NCBI RefSeq assembly: GCF_000426825.1
Contig: NZ_AUGC01000018.1
Location: 1 to 47,284, forward strand
Origin: Thermonema rossianum DSM 10300
GTDB taxonomy: Bacteria; Bacteroidota; Bacteroidia; Cytophagales; Thermonemataceae
Direction: 5' to 3'
Length of the DNA stretch: 47,284 nt
Shown in pieces: positions 1 through 47,284 of the stretch (positions within the stretch are counted from its first letter, which is position 1; the number at the start of each line of letters is the position of its first letter). The position numbers were made by a program, and so were the translations under genes. The notes under the pieces were generated by a model, which searched no databases, was not told the origin of the DNA, and was given only the letters and a program-made list of their open reading frames with translations.

Positions 1-323
1 TCTTCATCCACCGTCAAGATATCGTCTCCGGCCACCGGAGGATCGTTTACATCATTCACCGTGATGTTCAAGGTCGCAGTTGCACAAGCACCGTCATCGT
101 CACATACCTGGTAAACATAGCTGTCCGGACCGTTGTAATCCGCCCCAGGCGTGTAGGTGTAAGTGCCATCAGCATTGATGGTGATCGTACCACCCTGCGC
201 TGTCGTGAACGTGCCCGAAGTGTAGGTCAAGGTACCGTCCACGTCGCTGTCGTTGCCGCTCAAATCGCCGCTGCCCGGTGTGTCTTCATCCACCGTCAAG
301 ATATCGTCTCCGGCCACCGGAGG
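1..323. repeat. Tandem cadherin-like repeat unit, 282-bp period
   Basis: Bases 1-41 and 283-323 are identical (both begin TCTTCATCCACCGTCAAG), giving a 282-bp (94-residue) period inside the surface-protein gene. A more diverged copy follows at about 324-600. Only part of the array is in the window; more units probably lie to the left. Confidence 0.85.
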
Positions 324-2915
324 TGAATTGACCCGGATGTTCAAAGTAGCTGTTGCACAAACGCCATCATCGTCGCAGGCTGTATATACATAACTATCTG
401 TACCTGTGTATCCTGAAGGAGGCGTGTAGGTATAAGAACCGTCTGTATTAATCACCAGTGTGCCCCCTTGTGCCGTAGTAAAGTTCCCCGGCATTGCCGT
501 CAACGGGTCACCGTCGGGGTCTGTGTCATTGGCAAGCAGATTGCCACCACCGGAAGTATTTATGTTTACAACTAAGTTGTCATCCTGCGGGGTTGGCGTA
601 CAGTTGAGCGTTAGTTTAATTTCTGCCACATCATAGCAACCGTTAGCATCTTTTCGCACATAATAACTTCCTGAAGTAGTCACCACAGTGCTGCTCAACG
701 CATTAGTAGCTGCATAGGCATCGGATGAGCTGGTGTAATAGGATAAGGTACCGGTTGTACTGTTGTTGTCTGTCACCGGCACCGTAGCTAAATCAAAGCT
801 GGCAGCACACTGATTGACAGGACTTATTTGCGCTAAATCGGGACAGGGGGTTACAGTTAAAGAGCACCCGGTAATGTCAATAGCTCCATTGGTAGAGTTG
901 TCCGTATAGTCACATTCGCCTACCCCCGAATACAGATTTTCGGGTGGTGAGATGGGGAGGGAAGCATTAGGATTACTTCCGTCATGGTTGATGAGTACAA
1001 AGAGCTGGAAGTTGTTGCCCGGCGGTGAAAACGTAGCCGTAAGTGTAGTGGAACCGGCCGGGGGCACCACTTGGGTAGTCTGGGCAACGTGCAGTACCGG
1101 AGGCGTACCATTGAAGGGATCGCCGCCAAAGAAGGTGATATACACGCCTTCCGGCAAAGCAGCACTGCCGGTATTATAAATGGTCACGGTGACATCTATA
1201 GTCGTGGGACAGTTCGTCAGGTCTATGTCTGTATTAGGGTCAAACGAAATTTGCGCATTGGGCGCGGCATAGGTAGGTATTCCATTCTGCTTGAGAATGG
1301 TGGTTTGCACCAAGAAACGGTTAAAGACATTGTTCACCCCTGCTATGATAGGGTCTTGTTGCATGGCCGGGATGGTACCGTCATCGTTTACATTGGTTAC
1401 AAAGTAGCCATGCTGGTTCCATATTTTTCGTGCCGTAATCCAGGGGCGGTTCAGTGCCCGGTACACCTCAATAAATCCATTATTGGACGAATTACTGGGA
1501 CCGGGCGTTCCTTGTGCCGCAATAATGATTTCGGCCTGGTCATCACCATTGACATCGGCTACCAGTGGGTATTCTGTACGGGTGCCGGAAGCAGAAGGAA
1601 TGGCTGCCAGCTCATACCCATCTGAACCACGCCATATATACAGTGTGGTTTCATCGGAATAAACTACTTCATTGATGCCGTCGCCTTCGAAGTCGAACAG
1701 CGTACTGCCCGTACGCTGAGACCCATCCTGAAGGCTGGACTTGGTCCAAAGTTCTGTTAAAGCACCGGTATTGGCATCGAAGTCGAGGGCTACATATATA
1801 TTCCGGCCGGCAGCACCCAACTCCACATCGCCATCATTATTGAAATCGCCAATATTGATGCGCCCGCCGAAATTGGTATTTGTAATTTTATAGGGCGAGG
1901 GTGTCAATAATGTTTGCGAAAAGGGCTCCCATATATAAATATGTCCCTTGCTCATTACAGCTACATCTGCTTTTTTGTTGCCGTTGAAGTCGGCAATACT
2001 CACAAAACCATCCCCTATGTTGGTTCCCGACACGGTGGCCGCCAACGTCAACGAGCCGCTGTCTTCGTTGGTGCCGTCTCCCAAATCCACCAAATACACC
2101 TCATTACCCACGATTAATTCCAGTCCGTCTGCTTCAGGACCAAAAGCATCCCCTCCGGGCTTGGGGTCCCCGTTTTTAAAGATATCGAAAGCCAAAGGCC
2201 AAGCATCCCTATCGTTGTTTATACTTCCTTCATGTTTACCGCTATTTTTGTTGGCATCGAATGCAACCCAACGCTTACCGGTCAAAGCGTCGAAAATGGC
2301 ATTGCCCACATATACCTCCGGAATGCCATCTTGGTTGAAGTCTGCCAGCTGGGGCGACATCACTGCGGCTTCTGCCGCCAAGCTTGAACTCCATACAGCA
2401 GATGCCATTCCGTATTCGAAACGGTGTATTGTCGCATCGTTGGCTGTTACAAACACATCGCCCAAGCCGTCTTTGTCCACATCGCCCAACGCTACCTGTG
2501 TATATTGGTGTGTTTGAGGACCGGAAAAGGTAAACTTCACCGTGCCATCCCTTCCGTTGAAGACGTATATATTGCCATTTTGGGGATTTTTACCAACCAA
2601 TTCAGGAATCCCGTCGTTGTCCATATCCATCACAAAGACCCCCGAGCGCTGATCCAGGGCTGCCGTACTGACATCGGTCTTAAAAACCAAGCCCATATCA
2701 TAGTACCCCGGAGGTGCAGGGATGTACTGGCAGCCGGGCTCCGGCTGCCCATAGTAAAAACCGGGACAATTGCAGTCCTGCACGTCAAAGCAGTCTACCA
2801 GCCCGTCGCCGTCGTCGTCCACTCCGTTGGAGCAGTTGGTCTCTTGTGCAAAGCCCAGTAGTGGCAGCCAAAACAAGAGCACCAAGGTGATGTACTTGAT
2901 GAGAGGTGTCTTCAT
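1..2915 (-). CDS. Secreted FG-GAP / cadherin-like repeat surface protein (C-terminus beyond window)
   Basis: Open frame read from an ATG at 2915 to the left window edge (971 codons, no stop), so the C-terminus is missing. Residues 1-24 are a signal peptide (MKTPLIKYITLVLLF... ending GFAQ). A short Asp/Gly-rich calcium-type segment follows (NGVDDDGDGLVDC). Residues about 75-480 hold FG-GAP/VCBS-like repeats, recognisable by DxDxDG-type loops (DMDNDGIPE, DVDKDGLGD, DFNQDGIPE, DFNNDGDVE), as in integrin-type propellers. Then come a CARDB-like segment and at least two cadherin/VCBS-like domains with GTYTYTP and DSYVY signatures, the last ones near-identical at DNA level. Proteins of this build in Bacteroidota usually end in a T9SS or gliding-associated sorting domain; that part is not visible. 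Likely an exported adhesin or surface structural protein. It is transcribed in the same direction as the oxyR-like gene upstream, with a 131-bp gap. Confidence 0.88.
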   Translation of the reverse strand, partial: MKTPLIKYITLVLLFWLPLLGFAQETNCSNGVDDDGDGLVDCFDVQDCNCPGFYYGQPEPGCQYIPAPPGYYDMGLVFKTDVSTAALDQRSGVFVMDMDNDGIPELVGKNPQNGNIYVFNGRDGTVKFTFSGPQTHQYTQVALGDVDKDGLGDVFVTANDATIHRFEYGMASAVWSSSLAAEAAVMSPQLADFNQDGIPEVYVGNAIFDALTGKRWVAFDANKNSGKHEGSINNDRDAWPLAFDIFKNGDPKPGGDAFGPEADGLELIVGNEVYLVDLGDGTNEDSGSLTLAATVSGTNIGDGFVSIADFNGNKKADVAVMSKGHIYIWEPFSQTLLTPSPYKITNTNFGGRINIGDFNNDGDVELGAAGRNIYVALDFDANTGALTELWTKSSLQDGSQRTGSTLFDFEGDGINEVVYSDETTLYIWRGSDGYELAAIPSASGTRTEYPLVADVNGDDQAEIIIAAQGTPGPSNSSNNGFIEVYRALNRPWITARKIWNQHGYFVTNVNDDGTIPAMQQDPIIAGVNNVFNRFLVQTTILKQNGIPTYAAPNAQISFDPNTDIDLTNCPTTIDVTVTIYNTGSAALPEGVYITFFGGDPFNGTPPVLHVAQTTQVVPPAGSTTLTATFSPPGNNFQLFVLINHDGSNPNASLPISPPENLYSGVGECDYTDNSTNGAIDITGCSLTVTPCPDLAQISPVNQCAASFDLATVPVTDNNSTTGTLSYYTSSSDAYAATNALSSTVVTTSGSYYVRKDANGCYDVAEIKLTLNCTPTPQDDNLVVNINTSGGGNLLANDTDPDGDPLTAMPGNFTTAQGGTLVINTDGSYTYTPPSGYTGTDSYVYTACDDDGVCATATLNIRVNSPPVAGDDILTVDEDTPGSGDLSGNDSDVDGTLTYTSGTFTTAQGGTITINADGTYTYTPGADYNGPDSYVYQVCDDDGACATATLNITVNDVNDPPVAGDDILTVDE

Positions 2916-3001
2916 AAACATTTATTTTTTGTGTTTGCTCTAAACTTAAATACTTACCGAATACAGGACTGCGCTTTTCGCTTAAGGATACACTCTCCAA
3001 G

Positions 3002-3033
3002 GACGAACGAACACTTTTAATCGACGAACGAAC
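3002..3033 (-). promoter_or_regulatory. Two 11-bp direct repeats upstream of the surface-protein gene
   Basis: GACGAACGAAC occurs at 3002-3012 and again at 3023-3033, a 21-bp period (two helical turns), 87-118 bp before the start of the surface-protein gene. Directly repeated sites spaced by about two turns are the layout used by LytTR-type regulators, and a LytTR regulator is coded at 8780-9514; the link is inference only. Could also be a chance repeat. Confidence 0.3.
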
Positions 3034-3046
3034 GCCGCCCGGTCAC

Positions 3047-3973
3047 TCATCGCCACTCTACCTTACGGTATGCTTTGGCTTCCTTCAGGCTATCGGGCAC
3101 CAGGCTGCGCAGCAAGGCATGAATAGAAGCCAACAACTGCTCTTTGATAAACGAGCGGTGAACGATGAGGCTTACTTCCCGCACGGCATCGCCCTCTTGA
3201 ATAGGGCGCACAGGTGCGCCGGCTTCGTGCAACACACTCAGATAAGGCACCAAAGTATATCCCAAGCCTTCTTTGACCATATTTTTCAACGTTTCTATGC
3301 TTCCGGCCGACAACTCAAAAACAGCCGGCCTTTCACGATGCGCTTGCCCGCACAAACGCAAGGCTTGCTCCCTAAAACAGTGCCCCTCCTGCAACAAGAG
3401 CAGTCTTTGTTCTGCCAGGTCATCTAATGTTATTTCTTTTTTTGCCAACAACAAACTATTGGCCGGCAAATAGAGCAAAAAAGGTTCATAGAACACAGGC
3501 ACTTCCCGCAAGTCCGCTTCATTGAGGGGCGTTACTGCCAGTGCCCAATCCAGGTCGCCACTGCGCAACCCTTCTATGATGCGTCCCGTGGTCATTTCCT
3601 GTATTTCGAAGAAGGCTTCCGGATAGCGGCTGCTCCACTCCTTCAAAAAACGAGGCAACAGGTAAGGTGCCAAGGTAGGAATGACCCCCACTCGGTAGTA
3701 CCCTTCCAGGCGATTACGCTCTTCGGACACCCATGCCCGCAGTTGACTCAACTCGTTCCAAATACGCTTGGCTTTTTCTACTACAATATGCCCGTGTTCG
3801 GTGGGTTCTACGGGGCGTTTGCTGCGATCAAAGATCTGAAAGCCGATTTCTTCTTCCAGCTTTTTCAGTTGCATGGTCAGAGTAGGCTGTGTAACGCAGC
3901 AAGCTTCGGCTGCCTTGGCAAAGTGGCGGTGCTCGTCTAAGGCTACCAAATAGTGAATTTGTTGCAAATTCAT
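3047..3973 (-). CDS. oxyR: OxyR-type LysR family peroxide-sensing regulator
   Basis: 308 residues from an ATG at 3973. A longer frame to 4066 exists, but it would run through the terminator hairpin at 4028-4060 and add 31 residues not typical of the family. N-terminal winged helix-turn-helix (residues 1-60, MNLQQIHYLVALDEHRHFAK), then a LysR substrate-binding domain. The redox motif GHCFREQALRLC places cysteines at residues 199 and 208, the same numbers as the disulfide pair of E. coli OxyR, so peroxide sensing through a reversible disulfide is well supported. No catalase or peroxiredoxin gene is adjacent; its targets are presumably elsewhere. Bacteroidota OxyR proteins commonly activate katA/ahpCF/dps regulons (family knowledge). 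Confidence 0.9.
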   Translation of the reverse strand: MNLQQIHYLVALDEHRHFAKAAEACCVTQPTLTMQLKKLEEEIGFQIFDRSKRPVEPTEHGHIVVEKAKRIWNELSQLRAWVSEERNRLEGYYRVGVIPTLAPYLLPRFLKEWSSRYPEAFFEIQEMTTGRIIEGLRSGDLDWALAVTPLNEADLREVPVFYEPFLLYLPANSLLLAKKEITLDDLAEQRLLLLQEGHCFREQALRLCGQAHRERPAVFELSAGSIETLKNMVKEGLGYTLVPYLSVLHEAGAPVRPIQEGDAVREVSLIVHRSFIKEQLLASIHALLRSLVPDSLKEAKAYRKVEWR

Positions 3974-4027
3974 AGCGCTAAAATAACTTTCATTTATACC
4001 AACAACAAAAACATAATCAAAAAAAAT

Positions 4028-4060
4028 ATCAAAAGCAGCCCACTGCGGACCGCTTTTGAT
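4028..4060 (-). terminator. Hairpin terminator of the SCO/cytochrome c operon
   Basis: Perfect 9-bp stem 4028-4036 / 4052-4060 (ATCAAAAGC / GCTTTTGAT) with a 15-base loop that can itself fold (GCAG-TGGG-CTGC on the minus strand). Read on the minus strand it is followed by ATATTTTTTTT, as expected for intrinsic termination just after the cytochrome gene. Confidence 0.7.
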
Positions 4061-4087
4061 TAGCAAGGCTGGGGTTCACTCCCGGCT

Positions 4088-4504
4088 TTATTCCTTACAC
4101 TGCTGCAAGTCTTTTTTTATTTGCGCCGGGGAGCGGTCGGGCAAGTCGTTGTCCCAAGCAGTCAGTACATAATTTACGATGTTGGCTATTTCCACCTCCG
4201 ACAGTTGCGGATTTGCCGGCATGGGTTGGTTGAATGTTTTGCCATTTACCACCACTTCGCCCTGCATGCCATAGCGGATGATGCAAGCTATGCGGCCAGG
4301 ATACTTCTGTACAAAATCAGAGGCATTCAGTGGCGGAATCAATTGGCGTAGGCCTTCGCCTTGGTCGCCATGACAGCTTGCGCAATGCCGGGTATAAAGC
4401 GCCTTGCCCTTATGCTCTCCGCTGAACACATACAAATTCAGTAAAAATAAAGCAACGAAGAGCAAAGGAATCAGGCTCCACCACCATATTTCATTTTTCA
4501 TCAT
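4088..4504 (-). CDS. Membrane-anchored mono-haem cytochrome c
   Basis: 138 residues. An uncleaved or signal-anchor hydrophobic helix (residues 8-27) precedes one class I cytochrome c fold with the haem-binding motif CASCH at residues 41-45. The distal ligand is probably Met95 in the FNQPMPANPQLS segment. Two in-frame ATGs (4504 and 4501) are possible; both overlap the 3' end of the SCO gene (11-14 bases), so the two are translationally coupled. Likely a periplasm-facing electron carrier in respiration, feeding or receiving electrons near a copper oxidase. Followed by a strong hairpin terminator. Confidence 0.88.
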   Translation of the reverse strand: MMKNEIWWWSLIPLLFVALFLLNLYVFSGEHKGKALYTRHCASCHGDQGEGLRQLIPPLNASDFVQKYPGRIACIIRYGMQGEVVVNGKTFNQPMPANPQLSEVEIANIVNYVLTAWDNDLPDRSPAQIKKDLQQCKE

Positions 4505-5147
4505 GGACAGAGGCGTTTTCTTTCAGCAACAGTTCAATGTCTTCTATCAGTTTTTTTGTGTCTTCCGGGTCAGTGCCGTTGTACACGCCACGAATATGGC
4601 GTTGCCCATCTACCAGAATCAAAGCGCCACTGTGTATGTAACCACCGGGCGCCGCCGGGTCCTCGCCGGCAGTAACCATATAATATTCTGCAATATCATA
4701 AATATCTTCGCGCTTGCCCGTGACAAAATGCCACTTAGGTGCCGACACCCCCAGTTTTTCGGCATAAGCTTTTAAAACAGGCACCGAATCGTATTTGGTA
4801 TCGATGCTGTGTGAGAGCAAAAGCACGCGCTCGTCGTCTTGAAAGTGCTCATATACTTTCAGCATTTCTGCCGACATTTTCGGGCAAATGGTTGGGCAGG
4901 TGGTAAAAAAGAAGTCAGCCACATATACTTTGCCTGCAAAATCTTTGTCCGTGATGGTTTGCCCTTCCTGATTGACAAACCGGAAAGGGGGAATTTGATG
5001 GTAAACGGTATCTACACCGCTGCCGTCTTCTTTGGCTACCACCTTCTTTTCACCCAGATAAGGCAGGCGGCGCTCTTCTTGTTTGCATGCCACGCATGCC
5101 AGCAAAAGTCCGGCTACCCAAAATGTTTTTTTCAAGCTGTATTTCAT
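4491..5147 (-). CDS. SCO1/SenC family copper chaperone lipoprotein
   Basis: 218 residues. Signal sequence with a lipobox (LLAC18 or CVAC21 as the lipidated Cys). Thioredoxin-like SCO fold with the copper-binding CPTIC pair (Cys84 and Cys88) and the third ligand His172 in GYIHSGA. SCO proteins deliver copper to, or reduce the CuA cysteines of, cytochrome c oxidase subunit II. The oxidase itself is not in the window. First or second gene of a three-gene minus-strand run: lipoprotein (5152-5592), SCO, cytochrome c, with 4 bases between the first two and an overlap between the last two. Confidence 0.92.
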   Translation of the reverse strand: MKYSLKKTFWVAGLLLACVACKQEERRLPYLGEKKVVAKEDGSGVDTVYHQIPPFRFVNQEGQTITDKDFAGKVYVADFFFTTCPTICPKMSAEMLKVYEHFQDDERVLLLSHSIDTKYDSVPVLKAYAEKLGVSAPKWHFVTGKREDIYDIAEYYMVTAGEDPAAPGGYIHSGALILVDGQRHIRGVYNGTDPEDTKKLIEDIELLLKENASVHDEK

Positions 5148-5151
5148 GCTT

Positions 5152-5592
5152 TTATTCCGGTTTGGTTTGTTTCAAAGAGTCCAAAAAAGCTTTGCTCTGT
5201 TCGATAGCTTCTTCCATCTGCAGCCCTACGCTCTTGATTTTTTCTTTTTCCTGCTCAAAAAACCGAAGCAGCTCCTCCTCAGAGGCGCCTTCCGGTTTGC
5301 GGTATTCGCGCATCCAGCGCATCATGGCTTCTTCAGCTTCATCAAGCGAGCGAGCATATACAGCCACCCGGCTACTGTCCACACCCAAAGAATCGCGGCT
5401 GTACAGCAGTTGTTTGTGAAGCCGGTGAATTTCGCCCATGCGCACCATAATGCTGTCGTGCAATTGCTCTACTTCCTGCCGGGCCACGTCTGCCCGGCTT
5501 TGTGCCTTTTCTGCTTCCTGTTGCTCATTGTTTGTTCCACAGGCAAAGAAAGCAGCTGCCAAGAATACGAATGCAATTTTTTTAAAAAACAT
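5152..5592 (-). CDS. Small coiled-coil lipoprotein, unknown function
   Basis: 146 residues from ATG 5592 (a longer frame to 5646 has no signal-peptide logic). MFFKKIAFVFLAAAFFACG is a lipoprotein signal with lipidation at the Cys before GTN. The rest is almost wholly helical and charged (residues 25-140, rich in E, K, Q and heptad-like spacing) and likely forms a coiled coil. No catalytic motif is seen. It begins the operon with the SCO chaperone and cytochrome c, so a periplasmic structural or assembly role near respiratory complexes is possible, but this rests only on position. Confidence 0.75.
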   Translation of the reverse strand: MFFKKIAFVFLAAAFFACGTNNEQQEAEKAQSRADVARQEVEQLHDSIMVRMGEIHRLHKQLLYSRDSLGVDSSRVAVYARSLDEAEEAMMRWMREYRKPEGASEEELLRFFEQEKEKIKSVGLQMEEAIEQSKAFLDSLKQTKPE

Positions 5593-5678
5593 AATCTTCC
5601 GGTTTGTTAACAAGGCAAAACTATGAAAAGTTACAAGCCCGGCCAATGATGGTACTCTATTTTACAGGGCAAGGCTCT

Positions 5679-5715
5679 AAAAAAACAAAGACCGGCAACC
5701 TTACGGCTGCCGGTC
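5679..5715 (-). terminator. Intrinsic terminator of nhaC
   Basis: Stem GACCGGCA (5690-5697) pairs with TGCCGGTC (5708-5715) around a 10-base loop. On the minus strand the hairpin is followed by TTTGTTTTTTT. It sits 16 bases after the nhaC stop codon. Confidence 0.85.
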
Positions 5716-5731
5716 CTTCACGGCTTTTCCA

Positions 5732-7222
5732 CTACCAGGTAATTTCTATGTCTTTGGCCACCGGTGATTCATCCTTTGCTTCTTCCAAACGACGTATTTT
5801 TATATTCAGAAAACCAAACAACATGGTCATCAGAGGGCTTAAAATACAGAAGAAAGCAAAAGGCGCATAGGTAAGCGTGGCTACGCCCAACACCGACGAT
5901 TGTGTGGCCCCGCAAGTGTTCCAGGGTACCAGTACCGAAGTAACCGTGCCCGAGTCTTCCAAGGTGCGGCTCAGGTTTTCGGGTGCCAGGCCGCGCTTCC
6001 GGTAAGTGTCGGCAAACATACGCCCCGGCACAACTATAGACAAGTATTGGTCAGAGGCCGTAATGTTGAAAAAGATACAAGTGCCGGCCGTAGAGGCAAT
6101 AAGCGCCCCGGTAGAATGCGCCAAACGTACAATACGCCGGGTGATGGCCTCAAGCATGCGGCTCGATTCCATGATTCCCCCAAATACCATAGCCGATAAT
6201 ATCAGCCAAATGGTGGGCAACATGCCGGCCATCCCTTTTGTGCTCAGCAGCTCTGTTACCACGGGCTCGGGCGTTTCTATTTGCATGCTTGTATAAATAG
6301 ACTTCATCAGTACTTCATAATAGACTTTCCAGGAGTTGACGCCGCCCCCCAATTCCACTATCAATTGAGGTTGTGCCAACAGCGCCGCCAGTGCGCCCAA
6401 TAAAGTACCCGCCAGCAGGGAAGGCAAGGCCGGTACCCCCTTCACTATCATGAAAATAACAATCAGAGGCACCACCAGCAGGCTCCAGTGAATCCAAAAC
6501 TTTGTTTCTATTGCTTTCAGAATATGGCTTACATCTACTGCTTGGTCTGCCACTTCCAGGTTGAAGCCCCAAATCAAAAAGATAATGAGTGTGATTGTGA
6601 TGGAAGGAATGGTGGTGTAGGTCATGTAGCGAATGTGCGTAAACAAGTCGGTGCCGGCCACCGCCGGTGCCAGGTTGGTAGTGTCGGAAAGGGGCGACAT
6701 CTTATCGCCAAAGTAAGCCCCGGAAATGATAGCCCCGGCAATAACACCTTCTTCCAAGCCCAAGGCTTTGCCTATACCCAACAGGGCAATACCCACCGTG
6801 GCAATGGTGGACCAGGAGCTGCCGGTAGCCAGCGAAACCACTGCGCTGATAACACAAGCGGCAAATAAGAATATGGTCGGATTCAGGATTTTCAAGCCGT
6901 AATAAATCATGGTAGGCACCACCCCACTAATCATCCAAGTGCCGGCCAAGGAGCCAATGAGCAGCAGTATAAGAATAGCCCCCATCGAAGAGTCGATGCT
7001 TTTCAGGATGCCGGCCCGCATGACTTTCCACGACACTCCTTGTGTGCCGGCGAGCAAAGCAGCCACTGCCCCGGACAATATCAAAACAATTTGATTGGAA
7101 CCGCTCAAACCGTCATCACCAAAAATACTGATATTAATGCTCAGCAAGCCTATTAAAAAAAGGATGGGAAGCAAAGCTATGCTCAAAGGGGGAACAGGTG
7201 TAGAGTTTTGTTCATTCATCAT
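5732..7222 (-). CDS. nhaC: NhaC-family Na+/H+ antiporter
   Basis: About 496 residues from ATG 7222 (ATGs at 7228 and 7219 are equally possible; the frame stays open to 7357 but that extension runs into the DUF58 gene and past the promoter-like element at 7268). About 11-12 membrane helices. The family core is visible: GSSWSTIATVGIALLGIG, the GAIISGAYFGDKMSPLSDTTNLAPA segment (Asp in GDKMSPLSDTTN is the hallmark of NhaC transporters) and VPWNTCGA near the C-terminus. It exchanges cytoplasmic Na+ for protons, serving pH and sodium homeostasis. Transcribed alone, with its own promoter-like box and terminator. Confidence 0.92.
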   Translation of the reverse strand: MMNEQNSTPVPPLSIALLPILFLIGLLSINISIFGDDGLSGSNQIVLILSGAVAALLAGTQGVSWKVMRAGILKSIDSSMGAILILLLIGSLAGTWMISGVVPTMIYYGLKILNPTIFLFAACVISAVVSLATGSSWSTIATVGIALLGIGKALGLEEGVIAGAIISGAYFGDKMSPLSDTTNLAPAVAGTDLFTHIRYMTYTTIPSITITLIIFLIWGFNLEVADQAVDVSHILKAIETKFWIHWSLLVVPLIVIFMIVKGVPALPSLLAGTLLGALAALLAQPQLIVELGGGVNSWKVYYEVLMKSIYTSMQIETPEPVVTELLSTKGMAGMLPTIWLILSAMVFGGIMESSRMLEAITRRIVRLAHSTGALIASTAGTCIFFNITASDQYLSIVVPGRMFADTYRKRGLAPENLSRTLEDSGTVTSVLVPWNTCGATQSSVLGVATLTYAPFAFFCILSPLMTMLFGFLNIKIRRLEEAKDESPVAKDIEITW

Positions 7223-7267
7223 TGGCATTTGATTTTGAAAAGCACATTTTTTAAGTAAAAATCTTTG

Positions 7268-7275
7268 CAAAGGTA
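7268..7275 (-). promoter_or_regulatory. Bacteroidota-type -7 box for nhaC
   Basis: On the minus strand TACCTTTG fits the Bacteroidota -7 consensus TAnnTTTG. It lies about 50 bases before the nhaC ATGs and between nhaC and the end of the DUF58 gene. A TTTG at 7303-7300 is somewhat too far for an ideal -33 element. Confidence 0.45.
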
Positions 7276-7298
7276 AAAATTTAGTCTGTAAAGTACTA

Positions 7299-8159
7299 TC
7301 AAAGCTGAATAAACAACTGCGAGAGGGCGCGCTCATAAGGCCGTCCGGTATGCACATGGGCTATGCGGGCAGGTCCCCGCTTCACCAGGGCATCCAAGTG
7401 GCGGCAGCGCTGTTCAAAAAAGCGGCGGTATGCCTCCTGCTCCTGCTTTTTGTTGAAATACAAATATTGCCGGACGGGCGCTTCCAAGGCTTTGGCCGGT
7501 GCCACACCCACCGGGGGCAAGCTGTAGTGGCTCTCATCGAACAAGTGCACCAAATACAGTTCATGAAAGGAAAGCAAGGCACCCAAGTCGCGAAATTGCC
7601 GCAACGGATGAATAAAATCCGAAACAACAATGACAACCGAATGGCGGCGCAGGCGCCGGCAAGCCTGTTGCCAAGAGAAATAAGCATCCTCCTGTGCAGG
7701 GGCATAGCCCCACAACCTTTCGAGTGCAGCCATCAAGGCATGGTGCTTACGCAGCGCCGGGAAAACAGCCGGTGCGGTCGTCTGTGCCCCCAGCAAGGTA
7801 ACCTCACAGCGCTCACGCAGGCTCAACCACATCAAGACAGCCGCAATCTCACGGGCTGTCTGCCACTTCTGCATTGACGGATAAGCCATGGAGGCGCTCA
7901 TGTCCAAAAGGATATACACGCTCAGCTCGCGCTCTTCCTTGTATTCCTTCAAAAACACCCCGTGCCCTTTGGCCGATGCCATCCAGTCGATATAACGCAC
8001 ATCGTCGCCATACTGATATTCGCGCAGGGCAGTAAACTCCAAACCGCTGCCTTTAAAAAAAGAACGGTAGTTCCCTTTCAGCTCATTGAACACATTACGC
8101 CGGATGGATAACTCTATTTTTTTTATTTTCGCAACTATATGGTGAAGGTGCTCCTGCAT
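7299..8159 (-). CDS. DUF58 domain protein (von Willebrand A-like)
   Basis: 286 residues. The DUF58 signature is clear: GSGLEFTALREYQYGDDVRYIDW (residues about 37-59, given in two parts: GSGLEFTALREYQYGD and DVRYIDW), followed by a vWA-like fold whose MIDAS motif is D86-M-S-A-S-M. Family members sit beside MoxR-type AAA+ ATPases and Bat proteins and are thought to take part in protein-complex maturation or stress tolerance; here no moxR or bat gene is adjacent. Cytoplasmic, no signal peptide. Divergent from the DUF4296 gene with only 43 bases between the start codons, so the two promoters must overlap. Confidence 0.88.
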   Translation of the reverse strand: MQEHLHHIVAKIKKIELSIRRNVFNELKGNYRSFFKGSGLEFTALREYQYGDDVRYIDWMASAKGHGVFLKEYKEERELSVYILLDMSASMAYPSMQKWQTAREIAAVLMWLSLRERCEVTLLGAQTTAPAVFPALRKHHALMAALERLWGYAPAQEDAYFSWQQACRRLRRHSVVIVVSDFIHPLRQFRDLGALLSFHELYLVHLFDESHYSLPPVGVAPAKALEAPVRQYLYFNKKQEQEAYRRFFEQRCRHLDALVKRGPARIAHVHTGRPYERALSQLFIQL

Positions 8160-8202
8160 CGTCTGCTTTTATTCTATTTTCAACAGATTTATCTTGTGCA
8201 AG

Positions 8203-8721
8203 ATGCATAAAATCAAGCTTTTTTTTATATTGCAAGTTGGGATAATCGCCTTATCGGGCTGCAACACCCCCAAACAGTCTCAACAAAAAGCTTTTGAAGC
8301 TTTAGATGACACAAGCATGATACGTCTGCTCATAGACCTGCATACGCTCGATGCCACTGTGCCTTACCTGTTTTCGCGCCCCAACAACGACACCGCCAAA
8401 GCAGTTTTCAAGGCCTTGCGGGAAGAATTATTTGCCAAATATCACACCGACTCTGCCCATTTCTATCAAACCTATTACTACTATCTTGAACATGACATCA
8501 GCCATATCAATCAAATTTACAGTGCTGTCGTCGATTCTTTAAACCTGCGTGCCAACACCAAGCAATTTGATTTGTGGCAAATAGAAAAAGAAATTACACC
8601 CCAACAAAACACCTCTTCTGCTACCAAAGAACGCGAACCATCTGATAGTTTGTTGAGAAAGAAAATAGAAAAGATCAAAAAAAAGGCAATATCTATTCCT
8701 AAAGAAACCACTACCCGGTAG
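8203..8721 (+). CDS. DUF4296 lipoprotein
   Basis: 172 residues from ATG 8203 (a TTG at 8194 is in frame but less likely). Lipoprotein signal with ALSGC as lipobox. The body matches the Bacteroidota DUF4296 pattern: an MIRLLIDLHTLDA helix, a F-x-KYHTDSAHFYQTYYYYL segment and an HINQIYSAVVDSLN helix. The tail is charged (KKIEKIKKK). Function of the family is unknown; it is surface or periplasm-anchored by lipid. 58 bases separate it from the LytTR regulator gene, so they may be cotranscribed. Confidence 0.8.
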   Translation: MHKIKLFFILQVGIIALSGCNTPKQSQQKAFEALDDTSMIRLLIDLHTLDATVPYLFSRPNNDTAKAVFKALREELFAKYHTDSAHFYQTYYYYLEHDISHINQIYSAVVDSLNLRANTKQFDLWQIEKEITPQQNTSSATKEREPSDSLLRKKIEKIKKKAISIPKETTTR

Positions 8722-8779
8722 GGGCAGTATAACCACAATAACATCAAGCGTACATACACAAACTACACATACTTGAATT

Positions 8780-9514
8780 ATGAAAAAGCTCAGTTGTATC
8801 ATCGTAGACGACAACCCCGTAATGACTACCATACTGCGGGGATTTGCGGAAAAATCCGGCATAGTGGAATGTAAACAAGTTTTTAACAATCCACAAGAAG
8901 CCTACAGTTTCCTCAATGAGGAGTCGGTAGATATCATGTTTTTAGACATAGAAATGCCCCAGCTTTCAGGCATCGAGCTGCTCAAATCGCTCAAAAACCC
9001 GCCGGCTACCATATTGGTAACAGCCAATCCCAACTTTGCCGTGGAAGCTTTTGAGCTGGATGCCGTCGATTACATTGTAAAACCCCCGGAGTTCCACCGC
9101 TTTTTGAAAGCACTCAACAAAGCACAGTCTTTTTTGAAAGGCATGCATGGCCACAAACCCAACGGGCAAAGCCAAGAGGAAGCGGCAGGCAATCAAGAGA
9201 TTTTCGTAAAAATAGACCAGAAGTTAGTCAAAGTACGCCTAAACGACATCATGTACATAGAAGCCATGGCCGACTATGTGGTGATTCATACCACTACGGG
9301 ACGGCAATTGGTGGTTTACTCCAGCATGAAAAATTTTGAAGCAGAGCTGGAAAAGCATGCCCCCGGCCGTTTTCGTCGCATCCATCGCTCCTACATTATA
9401 GACCGGGAAAAGGTAGAAGCCATAGAAGACAACAGTGTTGTCATCGGGAAGAAATACATTCCCATAGGGAAAACCTATCGTGAAGAGTTTCTCAACCAGC
9501 TCAACAAGCTATAA
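8780..9514 (+). CDS. LytTR-family response regulator
   Basis: 244 residues. CheY-like receiver at 1-120 with acidic pair Asp10-Asp11, phospho-acceptor Asp56 (FLDIEMP), Thr81 and Lys101 (YIVKPPE). LytTR DNA-binding domain at about 139-244 (MYIEAMADYVVIHTT... RIHRSYIIDREKVEAI). All residues needed for phosphorylation are present. No histidine kinase (LytS type) gene is next to it, so the partner must be coded elsewhere. Closed by the hairpin terminator at 9555, which separates it from the GTPase operon. Confidence 0.93.
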   Translation: MKKLSCIIVDDNPVMTTILRGFAEKSGIVECKQVFNNPQEAYSFLNEESVDIMFLDIEMPQLSGIELLKSLKNPPATILVTANPNFAVEAFELDAVDYIVKPPEFHRFLKALNKAQSFLKGMHGHKPNGQSQEEAAGNQEIFVKIDQKLVKVRLNDIMYIEAMADYVVIHTTTGRQLVVYSSMKNFEAELEKHAPGRFRRIHRSYIIDREKVEAIEDNSVVIGKKYIPIGKTYREEFLNQLNKL

Positions 9515-9554
9515 AAGCCTTATTCATTCAAAGAGCCGGGCAATTCGTTTATCG

Positions 9555-9584
9555 AGTCGATGAGTCAATTCATCGACTTTTGTT
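9555..9584 (+). terminator. Intrinsic terminator after the LytTR gene
   Basis: Stem AGTCGATGA (9555-9563) and TCATCGACT (9570-9578), loop of 6, followed by TTTTGTTATTATT. Marks the end of the transcript before the operon that starts at 9621. Confidence 0.8.
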
Positions 9585-9620
9585 ATTATTGAGTAATCAA
9601 TCACCTAATATTAAAGAAAT

Positions 9621-10271
9621 ATGAAGAAGGTTTTATTCCTATTAATTCTTATCATGTTGGGCACCATCGGATACAATCAATATCGACAACTTCGCAAATT
9701 CTCGCCTCCTAACCACTATGACTACGAGGCAAAGACCAAATCCATCGATGTCAATTATTATGACATGCAGGCTGTAGAGCGTTACTTTGAATTATGCTAT
9801 GAAATAGGGCGATTTGCACGCCAAGCTTGGTATAACCACGGCATCGATGTGCGTTTTCCCGATGAAAGCAAGCCGCAGAGTGTACAAGCATCGCTCCACT
9901 ACCGGCAACTGCTCAAAGAAGTCAAGCTACTGGAAGCACGCTTGATTCAATCCAAAGAACTAAAATCAAAAGGATTCGATAACCGCGCCATCCGTTATAT
10001 AGAAGAAAACGGAATTGCCCCGCAACTTTACCATGCACATCGTTTGTTAAATGGAAAAACACTGCACCGTGGCAATGAAGGTGAGGCAGTTTGGTATATA
10101 CAAAAACTGATTGCGAAACAATATAAGCCCATTCGCATCGACGGCATCTTTAACCAAGAAACCGAAGACGCGGTCAAGGCACTACAAACCAAGTGGAATA
10201 TGTACCCCTCGGGCATTGTGGATATGGACTTTGTGAATAAACTGCTACAAAACCACGACCGCAATGAATGA
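9621..10271 (+). CDS. Membrane-anchored peptidoglycan-binding-domain protein
   Basis: 216 residues. N-terminal hydrophobic helix (2-17) likely a signal anchor. Middle region helical, no recognised domain. C-terminal 148-212 is a PG_binding_1-like three-helix domain (LHRGNEGEAVWYIQKLI... RIDGIFNQETEDAVKALQTKW), the type that binds peptidoglycan. First gene of the 9621-12854 operon; its stop overlaps the next gene's start by 8 bases. The context suggests it senses or anchors to the cell wall on the outside while the next three products act in the cytoplasm or at the membrane. Confidence 0.82.
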   Translation: MKKVLFLLILIMLGTIGYNQYRQLRKFSPPNHYDYEAKTKSIDVNYYDMQAVERYFELCYEIGRFARQAWYNHGIDVRFPDESKPQSVQASLHYRQLLKEVKLLEARLIQSKELKSKGFDNRAIRYIEENGIAPQLYHAHRLLNGKTLHRGNEGEAVWYIQKLIAKQYKPIRIDGIFNQETEDAVKALQTKWNMYPSGIVDMDFVNKLLQNHDRNE

Positions 10272-11166
10272 AGAACGCAAAGTAGATGTTTTCTTTAGCC
10301 TCTTTGAAGAAGTGATTGAGCGACAAAATGAGGCAGTCAAGCAAATGGTGTTTCAGGAACTCCGTTTGCTTAAAGAGAAGGAGCTGCCCAAGGTGTTGGA
10401 GCCCGTTGTTGACCAAAAAATAAAAAATATAGAACAGCGCTTGGCTGAGATGTCCGGCGCCAATGTGGCACAAGCCATCCGCCAGCAAATCAAAAACTCA
10501 CAACACGAGATGGTGGACGCCCTCTACCCCATCATTGGCAAGCTGGTGCGCAAATACATACAAGTAGAGCTGGCGAAACTGTCCGAACAAATAGACAAAC
10601 AACTCAACGATACCTTCTCCTGGAGCAGCATCAAACGGGAGTTTTTATCTCTGTTCGGCATCAAGGAGAAAGATATATTATTGGCCAATGCCCAGCGCCC
10701 GGTCATAGAAGAAGGCTTTATCATAGAACAAGATTCAGGCATACTGCTGGCACATTATACCCGCAACCACACCATCGATGAAGACATGATTGCCGGCATG
10801 CTCACAGCCATCAAAAGCTTTGTAAAAGATGCCTTTCATAAAGACAAAGGCGGCTTGAACGCCATTGAATATGGCGACACAACCATCATCATCAAAGATT
10901 CGGGCAGCTACTATTTGGCTGTGGTGGTATCGGGCACGGTAACCACGCAATACAAAGAACAAATGCTCGATTATCTGCTGGATTTCGAGCGAAGGCAGCT
11001 GAACCGCCCAAAAGAGGAAATCGATGACTTACAGCTCAAAGAAGCCTTTATAGAACACTGCGAAAAATCGGACGACTACTTTTACAAGCTAAAAAACAAG
11101 TACCATGACATCGAAAAAAAACTACAGCAAAAAGGTCATTTTGATTGGAAATTTTGGCGTTGGTAA
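10264..11166 (+). CDS. Protein resembling the N-terminal part of cyanobacterial 'OmpA-like' proteins, GTPase partner
   Basis: 300 residues, no signal peptide, no membrane helix strong enough to call. Residues 1-110 are charged helices. The core ALYPIIGKLVRKYI... (about 85) to DMIAGMLTAIKSFVKDAF (about 178) and the following YGDTTIIIKDSGSYYLAVVVSG strand region resemble, from memory, the segment that precedes the OmpA domain in a cyanobacterial protein family; the OmpA domain itself is absent. The second half has a roadblock- or profilin-like alternation of strands that might bind the GTPase coded next. That is inference. Its 3' end overlaps the GTPase gene by 62 bases, its stop codon lying inside the codons of the P-loop. 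Confidence 0.6.
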   Translation: MNEERKVDVFFSLFEEVIERQNEAVKQMVFQELRLLKEKELPKVLEPVVDQKIKNIEQRLAEMSGANVAQAIRQQIKNSQHEMVDALYPIIGKLVRKYIQVELAKLSEQIDKQLNDTFSWSSIKREFLSLFGIKEKDILLANAQRPVIEEGFIIEQDSGILLAHYTRNHTIDEDMIAGMLTAIKSFVKDAFHKDKGGLNAIEYGDTTIIIKDSGSYYLAVVVSGTVTTQYKEQMLDYLLDFERRQLNRPKEEIDDLQLKEAFIEHCEKSDDYFYKLKNKYHDIEKKLQQKGHFDWKFWRW

Positions 11167-11602
11167 AACATCACTCGTACAACGCTACGTGCACTCGCGC
11201 TTTTCTGAACAATACCACACGACCCTGGGCGTAAAAGTGGACAGAAAAGTGGTAGAGTTCGATGACTGCATCTTGAATATGATGATATGGGACGTGGCCG
11301 GCGAAGTGCGCCAAGACAAGGTGCCTCCCTCCTATTACTTAGGCTCAAAGGGCGTCTTTTATGTTTTCGACATGACCCGCCCCTCTACCTATGAACACAT
11401 AGAAGAAGACATTGCCTATGTAAAAAATATGCTTCCCGATGCGGTGTACATGCTGATCGGTAACAAAAAGGATCTGGTGGAGCAATCGCCTGTCCCCTGT
11501 GACTTTATGACCAGTGCCAAAACCGGGGAAAATGTAGAGGCTATGTTTCGCAGCATGGCACAAAAGTTATTAGAGCAAGATGGAAAGAAAATCAACATAT
11601 AG
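11105..11602 (+). CDS. Ras/Rab-like small GTPase
   Basis: 165 residues. G1 P-loop GNFGVGKTS at 15-23, switch I Thr40 (YHTTLGV), G3 DVAGE at 63-67, G4 NKKD at 120-123, G5 TSAK at 136-139. Compared with Ras, the catalytic Gln61 position (DTAGQ) is Glu67, which may slow hydrolysis or shift it to a partner. No C-terminal cysteine for lipidation. The start at 11105 is forced because the first beta strand (KKVILIG) begins at residue 9; this gives the long overlap with the upstream gene. Small Ras-like GTPases of bacteria control polarity, motility or envelope events (MglA and relatives). Overlaps the phosphatase gene by 23 bases. Confidence 0.9.
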   Translation: MTSKKNYSKKVILIGNFGVGKTSLVQRYVHSRFSEQYHTTLGVKVDRKVVEFDDCILNMMIWDVAGEVRQDKVPPSYYLGSKGVFYVFDMTRPSTYEHIEEDIAYVKNMLPDAVYMLIGNKKDLVEQSPVPCDFMTSAKTGENVEAMFRSMAQKLLEQDGKKINI

Positions 11603-12854
11603 TCTGTTGGAGCGCCTATTGAACCATAAAGACGGTACCTATTACAGCAGTGGCATCTTGTTCAAGGCAGATGGCAGCATAGTAGAAGCCACCCCCGATC
11701 TGCAAGCAGCCTTGCAGGACAAGCACTCTATTTACGAGGCTGACCCGTTTATAGGCAGCCTGCAAAGTATTTTCGAACACATGGTACCCGAGGACGCCCC
11801 CGTCTTTTTCCCCCGTGTAGAGACCGCTCATTTCGGTAAGGAAAAAGGCGTCTATGATTACAGCTTCTACGCCAAACTAATTGACGGTCACCCCTATATA
11901 CTCTGCACAATCAACGACACCTCTGACCAGAATTATTATTTGTTTAAAGTACAAAGCGAAAGAAATAAAGCCCTCATAGAAAAAGAGCTGCAGGAGCTGC
12001 AAAAAGCGCAAAATCAGCAAAAAGAGAATATCCGCAAAAAGATTGAAGAGATACAGCAGCAGAAAAATCTTGCAGAGGCAGAGAAGCGCAAAATCATAGA
12101 GAGCCTCAGTTATGCGCAGCGAATACAAGAAGCACTCTTGCCTTCACAGGATGCCCTGCAGCAAATGCCTTTTCCTTTTTTCGTTTTCTGGCAGCCTTGC
12201 GACCTTATCAGCGGTGATTTTTACTACCTGCATTACAGCGAAGACTTCATTTACGTGATTTTGGGCGACTGCACCGGCCATGGTGTGCCCGGCGGCATTC
12301 TCACCAGCATAGGCATTATGGCACTGCGTCAAGCCCTGATTTTGCATCCCGACATTCCGCCGCATGAGCTTATCCGGCTCATTGATGAGAACATACATTC
12401 ACTTTTCGACCACACCCAAAACAGCTCGCCCGACAAAGTGGTGCGCGACGGCATGGAGCTGGCAGTCTTGCGCATCCACCGCACCGAACAATATATTGAA
12501 TATGCCGGTGCCGGCATCCCACTTTATTTGTTGCACGAAGGCAAGGTATCCGGTCATACCCCCCAACAAGCCGGCATCAACAACATCTTTAACAACGGAA
12601 AGGGATACAAAAGCGAGGTCATTCCCTATCAAAAAGGCGACGAAGTCATATTAAGCACCGACGGATATATAGACCAAATAGGCTTTGTATCCAACCGAAG
12701 GTTTAAACGAAGCCGCTTCATCAAGCTCGTTGAAAGGCTTGCCGGGAAGCCCTTCAACGAACACAAAGAGCATGTCAAAGAAGCCTTCTATCAATGGAAA
12801 GGCAACCAGGCACAAATCGATGATGTGCTGGTTTTAGGCATCCAACTCTTGTAA
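11580..12854 (+). CDS. SpoIIE/PP2C-type serine phosphatase with N-terminal sensor and coiled coil
   Basis: 424 residues. Residues 20-118 look like a PAS-type sensor, 125-172 are a coiled coil (long E/K/Q helix), 178-186 carry the usual YAQRIQEAL linker, and 205-424 form the SpoIIE/PP2C catalytic domain with metal ligands in SGDFYY (Asp213) and GDCTGHGVPGG (Asp230). Such enzymes dephosphorylate serine or threonine on anti-anti-sigma-like partners; no STAS or kinase gene is adjacent, so the substrate may be the GTPase-linked partner coded upstream or a distant protein. Last gene of the operon; its end overlaps the convergent esterase gene by 21 bases. Confidence 0.88.
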   Translation: MERKSTYSLLERLLNHKDGTYYSSGILFKADGSIVEATPDLQAALQDKHSIYEADPFIGSLQSIFEHMVPEDAPVFFPRVETAHFGKEKGVYDYSFYAKLIDGHPYILCTINDTSDQNYYLFKVQSERNKALIEKELQELQKAQNQQKENIRKKIEEIQQQKNLAEAEKRKIIESLSYAQRIQEALLPSQDALQQMPFPFFVFWQPCDLISGDFYYLHYSEDFIYVILGDCTGHGVPGGILTSIGIMALRQALILHPDIPPHELIRLIDENIHSLFDHTQNSSPDKVVRDGMELAVLRIHRTEQYIEYAGAGIPLYLLHEGKVSGHTPQQAGINNIFNNGKGYKSEVIPYQKGDEVILSTDGYIDQIGFVSNRRFKRSRFIKLVERLAGKPFNEHKEHVKEAFYQWKGNQAQIDDVLVLGIQLL

Positions 12855-13613
12855 AAAACTTTTCAAGTGCTGCAGAAACTGCTCCGGCTGCTCGGCATGC
12901 AGCCAATGCCCTGCACCGGCTATATCGGCAATGCGTGCACGTGGAAAGTGCTGCTTAATCACAGGGATGTCCTCATCACGCACATAATCGGAGTTTAAGC
13001 CTCTGATGAAAAGCGCCGGCAAATCAGCCCTATAATTACCGGGCAAGCCCTCTACCACATTGGACAGCTGATTGGCTATAACTTTAAGGTTCATGCGCCA
13101 AGCATACCCTCCCTCTTCCGTACGATACAGGTTCTTCAAAAGGAACTGGCGCACGCCCGTTTCCGGCACGTAGCGGCTCAGTATTTGGTCAGCTTCCCTG
13201 CGGCTTTTGATTGTCTCCACAGGAATAGCCAATAAGCCCTCTATGATGGTATCGTGATGAACCGGATAAGCGCGCGGCGCAATGTCGGCTACTACTATGG
13301 CACGTAGCAACTCCGGATAACGGCAAGCCAGCCACATGGTCACCTTGCCCCCCATGGAATGCCCCAGCACAATGGGGCGCTGCAGAGCGTGTTCTTCTAT
13401 AAACGCCCGCACATCCTCGCTCATGGCTTCGTAGGTCCACTCTTCGCTGTGGGGTGAACGCCCGTGGTTGCGCAAGTCCGGCAGATAAATATGATAGTTA
13501 CCTTCCTCTGCCAGGCGGCGTGCAATAGTCATCCAATTATCGCCGGAGCCAAACAGACCATGCAGAATCAAAAGGGGCGTGCCCGCCCCTACTTCTTGGA
13601 AATAAAGCTTCAT
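12834..13613 (-). CDS. Alpha/beta-hydrolase, YbfF-like esterase
   Basis: 259 residues. Classic alpha/beta-hydrolase fold: oxyanion HGLFGSGDNW near residue 18-27, nucleophile elbow GHSMGG, acid in the GLNSDYV region and catalytic His in GAGHWLHAEQPEQF. Length and the LHGLFGSGDNW / LRNHGRSPHS signatures match the YbfF-type acyl-CoA or short-chain esterases. Cytoplasmic. Four bases upstream of its start is the end of thrS, so it is probably cotranscribed as the second gene after thrS. Confidence 0.87.
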   Translation of the reverse strand: MKLYFQEVGAGTPLLILHGLFGSGDNWMTIARRLAEEGNYHIYLPDLRNHGRSPHSEEWTYEAMSEDVRAFIEEHALQRPIVLGHSMGGKVTMWLACRYPELLRAIVVADIAPRAYPVHHDTIIEGLLAIPVETIKSRREADQILSRYVPETGVRQFLLKNLYRTEEGGYAWRMNLKVIANQLSNVVEGLPGNYRADLPALFIRGLNSDYVRDEDIPVIKQHFPRARIADIAGAGHWLHAEQPEQFLQHLKSFLQELDA

Positions 13614-13616
13614 GAG

Positions 13617-15575
13617 TTAGTCTGCGATTTTGGTTTCTTCCTTAAAGTGCTTGATAAAGTCTTCCAAGCTAAAGGTCCCCTTGTCGCCTTCACCGTGGCG
13701 GCGCACCGCTACATTCCCCTCCTCTGCTTCTTTTTCGCCCACAATCAGCATGTAAGGGATTTTCTTCACTTCGGCATCGCGGATTTTGCGCCCTATTTTT
13801 TCGGCACGGTGGTCCACAAAGCCCCGGATATCTTCTTCCATCAGGCGGCTCATCACCTGATCGGCGTAGTCTGCATATTTGTCTGAAATAGGCAGCACAG
13901 CTACTTGCTCAGGTGCCAGCCAAAGCGGTAAGTTGCCGGCACAGTGCTCAAGCAATACAGCCACGAAGCGCTCCAGCGAGCCAAAGGGTGCACGATGAAT
14001 CATCACAGGGCGGTAGCGTTGGTTATCGGCACCGATATACTCGAGCTCGAAGCGGGCAGGCAGCTGATAGTCCACCTGAATGGTTCCCAACTGCCACTTA
14101 CGCCCCAGTGCATCGCTCACCATGAAATCGAGCTTGGGTCCATAGAAAGCAGCTTCGCCTTCCACAGTCACCGTATTGAGCCCTTTTTCTTGTGCCACCT
14201 CAATGATTTCGCGTTCGGCACGCTCCCAATCCTCGTCTTTGCCAAAGTATTTTTCTTTGTTGTTGGGGTCACGCAACGAAATTTGCGCGGTATATTCATC
14301 GAAGCCCAAGGCTTTGAACACATACAGCACGAGGTCAATCACTTTGGCGAATTCTTCTTTTACCTGATCGGGACGGCAAAATATGTGGGCGTCGTCTTGT
14401 GTGAAGCCACGCACGCGTGTCAAGCCGTGCAACTCGCCACTTTGCTCATAGCGATAGACTGTGCCAAACTCTGCCAAGCGCAAAGGCAGGTCACGATAAG
14501 AGCGCGGGCGCGACTTGTAAATCTCGCAGTGGTGCGGGCAGTTCATGGGTTTGAGCAAATACTCCTCGTCTTCGGGGGTGCGAATTGGTTGGAAAGAGTC
14601 TTTGCCGTATTTCTCCCAGTGTCCCGAGGTTACATACAAGTCTTTCTTTCCGATGTGCGGGCTCACCACCTGTTGGTAGCCTGCTTTTACTTGTGCCCGC
14701 CGCAGGAAGTTCTCCAAGCGTTCGCGCAGCACCGCCCCCTTGGGCAGCCACAAGGGCAAGCCTGCCCCCACCTTGTCAGAGAAGGTAAAGAGCTCCAGCT
14801 CTTTGCCCAGCTTACGGTGGTCACGCTTTTTGGCTTCTTCGAGCTTATGCAAGTAATCTTTCAGTTCCGCCTCTTTCGGGAAAGTAATGCCATAGATGCG
14901 GGTAAGCTGCGGACGTTTTTCATCGCCACGCCAATAGGCCCCGGCCACGTTGAGCAGCTTCACCGCTTTTATGAAGCCGGTATGTGGGATGTGCGGCCCC
15001 CGGCACAGGTCTATGAAGTTGCCCTGTTGATAGAAGGTAATTTCGCCATCGTTGAGTTCTTCGAGCAGCTCCAGCTTATAAGGGTCGCCTTTTTTCTTGA
15101 AAAACTCAATGGCTTCCTGTTTGGACACTTCCTTGCGCACATAAGGATTTTTCTGACGTGCCAACTCCTTCATCTTAGCCTCAATCTTGGGCAGATCGTC
15201 TTCGGAAAGGCCACGTCCTTTCAGCGATTCCACTTCCGAGAGGTCCACGTCATAGTAAAAGCCTCCACGCTCGGAAGGAGGTCCTATGCCAAACTTCACG
15301 CCCGGATAAAGCGCTTCGAGCGCCTCAGCCAACAGGTGCGCCGAGGAATGCCAGAAAGCATATTTCCCTTCTTCGTCGTTCCAGGTAAGCAAGCGTACTT
15401 GGGCATCTTTTTCGATGGGGCGTGTGGCATCCCATATCTCGCCATCGACCAAGGCAGCCAACACATTGCGGGCCAGCCCTTCGCTAATCGACCGGGCGAT
15501 TTCCAAGCCGGTTACGCCTTTGGGGTATTCCCGCACACTCCCATCGGGCAGGGTAATTTTTATTTTTTCTTCCAT
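13617..15575 (-). CDS. thrS: Threonyl-tRNA synthetase
   Basis: 652 residues, normal full length. N-terminal TGS domain (1-62), editing N2 domain with the [11 protein letters not shown] motif (HxxxH) and the CRGPH motif, class II catalytic core with zinc ligands in [23 protein letters not shown] motif 3, and C-terminal anticodon-binding domain (ending [10 protein letters not shown]). Attaches threonine to tRNA-Thr. Start ATG 15575 gives the usual [14 protein letters not shown]-terminus. Confidence 0.98.
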
Positions 15576-15609
15576 TGCAGGATTTTCGTTTTCGTTTGTC
15601 TTTGGTTTG

Positions 15610-15617
15610 CAAAGCTA
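15610..15617 (-). promoter_or_regulatory. -7 box for thrS
   Basis: Minus-strand TAGCTTTG matches the Bacteroidota TAnnTTTG consensus, 35-42 bases before the thrS ATG. A T-rich TTTC-containing stretch lies roughly 20 bases further up in place of the -33 TTG. The rest of the 289-base divergent gap to 15865 is AT-rich and holds no visible gene. Confidence 0.45.
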
Positions 15618-15864
15618 AAAATTTTATAAAAGAAGTGCGAAAGAAGTCAGCAGAGTTAACAGACAAACGCACGCCTGCGGCGGCTGCATGCCTTTATGCG
15701 CTTCTTTCAAAAAAAGAGAGGGGACAAGCATTATAAACCGGGCATTTCCTGCCAATCTCTATGGTTTAGCAACTTTTGCATGTATAACCAAGCTGTCATT
15801 CAATAGCTTCTGTATTTTTTTCTTACTTTTAATAAGAATACATCCTCGCTTTATCTTTTGTTTT

Positions 15865-18717
15865 ATGCCTATGCGTTTTCAACTTGCTGTCCGTGACCCC
15901 GCCTTATGGTTATTCATAGGCATGGGCTTTCTGGCAGGCATCTATATTGCCGGCATGGAAGTGGGCACACTCACGCTATTTTTGAATGAACTGGACGAAA
16001 GCCGCTATCTTGCCTTGGCTTTTCTGCTTACGGCAATATTGAGCATTACCACCATCAACTTATTCAACCAGATGCAGCGCGGCATGAGTTACTACCGCCT
16101 TTCATGGGTGGTGTTGCTGCTGCTCACCATAAGCACACTCAGCTTGCGGCTGCTGTTTGCCTGGGTCGATACGCCCACACAACGCACCCGCCTGGTATTT
16201 GGTAGCTTTGTCGTGGGTGCCGTGCTTGTTGTGTTTGTGAACTTGATATTCTGGGGCACCATTTATCACTACTACAACCTGAAACAGCAAAAACGCATCA
16301 TCGGCAACATCGATGTCGGGAAAAGCATCGCGGGGGTGGCTGCATTTTTTGCCATTCCTTTGTTTAGCCACTACTTCCCCCAAACCGAAGATCTCATAGA
16401 CATAGGAGTGCTCATGAGCTTTGGCATTTTGATATTATACACCGTCTTCTTGTGGCTTAAACGGGAGCAAATCATCAGCACCAGCAGCATATCACAGACA
16501 AGCCAGGAACACTGGGGCATCGGGTTCATCTTCCGGCATCGATACACGCGCTATATGGTTGGCTTCATTTTTCTGTCTGTTATCAGTTATCAACTGCTTG
16601 ACTACACTTTTTTAAACTCTGCCGGCGTGCTGTATCCCCGTGAAAAAGACCTGCAGAATTTTATTGCTTTGTTTGAAGGCAGCACACTCTTGCTTGCCTT
16701 TTTGCTTCAGTCCTTCATTACTGACCGTTTGATTGAGCAATACGGTATTGGCATTACGCTGATGATTGCTCCGGCTCTGTTGCTTTTATTCCTGACCACC
16801 GGCCTCATCATTGAGGGCTTCGCGCCCGATTGGCAGCAATATTCCAACACCTTTCTGCTCTTTTTCATGATGCTTGCATTAAGCCGCATGACACTGGCAG
16901 CTCTAAAAGAGTCTAATGAAGATACGGCTTTTAAGTTTTGCTATTTTCCCATCCCTCGCGAAGCACGCCTAAGCGTACTGCACCAAATAGATGGCAACAT
17001 ACGCACCGGTGCCGGTATTGTTGCCGGCCTGCTGCTGCTTGCTTTTCAGTATTGGCAGTTGTCAAACTTATTGCTCCTAACCACAGGCATCTTGCTGCTC
17101 AGTCTGTTGTGGCTGGGTAGTGTGTTTCAGCTAAGTAAAGCTTACCATTTACAACTCCATCGTCTTTTGCACAAAGACACGCAGGAAGCAGCCCCCATAG
17201 AATCAACTTCAAACCAATACTATCAGCCCCCATCTTACAAGTTCATCGAAGCGTTGTGCCTTCATGAAGCCGTATATGCCCGGCAAGTGGCGCCGGTACT
17301 TTTTCGCATGGCGCCTGAAATAAGTGCTGCCCACCTACCCCTTCCCCCTGTTGTAGAAACCACACAGGAAATAAGAGAGCAAAGGTTGTGGCAGTTATTT
17401 TCAGGAAATGACAGCCTCACCCACAATCAATTGCTGATGGTTGTGGAAGCCATGGATTCGCCCAGGCATGCCCACCTGGCCGCTGCCTTACTCTGCCGTG
17501 CCGGCGAGCGGGCATTGCCTGTCTTGGAGTCTTTTTTTGTCAAAGCAGGGCAAAACGATTTTTTATTGTGCCATATTCTTGAAGTATATGCCCGCATGGG
17601 CACACCAGCTTCCCTTCAGCTGCTTTACAAGTACCTGCATTCTACCAACCCGGCAATACACAGACAAGCCTTCCACCTAATCATGGCAATGGATAACCCG
17701 CTACATCACGACTTGCAGGAATACGTATATCGCCTGATAGATGAAGAAATAACAGATGCTCTTTGGGACTTAGTAGCGCTGGAGGTGCTTGCCGGTTCGC
17801 CTGTTGCCCGGCCGCTTCGCCATGCTTTGCAGGCTGAAATAAAAGAAAACTATGAGACGATTTTCAAGGCACTCACTGCCCTGTATGACAAGGAAGCCGT
17901 GCACACCATCCGGCAAAATATAGAAGAAGAAGACATTGAATCACAGGTATTGGCTATTGAGCTATTGGGCACCCTGCTCAACGAACACCTAAAAAAACGC
18001 CTGGTACCCTTCTTTGACACTCTTCCCGTCAATAAAAAGCTGGAGCATTTGGGGGAATACTACCCCATAGAACCCATGCCTGCTCAAAAAGTGGTGGAAA
18101 CGCTCATCATTAGGGATTATGCCTACACAACCGCTTGGACCCGCGCATGTGCTATCCGCTACATAGCCCAAGCGGGCAGTACGCAGAATTTGGCACCGTT
18201 GATTGCCAATGTGTTTCACACGAACCGTTTGATTCGCGAAAGCAGCTTTCATGCGCTGCATGCCTTATCCGCAGAGCAAGCCGCCGGCGTGCTGCAACGG
18301 CTACCCGCTATCCATAGGCAAGAACTACAGTTACTTATCAGGCAAAACCTGCCTACTTTGCTGGATTGCGGCTTTTCTCTACAGCAGTCGGCTCTTTTTA
18401 AAGATACGGCCGAAGAGGTCATTCAAGAAATTGTCTTGTACTGCGAGCGTTATCGTGCAGAAGATAGCACTTTCTCCTTCCCTAAAACAGGTATTTGGGC
18501 TGTGTATTCTTCCCAAGACGGTAGCAACAGGGCAGCAGCCAATGGGCACATATTTTTTGCCTTACAAGAAGAAAACATCCGGCTTGCGCCCGGAAGTGTG
18601 CTTCTATACTTGCCACCGGCTGTGGTTGAGTATTATGCCGCCTACTTCCCCTCCCTGCTCACCAATTATTTAAGGTTACGCACGCAAAATAAAGCAGCTG
18701 TGTCTTATAACGTTTAA
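15865..18717 (+). CDS. MFS-like / nucleotide-translocase-like membrane protein with C-terminal HEAT-like repeats
   Basis: 950 residues from ATG 15865 (frame open to 15688, but residues before MPMRFQLAVRDP look like translated promoter DNA). Residues 1-425 hold about 12 membrane helices (for example LWLFIGMGFLAGIYIAG, LVFGSFVVGAVLVVFVNLIFW). After a cytoplasmic linker, residues about 480-830 are amphipathic helical pairs of the HEAT/armadillo kind (LLKYLHSTNPAIHRQAFHLI, LVALEVLAGSPVARPLRHAL). The last 110 residues are a mixed alpha/beta segment, perhaps a degenerate cyclic-nucleotide-binding fold. Bacteroidota carry such fusions annotated as ADP/ATP-translocase-like; substrate cannot be told. 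It is 5 bases before the TIR-like gene, so it belongs to that operon. Confidence 0.72.
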   Translation: MPMRFQLAVRDPALWLFIGMGFLAGIYIAGMEVGTLTLFLNELDESRYLALAFLLTAILSITTINLFNQMQRGMSYYRLSWVVLLLLTISTLSLRLLFAWVDTPTQRTRLVFGSFVVGAVLVVFVNLIFWGTIYHYYNLKQQKRIIGNIDVGKSIAGVAAFFAIPLFSHYFPQTEDLIDIGVLMSFGILILYTVFLWLKREQIISTSSISQTSQEHWGIGFIFRHRYTRYMVGFIFLSVISYQLLDYTFLNSAGVLYPREKDLQNFIALFEGSTLLLAFLLQSFITDRLIEQYGIGITLMIAPALLLLFLTTGLIIEGFAPDWQQYSNTFLLFFMMLALSRMTLAALKESNEDTAFKFCYFPIPREARLSVLHQIDGNIRTGAGIVAGLLLLAFQYWQLSNLLLLTTGILLLSLLWLGSVFQLSKAYHLQLHRLLHKDTQEAAPIESTSNQYYQPPSYKFIEALCLHEAVYARQVAPVLFRMAPEISAAHLPLPPVVETTQEIREQRLWQLFSGNDSLTHNQLLMVVEAMDSPRHAHLAAALLCRAGERALPVLESFFVKAGQNDFLLCHILEVYARMGTPASLQLLYKYLHSTNPAIHRQAFHLIMAMDNPLHHDLQEYVYRLIDEEITDALWDLVALEVLAGSPVARPLRHALQAEIKENYETIFKALTALYDKEAVHTIRQNIEEEDIESQVLAIELLGTLLNEHLKKRLVPFFDTLPVNKKLEHLGEYYPIEPMPAQKVVETLIIRDYAYTTAWTRACAIRYIAQAGSTQNLAPLIANVFHTNRLIRESSFHALHALSAEQAAGVLQRLPAIHRQELQLLIRQNLPTLLDCGFSLQQSALFKDTAEEVIQEIVLYCERYRAEDSTFSFPKTGIWAVYSSQDGSNRAAANGHIFFALQEENIRLAPGSVLLYLPPAVVEYYAAYFPSLLTNYLRLRTQNKAAVSYNV

Positions 18718-18722
18718 AAGCC

Positions 18723-19979
18723 ATGCCCAACTTTCAAGAGATACATATCATTGTACGCGATGCATACACCCCCATGGCAGAAGCATTGGCCGACTCGCTT
18801 CGTAGTGCGCTCCTGCTACTGGGCACTGATGTGCCGGACACACAAATTCACTTGCTGAACAATATAGAACATGCCGGCATGCCCCAAAACACAGCCCTGC
18901 TGATTGATATGGGGATAATGCCCGTTGAAGCATTATTGCATAGGCTAAAAGAAAGGGGCAGCGATATGTTTTTGTTGCACTTGGACGCCGAAAGCTCTCC
19001 GGACACGCTGTTCCATTTTTATCCTGTTTACCCTCTGCTCAGCGGTAAAAACGGCGAGACGCTGCACCGGATAGCCCATGAGTTGGCGAGCGACTTGCTG
19101 CAAAGGCAAAAACAAGCACAAGACTATTTTTCTTCCCTGCTTCTTTACCCCACCACACCCCGGCAAGCACTCATACGCGGGCGCATCAAACAAGAACTTT
19201 ATGCCCGGGGCTTCAGAGTATTGCCCGATGCCTCTCATACCGGCACGGAACTGTCATCGCTACTGCCTCATTGCCGGGCAGCACTACACCTGCTATCGTC
19301 AGAAGCAGGAGGCGAGTGGCAGCAGTTTCATACACAAAGCCGTAGCCATGCCCTGAATATATATCAACAAAGCCAACTCAACGGACAGAAAGACATTTTT
19401 TACCGTTTCTTTTGGGCATCGCCCGAGCAAAGCCGGCAGAGCCATACCCGGCGATTAATTGATGAAATAGAGCAAAAAGAAAGCGAAGTTCCCATAACGG
19501 AAGTGCTGGTGCTTCCCATAGGGCAAGCCGGGCGATACTTAAAAGATCGATTGCAACGAAACCATCAGCCCGTCAGCACCAACACCTCCGACGGGCTGCC
19601 CATACTGCTCTTGCTGCCACCCGAAGACAAGGCGCTTGTGCCACAAATAAAGTACGCCCTTTCGCCCGGTACGCAAAGCCAATTGCACATTGCTTGCGAA
19701 GACAAGCCGGCAACTCTTAATCAAAAATTGCAACAAAGCCGCCATGTATTAATTATGTGCATCAATGGGTCGGCAGATTGGCTAAGCTCGAATATTTTTC
19801 ATATCTTGAAGATAAAAGGGCATGCTGCTGCCCTTCGTTCACTTTGCGCAATAACCACGCACGAGTTTGTAAAAAGCCCCACTACACAAGCATTGCCTTT
19901 GGAAATAGAAATCATGCCTCTGCAAACTACAGGCGACCTGCCTCACCTCCTGAAAGAGTGGGAAGAAAAACTATCTTAA
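18723..19979 (+). CDS. Protein with two TIR-like (TIR/DUF4062-type) segments, nSTAND partner
   Basis: 418 residues, soluble. Residues about 135-235 resemble the TIR-like module seen in conflict proteins: a strand FSSLLLYPTTP, an amphipathic helix ALIRGRIKQELYARGFRVLPD, then CRAALHLLSSEAGGEWQQF. Residues about 288-400 resemble a second TIR-like or receiver-like module: GLPILLLLPPEDKALVPQIK... HVLIMCINGSADWLSSNIF. A catalytic NAD-hydrolase Glu cannot be assigned. It stands directly before an nSTAND1-WD40 gene (1-base gap), a pairing I recall from other bacteria. Function: likely signalling adaptor or effector of the STAND protein; inferred. Assignment of fold is by eye and moderate. Confidence 0.5.
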   Translation: MPNFQEIHIIVRDAYTPMAEALADSLRSALLLLGTDVPDTQIHLLNNIEHAGMPQNTALLIDMGIMPVEALLHRLKERGSDMFLLHLDAESSPDTLFHFYPVYPLLSGKNGETLHRIAHELASDLLQRQKQAQDYFSSLLLYPTTPRQALIRGRIKQELYARGFRVLPDASHTGTELSSLLPHCRAALHLLSSEAGGEWQQFHTQSRSHALNIYQQSQLNGQKDIFYRFFWASPEQSRQSHTRRLIDEIEQKESEVPITEVLVLPIGQAGRYLKDRLQRNHQPVSTNTSDGLPILLLLPPEDKALVPQIKYALSPGTQSQLHIACEDKPATLNQKLQQSRHVLIMCINGSADWLSSNIFHILKIKGHAAALRSLCAITTHEFVKSPTTQALPLEIEIMPLQTTGDLPHLLKEWEEKLS

Positions 19980-19980
19980 A

Positions 19981-22900
19981 GTGCTAAAAGAAAAAATACA
20001 TACTACTACTCACCGGCCGAAGCGCTTTTGCCCTTTTCCCGGCTTACGCCCATTCAAAGCCGAAGAAAGTTTTCTTTTCTTTGGACGCAATGAACAAAGC
20101 GACGAAGCGGCTTCTTTGCTGCTTAAAAATCACTTTTTGGCTATAGTAGGCCCTTCCGGCAGTGGGAAGTCTTCATTTACCTACTGCGGCTTTCTGCCGG
20201 CCCTCTACAGAGCAAGCACCTCTTTAGGCAGCACTCATTGGCATGTTATCAACGTTCGACCGGGGCAAGCGGCCGTCATGGCCCTGGCGCAAGCGCTGGA
20301 ACAAACATTCGCCCTTTCGTCAATGCCGGCACAAGCTTCGCCGGCACTTGCTGCCCACCTGATGAGTCATACCCAAAGCCTGTGGCAATATTTGCAAGCG
20401 CATAACCATGACCATCGACCCGTTTTGCTGTTGATTGATCAATTTGAAGAGCTGTTTCGTGCTTTGTCCACCCCTTCCGAAAGCAACGCCTTCCGCCAAG
20501 CCCAACACTTTTTACTTCTTTTGGAAGAAGTCATTGGTCAGTTGGCCGGCAGCCGCCTATTCGTTTGCCTGACCTTACGTGCCGACTTCATAGGCGAATG
20601 TGCCAACTATCCGGCATTAACTGAGGCTATCAATAGCGGGAGCTACATGCTGCCACAGCTCACCCGCACACAGCGCGAAGAGGTAATTTGTGGACCCATA
20701 CAACTGGCCGGCGCAAGCATTACCCCCCGGCTTGTGCAACGCCTTTTGAACGATATAGGTGAGCAAAACGACCAACTCCCCGTGCTACAGCATGCCCTCA
20801 TGCGCACCTGGCAATACTGGCAACAACACCGCAGCAGCCCCGGGGAACCGCTTGATTTGCCCCACTACCTTGCCATTGGCGGCATGCAAGAAGCGCTGTC
20901 GATTCATGCAGAAGAGGCTTTTAGCGAGCTCAGTGAGCGGCAGCAGCTCATTTGTGAGAAACTGTTCAAAACCATAACAGAAAAAAGTGGGAACAGCAAT
21001 TTGGGAATCCGGCGGCCGGCCTCTGTAGGCGTCATAAGCAAGATTGCCGGCTGCCCGCCACAGGAAGTGATAGAAGTAGTAGAACATTTCCGCCGGTCCG
21101 ATCGCTCTTTTCTCACCCCGGCCCTTCCCGCGCCCCTTACCGAAGACAGTGTCATAGACCTGTCGCACGAAGCCCTGATGCGCATATGGCGGCGCTTGCG
21201 TCAATGGGTAGAAGAAGAGCGCGACTCCATACGCATGTATTTGCGCTTGTGCGAAGCCTCGGAACTTTACCAAATAGGCAAAGCCAACCTGTGGCGCCCC
21301 CCGGATTTGTTGTTGGCGCTCAACTGGCGCGAAAAGAATCAGCCCACCTTAGAGTGGGGCATACGGCACCACCCCGCCTTTGAGCGTGCCATGCTTTTTT
21401 TGGACTTCTCGCTACAAGAGTACGAAACCGAAGAGCGAATCAAGCGGCGTCAGCAAAAAAAACGCCTGCGCAGAGCAAGGCAAACAGCCTTACTCTTTGC
21501 CTTGCTTACCATCATATCGCTTGGCTTTCTGATTTATGCTTTCGTGAAACGAACCGAAGCCGAGCAGCAACGGCGCATTGCCATAGAGCAAAAGCAAGAA
21601 GCCGAACAACAACGCCTGCTGGCAGAACAACGCGAAGAAGAGGCACGCCGCAATGCTCAAAAAGCACGCGAAGAAGAACAGCGTGCCATCGCGCAAAAGC
21701 AAGAAGCCGAGCGCCAACGGCGTATCGCTGAGTTTCAAAAACAAGAAGCCGAACGCCAACGGCAGCTGGCTTTACAAAACGAACAAATAGCAATAGAACA
21801 GGAGGGCATCGCACGCCAAAATGCTGCGCTTGCCGAAGCAAAGCGAATAGAAGCAGAGCAAAACTACCTGGAAGCCGAGCGCCAACGCGCCCGCGCCCGG
21901 CGGCAACGGTTGCTCTCCATTGCCAAAGCCATGGCGTTAAAGTCATTGCAAGTAGTAGAAGATGCCGAGCTGCAAGGGCTATTGGCACAACAGGCTGCTT
22001 CTTTTCATCTGAACAATGGGGGCTCGCTTTATGACCCCGACATATACCGCGCTCTTTATTATGCTTTGCGTAATTACAAAGGAAGCGACTTCAACCGTTT
22101 AGCCATTCATCAAGATATGGTAAGAAGCATGGTGTCTCATCCTCAACGGGCTGTGATTTACAGCTGTGGCAGCGATGGGCGTGTGTTTGCCATCAATACC
22201 GGGCAAGTGCAGCAAAGCAAGCTCATTGCACAAATGCCCGGCGTGCAAAAAAGTCTGGCAATTACTCCTGAAGGTCAATTTTTGGCCGTGGGCGGCGACA
22301 ACAGCAGTATTCAGATATACCAAACCGGCAGCCTGAAACTGCACACCACCATACAGCTGCCCGCCGGAAGTGGCGCCCGCTTTCTTGCCTACGGTATGCA
22401 CAACGGACAAGCCGTACTGCTCTTTGTCCTCTCAGACAACACATTCTACATTTACCGCCATGGCGATGAATCTGTAGAAAAGCTGCCGCTTACTACAGCT
22501 CATATTACAGACGTGGCACTCACTGCCGATGCGCAAAAAATATTTTTCAGTACCGTAGAAGGAAAAATATGGGAATACACACTTGCAGACGGACAAACAC
22601 AGGAGATATGGAGCAGCCGGCTGCCCGTGTCGGCTTTCGCTATAAGCCCCGACCGGCAACATATTGCCATAGGGCTCTTCCACGGGCAAGTATATTTCAT
22701 GAACTTGGACAGCCACAAAAAAGTACGGCTCTACGGACACAGCCGTGAAATTACAGACATTGCATTTGATGCCTCCGGCGAACATTTGGCAACGGCTTCC
22801 CGCGACCGGAGCGTGCGCGTATGGCGCCTCCGGGCCCTCAATGAAGAGCCTTTGTTGCTGGATGATTATCAGAGCTGGGCAACTGCCCTCTGCTTCACCC

Positions 22901-23097
22901 CTGACGGCCTGCGCCTGTTTGCCGGTGCTCATGACCACCAAATAAGGTTTTGGTTCTTAGATATACAAAACATGGGCACACAACTGTGCCAATACCTCAA
23001 ACACAACCTAAGCAAAGAAGAATGGCAACGCTATGTATCTGAAGATATTCCTTACGAAGAAACCTGTGCAGGCTTACCGCCTCGTCATATGGAGTAG
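19981..23097 (+). CDS. nSTAND1 NTPase - transmembrane - coiled coil - WD40 protein
   Basis: 1038 residues, GTG start at 19981, one base after the previous stop. PFPGLRPFKAEESFLFFGR (18-36) is the entry motif of the nSTAND1 family; Walker A GPSGSGKSS at 57-65; Walker B LLLIDQFEE near 149-157; helical STAND region to about 480. A membrane helix lies at about 502-522 (ALLFALLTIISLGFLIYAF). Residues 525-640 are a long repetitive coiled coil (units such as QKQEAERQRRIAE). Residues about 690-1000 are WD40-type repeats (final one DIAFDASGEHLATASRDRSV RVWRL, split here). STAND proteins switch on by nucleotide-dependent oligomerisation after ligand binding by the repeat domain. The membrane helix between switch and sensor is unusual and implies that the propeller may face the periplasm, or that the protein is tail-anchored. 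Confidence 0.9.
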   Translation: MLKEKIHTTTHRPKRFCPFPGLRPFKAEESFLFFGRNEQSDEAASLLLKNHFLAIVGPSGSGKSSFTYCGFLPALYRASTSLGSTHWHVINVRPGQAAVMALAQALEQTFALSSMPAQASPALAAHLMSHTQSLWQYLQAHNHDHRPVLLLIDQFEELFRALSTPSESNAFRQAQHFLLLLEEVIGQLAGSRLFVCLTLRADFIGECANYPALTEAINSGSYMLPQLTRTQREEVICGPIQLAGASITPRLVQRLLNDIGEQNDQLPVLQHALMRTWQYWQQHRSSPGEPLDLPHYLAIGGMQEALSIHAEEAFSELSERQQLICEKLFKTITEKSGNSNLGIRRPASVGVISKIAGCPPQEVIEVVEHFRRSDRSFLTPALPAPLTEDSVIDLSHEALMRIWRRLRQWVEEERDSIRMYLRLCEASELYQIGKANLWRPPDLLLALNWREKNQPTLEWGIRHHPAFERAMLFLDFSLQEYETEERIKRRQQKKRLRRARQTALLFALLTIISLGFLIYAFVKRTEAEQQRRIAIEQKQEAEQQRLLAEQREEEARRNAQKAREEEQRAIAQKQEAERQRRIAEFQKQEAERQRQLALQNEQIAIEQEGIARQNAALAEAKRIEAEQNYLEAERQRARARRQRLLSIAKAMALKSLQVVEDAELQGLLAQQAASFHLNNGGSLYDPDIYRALYYALRNYKGSDFNRLAIHQDMVRSMVSHPQRAVIYSCGSDGRVFAINTGQVQQSKLIAQMPGVQKSLAITPEGQFLAVGGDNSSIQIYQTGSLKLHTTIQLPAGSGARFLAYGMHNGQAVLLFVLSDNTFYIYRHGDESVEKLPLTTAHITDVALTADAQKIFFSTVEGKIWEYTLADGQTQEIWSSRLPVSAFAISPDRQHIAIGLFHGQVYFMNLDSHKKVRLYGHSREITDIAFDASGEHLATASRDRSVRVWRLRALNEEPLLLDDYQSWATALCFTPDGLRLFAGAHDHQIRFWFLDIQNMGTQLCQYLKHNLSKEEWQRYVSEDIPYEETCAGLPPRHME

Positions 23098-24157
23098 CCT
23101 GTTTTGGCTGCTGGCGCTCCCTGCTTTCAGCCAGACCCTCGATTGTGCGCTGGCGCTCAACCAAGCAGAGCAAGCATTTGACGATGGCTTGTTCGACAAC
23201 ATAGAGCCGGCCCTGCTGCCCTGCTTGCGTGGCGGCAAGCTCAACAGGGAAGAAAAGGTGCGTGCCTACAGGCTGCTGTGTTTGCTGTACCTATACCAAG
23301 ACTACCCCCAAAAAGCAGAAGAGGCCATGCAAAAACTGCTTACCCTCGCCCCGGAATACCAATACCGCAGCGACGAGCCCAATGAGTTTAAAATGCTGCA
23401 CCGTCGTTTTCGCATCATCCCTCATTTAATAGTGGGCGGCGGAGGTGGCTTAAACTATTCCCGTCTGTTGGTGCAGGAATATTATAGTACCGACATTCAG
23501 CCATCCGAAACCAAGTATGCAGGACGCTGGGCATATCAAGGTGGCATTTACCTTGCCAAGCCTCTCAGTTTTCATTGGGCCATGCATGCACAGCTGTTCT
23601 TCACAAGCAGAAGTTATGCTTCTTCGCAAGCTCTTTTTGGTTATAGCCGCTTGGAGGTTATAGAGCGGCAAAACAGCCTGCAAGCACAACTGAGCGTACA
23701 GTATAACTTAAACAATAAATACAACTTCTCGCTTCGAGGGCATAATTTCTACCTGCAAGGCGGTGTTGCTATGGCCCGCCACTTAAGCAGCACTGCCGAC
23801 TTTCTACGCACCGATGCAGTGGGCAATATCAATCGCTCGGTAGAAGACAAAAACTATGCAATAGACAAGCTGCGTACCCCCCTGTTGTTATGGATTCAAG
23901 CAGGTATGGGCTTCGAATATAAGCTGGGCATTGGACATCTTCTGTTGGCAGTCAACGCCTACTACCCGGTTAACCTTGCCAACAACCCTCAAAACAGATT
24001 CAGCGACACGGCTTTGATAGCCCGTTATGGCTACATAGACAATAACTTCAGCTGGGCACAGGTGCAAATCAACTTCGGTTACATGTATCCGCTTTACCGC
24101 CCGAAAATCAAACGCAAAAAGCACTCGGGCAACAACATAAAAGTCGTTCACAATTAA
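23033..24157 (+). CDS. Outer-membrane beta-barrel protein with N-terminal TPR-like region
   Basis: 374 residues. Signal peptide 1-34 (MYLKIFLTKKPVQAYR then a hydrophobic core ending PAFSQ). Residues 36-115 are helical and TPR-like (NQAEQAFDDGLFDNIEPALL... EEAMQKLLTLAPEYQYR). Residues 130-360 alternate short aromatic beta strands (LIVGGGGGLNYSRL, FHWAMHAQLFFTS, YNLNNKYNFSLRGHNFYLQGGV) as in an outer-membrane barrel. The start inside the STAND gene (65-base overlap) is accepted because no later start leaves a signal peptide. Similar TPR-plus-barrel proteins accompany T9SS surface proteins. Likely part of the surface half of this operon. Confidence 0.72.
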   Translation: MYLKIFLTKKPVQAYRLVIWSSLFWLLALPAFSQTLDCALALNQAEQAFDDGLFDNIEPALLPCLRGGKLNREEKVRAYRLLCLLYLYQDYPQKAEEAMQKLLTLAPEYQYRSDEPNEFKMLHRRFRIIPHLIVGGGGGLNYSRLLVQEYYSTDIQPSETKYAGRWAYQGGIYLAKPLSFHWAMHAQLFFTSRSYASSQALFGYSRLEVIERQNSLQAQLSVQYNLNNKYNFSLRGHNFYLQGGVAMARHLSSTADFLRTDAVGNINRSVEDKNYAIDKLRTPLLLWIQAGMGFEYKLGIGHLLLAVNAYYPVNLANNPQNRFSDTALIARYGYIDNNFSWAQVQINFGYMYPLYRPKIKRKKHSGNNIKVVHN

Positions 24158-24193
24158 CAGCTTACAAAACAGAAGAAAAAAGTATTCAAATAT

Positions 24194-25474
24194 ATGAGAG
24201 TCGCTCCCCGCACTATATTGTTCTTGCCGGCATGCTTATGTTGGTTCCTTACCGGATGCCAATGGCTGTCACCACCTCTTACGCCCGAAACCACCTACTT
24301 CAAGCTGCTGGGCGGTGCACTCAACGATGTTGCCTACGACATTGCCTTCACCGGGCAGGGCGACTTTCTCATAGCAGGCGCCGAAGTCAATATCATTACC
24401 GATGAAGCATCTCAACTGCCCGTGGAGGTCTCACGGGCTATGCTGTACCGGCTCACAGATGCCGGCACTTTGGTATGGCAAACAGAGGTGCCGGGCAAAA
24501 CAGCTAAAGCTGTTCGTGTTCAGGGGCAAGAGGCTGCCTATGTAGCTACCGACTATATTACAACCAAAATCAACGGGCAAAACATCACCAAAGTAGCTTT
24601 AAGCAAAGTAAGCCTCGCCACCGGGACCGTGGAATGGACTAAAATTTATGATGAAAACGTATCGGCTACTTTCTTTCCCAATGACCAAATACAGCAGGCT
24701 ATTCAACTGGAGATAAAAGGGCAGGAAATCATCATAGCTGCCACCTATAATGTCAACTGCCAAAGCAGCGCCTCACAGCTGTGTCAGAAGGCTCTGTTTA
24801 TTTATACTGATTTATCGGGCAATGTGCTGCTTTCCAAGGTGCAGCGCTACGGGCTGGACAACTACGACAACACCATCGCCCGCATCCGGCAACAAGACAA
24901 CATCATTTTCTGGTGTGGCACTACGGTGGTCTCAGGCAGCACGCCTCGCATCAGAGTGGCCGGCTTCCGCCAAGACAACAATACCACCCCCATCTTTGAT
25001 ATTCTTACGCTGGGCGACCCGCTTAAAAATGAAACGGGCAGTGACCTGCAAGTGGGCACTGACGGCAATCTTTACCTGATAGGCAGTAGCAACCAAGACA
25101 TTTTCCTGGCGCGTATCGACTTGCAGCGCGACAGCCAAGGTAATATCATAGCATGGAACAAAGCATGGCAGAAAACGATAGGCGGCAGCGGCGAGGATGA
25201 AGGCATCGCACTGTTTATAGCAGCGAATGGCGACTTGCTCGTTGCCGGCGATATAAGCTCTACCTCTCAAAATGAAGAAATTTATGTAGGCCGCTACTCT
25301 GCGGGCGGCACCTTGCTTTGGGAGCAAACCTTTGGCGGCAGAGGCAATGACCATGCCCGCCTTATACAAGAATTACCGTCGGGAGAGATATTGCTGTTGG
25401 GCACGTTCTTCTTCGAAAACAACGACATGATCACCTTAATACGCCTCACTGCTGACGGCTCATTCATTGAATAA
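24194..25474 (+). CDS. Lipoprotein with SBBP-like beta-propeller repeats
   Basis: 426 residues. Lipobox LTGC with lipidation at Cys22. The body has about six repeats of the pattern GG..ND.A..I....G..L.AG (for example GGALNDVAYDIAFTGQGDF, GGSGEDEGIALFIAANGD, GGRGNDHARLIQELPSGE), typical of SBBP/delta-60-type propellers at the cell surface. No enzyme motif. It lies 36 bases after the barrel gene and 16 before the giant T9SS protein, so is probably cotranscribed and lipid-anchored in the outer membrane. Confidence 0.78.
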   Translation: MRVAPRTILFLPACLCWFLTGCQWLSPPLTPETTYFKLLGGALNDVAYDIAFTGQGDFLIAGAEVNIITDEASQLPVEVSRAMLYRLTDAGTLVWQTEVPGKTAKAVRVQGQEAAYVATDYITTKINGQNITKVALSKVSLATGTVEWTKIYDENVSATFFPNDQIQQAIQLEIKGQEIIIAATYNVNCQSSASQLCQKALFIYTDLSGNVLLSKVQRYGLDNYDNTIARIRQQDNIIFWCGTTVVSGSTPRIRVAGFRQDNNTTPIFDILTLGDPLKNETGSDLQVGTDGNLYLIGSSNQDIFLARIDLQRDSQGNIIAWNKAWQKTIGGSGEDEGIALFIAANGDLLVAGDISSTSQNEEIYVGRYSAGGTLLWEQTFGGRGNDHARLIQELPSGEILLLGTFFFENNDMITLIRLTADGSFIE

Positions 25475-25490
25475 CCTTTTCCCTTTTATT

Positions 25491-28400
25491 ATGAAAACGC
25501 TTCTTTTATACCTCATATGTTGGCTGCCGCTGACGGCACTCCGGGCAGCCCCTCCCGATTTACTGGAGACTTCGCTCTCTCCAAGTCAAGGGGCTATCAA
25601 TGTGCCGGTTTCTACTTCCTTGTCGTTTCATTTTGACATAAATGTAAGCAAAGGAAGTGGCAACATTACGCTGACACCCGTCTTTGGTACAGCGCCCATC
25701 GTAAACATATCCGTCTCCGGCAGCAATGTAACAATAAGCGGAAATACGGTGACAGTGACCGGTATTTCCTTGATAGAAAATGTGGAATACAGCGTGGCGA
25801 TTGATGCGGGTGCTTTTGTCGATGCCAATAATTCTGCCGATGCTTATGACGGCACCATTAGCGGCGGCTGGCAATTTACTACTGCCGGCAGTATCAACAT
25901 CACTGCGCCGGTGTTAAACAATCTGTGTGCCGGCGGCAGCAACTACGAGCCTCTGGGCGCCATCGTCATTGAAGAGGTATCGAAAGATAATTTTGAAATA
26001 GGCAACGGACAATGGCTTATTCTGCAGACGCCCAACAATTTTGAGTTAAAGCCGGGCACAGGTACGGTCTCGTTCACGGGCAATGGTGTCAGTTTGCAAA
26101 GCTACAGCATCACTTCCAATTATATATTCATTGAGTACAACATAAACGATTATAGTGCTGTCAATACGCTTACCATCTCGGGATTAGAGGTAAAAGCCTT
26201 GGCAGGAGCAAGCAGTGGCAACATACGGCGTGCTGCCTTCAGCAGTTCCGTTATAGCCGGCTTAAATGGCACAAGTATCCTGGCAAGTCTAAGTGCCAAT
26301 GCACCACCGGCAGCACCTGCTTTGGCAACGGGCACTCCTACCGCCTTCTGTGTGGGCGACGACCTTTCGGGCGTCACTTTTCCAATAGATATGCCCGGTA
26401 GTGACACATACCACTGGTATGCCGATGCGTCGCTTTCCACTCTCCTTGTCAGTAAAACCGGCAGCGATGCGGCAACTGCTTCGGATTTAGGCGTTAACAC
26501 TGCTTCGGCACAAGATTATGTGTTTTATATAGTAAGACAAAACAGCCTTACCAACTGCCTCAGCCCCGCCACCGAAATAACCGTCAGCATTAAGAATGTG
26601 CCTACGCTGAATGTGAGCAGCTCCGATGGTGATAACGCAGTCTGCCAAGGTGAAGTCATTACTTTCACCGGCTTTTCTAATGCCGGCACTTTGACAGTAA
26701 CCGTAGATGGCAACCCTGCCGCATCTTACGGCACCTTGAATATTTATAGCGGTGGTTTTTTATTCACCACTTCCTCATCACTGGCGTCAGCTACTTATAC
26801 GCTGCAAGTACAAGCAGAAGAAAACGGATGCACTTCCACACAAAATATACCGTTTACCATTCACCCCCTCCCTACTGTTAGCTTCGTCCCGCCTGTTACT
26901 GTCTTTTATCAAAATCAGAACCCCGTTACTTTGACCGGGGGGGCACCTGCAGGTGGGAACTACAGTGGTTCCGGTGTCTTTTCCAATACATTTTACCCCG
27001 GACTTCTTTCGCCCGGAAACTACGTCATCACTTATGAATATAGCGACGGCAACGGATGTACAGCATCGGCACAAGCCACTTTTGAAGTGCAACCGGCTAT
27101 TACCGACCCCATCGTATTGGATTCTACCGACCCGCTCTGCAGCAACAACGGCCTGCGTAGGATAGCGCCTAACCCAAGCCTGTATTCAGGCAGCCCCACT
27201 ATTTTGGCACCCGGCGATATCATCAACTGCACTGCCACTGCCAATGAGTACAAAATAAATATTACAGCCGGTGGAAGCTACGGCGGTACGCCCGGCTATT
27301 TTCCCGCCAAGGTGCTTCAATACTTCAACACCACAACCACAGTGGGGGGCATTTCCTATCCTCCGGGCTATTATATCAACCCACAAGCCGGTGAAATAAG
27401 CAGTTACCCCCATACTGTCACCCTCGAACTGGCTTACTGCTTTAACGGCGGCGGCAGCGGACAAGCTACTTTATCGCATGATATGGTCATTTATGACGCC
27501 CCCTCACTAAGCATTACGGCACCGGCCAATGGCAGCTACCATTGCACGGATGCCAACATTTCAATTACAAGCTCGCAGGACGGCAACGCCGGTATCAATT
27601 TAAGTTATCGCATACGTCAACTGCCCGGCGGTGTCTGGCAGGCACTGCCTACCAATGTGGTGCCTTCGTCTATGCTTTCTGCAGGCACAGACTATGAAAT
27701 TGAAGTAAGAGGCAGCAGCGGAAGCAGCGGCTGCACAACGACACAGACCGTGACCATATCTACTTATCCGGATCCTCTTCCTTTGTTTACTTTCACCGGC
27801 AGCAGCATATACTGCGAAGGCAGCGCGGTGCTTGTATTAGACCCTTCAACTACCACGGATCCTTCCCATCCTGACTACGTCAGTAATCCAAGCAACACTT
27901 TTGACCCCGCCAAAGGCTATTTTAGTGTTTACGATAATAGCGGCAACCTGCTTCGTAACTACTCCAACGGTGAACACATCTTAAGCTTAGGTTTGCCTGC
28001 TTTTACTGCCGGTAATTACAAGCTGCGCTATACCTATACCGGCTATCAAAATTGTAATATCGCTTTTACGGAGCAAACCTTTACTATTCTTACTTTACCC
28101 ACTGTCAGTTTCAGTGGACTGGCAAGCGGATATTGTTTAAATAGCGGAAATGTAACGTTGAGCGGCACGCCTGGCGGTGGCACCTTCTACATACGCCGGC
28201 TATCACCGTCTTCTACTGCACCGGAAGCGCTGCCCGGCAACACTTTTTCTGCGGCAGCCCCCTTGCCATCGGAACCGCTCCCCCCGGGCGCTACTCTTGC
28301 CGACAGCAATGCCCATGCCGGCACTTATGAAGTTTATTATGAATACACGGACGCCAACGGATGCACCAACCGGAGCAGTACGCAGTCTTTTGCCATATAC

Positions 28401-31400
28401 TCTTTACCTGATGTAGATTTTGCCTATACGAATGGCAGTGATACTTATTGCGCCAACTCGACTGTTATCGAACTCTCTCCCACGCGTAGCAATGGAGCGC
28501 TTACACCTGCCAACGGCTATTTTACCATCAGCAGAAGCAGCCCCGCATTTTCTTTAAGGCTTGCCAATGGCGATAACGACATAGTTCCGGGGAGTGAACT
28601 TGCAGGACCGGGCACCTACCGTGTGCGTTATCACTACACCGATGAAAACGGTTGCAGCAACACCTCCGTAGCCAAAGATTTATATATTTTGTCAGTTCCT
28701 AATCCCTCTTTTACCGGCTTATCAAGCACTTATTGTGTCAACGACCAACAAAATATTGCACTTACGCCCTTGCCGGCATCGGGCGGCACCTTCTACATAC
28801 GCCGCATAAGCCCGTCTTTGTCCACTTGGGAAAGCTTAGCGGGCAATGTATTTAAACCCTACGAGCCCTTGCCTTCCGAGCCACTTCCTCCTGCACCGGC
28901 AGACGCCGACCGGAATGCGCGTGCAGGTACTTATGAAATCAAATATGAGTTCACAGACGGGAATGGATGCACCGGAACAAGCCCTGTTCAAACCGTTTAT
29001 GTCAACCCACTCTCCGAAGTCGATTTCACCTTGCCCAGCGGTAACAGCTATTGCGAATCCGATACACAAGTCAGCTTTTCTCCCTTTTTTGTAAATGGAG
29101 GTACAATCACGCCCTCTTCCGGTTATTTCACCATTACCAAGGGGGCATTCAACCTGCAACTAAACAACGGCGACCATAACGTGTCGATTGGCAGTGAACT
29201 GGTAGCCCAAGCAGGCACAGGCACCTACAGCGTTTACTATACCTATGACGATGGCAATTGTAGTGACCGGAGCCCTACCTATACCTTTGACATAAACCCT
29301 TTACCACAAGTAAGCTTTAGCTTTTCCGGCGGACAGAGCAGCTATTGCATAGATGCCGGCGAAGTTACGCTTATTCCCACACGCAGCAACGGTACACTTA
29401 CACCTGCCGGCGGGTATTTCCGGTTCATCAAAGGCTCTTTTACATACACACTGAATACAGGCGACAATACCGTGGACATAGGCAGCGAGCTGGATGGCGC
29501 CGGTATTTACCAGCTAACCTATCATTATACCGATGAAAACGGCTGCACGAACAGTTCAGTGCCGCAAACACTTACTATCTATGACGTCCCGCAGCTTTCT
29601 TTCTCGGCACCTGTCGTTTGTTTTGGCAGCCCCTCTCAATTCAATGCTTCCATCACACTTAATGACTTCGACGGGAACAACCCCATCACGCAAATACAGT
29701 GGGACTATGGCGACAACCAAACCGAAGTGTACCAAGGCAGCACCTTGAATGATGGATATGCCCCTCAACATACGTATGCCAATGCGGGCAATTACAATGC
29801 AACCCTCACGGTTACGACTGCCCAAGCTTGTACTAAAAACTACAGCCAAGTGATACGGGTGGGTGCCATCCCGCAGGCAGGCTTTACTGTACAGAATTTT
29901 TGCATAGACGAAGGCATTGACATTCAAAGCACGGCTTCCATCACCTCGCCCGATTTTATACAAACCTATCTTTACGATTTCGGTGACGGCAATACCTCTT
30001 CTCTTCCCAATCCGACACACCACTATGCGGCGCCGGGCAAATACAAAATCGTGCAAACTGTAACCAGTGATGTGGGCTGCAGCGCGCAAGACAGCCTTTA
30101 CGTGCTTGTATTCCCGCAAATAAGCATACAAGCCACTCAACCTTACTACGAAGACTTCGAAAGTGGCAACGGCGGCTGGCTTCCATTCGGCAGCATCGCA
30201 ACACAAAATAACCAATACAGCTGGGCGTATGGCGTTCCCACACTAAGTGCTGCAAGTGCTACCAACTGTTGGCTCAACAAAACACAGGGGGGTACCTATG
30301 CCCACAACGAGCAGTCATTTATCGAAAGTCCCTGCTTCGACATCAGTACGCTGCAGCGTCCCATGCTGCGTTTCGAGCTTTACTATCATACCGACATCAG
30401 CGATGGACTGGTAGTACAGGCAAGCACAGACAACGGCCTTAGCTGGCAAACCGTCGGCAGTATCAATGAAGGGATTGCATGGTACAATGCCGCAGGCATT
30501 GCAGGGCAACCGGGCGGGCAAGCCTTGGTCGGTTGGTCGGGCAATAGCCAAGGCTGGGTGCGTGCCGCCTATCCGCTGGATGCCTTCTCAGGTGCCGGAC
30601 AATTGCGCTTGCGCCTGGCTTTTGGCAGCAATGCCGACAATGTGAGTGCCGGTAGTTTTGATGGAGTAGCCATTGACAACATATTCATTGGCGAGCGAAA
30701 CAGAAACGTACTCATCGAAACCTTTACCAACACCTATGACAACGATGCCATTCAGGAGGTAAGCAGCATTTACAATGGGCTGAGTACTACTTTTTCTGAA
30801 GCTACTTTCATCAGCTATCACACCTCTTTCCCTTCTGCCAATGACCCTCTGCACCAGAGCAGTAGTGCCGCCGCAGGTGCCCGTGGGCTTTTCTACGGGG
30901 TATCGGCAGTGCCCAAAACCATCATTGACGGATACACCGAATCACAAGCATTTGACAACTGGGGCAGCACTTATTACAACCGGCAAACACTCATACAATC
31001 TCCCCTACAATTGAGCTTACAGTTTATCAGCAACCCGGTAGAAAGCGTCAATGCTAAAATCACTTTAGATGCACAGTCGGCAATAGATACTACTTTAAAC
31101 CTCTTTGTGGCGGCGGTCGAGCCTGTCATAGAGGGCGAAGCACTATCTGATGGCTCTCTCAGTGGACTCCGGTTTTATTATGTAGTGCGTCAGATGATAC
31201 CCGACCCTTCGGGCACCCCGCTGACAATGCCCATCCAAGCAGGCGAACAGCGGCAATATCTCTTCTCCTGGCTACCGGAAAACTTATATGACAAAGATAA
31301 ATTGTGGGTAGTAGCTTGGGTGCAAAACAGTAACACAAACTCCAAAGAAGTATATCAATCAGTGTGGGGGGCTATAAACTATAGCCCCACCGGTGGTGGA

Positions 31401-31673
31401 ATTACAGCCACCATGCCTTCCCAAACAGACAATGAATGGCTGCTGTATCCCAACCCGGCAGAAGACAAATGTTTTCTCATACCCCGTCAGGGCAACAAAG
31501 CGCAAGCGGCAACGGCACGTTTGTATAACGCACAAGGGAAGTTGGTGCTGTCAAAGTCGCTTCCTGCCCAAAAGGAAGGATACTGGCTGGACGTCAAAGC
31601 GCTACCGTCGGGGGTTTATAGTCTGCACATCCTCACCGGCAAGCCCACCATCCTGCGCTTGGTGAAATGGTAG
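25491..31673 (+). CDS. Giant T9SS-exported Ig-like/PKD surface protein
   Basis: 2060 residues from ATG 25491 (signal peptide MKTLLLYLICWLPLTALRA; a TTG at 25467 is in frame but less likely). Order: Big_5-type Ig domain (about 20-135, AINVPVSTSLSFHFD); a run of Bacteroidota Ig-like repeats to about residue 1365, including two close copies with GGTFYIRR and LPSEPLPP at 28170-28400 and 28780-29000; two PKD domains (WDYGDNQTE, YDFGDGNTS); a jelly-roll-like domain beginning YYEDFESGNGGW; a thioredoxin-like Omp28-type segment (VLIETFTNTYDND... VSAVPKTIIDGY); and a T9SS type A sorting domain from about 1980 (LLYPNPAEDKCFLI... LPSGVYSLHI). Exported across the outer membrane and anchored there; likely adhesin or sensor. 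Its stop is 1 base from that of the convergent TPR gene. Confidence 0.93.
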   Translation: MKTLLLYLICWLPLTALRAAPPDLLETSLSPSQGAINVPVSTSLSFHFDINVSKGSGNITLTPVFGTAPIVNISVSGSNVTISGNTVTVTGISLIENVEYSVAIDAGAFVDANNSADAYDGTISGGWQFTTAGSINITAPVLNNLCAGGSNYEPLGAIVIEEVSKDNFEIGNGQWLILQTPNNFELKPGTGTVSFTGNGVSLQSYSITSNYIFIEYNINDYSAVNTLTISGLEVKALAGASSGNIRRAAFSSSVIAGLNGTSILASLSANAPPAAPALATGTPTAFCVGDDLSGVTFPIDMPGSDTYHWYADASLSTLLVSKTGSDAATASDLGVNTASAQDYVFYIVRQNSLTNCLSPATEITVSIKNVPTLNVSSSDGDNAVCQGEVITFTGFSNAGTLTVTVDGNPAASYGTLNIYSGGFLFTTSSSLASATYTLQVQAEENGCTSTQNIPFTIHPLPTVSFVPPVTVFYQNQNPVTLTGGAPAGGNYSGSGVFSNTFYPGLLSPGNYVITYEYSDGNGCTASAQATFEVQPAITDPIVLDSTDPLCSNNGLRRIAPNPSLYSGSPTILAPGDIINCTATANEYKINITAGGSYGGTPGYFPAKVLQYFNTTTTVGGISYPPGYYINPQAGEISSYPHTVTLELAYCFNGGGSGQATLSHDMVIYDAPSLSITAPANGSYHCTDANISITSSQDGNAGINLSYRIRQLPGGVWQALPTNVVPSSMLSAGTDYEIEVRGSSGSSGCTTTQTVTISTYPDPLPLFTFTGSSIYCEGSAVLVLDPSTTTDPSHPDYVSNPSNTFDPAKGYFSVYDNSGNLLRNYSNGEHILSLGLPAFTAGNYKLRYTYTGYQNCNIAFTEQTFTILTLPTVSFSGLASGYCLNSGNVTLSGTPGGGTFYIRRLSPSSTAPEALPGNTFSAAAPLPSEPLPPGATLADSNAHAGTYEVYYEYTDANGCTNRSSTQSFAIYSLPDVDFAYTNGSDTYCANSTVIELSPTRSNGALTPANGYFTISRSSPAFSLRLANGDNDIVPGSELAGPGTYRVRYHYTDENGCSNTSVAKDLYILSVPNPSFTGLSSTYCVNDQQNIALTPLPASGGTFYIRRISPSLSTWESLAGNVFKPYEPLPSEPLPPAPADADRNARAGTYEIKYEFTDGNGCTGTSPVQTVYVNPLSEVDFTLPSGNSYCESDTQVSFSPFFVNGGTITPSSGYFTITKGAFNLQLNNGDHNVSIGSELVAQAGTGTYSVYYTYDDGNCSDRSPTYTFDINPLPQVSFSFSGGQSSYCIDAGEVTLIPTRSNGTLTPAGGYFRFIKGSFTYTLNTGDNTVDIGSELDGAGIYQLTYHYTDENGCTNSSVPQTLTIYDVPQLSFSAPVVCFGSPSQFNASITLNDFDGNNPITQIQWDYGDNQTEVYQGSTLNDGYAPQHTYANAGNYNATLTVTTAQACTKNYSQVIRVGAIPQAGFTVQNFCIDEGIDIQSTASITSPDFIQTYLYDFGDGNTSSLPNPTHHYAAPGKYKIVQTVTSDVGCSAQDSLYVLVFPQISIQATQPYYEDFESGNGGWLPFGSIATQNNQYSWAYGVPTLSAASATNCWLNKTQGGTYAHNEQSFIESPCFDISTLQRPMLRFELYYHTDISDGLVVQASTDNGLSWQTVGSINEGIAWYNAAGIAGQPGGQALVGWSGNSQGWVRAAYPLDAFSGAGQLRLRLAFGSNADNVSAGSFDGVAIDNIFIGERNRNVLIETFTNTYDNDAIQEVSSIYNGLSTTFSEATFISYHTSFPSANDPLHQSSSAAAGARGLFYGVSAVPKTIIDGYTESQAFDNWGSTYYNRQTLIQSPLQLSLQFISNPVESVNAKITLDAQSAIDTTLNLFVAAVEPVIEGEALSDGSLSGLRFYYVVRQMIPDPSGTPLTMPIQAGEQRQYLFSWLPENLYDKDKLWVVAWVQNSNTNSKEVYQSVWGAINYSPTGGGITATMPSQTDNEWLLYPNPAEDKCFLIPRQGNKAQAATARLYNAQGKLVLSKSLPAQKEGYWLDVKALPSGVYSLHILTGKPTILRLVKW

Positions 31674-31674
31674 T

Positions 31675-32859
31675 TTAAGGAAGCGAATCTTTTTTCATGA
31701 GCGGCGTTCGAATGACCGGCTGCGGCACCTCCAAAGACGGCGGGGGCGGCACTGCCGGCATGGGCACCCCCTCGCTGCTTTCCGCTTCGCCGGCAGCAGA
31801 GTCTTGTGCAGGTGGCACCCAAGTACCGTCGCGCAGGCTGCGTGCATAGTATAAGTAGCTTTTCACTTGCGTATCCGACGGATTCAATTCCGTTGCTTTT
31901 TCCAACCACTCCACCGCCTCCTCATATTTTTTCTCCTTGATGGCACAGCGTCCCAGGTAAAAAGCTGTGCGTACAGGCAATTGGCCGTGGTCTGCCAGAT
32001 AACGAAAATGCGCGCAAGCGTCTTCCCACGCATAGCGTAGAGCCAACTGCTCTGCTAACTGATAGCGTGCTGCCACGTGCAAGGGATTCAACTGCAAAGT
32101 TTTTTTATAGCACACCAAGGCACTATCTATCATGCCCTTACTAACCAAGCGTTGTGCATGATAATACCAAATGGTATCGGAGCGGGGCACCCGGCGCAAA
32201 GCCACCTCCAGCAGGCTGTCGGCTTGCGCTTTTTTATCCTGCATTTCCAATGCTTTTAACAAGAAATAATAAGGCGTTGCCTTGCGACTGTCATGTGCCA
32301 AGGCAGTACGCAATGCTTGCTCTGCTTCGGCAGGTGCTCCAAAGTGCACATACGCCTTTCCCAGAGCCAAGAAAACGGAAGCACTATAGGGCATGCAGCG
32401 ACGTGCCTCCAAGAGCGCCTGCATGCAAGCGGCCGAATCACCTGTCACACGATAAGCCTCTCCCATATCCAGCCACAAAGCAGCATCGGCGTAGCCATGG
32501 CGGTGGGCATTTTCCAGCGCAAGGAGTGCTTCCCCTGCTTTTTTTTGTTGCAAGAGCAAATGACCACGCCAATACCATGCCCAAGCATAGGTAGAATCCA
32601 GACGCAGTGCTTCTTCTACATAAGCAGCTGCTACAGGCACACGCCGGTTGTGCCATGCCCACTGTGCCAGCTTGGTATATACATAGGCAGAAGGCGCCTC
32701 TTCGGCTGCCTCTTCAAGTACTTCCTTCGCTTTTTCTCCTGTAACGGCTGCCTGTTCGGGCATCGGATAAATACGGTCATCACTTGCTTCATACCCACTG
32801 CAAGCCCCCAGGCTAAGGCAAGCAAACGATAAGACTGGTAAAAGGTAGCGCCACTTCAT
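31675..32859 (-). CDS. TPR-repeat lipoprotein
   Basis: 394 residues from ATG 32859 (a TTG at 32877 is less likely). Signal with lipobox LGAC. At least seven tetratricopeptide repeats between about 55 and 340 (AYAWAWYWRGHLLLQQKKAGEAL and SASVFLALGKAYVHFGAPAEAE are two, each split by its own helix turn). The C-terminus is proline-rich (MPAVPPPPSLEVPQP). TPR lipoproteins act as scaffolds for envelope complexes; partners are unknown. Divergent from the CoA-transferase-family gene with 47 bases between. Confidence 0.85.
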   Translation of the reverse strand: MKWRYLLPVLSFACLSLGACSGYEASDDRIYPMPEQAAVTGEKAKEVLEEAAEEAPSAYVYTKLAQWAWHNRRVPVAAAYVEEALRLDSTYAWAWYWRGHLLLQQKKAGEALLALENAHRHGYADAALWLDMGEAYRVTGDSAACMQALLEARRCMPYSASVFLALGKAYVHFGAPAEAEQALRTALAHDSRKATPYYFLLKALEMQDKKAQADSLLEVALRRVPRSDTIWYYHAQRLVSKGMIDSALVCYKKTLQLNPLHVAARYQLAEQLALRYAWEDACAHFRYLADHGQLPVRTAFYLGRCAIKEKKYEEAVEWLEKATELNPSDTQVKSYLYYARSLRDGTWVPPAQDSAAGEAESSEGVPMPAVPPPPSLEVPQPVIRTPLMKKDSLP

Positions 32860-32906
32860 GAGTTTTTGTATTTTCAAGCAATGTTAAAGAAAAAATCCCA
32901 TACACC

Positions 32907-34118
32907 ATGCCTCAAGCCCCTTTACAAGGAATACGCGTCATTGACTTAAGCCGTTTGTTGCCGGGCCCGTTGGCAACGCTCTTTTTGGCAGACCTGGGCG
33001 CCGAGGTCATCAAGGTAGAGCTGCCCCAACAACCCGACTACGTGCGCCATTACCCTCCTTTCTATACCACCGCCCAAGGCGACACTTTCTCTGCCAACTA
33101 CCTCACGCTCAACCACTCCAAAAAAAACATAGCCATCGACTACACGCGCCCCGAAGGACGTGAGCTGCTCGTAGAACTCATACGGATGGCCGACGTAGTG
33201 GTAGAACAGTTTCGTCCCGGCTATCTCGCACAATACGGTTTGGACTACAATACCCTCGCCGCCATACATCCGGGATTGGTGTATGTCTCCATCTCAGGAT
33301 TCGGGCAGCATGGTCCCTATGCCTCACGCGCGGGACACGACCTCAATTACATTGCTTATGCCGGCATTCTGGGCTTGCATACGCATCAAGGCAAGCCCCT
33401 GTTACCCCCCATACAGATAGCCGACATAGCCGGAGGCAGCTATATGGCTGTCATGGGCACCCTGGCCGCTCTTTTGGCGCGGCATCGAAGCGGCAAAGGC
33501 GAGCACGTGGACGTATCTATGACCCAAGGCGCCCTTCCTATGCTGCACCTGCTGATGGCAGAGTATTGGGCAAATGGACAAGTACCCGAGCCCGAAAACA
33601 TGCCGCTTTCGGGCGGTCTCATCAATTACGAGGTGTATCGTTGCAAAGACGGAAAATGGATTGCTTTTGCAGCTCTTGAACCCAAGTTCTGGATGCGCTT
33701 TTGCGAAGCCGTCGGCAAACCCGAATTGATAGGCTTAGGTCTGGAGCAAAACACTTCGCCCGAAAAGAAGGCAGCATGCAAAGCCCGGCTGGCTGCCCTG
33801 TTCGAAAGCAAAGAGCGGGACGAATGGTTGCGGCTCGATGCCGAACACGAGCTGCTCATCAGCCCGGTGTACCAACTCGATGAGCTGGAAAAAGACCCGC
33901 ACCTGCAAGCCCGGCAGGCATTCGTGGAAATCCCTCACCCGGTATTGGGCAGCTACCGCAGCATTGCCCTGCCCATTGGCTTCAAAAATCATGTGCCGGC
34001 AGCCCCCACACCGGCACCCGCACTGGGCGCACACACCCGTGAGCTGCTGCACGCTTTGGGCATAGATGCCGCTAAAATAGAAGTACTACAAGAAAAAAAG
34101 GTGATTCGCTGTGTCTGA
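32907..34118 (+). CDS. Family III CoA-transferase fold, alpha-methylacyl-CoA racemase-like
   Basis: 403 residues, full length for the CaiB/BaiF family. RLLPGPLATLFLADLGAEVIKVE (residues 16-38) is the CoA-binding start (shown as LLPGPLATLFLADLG and AEVIKVE). AGHDLNYIAYAG (His144) and ADIAGGSYM (Asp173) fit the His/Asp catalytic pair of alpha-methylacyl-CoA racemases better than oxalate or carnitine CoA-transferases. Likely epimerises the 2-methyl centre of branched acyl-CoAs before beta-oxidation, but the substrate is inferred. Overlaps the Nudix gene by 8 bases (GTGTCTGA). Confidence 0.85.
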   Translation: MPQAPLQGIRVIDLSRLLPGPLATLFLADLGAEVIKVELPQQPDYVRHYPPFYTTAQGDTFSANYLTLNHSKKNIAIDYTRPEGRELLVELIRMADVVVEQFRPGYLAQYGLDYNTLAAIHPGLVYVSISGFGQHGPYASRAGHDLNYIAYAGILGLHTHQGKPLLPPIQIADIAGGSYMAVMGTLAALLARHRSGKGEHVDVSMTQGALPMLHLLMAEYWANGQVPEPENMPLSGGLINYEVYRCKDGKWIAFAALEPKFWMRFCEAVGKPELIGLGLEQNTSPEKKAACKARLAALFESKERDEWLRLDAEHELLISPVYQLDELEKDPHLQARQAFVEIPHPVLGSYRSIALPIGFKNHVPAAPTPAPALGAHTRELLHALGIDAAKIEVLQEKKVIRCV

Positions 34119-34602
34119 ACTATCACAAGAAGTAGTAGATACTTTCGGCAACCGTCTGCGCGTGCGCTGTTGCGGATTGCTGTTTCATGATAATCGGCTG
34201 TTGCTCATACGCCATCGCATGGGCGAAGGGCGCTATTTATGGACACCGCCCGGCGGTGGCATGCTTTTCGGCGAAACGGCAGGCGACTGCCTCAAACGGG
34301 AATTTGAAGAGGAATGTGGCTTGGATGTCACCCCGCGGCGTTTCCTTTTTGTGCACGAGCTGCTGCTTCCGCCTTTGCATGGCATCGAGTTGTTTTTTGA
34401 AGTAACACCTGCACAAGCGCTTCCCCAAATCTTACAGCCGGGGCACGACCCGGAAGTAAACACGCCCATCATAGATCAACTGGCTTTTTTCGATGACATG
34501 CAGCTCAGCCGGCTGCCTCATGAGCAGAAGCACCCCCTGCTGCGGCGCTTTTCCCTTCAACAAATCCTTGATTTACAAGGATATTTCATCACTTCCAACT
34601 GA
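34111..34602 (+). CDS. Nudix hydrolase
   Basis: 163 residues, GTG start overlapping the previous stop. Complete Nudix box: GGMLFGE, seven residues, then REFEEECGL, matching G-x5-E-x7-REUxEExGU. No other specificity motif is plain, so the substrate (nucleoside diphosphate derivative, possibly a CoA-linked or damaged nucleotide) cannot be assigned. Translational coupling to the racemase-like gene hints at CoA or acyl-nucleotide metabolism, but this is weak. Confidence 0.88.
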   Translation: MSELSQEVVDTFGNRLRVRCCGLLFHDNRLLLIRHRMGEGRYLWTPPGGGMLFGETAGDCLKREFEEECGLDVTPRRFLFVHELLLPPLHGIELFFEVTPAQALPQILQPGHDPEVNTPIIDQLAFFDDMQLSRLPHEQKHPLLRRFSLQQILDLQGYFITSN

Positions 34603-34621
34603 AAGACTTGGGGCATTTTGC

Positions 34622-34650
34622 TTATTTTTGCAACTTTGTTGCAAAAATAA
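34622..34650. promoter_or_regulatory. Perfect 29-bp palindrome, Fur/Zur-like operator before merC
   Basis: TTATTTTTGCAAC, TTT, then the exact reverse complement (13+3+13). It resembles the AT-rich inverted repeats bound by Fur-family metal regulators, notably zinc-responsive ones. On each strand the palindrome also includes TATTTTTG, an exact TAnnTTTG -7 box (34623-34630 on +), so a bound dimer would cover the promoter. It starts 80 bases before the merC ATG. Alternative: a bidirectional terminator for the Nudix gene, though a 3-base loop with an AT-rich stem makes a poor one. Confidence 0.6.
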
Positions 34651-34701
34651 TGGTTATTTAACCGTCGCGAACGGCATATTCAATACTTAACTGTCATCTT
34701 C

Positions 34702-35175
34702 ATGCCTGTCTCTTCTTCTTCTACCTCCGGCACTCGTTGGGCTGACCGCTTGGGCATGCTCAATGCCCTGATTTGCCTGGTACACTGCCTGGCATTACCC
34801 CTGCTGGCCACCATAGGCAGCTTCAGCCATTTGCTGCTTGAAAGCATATGGCTGGACCTGGTTTTTATTGCCATCAGTTATTTTGCCGTGTGGCGTGTAG
34901 CCCGGAAGTCGCCGGCTTACACCCCTACCATACGCTGGCTCTGGTTATGGGCAAGTATTTTCGCCATAAGCCTGCTCATAGGGCACTCCGGATATCCTTT
35001 CTTCGAATACTTTTCTTATTTCGCCTCGGTGATGCTGGCATGGACGCACTTCAAGCGTTATCGTGAAACGGGCTGTTCAAACGATGGCGCCCCCATCGCC
35101 AAAATTGATTATCGTACTTCCGGGCAAAAGGCAGCACATGATGCTTTTCGCGAAAAGGAACAAGTTCTTTCATAG
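34702..35175 (+). CDS. MerC-domain membrane protein
   Basis: 157 residues with four membrane helices. DRLGMLNALICLVHCLALPLL includes the Cys25-x3-Cys29 pair (ICLVHC) in helix 1, the hallmark of MerC transporters; a second Cys-bearing end (RETGC) follows helix 4. In Bacteroidota MerC-domain proteins often occur with zinc regulation rather than mercury resistance; no merA/merR is near. The palindromic operator upstream agrees with metal control. The last 41 residues are coded in a 125-base overlap with the convergent glycosyltransferase-like gene. Confidence 0.85.
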   Translation: MPVSSSSTSGTRWADRLGMLNALICLVHCLALPLLATIGSFSHLLLESIWLDLVFIAISYFAVWRVARKSPAYTPTIRWLWLWASIFAISLLIGHSGYPFFEYFSYFASVMLAWTHFKRYRETGCSNDGAPIAKIDYRTSGQKAAHDAFREKEQVLS

Positions 35176-35923
35176 TATTGAAGCCTGCTGCCGATACCAA
35201 ACAACTGGCATTTTCCAACAACAAACGCAAAGGGCGACTCCCCGCATAGTGCCAAGCACTCCCCAATACAGGACAGGGACGGGGCGCCACGTAATACCAG
35301 CGCAGATGGGGCGCCCGTTGCCCGGCATAGGCAGCCAGACACTGCCACTCGTGATGGTTCCCTGTATGCAATACCACCCCATAAGGCTGCTCCGGCAAAG
35401 AGCAATCGCCTTCCGGCAAAGGGAAGTTTAAAGTCAGTGGTTGCCTTTCTACCTTCCAAGCGTCAAAGGTGGCTTTTTGTAACGGATGGCATTCCTCCAA
35501 TAAATAAACCCCCTCCAAAGCAGGGGGCTTGCACGCGCAATGCCCCATGTAGCGCTCCCATTGCACATAACGGCTCACCAGCACCTTCGGCAGGTGCTCT
35601 ATAAAAGGAAGCACCCGCAAAAGTTCGCCTTGTACCCCCCAAGGGAATACATCTATCCACAAGGTGCGGCAGGCAGTCAGCTGCAGCAGCTCCCGGAAAT
35701 AACGGGCATAAGCATCTGCATCGTATGCCAAAGAAGGCGGCATATACACCACCTCTACATTAGCAGGGGGCACATACCCAAAGCGGTGATGGTTCGTTAC
35801 CAAATAGACTCTGGCAACAGAGAATAAATGCTGTTCGATAATACGCAATGAACGATGCACATGCCCCCAGCCACCGCCTACCGCATAGTAAAGAATGCTA
35901 TCATTTTCAGGCGTTGACCACAT
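35051..35923 (-). CDS. Glycosyltransferase-like protein (MurG/GT-B type)
   Basis: 290 residues. N-terminal YAVGGGWGHVHRSLRII is the glycine-rich GT-B nucleotide-sugar entry with GHVxR, as in MurG and MGDG-synthase types. The C-terminal half has VSAAGFNTMKELVPF and LPFARKYDNQFWR, the acceptor-side donor-binding pattern (conserved AAG-N-x-KE). Shorter than usual GT-B enzymes (about 350). No membrane helix. Sugar and acceptor unknown. Third gene after purE and the dehydrogenase on the minus strand; overlaps the latter by 17 bases and the merC gene by 125. Confidence 0.75.
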   Translation of the reverse strand: MWSTPENDSILYYAVGGGWGHVHRSLRIIEQHLFSVARVYLVTNHHRFGYVPPANVEVVYMPPSLAYDADAYARYFRELLQLTACRTLWIDVFPWGVQGELLRVLPFIEHLPKVLVSRYVQWERYMGHCACKPPALEGVYLLEECHPLQKATFDAWKVERQPLTLNFPLPEGDCSLPEQPYGVVLHTGNHHEWQCLAAYAGQRAPHLRWYYVAPRPCPVLGSAWHYAGSRPLRLLLENASCLVSAAGFNTMKELVPFREKHHVLPFARKYDNQFWRWGRHRLNSPFHDNA

Positions 35924-36875
35924 TTTTCGGCTTCCCTTCTATGAACGAACGCAGGTTGTCTGCCACTATAGCCAGCAAACGGCTGCGCGACTCGTGGCTA
36001 CTCCATGCGTTGTGTGGTGTCACAATACAGTTGGGCAGCGTAAGCAGGGGATGACCGGGCGGCGGGGGCTCTTGTGCCAATACGTCCAATGCAGCTGCTT
36101 TGATACGGTTGTTGCTTAAGGCTTCGAACAAAGCCACCTCATCAATAAGAGCTCCCCGGGCTGTATTGACCAGCACGGCCGTGGGCTTCATCAAAGACAA
36201 ACGATGTGCATTGACCAGCTTTGTCGTTTCAGGTGTCAGGGGGCAATGCAGGCTCACTACATCACTGGTGGCAAAGAGCTCGTCCAAGGGTACCCACCGT
36301 GCCCCTTTGCGTTGCACCTCCGCTTTGTCGGGATGGTATGCCACCACCCACATACCCAAAGCCCGTGCCATGCGCGCCACCTGATAACCAATATTGCCCA
36401 ACCCTACAACCCCCAACTGTTTGCCTGCCAACTCCACGATGGGACGTTTCCAATAGCACCAACTGCTGCTCCACTCACCGCGATGTGTGCTTTCATGATG
36501 CAAAGGGATCTCGTTGCAAGCGGCCAGCATCAAAGCCAGTGTATGCTGCGCTACCGACATGGTGCCATAACCCGAAGCATTGGTTACTATGATGCCACGC
36601 TCGCGTGCGCACACTATGTCCACATTGTTATAGCCACTGGCCAATAAACCTATGTATTTCAACTTGGGCAGCTGTTCAATGATTGAGCGGTCCAGCACCA
36701 CCTTGTTGACGAGCAACACATCGGCAGCCGAAGCCCGGGCAAGCACCTCTTCGGGGGCAGTATGCTCATACAAAGTCAAGTGCCCCAAAGCATGCAGTTC
36801 GGACCAGTCCAAATCGCCCACATCCAGCGGGCGGCTGTCCAACACCACAATTTCAAGTGTTTCTTCCTTTTTCAT
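35907..36875 (-). CDS. D-2-hydroxyacid dehydrogenase (glycerate/hydroxypyruvate reductase-like)
   Basis: 322 residues from ATG 36875. Rossmann NAD-binding GLGNIGYQVARMA, catalytic Arg in VNTARGALIDE, Glu in LDVLAQEPPPPGHPLL, and His in TPHNAWSS. YNNVDIVCARERGIIVTNASGYGT is also typical of the family (cut here: VTNASGYGT). Reduces a 2-keto acid with NAD(P)H; hydroxypyruvate or glyoxylate are likely substrates by overall resemblance. Lies 17 bases downstream of purE. Confidence 0.9.
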   Translation of the reverse strand: MKKEETLEIVVLDSRPLDVGDLDWSELHALGHLTLYEHTAPEEVLARASAADVLLVNKVVLDRSIIEQLPKLKYIGLLASGYNNVDIVCARERGIIVTNASGYGTMSVAQHTLALMLAACNEIPLHHESTHRGEWSSSWCYWKRPIVELAGKQLGVVGLGNIGYQVARMARALGMWVVAYHPDKAEVQRKGARWVPLDELFATSDVVSLHCPLTPETTKLVNAHRLSLMKPTAVLVNTARGALIDEVALFEALSNNRIKAAALDVLAQEPPPPGHPLLTLPNCIVTPHNAWSSHESRSRLLAIVADNLRSFIEGKPKNVVNA

Positions 36876-36892
36876 ATTCACAAACTCAAACC

Positions 36893-37402
36893 CTATACAT
36901 CTCTTTCTTCATCCAAGTCCTGTTGCTGCCGGTATATCTTCTCTTTCAGTGCTTCTTTGAACTGTTCCAGCAGGCCGGCAAGTGTGTCATCGGAAGTAGC
37001 CAATATTTGAACTGCCAAAATGCCGGCGTTGCGCGCGCCGTCGAGTGCCACCGTAGCTACCGGCACACCTGCGGGCATCTGCAGAATAGACAAGACCGAA
37101 TCCCAACCGTCTATGGAATTGCGCGATTTCACGGGCACGCCTATAACCGGCAAGGTGGTAAGCGAAGCCACCATACCGGGCAAGTGTGCGGCACCGCCTG
37201 CCCCTGCTATAATCACCCGTATGCCACGTGCCCGTGCCTGACGGGCATAATCAAACATGCGCTCGGGTGTGCGGTGTGCCGATACGATTTGCACTTCGTA
37301 TGGCACTTGCATATCGTCCAAAAAGGCGGCTGCTTCTTTCATCACAGGCCAATCGGACTTGCTGCCCATGATAATCCCTACTTTTGGTGAAATATCTTTC
37401 AT
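36893..37402 (-). CDS. purE: N5-carboxyaminoimidazole ribonucleotide mutase
   Basis: 169 residues, class I PurE length. Signature elements: [13 protein letters not shown] (phosphate binding), [22 protein letters not shown] and [20 protein letters not shown]. Catalyses the N5-CAIR to CAIR step of purine synthesis, usually with PurK, which is not in the window. First gene of the purE / 2-HADH / glycosyltransferase-like run. Confidence 0.97.
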
Positions 37403-37507
37403 AAAATGAAACAGTTAACGATTGTAAAACTTTTGTTTTTGTCAATGGCACACTAAATCTGTTTGGTACTTCAAACCCTTTCAAACAAAGCAAGTGAGCC
37501 CCTTACT

Positions 37508-37990
37508 TTAAAGCCCTTTCAGATATTCCTCCACTTGTCCGGGTGTCATGCGGCAATTGATCCATTCGGCATCAAAAGTTACCGGCATGCGTTTGTAAAA
37601 GCGAATGGCCGGCTCGTTCCATTCCAGCACTTGCCAGGCTACCCGCCCCACACCTGCGGCCTGAGCCAAGCGCAAAGCCTCATCGAACAAACGTTTGCCA
37701 ATTCCCTGCCCGCGTGCCGACTCTTTCACCACAATATCTTCTACATAGAACACGCGCCCTTTCCAGGTAGAATAAGGGAAACAGTACAACAAAATACCCA
37801 CTACTTCCCCTTCTTGTTCTGCCACCAGGCAGCCGAAATAACCATTTGCGAAATCGTGTTTGAGCTGTTCCGGTGAATTGGTATGTTCATGCGCCGCCTT
37901 TTCATAGGCTGCCAGCTCGGCAATGAGTGCGTGCACGGCCGGCATGTCGTCGAGCACCGCTGCCCGTATTGTACAAGCATTTGATTCCAT
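37508..37990 (-). CDS. GNAT N-acetyltransferase, diamine/thialysine type
   Basis: 160 residues from ATG 37990. Acetyl-CoA motif A VEDIVVKESARGQGIGKRL (R-G-Q-G-I-G-K). The opening IRAAVLDDMPAVHALIAEL, the KFDxF-like HDFANGYFGCLVAE and the C-terminal AIRFYKRM segment match the SSAT/thialysine acetyltransferase branch, so a polyamine or lysine analogue is a likely acceptor. Divergent from rsmI, 167 bases apart. Confidence 0.87.
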   Translation of the reverse strand: MESNACTIRAAVLDDMPAVHALIAELAAYEKAAHEHTNSPEQLKHDFANGYFGCLVAEQEGEVVGILLYCFPYSTWKGRVFYVEDIVVKESARGQGIGKRLFDEALRLAQAAGVGRVAWQVLEWNEPAIRFYKRMPVTFDAEWINCRMTPGQVEEYLKGL

Positions 37991-38116
37991 AAGCAAAAAG
38001 TTTTGGTTTCAAATCTACATATTTCAACAGGCTAACAAAAACCCCTTCCCTGCCTTTTTGCCTGAAAGAAGGAAAGTGCCTCTTTTCTTTACGCTGCTTT
38101 TCACCTAAGAAAGTCC

Positions 38117-38124
38117 TACCTTTG
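38117..38124 (+). promoter_or_regulatory. -7 box for rsmI
   Basis: TACCTTTG matches TAnnTTTG and sits 34-41 bases before the rsmI ATG at 38158. No perfect TTG at -33. Confidence 0.45.
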
Positions 38125-38157
38125 CAAAAATGATTGAAGACTTTAAGTAAACATAGT

Positions 38158-38883
38158 ATGAGCAAGCATGAACCTACCGTCGCTCACCTCACCTTGGTAC
38201 CCACCCCCATTGGCAACCTGCAGGATCTGACCTTCCGGGCTGTCGATGTGCTCAGAAGTGTAGATACCATCCTTGCCGAAGACACACGCAATGCCCAAAA
38301 GCTACTCCGGCACTTCGACATACAACGCCCTCTGCAGAGCTACCATGCCCACAACGAGCACACCCAAGTCAATAAGTTGATTGCCCGCATGCAGCAGGGC
38401 GAACGCATGGCGCTTATATCCGACGCCGGCACACCGGCTATTTCAGACCCCGGCTTTTTGTTGGTGCGTGCTTGTGTGCAAGCAGGGCTGCAAGTAGAAT
38501 GCCTGCCCGGCGCTACGGCCTTCGTCCCTGCCTTGGTGCAGTCAGGTCTTCCTTGCGACCGCTTCGTTTTCGAAGGCTTCCTGCCTCATAAGAAAGGGCG
38601 CCAAACCCGCTTGCAAGAGTTGGCCGGCGAAACGCGCACCATCGTGCTCTACGAGTCGCCCCACCGCCTGCTCAAAACCCTGCAGCAGCTCAAAGAGCAT
38701 TTCGGGGGTGAACGCCCCATAGCGGTCGTGCGCGAAATAAGCAAGCTGTTTGCAGAAACCATACGCGGCACCATCGATTCCGTCCTTACTCATTATGCAG
38801 AAGGCGGCACCATCAAGGGCGAATTTGTTTTGGTTATAGGGGGGCTTGAAAAGGAAAAGAACAAACAGGCTGCCATGTTATGA
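38158..38883 (+). CDS. rsmI: 16S rRNA (cytidine1402-2'-O)-methyltransferase
   Basis: 241 residues from ATG 38158 (in-frame TTG at 38134 is less likely). Tetrapyrrole-methylase fold with all RsmI motifs: LVPTPIGNLQDLTFRAVDVL, AEDTRNAQKLLRHF, ISDAGTPAISDPG, YESPHRLLKTL and ETIRGT. Methylates the ribose of C1402 in the decoding centre using SAM. Confidence 0.97.
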   Translation: MSKHEPTVAHLTLVPTPIGNLQDLTFRAVDVLRSVDTILAEDTRNAQKLLRHFDIQRPLQSYHAHNEHTQVNKLIARMQQGERMALISDAGTPAISDPGFLLVRACVQAGLQVECLPGATAFVPALVQSGLPCDRFVFEGFLPHKKGRQTRLQELAGETRTIVLYESPHRLLKTLQQLKEHFGGERPIAVVREISKLFAETIRGTIDSVLTHYAEGGTIKGEFVLVIGGLEKEKNKQAAML

Positions 38884-38955
38884 TTACAATAAATTTCGTA
38901 TTAACTTGCCGATGCCTTTGTTGCGCATGGTAGAACCTCTAAAACAAGCGGGGGT

Positions 38956-39915
38956 ATGATTCGCGTTTTTTACCTCAATGAAGTACAAGAAATCAAATGG
39001 GTGAAACTGAACAATCCGGAAGATGAAATACAGGATTTTCAAAACGTCATTTGGATTGACCTGCAGTCACCCAGCGAACAGGAAAAGCGCATCGTAGAAG
39101 AAGTCTACGGCATAGAGTTTTTCACCCCACAAGAAGCCGCCGAAATCGAGAGCAGCTCGCGTTACTACGAAGACCAGCGCGTGATTGAAGCCAACAACAC
39201 CTTTGTTGTGTATGAAAACAAATTCTATGTGGCACGGCAGGTGTCTTTCATCCTGAAAGGCGGTATTTTGTTTACGCTGCGCAACAACGACCTCAAAGCC
39301 TTTGCCGACGTGGTGCGCCGGCTCAAAACCATGCCGCCCGGTTATATTAGCCGCGGCACACAAATATGGATGATGATACTGGAAACCCGCATCGACCTGG
39401 ATGCCGACTTCATCGAGTATCTGAGTCGGGTAACCAACCACATCAGTAAGAAAATCATCCGGGACAAAGAGTACCAAGAAGAGATACTGCTCAAACTCAC
39501 CGAGCTGCAGGAAAACACCATCCTTATCCGCGAAAGCATCATAGACAAACAGCGGGTGGTATCGTCTCTGCTCAAAAGCATCATGATTCCGGACGAAGAG
39601 AAAGAGCGCCTGCGTATTGTTATCAAAGACATCAACTCACTGCTCCAACACGCTGATTTCAGCTTTCAACGGCTCGAGTATTTACAAAACACCTTTCTTG
39701 GCTTGGTCAACATAGAACAAAACCACGTCATCAAGATATTTACGGTGGTGACGGTGGTCTTCTTGCCCCCCACCCTTATTGCCAGCATCTACGGTATGAA
39801 CTTCGAATTCATGCCTGAGCTTAAATGGACCTATGGTTATCCGCTTTCACTGATTATGATGGTTACCTCCTCCCTTTTGTTTTTGTGGTACTTCAAACAG
39901 AAGAAGTGGCTGTAA
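38956..39915 (+). CDS. corA: CorA-family magnesium/cobalt transporter
   Basis: 319 residues. Large N-terminal cytoplasmic domain, long stalk helix (about 185-250), and two C-terminal membrane helices flanking the selectivity signature YGMNFEFMPEL (GMN). C-terminus basic (FKQKKWL). Pentameric Mg2+/Co2+ channel of the inner membrane. The G-rich run GCGGGGGT before ATG 38956 is a possible ribosome site. Starts 72 bases after rsmI. Confidence 0.96.
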   Translation: MIRVFYLNEVQEIKWVKLNNPEDEIQDFQNVIWIDLQSPSEQEKRIVEEVYGIEFFTPQEAAEIESSSRYYEDQRVIEANNTFVVYENKFYVARQVSFILKGGILFTLRNNDLKAFADVVRRLKTMPPGYISRGTQIWMMILETRIDLDADFIEYLSRVTNHISKKIIRDKEYQEEILLKLTELQENTILIRESIIDKQRVVSSLLKSIMIPDEEKERLRIVIKDINSLLQHADFSFQRLEYLQNTFLGLVNIEQNHVIKIFTVVTVVFLPPTLIASIYGMNFEFMPELKWTYGYPLSLIMMVTSSLLFLWYFKQKKWL

Positions 39916-39961
39916 AGCCGGCGGCGATAAAAAAATAATTTTTACACCCAAAAAGGCGATG

Positions 39962-40011
39962 ACCCATTGGGTACGGTATCAATTTTGCTTATATTCAAGA
40001 GTATAAGCAAA
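39962..40011 (+). promoter_or_regulatory. Two inverted repeats upstream of the four-cysteine genes
   Basis: ACCCATTGGGT (39962-39972) is a perfect palindrome about its centre. TTTGCTTATA (39984-39993) and TATAAGCAAA (40002-40011) form a perfect 10-bp inverted repeat with an 8-base spacer ending 12 bases before the start codon at 40024. They could be operator sites or a 5'-UTR hairpin over the ribosome site. A corA terminator is an alternative for the second, although no T-run follows. Confidence 0.45.
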
Positions 40012-40023
40012 CAACCGTTTATT

Positions 40024-40470
40024 ATGAAAAGCCCTCTCCTTCTCCTCTTTCTTTTGCTGAGCCTTTCTTTTACTTATGCTCAAAACAACACACCGCCGGC
40101 AAACCAAGCAGAACAGTTGGCACATGACCTTTGCACCTGCGTTTCCGATTATTTTGAAGGCATGCACCCCGCCATTCAGAGCTACATGAAAGACATGCTG
40201 GAATTGGGGGAAGCAGAAGCCACCCGCCTGTTCAGTGAAAAAATAGAAAACATGTCTGCCGAAGAGCAGCAAAAAGTGCAACAAGATGCGCAGCGTATGC
40301 AAGACATCGCCAACGACCCGGCATTTGCCCGCTGTGCTCAACTGGTGCAGGATGCTACCATGAGCGATGAGCAAGCACTTGACTTTCAAAACTACCTCAT
40401 GAATGCTTCTGCCTGCAGTCTTATGCGCACCTTCATGCTGCTGGGACAAGCCCGGCAAGCAAGCGAGTAA
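40024..40470 (+). CDS. Secreted four-cysteine-domain protein, single copy
   Basis: 148 residues from ATG 40024. Signal peptide MKSPLLLLFLLLSLSFTYAQ. One helical domain with Cys spacing CxC-x64-C-x26-C, starting HDLCTCVSDYFEGMHPAIQ and continuing through MSAEEQQKVQQDAQRMQ. The same domain occurs twice in the next gene. I do not recognise a named family. Two disulfides in the periplasm or at the surface are likely. Probably cotranscribed with the 40514 gene (43 bases apart). Confidence 0.82.
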   Translation: MKSPLLLLFLLLSLSFTYAQNNTPPANQAEQLAHDLCTCVSDYFEGMHPAIQSYMKDMLELGEAEATRLFSEKIENMSAEEQQKVQQDAQRMQDIANDPAFARCAQLVQDATMSDEQALDFQNYLMNASACSLMRTFMLLGQARQASE

Positions 40471-40513
40471 ACTCATTTTATTTCTCATTTCTCACCTCCA
40501 AACCCTCAACTTT

Positions 40514-41356
40514 ATGAAACGTCCCCTTGCTTCCCTTTCTTTAGCCTTCAGCTTCATGGCTTTGCTGTGGGCACCCACACAGGCACAAGACATCCGCCGG
40601 CTTACCGGCGAAGCCTGCGCATGCATCGATAGCAAAGTAAAGCAGTATCATCGAATCATCGTGCAATATATGTACGATTATGTGGACCTGGGCGAAGAAA
40701 CTGCAGGGCGCAACCTCAAATCGCGCTATGCCGGACTCAGTGCCGAAGCCCAACAGCAGGTGCAAGAAGATATCAACGCTCTGGATGCCGAAATTGGCAG
40801 CATAGTAGGCAACTGCCTGAGCACCATCAAAGGCATGAACCTGTCTGATGCCCAAATGGATGTACTCAAACAAGAGCTGTCTGACAACAAACAATGCTAC
40901 CCTTTGCTTTATTACATTGCCACCAACAGCAATGACAGCAAAACGGAAGAAAAAGAAAAAGACACCCCTTCTGCCATTGACCCCAATCAAGAAGCAAGTG
41001 CCCTTGCCGAGGACATATGCGACTGTGCCTACAGGAAGATAGACCGCCTGCACCCCATCGTGCAAGAGTTTTTGATTGAGCTCATAGACCTCGAAGACAG
41101 CGACCACATCGTGAGCAACTACAACCGTCGCTACGATAAACTCAACGAGCAGGAAAAAGAAAAGGCATCGCAAGACCTCGCCTATGTGCAGAGTCCCGCC
41201 TTCAAGGATTATATCTACGAATGCCTGAGTGTGGTGAGTTCTTTGGATGAAGCGGCTTATGACGCACTATTAAATGCCGTCAAAGAAGAACCGTACTGCA
41301 AAAAGATGCGTGGCGCCATTACTGTCATCAACATTTCACAAAAAGAAGAGGAATAA
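40514..41356 (+). CDS. Secreted four-cysteine-domain protein, two copies
   Basis: 280 residues from ATG 40514 (in-frame starts further up overlap the preceding gene). Signal peptide ending PTQAQ. Domain 1 begins GEACACIDSKVKQYHR with CxC-x63-C-x26-C; a charged linker (KTEEKEKDTPSAIDPN) follows; domain 2 begins EDICDCAYRKIDRLHP with CxC-x65-C-x24-C. All three copies in the two genes share an E/Q-rich central helix after a LSAE/LNEQE/MSAEE turn. No catalytic motif. Function unknown. Ends before a bidirectional hairpin terminator. Confidence 0.82.
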   Translation: MKRPLASLSLAFSFMALLWAPTQAQDIRRLTGEACACIDSKVKQYHRIIVQYMYDYVDLGEETAGRNLKSRYAGLSAEAQQQVQEDINALDAEIGSIVGNCLSTIKGMNLSDAQMDVLKQELSDNKQCYPLLYYIATNSNDSKTEEKEKDTPSAIDPNQEASALAEDICDCAYRKIDRLHPIVQEFLIELIDLEDSDHIVSNYNRRYDKLNEQEKEKASQDLAYVQSPAFKDYIYECLSVVSSLDEAAYDALLNAVKEEPYCKKMRGAITVINISQKEEE

Positions 41357-41393
41357 ACAAAGTAAGCTTCAAGAGACGAAACGGCACAATAAA

Positions 41394-41434
41394 AAAAGCC
41401 TGCCTTTGTCTGTTCACGGCAAAAGCAGGCTTTT
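41394..41434. terminator. Bidirectional hairpin terminator
   Basis: AAAAGCCTGC (41394-41403) pairs with GCAGGCTTTT (41425-41434) around a 21-base loop, with A-run before and T-run after, so it can end both the four-cysteine operon (+) and the acyl-CoA dehydrogenase transcript (-). Confidence 0.85.
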
Positions 41435-41467
41435 CAACTACAGTGGGCGTATGCCCTGCATACTTGC

Positions 41468-43276
41468 TTAAATGATTACCTCTTTTTCCTCGGGCAAGGT
41501 CAAGAACACATCATCCATGAGGCGGGTAGCAAGCCATTTGGTTTTGGGCAATTCATAGTGGAAGAAGAAACGCATGGTATGCACCTTGCTTTCATAGAAG
41601 CGCTGCGCTTCTTCGTCCAAGCCACCGGCAACCAACTTCTGCTTGGCAGCCACTGCCATCTTCAGCCACATCCACGCCACAACAATCAGACTCGACATCT
41701 CCATAAACAAAACAGCATCAGCCATGTAGCGCTCCACGTCGCCTTTCATGGCATAGCCCATCAGCTTTTGCATGACTTGCTGCAGGCGCCCCATCTCTTT
41801 TTGCAGCAGTTCTGCGTAGGGTTTAAAGTCGTCAAAGGTGAGGGCTTCCTGCAGTGTTTTGCCTATCTCTTCGGTCAACAACATGGCAGCCTTGCCGTTC
41901 TTGGCAACGATTTTACGCCCCAGCAAGTCCAATGATTGAATGCCTGTGGTCCCTTCGTAAATGGTGGTGATGCGTATGTCGCGATACATCTGCTCGAGCG
42001 GGAAATCGGTCGTATATCCGTAACCACCCAGCACCTGCAGCCCGGCACTTACCGACTGAATGCCATACTCCGAAGGATAGGTCTTGACTATGGGGGTGAG
42101 CAGGTCGAGCAGCAACTGATAGCGCTCGCGTTCCTCGCCTTCGGTTACTTCCAGCATATCGGCATAGAAAGCGGCTTGTGCCGTCAGCATCAAGGCGCCT
42201 TCGCTCACCGCTTTTTGGAAAAGCAGCATGCGGCGCACATCCGGGTGGTTGATGATGAGGGTCTGCGGCGTGGTTTTTTGGTCTTTTTCGCTGAGGCGAC
42301 GTCCCTGCGGACGCTCGTTGGCATATTTCAGCGAAGCATGATAAGCCATGGAAGCGATGGCTGCCGACATGATGCCCACGCCTATGCGTGCCTCGTTCAT
42401 CATTTGGAACATGTACTTCAAGCCGTGGTGCGGCTCACCTACCAGCCAACCGTAGCAGTTGTCTTTGTCGCCGGCGACAAAGTGCACGGCGGGGGTGCAC
42501 TTCTGTCCCATCTTGTGGTAAATACCGGCAGTCACCACATCGTTGTCTACGAGTTGTCCGTTTTCTATGCGGTACTTGGGCACTATGAAAAGCGAAATGC
42601 CTTTGGTACCTGCCGGTGCCCCATCGATGCGCGCCAGCATCAAGTGCACCACATTTTCGGCACCTTCGTAGTCACCTGCCGAAATAAATATTTTCTGCCC
42701 CTTGATTTTATACACCCCCTCTTGGTCTGTGGGGCTTGCCGAGCTGCTGATATCAGACAATGAGCTGCCGGCTTGCGGCTCGGTAAGTGCCATGGTACCT
42801 TGCCACTCACCCGACAACATTTTGGGAAGGTAAATATCCTTCAGCTCTTGTTTGGCGAAATTTTTTATCAGACGGGCGGCACCGGCAGTCAAGCCCACAA
42901 ACATGGTAGCGCCGTTGTTGGCTGCCCCTTGAATGTAGTTCATTGCCATCTGCAACAGCTGAGGCAGCTGCTGCCCTCCGTCTTCATACGAGAAGGTGGC
43001 ACCAATCATGCCGGCTTCGCCCATGGCTTTCACGTATTCCAAAATAGCCGGATGCACCGTCACCTTGCCATCCACAAAGTCAGACTCCTGCTTGTCCATC
43101 TCACGATAGTTGGGATACAACAGGCGGTCTGCTATCTGTTTGGCTGCCTCTATGACCATATCGAACGAGCTGCGGTCATGGTCTTTATAGTGCTCGTACC
43201 GGCTAAGTTGCTCTGCATTCAGAACATCATACAAAACGAATTGCAGGCTTTTGAGATCTACATATTTTTCTTCCAT
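41468..43276 (-). CDS. Acyl-CoA dehydrogenase (long form with C-terminal extension)
   Basis: 602 residues, longer than the 380-residue short-chain type. N-terminal helical domain, middle beta domain with GTMALTEPQAGSSLSDI (FAD/substrate loop) and KGQKIFISAGDYE, C-terminal helices with the catalytic Glu in TTIYEGTTGIQSLDLLGRK, and an extra 130-residue helical extension. This is the build of AcdB/DmdC-like and ACAD10-type long enzymes. Oxidises acyl-CoA to enoyl-CoA with FAD. Fits, with the racemase-like enzyme at 32907, fatty or branched acid breakdown. Own promoter-like box at 43303-43333. Confidence 0.92.
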   Translation of the reverse strand: MEEKYVDLKSLQFVLYDVLNAEQLSRYEHYKDHDRSSFDMVIEAAKQIADRLLYPNYREMDKQESDFVDGKVTVHPAILEYVKAMGEAGMIGATFSYEDGGQQLPQLLQMAMNYIQGAANNGATMFVGLTAGAARLIKNFAKQELKDIYLPKMLSGEWQGTMALTEPQAGSSLSDISSSASPTDQEGVYKIKGQKIFISAGDYEGAENVVHLMLARIDGAPAGTKGISLFIVPKYRIENGQLVDNDVVTAGIYHKMGQKCTPAVHFVAGDKDNCYGWLVGEPHHGLKYMFQMMNEARIGVGIMSAAIASMAYHASLKYANERPQGRRLSEKDQKTTPQTLIINHPDVRRMLLFQKAVSEGALMLTAQAAFYADMLEVTEGEERERYQLLLDLLTPIVKTYPSEYGIQSVSAGLQVLGGYGYTTDFPLEQMYRDIRITTIYEGTTGIQSLDLLGRKIVAKNGKAAMLLTEEIGKTLQEALTFDDFKPYAELLQKEMGRLQQVMQKLMGYAMKGDVERYMADAVLFMEMSSLIVVAWMWLKMAVAAKQKLVAGGLDEEAQRFYESKVHTMRFFFHYELPKTKWLATRLMDDVFLTLPEEKEVII

Positions 43277-43302
43277 GTCATTGGTGGGTTTAATGCTTGT
43301 GC

Positions 43303-43333
43303 GAAAGTTAGCATATCAGGAAGATAATTTCAA
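43303..43333 (-). promoter_or_regulatory. Promoter-like element for the acyl-CoA dehydrogenase gene
   Basis: Minus-strand TTG (43333-43331), 20 bases, TAACTTTC (43310-43303), one base off the Bacteroidota TTG-N19-TAnnTTTG pattern, 27 bases before the ATG. The -33 part lies inside the end of the upstream gene. Confidence 0.5.
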
Positions 43334-43966
43334 TATTTGGTCGTTTTCAATAATAAATTTTCCTTTTTCCGGATTTTGCGCACAACGATACATAGCCCAA
43401 GCTACCCGCCCGGCTTCCACAGGACGGTAACGCAGCGGTATGAGGGGGCGGAAAAAGGCGGACAGGCGGGCGCTGATTTGTTCTGCGGGGCGCGACTCGT
43501 GGCGTTGCCCCAAGAGCAAGGAAGGGCGAAAGATATAGAGGCTTTCAAAGCCTATTTGAGCCAAAGCCTCTTCCACTTCTCCTTTCACTCTATTGTAAAA
43601 GAAAACAGAGCGTTTGTCTGCCCCCATAGCCGTAACCGCAAAAAAACGGCGGCAACCATGCGCATAAGCCCAACGGGCAAAGGCAAGCACATAGTCATGG
43701 TCCACCTTGCGAAAAGCCTCTTTGGAACCGGCCTTTTTCATGGTGGTGCCTAAGCAACAAAAGGCTTCATCGAGCGGGGCATCCGGGGGTGTCGCTTCGA
43801 TGTGCTCCCAATCGACAAGCAAGGGGCTCACCCCTTGGGGCAGGTCTGTTTCCCGCCTGACGAGCGCCCACACTTTTGCGTAAGCATCACTTTTTCCCAA
43901 TAATTGACAGAGATAACTGCCTGTTAAACCCGTAGCGCCGGCAACGGCTGCTTGTTTGTTTTCCAT
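43316..43966 (-). CDS. NAD(P)-binding Rossmann protein, TIP30/HTATIP2-like
   Basis: 216 residues from ATG 43966 (a longer frame to 44044 would overlap the dut stop and is not supported). Nucleotide motif AVAGATGLTGSYLCQLLG, then CCLGTTMKKAGSKEAFRKVD and a YNRVKGEVEEAL segment where Tyr/Lys match the SDR active site. Atypical short SDR of the TIP30 kind; substrate unknown. Follows dut by 78 bases in the same direction. Confidence 0.85.
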   Translation of the reverse strand: MENKQAAVAGATGLTGSYLCQLLGKSDAYAKVWALVRRETDLPQGVSPLLVDWEHIEATPPDAPLDEAFCCLGTTMKKAGSKEAFRKVDHDYVLAFARWAYAHGCRRFFAVTAMGADKRSVFFYNRVKGEVEEALAQIGFESLYIFRPSLLLGQRHESRPAEQISARLSAFFRPLIPLRYRPVEAGRVAWAMYRCAQNPEKGKFIIENDQILKLSS

Positions 43967-44044
43967 AGTAAAACGTGTTTTTTCATAGAAAACCCAAAAG
44001 ACAAGCAAAAGATTGCCGGCAAGGCTTTTTCTTGCGAAAAACAA

Positions 44045-44482
44045 CTACTTGATGCCGGTGCTGCCAAAGCCCCCCTCGCCCCTTTCTGTTGCTTCGAGGG
44101 TCTCTACCGGCTCCCATTCTACCTGCTCGTAGCGGGCAACCACCAGCTGCGCCAGACGCTCGCCGTCCTCTATGGTATAGGGCTCGTTGGACAGGTTCAC
44201 TACGCCCAGTTTGATTTCGCCGGTATAGTCCGAATCGAGGGTGCCCACGCAGTTGATAAGCGTGATGCCTTTTTTGATAGAAAGTCCGCTGCGTGGGCGT
44301 ATCTGCCCTTCATAGCCTTCGGGCAGCTGCACATACAAGCCGGTGGGGATGAGTGCACGTTCCAAGGGCTGCAAGGTAACGGCTTCGTTAAGGTTGGCAC
44401 GCAGGTCCATGCCTGCCGAGCCCGCAGTAGCATAAGAAGGCAAAGGGTGTTTCGATTTGTTGACAATCTTTACTTTCAACAT
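44045..44482 (-). CDS. dut: dUTP diphosphatase
   Basis: 145 residues, standard trimeric dUTPase length. All five motifs: [41 protein letters not shown] (cut here as [12 protein letters not shown]), GERLAQLVV and the C-terminal [10 protein letters not shown] loop. Hydrolyses dUTP to dUMP and keeps uracil out of DNA. Confidence 0.98.
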
Positions 44483-44495
44483 TCCTTTTTTTCGA

Positions 44496-44503
44496 CAAAG
44501 CTA
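44496..44503 (-). promoter_or_regulatory. -7 box for dut
   Basis: Minus-strand TAGCTTTG (TAnnTTTG) 14-21 bases before the dut start, the same 8-mer as before thrS. A TTTG at 44514-44511 is too near for -33. Confidence 0.4.
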
Positions 44504-44627
44504 ACGAAAACAAAGCAGCTTCACTAAAGGAGAAAGGCATAAAAAGAGAAAGGTTTTTTCTTGTCAGCAGCTAAAGTAGCCTTCTCTTTTTGTATCTTCA
44601 GGAAAGAACGTAATTACACTCCCTATA

Positions 44628-45434
44628 ATGAAACCTGCTCTCTTCTTTTTTATCCTGTGGCTGTGTGGCGCCACGCTCCCCTTCACAGCCCAAGCTCAAA
44701 CATGGCAGGAAGCCTTCCAACAAGGATGGACACTTTACCAAGCGGAACGCTACCAAGAAGCAGCCCCTTTCTTAGAAAAAAGTTTACAATTGCTCGAAAA
44801 GGAAGCATCGCCCGATGCCACTGACTTGGCAGTTCTTACTTACCTCTTAGCCTCCGGTTATGAAAAAATGCAGCAAACCGGAAAAGCATTGCTCAAGCAA
44901 ATCAAACAGCCTTTTATTCTACACATAGCCACACACGGTTTTTTCCTGCCCGTAGAGCAAATGCAGGCCTTCCGTTTTATGCAGTGGGGCGATGCACCCG
45001 GGCAATCAATCATACAAAACCCGCTCTACCGTACAGGTTTGTTACTGGCAGGCGCCGAAAACACTTTGCGTGGCGACACCGGCGGCGAAGCAGAGAACGG
45101 CATCTTGTTTGCTGCCGAGGTGCAAGAGTTGCCCCTGCTCGGTTGCCAGCTGGTGGTCCTTTCTGCCTGCGAAACCGGCTTGGGCGAACTGCAAAACGGC
45201 GAAGGCGTCTATGGTCTGCAGCGGGCTTTTATGGAAGCCGGTGCCGAAGCCGTCATCATGAGTCTGTGGCGCGTAGATGACCAAGCCACCCAAAAGCTGA
45301 TGCAATTGTTTTATTCTTTCTATATTCGGGAAAAGCAAAGCATCGACGAAGCCTTCAGCCATGCCATACAAATGCTCAAAGCAGAATATCCTGCCCCTTA
45401 CTACTGGGGCGCCTTCGTGTTGATACAGAACTAA
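44628..45434 (+). CDS. CHAT-domain protease, apparently shortened
   Basis: 268 residues. Signal peptide to about 24 (AQAQ), a TPR-like pair of helices (25-85, WQEAFQQGWTLYQAERYQEAA), then directly the second half of a CHAT (caspase-HetF-associated) domain: His103 in HIATHGFFLP and Cys181 in LSACETGLGE, plus MSLWRVDDQATQKLM and YYWGAFVLIQN. Catalytic pair intact. Usual Bacteroidota CHAT proteins with TPRs are 800-1100 residues, with many TPRs and about 90-100 further CHAT residues before ATHG; those are missing, as if an in-frame deletion joined the first TPR to the CHAT core. Whether it is folded and active is uncertain. Confidence 0.8.
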   Translation: MKPALFFFILWLCGATLPFTAQAQTWQEAFQQGWTLYQAERYQEAAPFLEKSLQLLEKEASPDATDLAVLTYLLASGYEKMQQTGKALLKQIKQPFILHIATHGFFLPVEQMQAFRFMQWGDAPGQSIIQNPLYRTGLLLAGAENTLRGDTGGEAENGILFAAEVQELPLLGCQLVVLSACETGLGELQNGEGVYGLQRAFMEAGAEAVIMSLWRVDDQATQKLMQLFYSFYIREKQSIDEAFSHAIQMLKAEYPAPYYWGAFVLIQN

Positions 45435-45473
45435 AAAAAACGACAAGAAAGACTACTTTTATATGCTAACAAA

Positions 45474-45507
45474 GCGCCTTCATGCTGATACAGAACTAAA
45501 AAAACGG
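45474..45507 (+). pseudogene. 3'-end remnant of a second CHAT gene copy
   Basis: GCGCCTTCATGCTGATACAG... (45474-45507) repeats the last codons and the stop of the CHAT gene at 45409-45442 (GCGCCTTCGTGTTGATACAG...) with about two changes, and reads A-F-M-L-I-Q-N-stop in place of A-F-V-L-I-Q-N-stop. Nothing more of the copy remains. It points to a former tandem CHAT duplication that was lost by recombination. Confidence 0.6.
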
Positions 45508-45518
45508 ACGTACTCGAA

Positions 45519-46940
45519 ATGGAAGAACTGAAACAAAAAGTAAAAACACTTGAAAATGTAATAGAAAAAAACAAGCACCTCAGCTTGACCGACGCCGCTG
45601 CCCAAAGCGGCCTGCCACTCGACGACGTGCGCGAAGCCATGCAGCTGCTCATGGAGCGCTATCACTGCCGCCTGAGGGTAACCCAAGGGGGCGACTTGAT
45701 TTATGATTTCGGCAACAGCTTGCGCCGTCGCGACGAAAAAACATGGAGCGAGCGCTGGGACGAAATCAAAGCTGCCCTCTGGAAAGGGTTTCAGGTGTTC
45801 TTTAAAGCATGGATTGCCGTTACCTTGGTCGTCTATTTCGTCATTTTTGTGCTTCTGCTCATTGCAGGCTTGCTGGCACTCACCTCTGCCAATCGCGACG
45901 ACAAAGACCGGGGTCCCGACCTCTCGGGGGTGTTTTACATGATTGCGCGCATCTTTCAGGAAATATGGATTTGGAACACCCTCACCGATGCCACCGTTTA
46001 CCGCCAAGACCCGTACGGCTTCCCCTACAAAGCTCATGAGCCGCGTACGGCAAAGATAGGCAAGACCAAAAAGAAAAGCTTCATTGCTTCGGTCTATGAT
46101 TTTGTGTTCGGACCGCCACGCCCCAAAGAAGACCCGCTGAACAATCCCAAAGAGCTGGCTGCCTTTGCCCGCCAAAACAAAGGCATTGTGGTGATACCGG
46201 AAGTGAAAGCCTTGGCAGGATGGAACGAAGACCAAGCCAATGATTTCTTGACCGAGTGTCTGGTGCGCTACGACGGGCAAGCCCGCATATCTGAAAACGG
46301 TGTTTTGTACGGCGACTTCGAAGAGCTCACGCGCAGCGTTTCGAAAGAAGGCGACCATCCGGTCGTGTGGTACTGGAACGAATACGAAGCCCCCTACCTC
46401 ATGACCGGCAACAGCACATGGCGCAATGTAGGCATCACTGCCATGAACTCATTCAACTTGCTTTTTGCTGCCTTCTTTGCTTTTGCCTACAAGCCCTCTC
46501 CGGTAGCAAGCGGCTTTTGGGCACATGCCGACATCATACTGGGCTGGGTGCCTTTCTTGTTCTCGGTGATTTTCTTCACTGTGCCTGTCTTGCGGGCGTT
46601 TTGGGTAAGCCGGAAGGAAAAAGAGCGCCTGCGCAACAATGTGCGCAAGCTGGTCATGAAAAACATATTTACCAATATCAGCAGCGGCAACGACACCTTG
46701 CCCGAAACACAACTGCTCCATGACCCTAAAAACAGCATCAAGGTGCCACAGGCTACAGCCCGCAAAGTAATGAAAGAACTCATCGTTGACTGGCATGGCG
46801 AGGCTGTGGCACAAAACGACGGCAGCTTGATTTACCGCTTCGAACAGCCGGCTTTTGAGCTGAAAGAAGCCGCGCGCCTGCGTGCCCTGCGCAGCGACAG
46901 CTTCGAGGGTGGAGACACCTATATGGAGATAAACAATTGA
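45519..46940 (+). CDS. Integral membrane protein with three winged-helix-like repeats
   Basis: 473 residues, no named family that I can give. Three similar about 50-residue units end in the same turn: GGDLIYDF (57-64), NGVLYGDF (260-267), DGSLIYRF (434-441). Each begins with a helix like SLTDAAAQSGLPLDDVREAM, so they look like wHTH or small alpha/beta folds. Membrane helices at about 93-124, 302-325 and 338-363 separate them; between are basic loops. Resembles, from memory, cyanobacterial membrane proteins with one or more LPLxxA-type repeats. The C-terminus is acidic. Starts 12 bases after the CHAT remnant. Probably not DNA-binding, but unknown. Confidence 0.72.
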   Translation: MEELKQKVKTLENVIEKNKHLSLTDAAAQSGLPLDDVREAMQLLMERYHCRLRVTQGGDLIYDFGNSLRRRDEKTWSERWDEIKAALWKGFQVFFKAWIAVTLVVYFVIFVLLLIAGLLALTSANRDDKDRGPDLSGVFYMIARIFQEIWIWNTLTDATVYRQDPYGFPYKAHEPRTAKIGKTKKKSFIASVYDFVFGPPRPKEDPLNNPKELAAFARQNKGIVVIPEVKALAGWNEDQANDFLTECLVRYDGQARISENGVLYGDFEELTRSVSKEGDHPVVWYWNEYEAPYLMTGNSTWRNVGITAMNSFNLLFAAFFAFAYKPSPVASGFWAHADIILGWVPFLFSVIFFTVPVLRAFWVSRKEKERLRNNVRKLVMKNIFTNISSGNDTLPETQLLHDPKNSIKVPQATARKVMKELIVDWHGEAVAQNDGSLIYRFEQPAFELKEAARLRALRSDSFEGGDTYMEINN

Positions 46941-47184
46941 TTATCAATACTTTAAAAAATCAATGGTCGTCGATCGCCACTTTCCGGAAAGGAAAAAGGC
47001 ATAAAGTAACGACTACTTTCCTGAGAAACAATACATAAATATCTGATTTTCAATAAATTAACAAAAGTCGTCGAAGCCCGGGCAAAATTGCACTACTGCC
47101 GTTCGACGACTTTTTAATTTTCTTTCACAAAAAAACACCGCCTGCTCTTGCCTTTTTCACACTTTTCTTCTATATTTCCTACGG
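46941..47184 (+). promoter_or_regulatory. CRISPR leader region
   Basis: 244 bases, AT-rich toward the array. Contains the terminator hairpin at 47063-47115, a palindrome CTTTCCGGAAAG (46980-46991), a small hairpin AAAGTA/TACTTT (47003-47019) and the octamer GTCGTCGA at 46966-46973, at 47067-47074 and inverted in the terminator stem. The stretch after 47115 up to the first repeat holds no gene. The leader side is inferred because the repeat ends in the ATTGAAAT handle on the right, so transcription runs rightward. Confidence 0.6.
47063..47115 (+). terminator. Long hairpin terminator before the CRISPR array
   Basis: Perfect 13-bp stem AAAAGTCGTCGAA (47063-47075) / TTCGACGACTTTT (47102-47114) with a 26-base loop, then T-rich sequence. 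Ends the membrane-protein transcript and shields the CRISPR leader. Confidence 0.8.
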
Positions 47185-47284
47185 CTTTTAATCGCACCAA
47201 TGTGGAATTGAAATGAGCAGGAACAAACGGCTTTGTATGTGAACGGAGTACTTTTAATCGCACCAATGTGGAATTGAAATGACG
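47185..47284 (+). CRISPR. Start of a CRISPR array (two repeats, one full spacer)
   Basis: Two identical 30-base repeats at 47185-47214 and 47251-47280, each beginning CTTTTAATCGCACC and ending GGAATTGAAAT, with one 36-base spacer between and 4 bases of the next. The 3' ATTGAAAT is the 8-base crRNA handle typical of type I-B and type III systems. The array runs past the right edge. No cas gene is in the window, so the type cannot be fixed here. Confidence 0.93.

What the first reader, a model, noticed from the sequence alone, without database searches (positions are those of the whole stretch)
40024..41356. Three copies of an unnamed four-cysteine secreted domain (CxC-x63..65-C-x24..26-C)
One gene has one copy and the next has two, all with the same Cys pattern, same E/Q-rich middle helix and a signal peptide. 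Spacing counts: 64/26, 63/26, 65/24. This looks like a distinct, internally duplicated Bacteroidota domain of about 110 residues.
Basis: seen in the sequence. Interest (0 to 1): 0.6.

Follow-up and report, generated by a model that had tools for sequence, protein, structure and literature searches.

The report
Unnamed four-cysteine secreted helical domain
Two neighbouring bacterial genes encode three copies of a small exported all-helical domain with four near-invariant cysteines; it belongs to a real but uncatalogued protein family whose job is still unknown.

Summary
Their similarity is far beyond chance. Profiles built from them find relatives in 7 of 8 genomes of the window's own family (own included) and 6 of 15 of a second one. 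They also reach a genus holding a Balneola record and, as lipoproteins, another order. Of 23 profile matches, 21 keep all four cysteines, one is cut by a contig end and one has lost two. No Pfam, NCBIfam or PDB match was acceptable. AlphaFold gives a confident seven-helix domain (pLDDT 89.6). The variant that lost two cysteines (1 and 4) has no visible signal peptide, which suggests disulfides C1-C4 and C2-C3. Tandem copies recur, and two-domain proteins arose at least twice. In the sister species gene 1 is a pseudogene. Most likely this is a disulfide-braced extracytoplasmic binding module rather than an enzyme; the ligand is unknown.

The parts
40024..40470 (+). gene 1: exported single-domain protein, 148 aa
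   Evidence: intact here, pseudogene in the sister species
40024..40080 (+). likely Sec signal peptide of gene 1 (19 aa, ending before Q)
   Evidence: read by eye; no predictor run
40105..40467 (+). four-Cys domain copy A (CxC-x64-C-x26-C)
   Evidence: profile matches; model
40514..41356 (+). gene 2: exported two-domain protein, 280 aa
   Evidence: 68% identical intact orthologue in the sister species
40514..40585 (+). likely Sec signal peptide of gene 2 (24 aa)
   Evidence: read by eye; no predictor run
40586..40936 (+). four-Cys domain copy B1 (CxC-x63-C-x26-C)
40931..40972 (+). Lys/Glu-rich flexible linker between the two domains (model residues 117-130, pLDDT below 50)
40985..41353 (+). 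four-Cys domain copy B2 (CxC-x65-C-x24-C)
39984..40011 (.). inverted repeat ending 12 bases upstream of gene 1; role unknown
   Evidence: a similar repeat stands in the sister species with a changed but still complementary pair
41394..41434 (.). inverted repeat (15-nt arms) with A/T runs at its ends, between gene 2 and the convergent acyl-CoA dehydrogenase gene; probable bidirectional terminator
   Evidence: not picked up by the terminator scan, whose loop limit of 8 it exceeds (11 nt between the arms)

Best explanation
The three copies belong to an uncatalogued family of exported helical domains of about 120 residues found in Bacteroidota and relatives. After Sec export as a free periplasmic protein (here) or as a lipoprotein (other lineages), each domain folds into about seven helices. 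Two disulfides brace it, most likely nested: Cys1-Cys4 and Cys2-Cys3, with the CxC motif in helix 1 clamped to helices 5 and 7. The domain probably acts as a non-enzymatic binding or adaptor module in the envelope; its surface varies while its scaffold is kept. Repeated tandem duplication and fusion would make arrays or two-headed versions, as in gene 2. Shown by calls: family, Cys conservation, predicted fold, recurrent duplication, purifying selection. Inferred: export route, disulfide pairing, binding function. Unknown: the ligand.
For: Homology and export-type N-termini. Relatives: 13 of 390 genomes of the order, 7 of 8 of the own family, both with the own genome included; 6 of 15 of a second family; counting only matches with the Cys pattern, 3 of 58 of the Balneola-holding family and 13 of 199 genomes of another order. 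Cys: of the 23 matches, 21 carry the four-Cys pattern, one (L017) is cut by a contig end, one (L027) has lost two. 25 of 25 domains typed into one search have exactly four (L017 and L027 not among them). In a chosen 42-row set 41 do; 39 of these rows come from profile matches and 3 (G1248_a, G1242_a, G1275_c2) were taken for their Cys pattern beside a match. Beyond Cys only A6 (32 of 42), D61 (34), P22 (26), L98 (25) and G114 (24) pass 55%; no His, Met or Tyr column exceeds 17 of 42, so no family-wide catalytic or metal-ligand set is seen outside the cysteines. Fold: pLDDT 89.6; two-domain model pLDDT 83.0, pTM 0.49, with similar helix patterns and a disordered linker. Pairing: the signal-less paralogue in G005 lacks Cys1 and Cys4 only. 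Recurrent duplication: window d1+d2 clade 97/94 and G1241/G1275 b+c1+c2 clade 96/85, parted by a 99/96 branch; six G065 copies 100/96. Selection: dN/dS between the two sister species 0.30 for P0002 and 0.04 for CorA by NG86, 0.59 and 0.07 by YN00 (ratios); the lipoprotein 0.041-0.102 in 10 of 10 pairs among five closer loci and 0.14-0.34 in 4 of 5 pairs with L074, the neighbouring control 0.006-0.031 in the 12 of 15 pairs that gave a value.
Against: No ligand, partner or conserved neighbour was found: flanking genes differ between lineages. Gene 1 is dead in the sister species, so it is dispensable there. The pairing rests on one variant, whose start codon is itself uncertain. The structure alignment held only 7 rows. 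By eye, a two-domain relative in the G1241 array has lost several Cys and breaks the rule; it was not in the counts. At the thresholds used the profiles also pick up unrelated helical stretches, so raw tallies overstate.
Confidence: 0.55

Rival explanations
1. A haem- or metal-binding envelope protein, working like the mycobacterial haemophores: a small secreted helical bundle that carries haem or copper.
For: Weak profile similarity to PF16525 MHB (2 of 19 members, best E 0.029) and TIGR04529 haemophore-related (2 of 19, best E 0.013); small, exported, helical.
Against: Those E-values are at chance level: clearly unrelated models scored better in the same scans (DHX37_C 0.0055; FliD 0.0048). 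No His/Met/Tyr column exceeds 17 of 42; the profile search of PDB sequences listed six chains up to E 1, none a haemophore. I saw no haem or metal uptake gene beside the genes, apart from the CorA-type transporter upstream in the window and its sister (mostly read by eye), and CorA is not beside the gene in the other lineages inspected.
Confidence: 0.13
2. An envelope immunity or inhibitor protein that neutralises delivered toxins or proteases; arrays arise by gene duplication.
For: Tandem arrays and two-domain fusions arising repeatedly, patchy distribution, a probable transfer between a Microscillaceae lineage and Balneola (clade 98/92), gene decay in the sister species, raised dN/dS of gene 2.
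Against: No effector-like gene was seen beside the loci looked at (by eye). Strong purifying selection and the same neighbour in 6 of 7 loci of genus g284 (L073 differs) are unlike fast-turnover immunity. PADLOC, which covers anti-phage systems only, gave one chance-level match (LeoB, E 0.0061).
Confidence: 0.12
3. A thiol-redox protein in which CxC is a redox-active disulfide.
For: Near-invariant CxC in helix 1; a thioredoxin-like gene lies divergently beside the family gene in both Raineya-type records read.
Against: The G005 paralogue keeps Cys2 and loses Cys1, so the motif does not behave as a unit; the middle residue varies freely; the model is all-helical, without the strands of a thioredoxin fold; no thioredoxin was seen beside the other loci read.
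Confidence: 0.08

Closest known systems
Mycobacterial haemophore families (PF16525 MHB, TIGR04529)
   Same: Small exported helical proteins (recalled); weak E 0.029 and 0.013 similarity in 2 of 19 members each
   Different: Similarity at chance level; Cys number and haem ligands differ (recalled), and no conserved ligand columns here
CHCH / twin CX9C helical-hairpin proteins (recalled)
   Same: Helices braced by two disulfides, nested there (recalled) and probably here
   Different: Spacing is CxC-x57..66-C-x24..42-C, not two CX9C motifs; about seven helices and a much longer domain
Uncharacterised Bacteroidota lipoproteins of the G690/G1241 type
   Same: Same family by profile: profile A3, which held no lipoprotein, found G690 at E 1.7e-10; same Cys order, tandem copies and a two-domain member
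   Different: Many carry a lipobox Cys in addition (by eye); they lack the HP and GE motifs of the window's side; their two-domain form arose separately

Membership tests
Four-Cys exported domain family proposed here | CxC-x57..66-C-x24..42-C within one domain | tested here: met
   All three window copies; 21 of 23 profile matches (one cut, one variant); 25 of 25; 41 of 42 chosen rows
Four-Cys exported domain family proposed here | Significant profile match | tested here: met
   The window copies are in the profiles by construction; relatives outside the profile matched, e.g. G690 E 1.7e-10 and G788 E 4.8e-34
Four-Cys exported domain family proposed here | Signal peptide or lipobox | tested here: inconclusive
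   Seen by eye in both window proteins and in most relatives printed; the G005 paralogue shows none; no predictor available
PF16525 MHB / TIGR04529 haemophore | Profile match at a significant E-value | tested here: not met
   Best E 0.029 and 0.013, 2 of 19 members each
PF16525 MHB / TIGR04529 haemophore | Haem binding | not testable with these tools
   Needs spectroscopy
Any solved fold | Structural match to a PDB chain | tested here: inconclusive
   Foldseek: none at E <= 0.001, best E 3.8; VIA second look: best Z 3.2, rmsd 6.1, 83 aligned
CHCH / twin CX9C | Two CX9C motifs | tested here: not met
   Spacing

The most novel reading that the evidence does not exclude
A new helical fold and a new class of envelope binding domain: a disulfide-locked module that Bacteroidota and Balneola relatives repeatedly duplicate into arrays and two-headed proteins to capture different extracellular ligands or incoming antagonists.
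Probability: 0.25. Interest if true: 0.6.

Novelty: new variant of a known kind. Interest (0 to 1): 0.42.

Why it matters
It would add an unnamed domain family, with a testable disulfide pattern and a confident fold prediction, to genomes where many exported proteins carry no family name. The repeated origin of arrays and two-domain forms, and one paralogue that lost its export signal and half its cysteines, are natural experiments on how disulfides are gained and lost. Without a ligand it remains a family description rather than a mechanism.

Tried and rejected
Known-family placement: Pfam, NCBIfam, PHROGs and PADLOC gave only chance-level or below-cut-off matches. The lowest E was a spanin2 model, E 7e-5 but 23.2 bits against a cut-off of 100, to one lipoprotein in L079; it covers residues 23-113 from near the lipobox, and I read it as a lipoprotein-start artefact. 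The best PDB sequence match was E 0.0087 to an immunoglobulin-binding protein A construct, a helical bundle.

Fold libraries: PDB by Foldseek, no match at E <= 0.001 for either model (best E 3.8 and 0.68); viral library likewise (best 1.7); VIA second look at the single-domain model, best Z 3.2.

Upstream inverted repeat as a regulon motif: the pattern occurs at three places in the genome (control reading: one). The other two fall inside open frames, one of them in a Lon-type protease frame named by eye, so I do not treat it as a shared operator.

Conserved neighbour: none across lineages. Within genus g284 six of seven loci share a response-regulator gene; L073 does not.

Rows dropped from counts: L035, L064-L067, L081, L082 and L089-L092. 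They match helical stretches, and a scan found no open frame with the Cys pattern in any of these 11 loci. Thus the raw tallies are 3 of 395 (own included; 1 of the 2 others kept), 5 of 395 (own included; 3 of 4 others kept), 15 of 199 (13 kept) and 4 of 58 (3 kept). Not in the 42-row tree though members: L017 (cut), L049, L063, L069-L071. The fourth gene of the G1241 array (L096 5197-6108), by eye a degenerate relative with fewer Cys, was in no count. Searches printed only frames that fit a Cys pattern, so Cys counts made from those prints alone would be biased; the count over the 23 matches is not.

Full report
Observation. The two genes at 40024-40470 and 40514-41356 lie 43 bases apart on the + strand. 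They sit between a CorA-type transporter gene upstream and a convergent acyl-CoA dehydrogenase gene downstream. The first protein has one domain, the second two. Identity to the first copy is only 26% and 20%, but BLASTP (E 3e-12 and 6e-10) and shuffles (0 of 1000 reach any of the three observed scores) show common ancestry. A random placement of four Cys gives a comparable spacing in 72 of 200,000 draws.

Relatives. The window's genome shows no further copy (protein query, profile A3: three matches, all in these genes). Profile searches found the domain in 13 of 390 genomes of the order and 7 of 8 of the own family, own genome included in both, and in 6 of 15 of a second family. By record titles and matching contig lengths the carriers include Raineya orbicola, an uncultured Cytophagales bacterium, a Microscillaceae bacterium and Balneola sp.. 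The start of the abstract of PMC5982127 (seen in the listing) says Raineya is closest to Thermonema; I infer, without proof, that the window comes from a Thermonema-like organism. A phylum-wide draw gave 5 of 395 genomes including the own one; three of the four others have the Cys pattern, all of one genus, whose G893 holds the named Balneola contig by length. A profile without any lipoprotein row found a lipoprotein member in another order at E 1.7e-10. A search of that order gave 15 of 199 genomes, of which 13 show the Cys pattern.

Family features. Of the 23 matches, 21 carry the four-Cys pattern, one is cut by a contig end and one has lost two Cys. In 25 of 25 domains typed into there are exactly four Cys, and in a chosen 42-domain set 41; three of those 42 were taken for their Cys pattern beside a profile match, not by the profile itself. 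Outside the Cys only Ala6, Asp61, Pro22, Leu98 and Gly114 pass 55% identity. In the 24 rows outside the lipoprotein order an HP motif (His 16, Pro 19 of 24) and a GE..A motif (21, 19, 21 of 24) are added. No His, Met or Tyr column exceeds 17 of 42, which argues against a family-wide haem site.

Structure. AlphaFold on seven rows gives an all-helical domain, mean pLDDT 89.6, pTM 0.76, helices at 9-26, 30-42, 44-56, 60-74, 80-90, 96-108 and 110-128. The Cys fall in helix 1 (both of CxC), helix 5 and helix 7. The two-domain protein shows a similar helix pattern in each half (helices 4 and 5 run together in the first half), with a low-confidence linker at 117-130 (pLDDT 83.0, pTM 0.49). Foldseek found no PDB match at E <= 0.001; the VIA second look reached Z 3.2 only. 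That neither proves nor excludes a new fold.

Disulfide pairing. G005 carries two tandem genes: a canonical exported one and an open frame of 145 residues stop to stop (113 from its first Met) without a visible signal peptide. The latter has lost Cys1 and Cys4 and kept Cys2 and Cys3. Paired loss suggests C1-C4 and C2-C3 bonds.

Evolution. On the tree (midpoint root) the two domains of the window's gene 2 group together (97/94) with their orthologues. The b, c1 and c2 domains of the G1241/G1275 arrays group together (96/85), and a 99/96 branch parts the two sides, so two-domain proteins arose at least twice. Six copies in G065 form one clade (100/96), a lineage-specific expansion. The two Balneola-genus rows group with a Microscillaceae row (98/92), which suggests transfer between these lineages. 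In the window's sister species the second gene is intact (68% identity) while the first is a remnant with a stop at codon 24 and further small deletions. Between these species dN/dS is 0.30 for gene 2 and 0.04 for CorA by NG86, and 0.59 and 0.07 by YN00 (ratios of the values). In genus g284 six of seven loci have the lipoprotein beside the same response-regulator gene (L068-L072 and L074); L073 does not. Its dN/dS is 0.041-0.102 in the 10 pairs among L068-L072 and 0.14-0.34 in 4 of 5 pairs with L074 (one undefined); the control gene gave 0.006-0.031 in 12 of 15 pairs (three undefined); dS is near saturation in many pairs. The domain is therefore under purifying selection but evolves faster than its neighbours.

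Function. No partner gene is shared across lineages (many neighbours named by eye). Export, a variable surface on a fixed Cys scaffold, duplication and fusion fit a binding or adaptor module best. Haem or metal carriage, immunity or inhibition, and thiol-redox chemistry are kept as rivals with lower weight.

Novelty. Pfam, NCBIfam, PDB sequence, PHROGs and PADLOC searches gave no acceptable placement. Three paper searches (only the listings and abstract starts were read) showed no description of it, but they were narrow, and the library lacks most subscription journals.

Noticed in passing
window 44628-45434: A secreted CHAT-domain (caspase-like) protein with a short TPR lead and only the later part of the CHAT profile (positions 125-287 of 289), as if internally deleted; no such open frame was listed at the corresponding place of the sister species (L099).
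   Followed up: partly
window 39984-40011: Inverted repeat (13-nt arms, 92% complementary) ending 12 bases upstream of gene 1; the sister species has a similar one with a compensated pair although its gene 1 is dead.
   Followed up: partly
L100 5012-5446 (- strand): Family member without a visible signal peptide that has lost Cys1 and Cys4, in tandem with a canonical exported copy.
   Followed up: yes
L096 3210-6108: Array of four genes between an hldE-like nucleotidyltransferase gene and a phosphoglycerate mutase-like gene (names by eye); the last gene looks like a degenerate relative with fewer Cys and has no Pfam match.
   Followed up: partly
L057 5422-5736 and L058 5421-5735: A thioredoxin-like gene (WCGPC motif, by eye) stands divergently beside the Raineya-type family gene in both records.
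   Followed up: no
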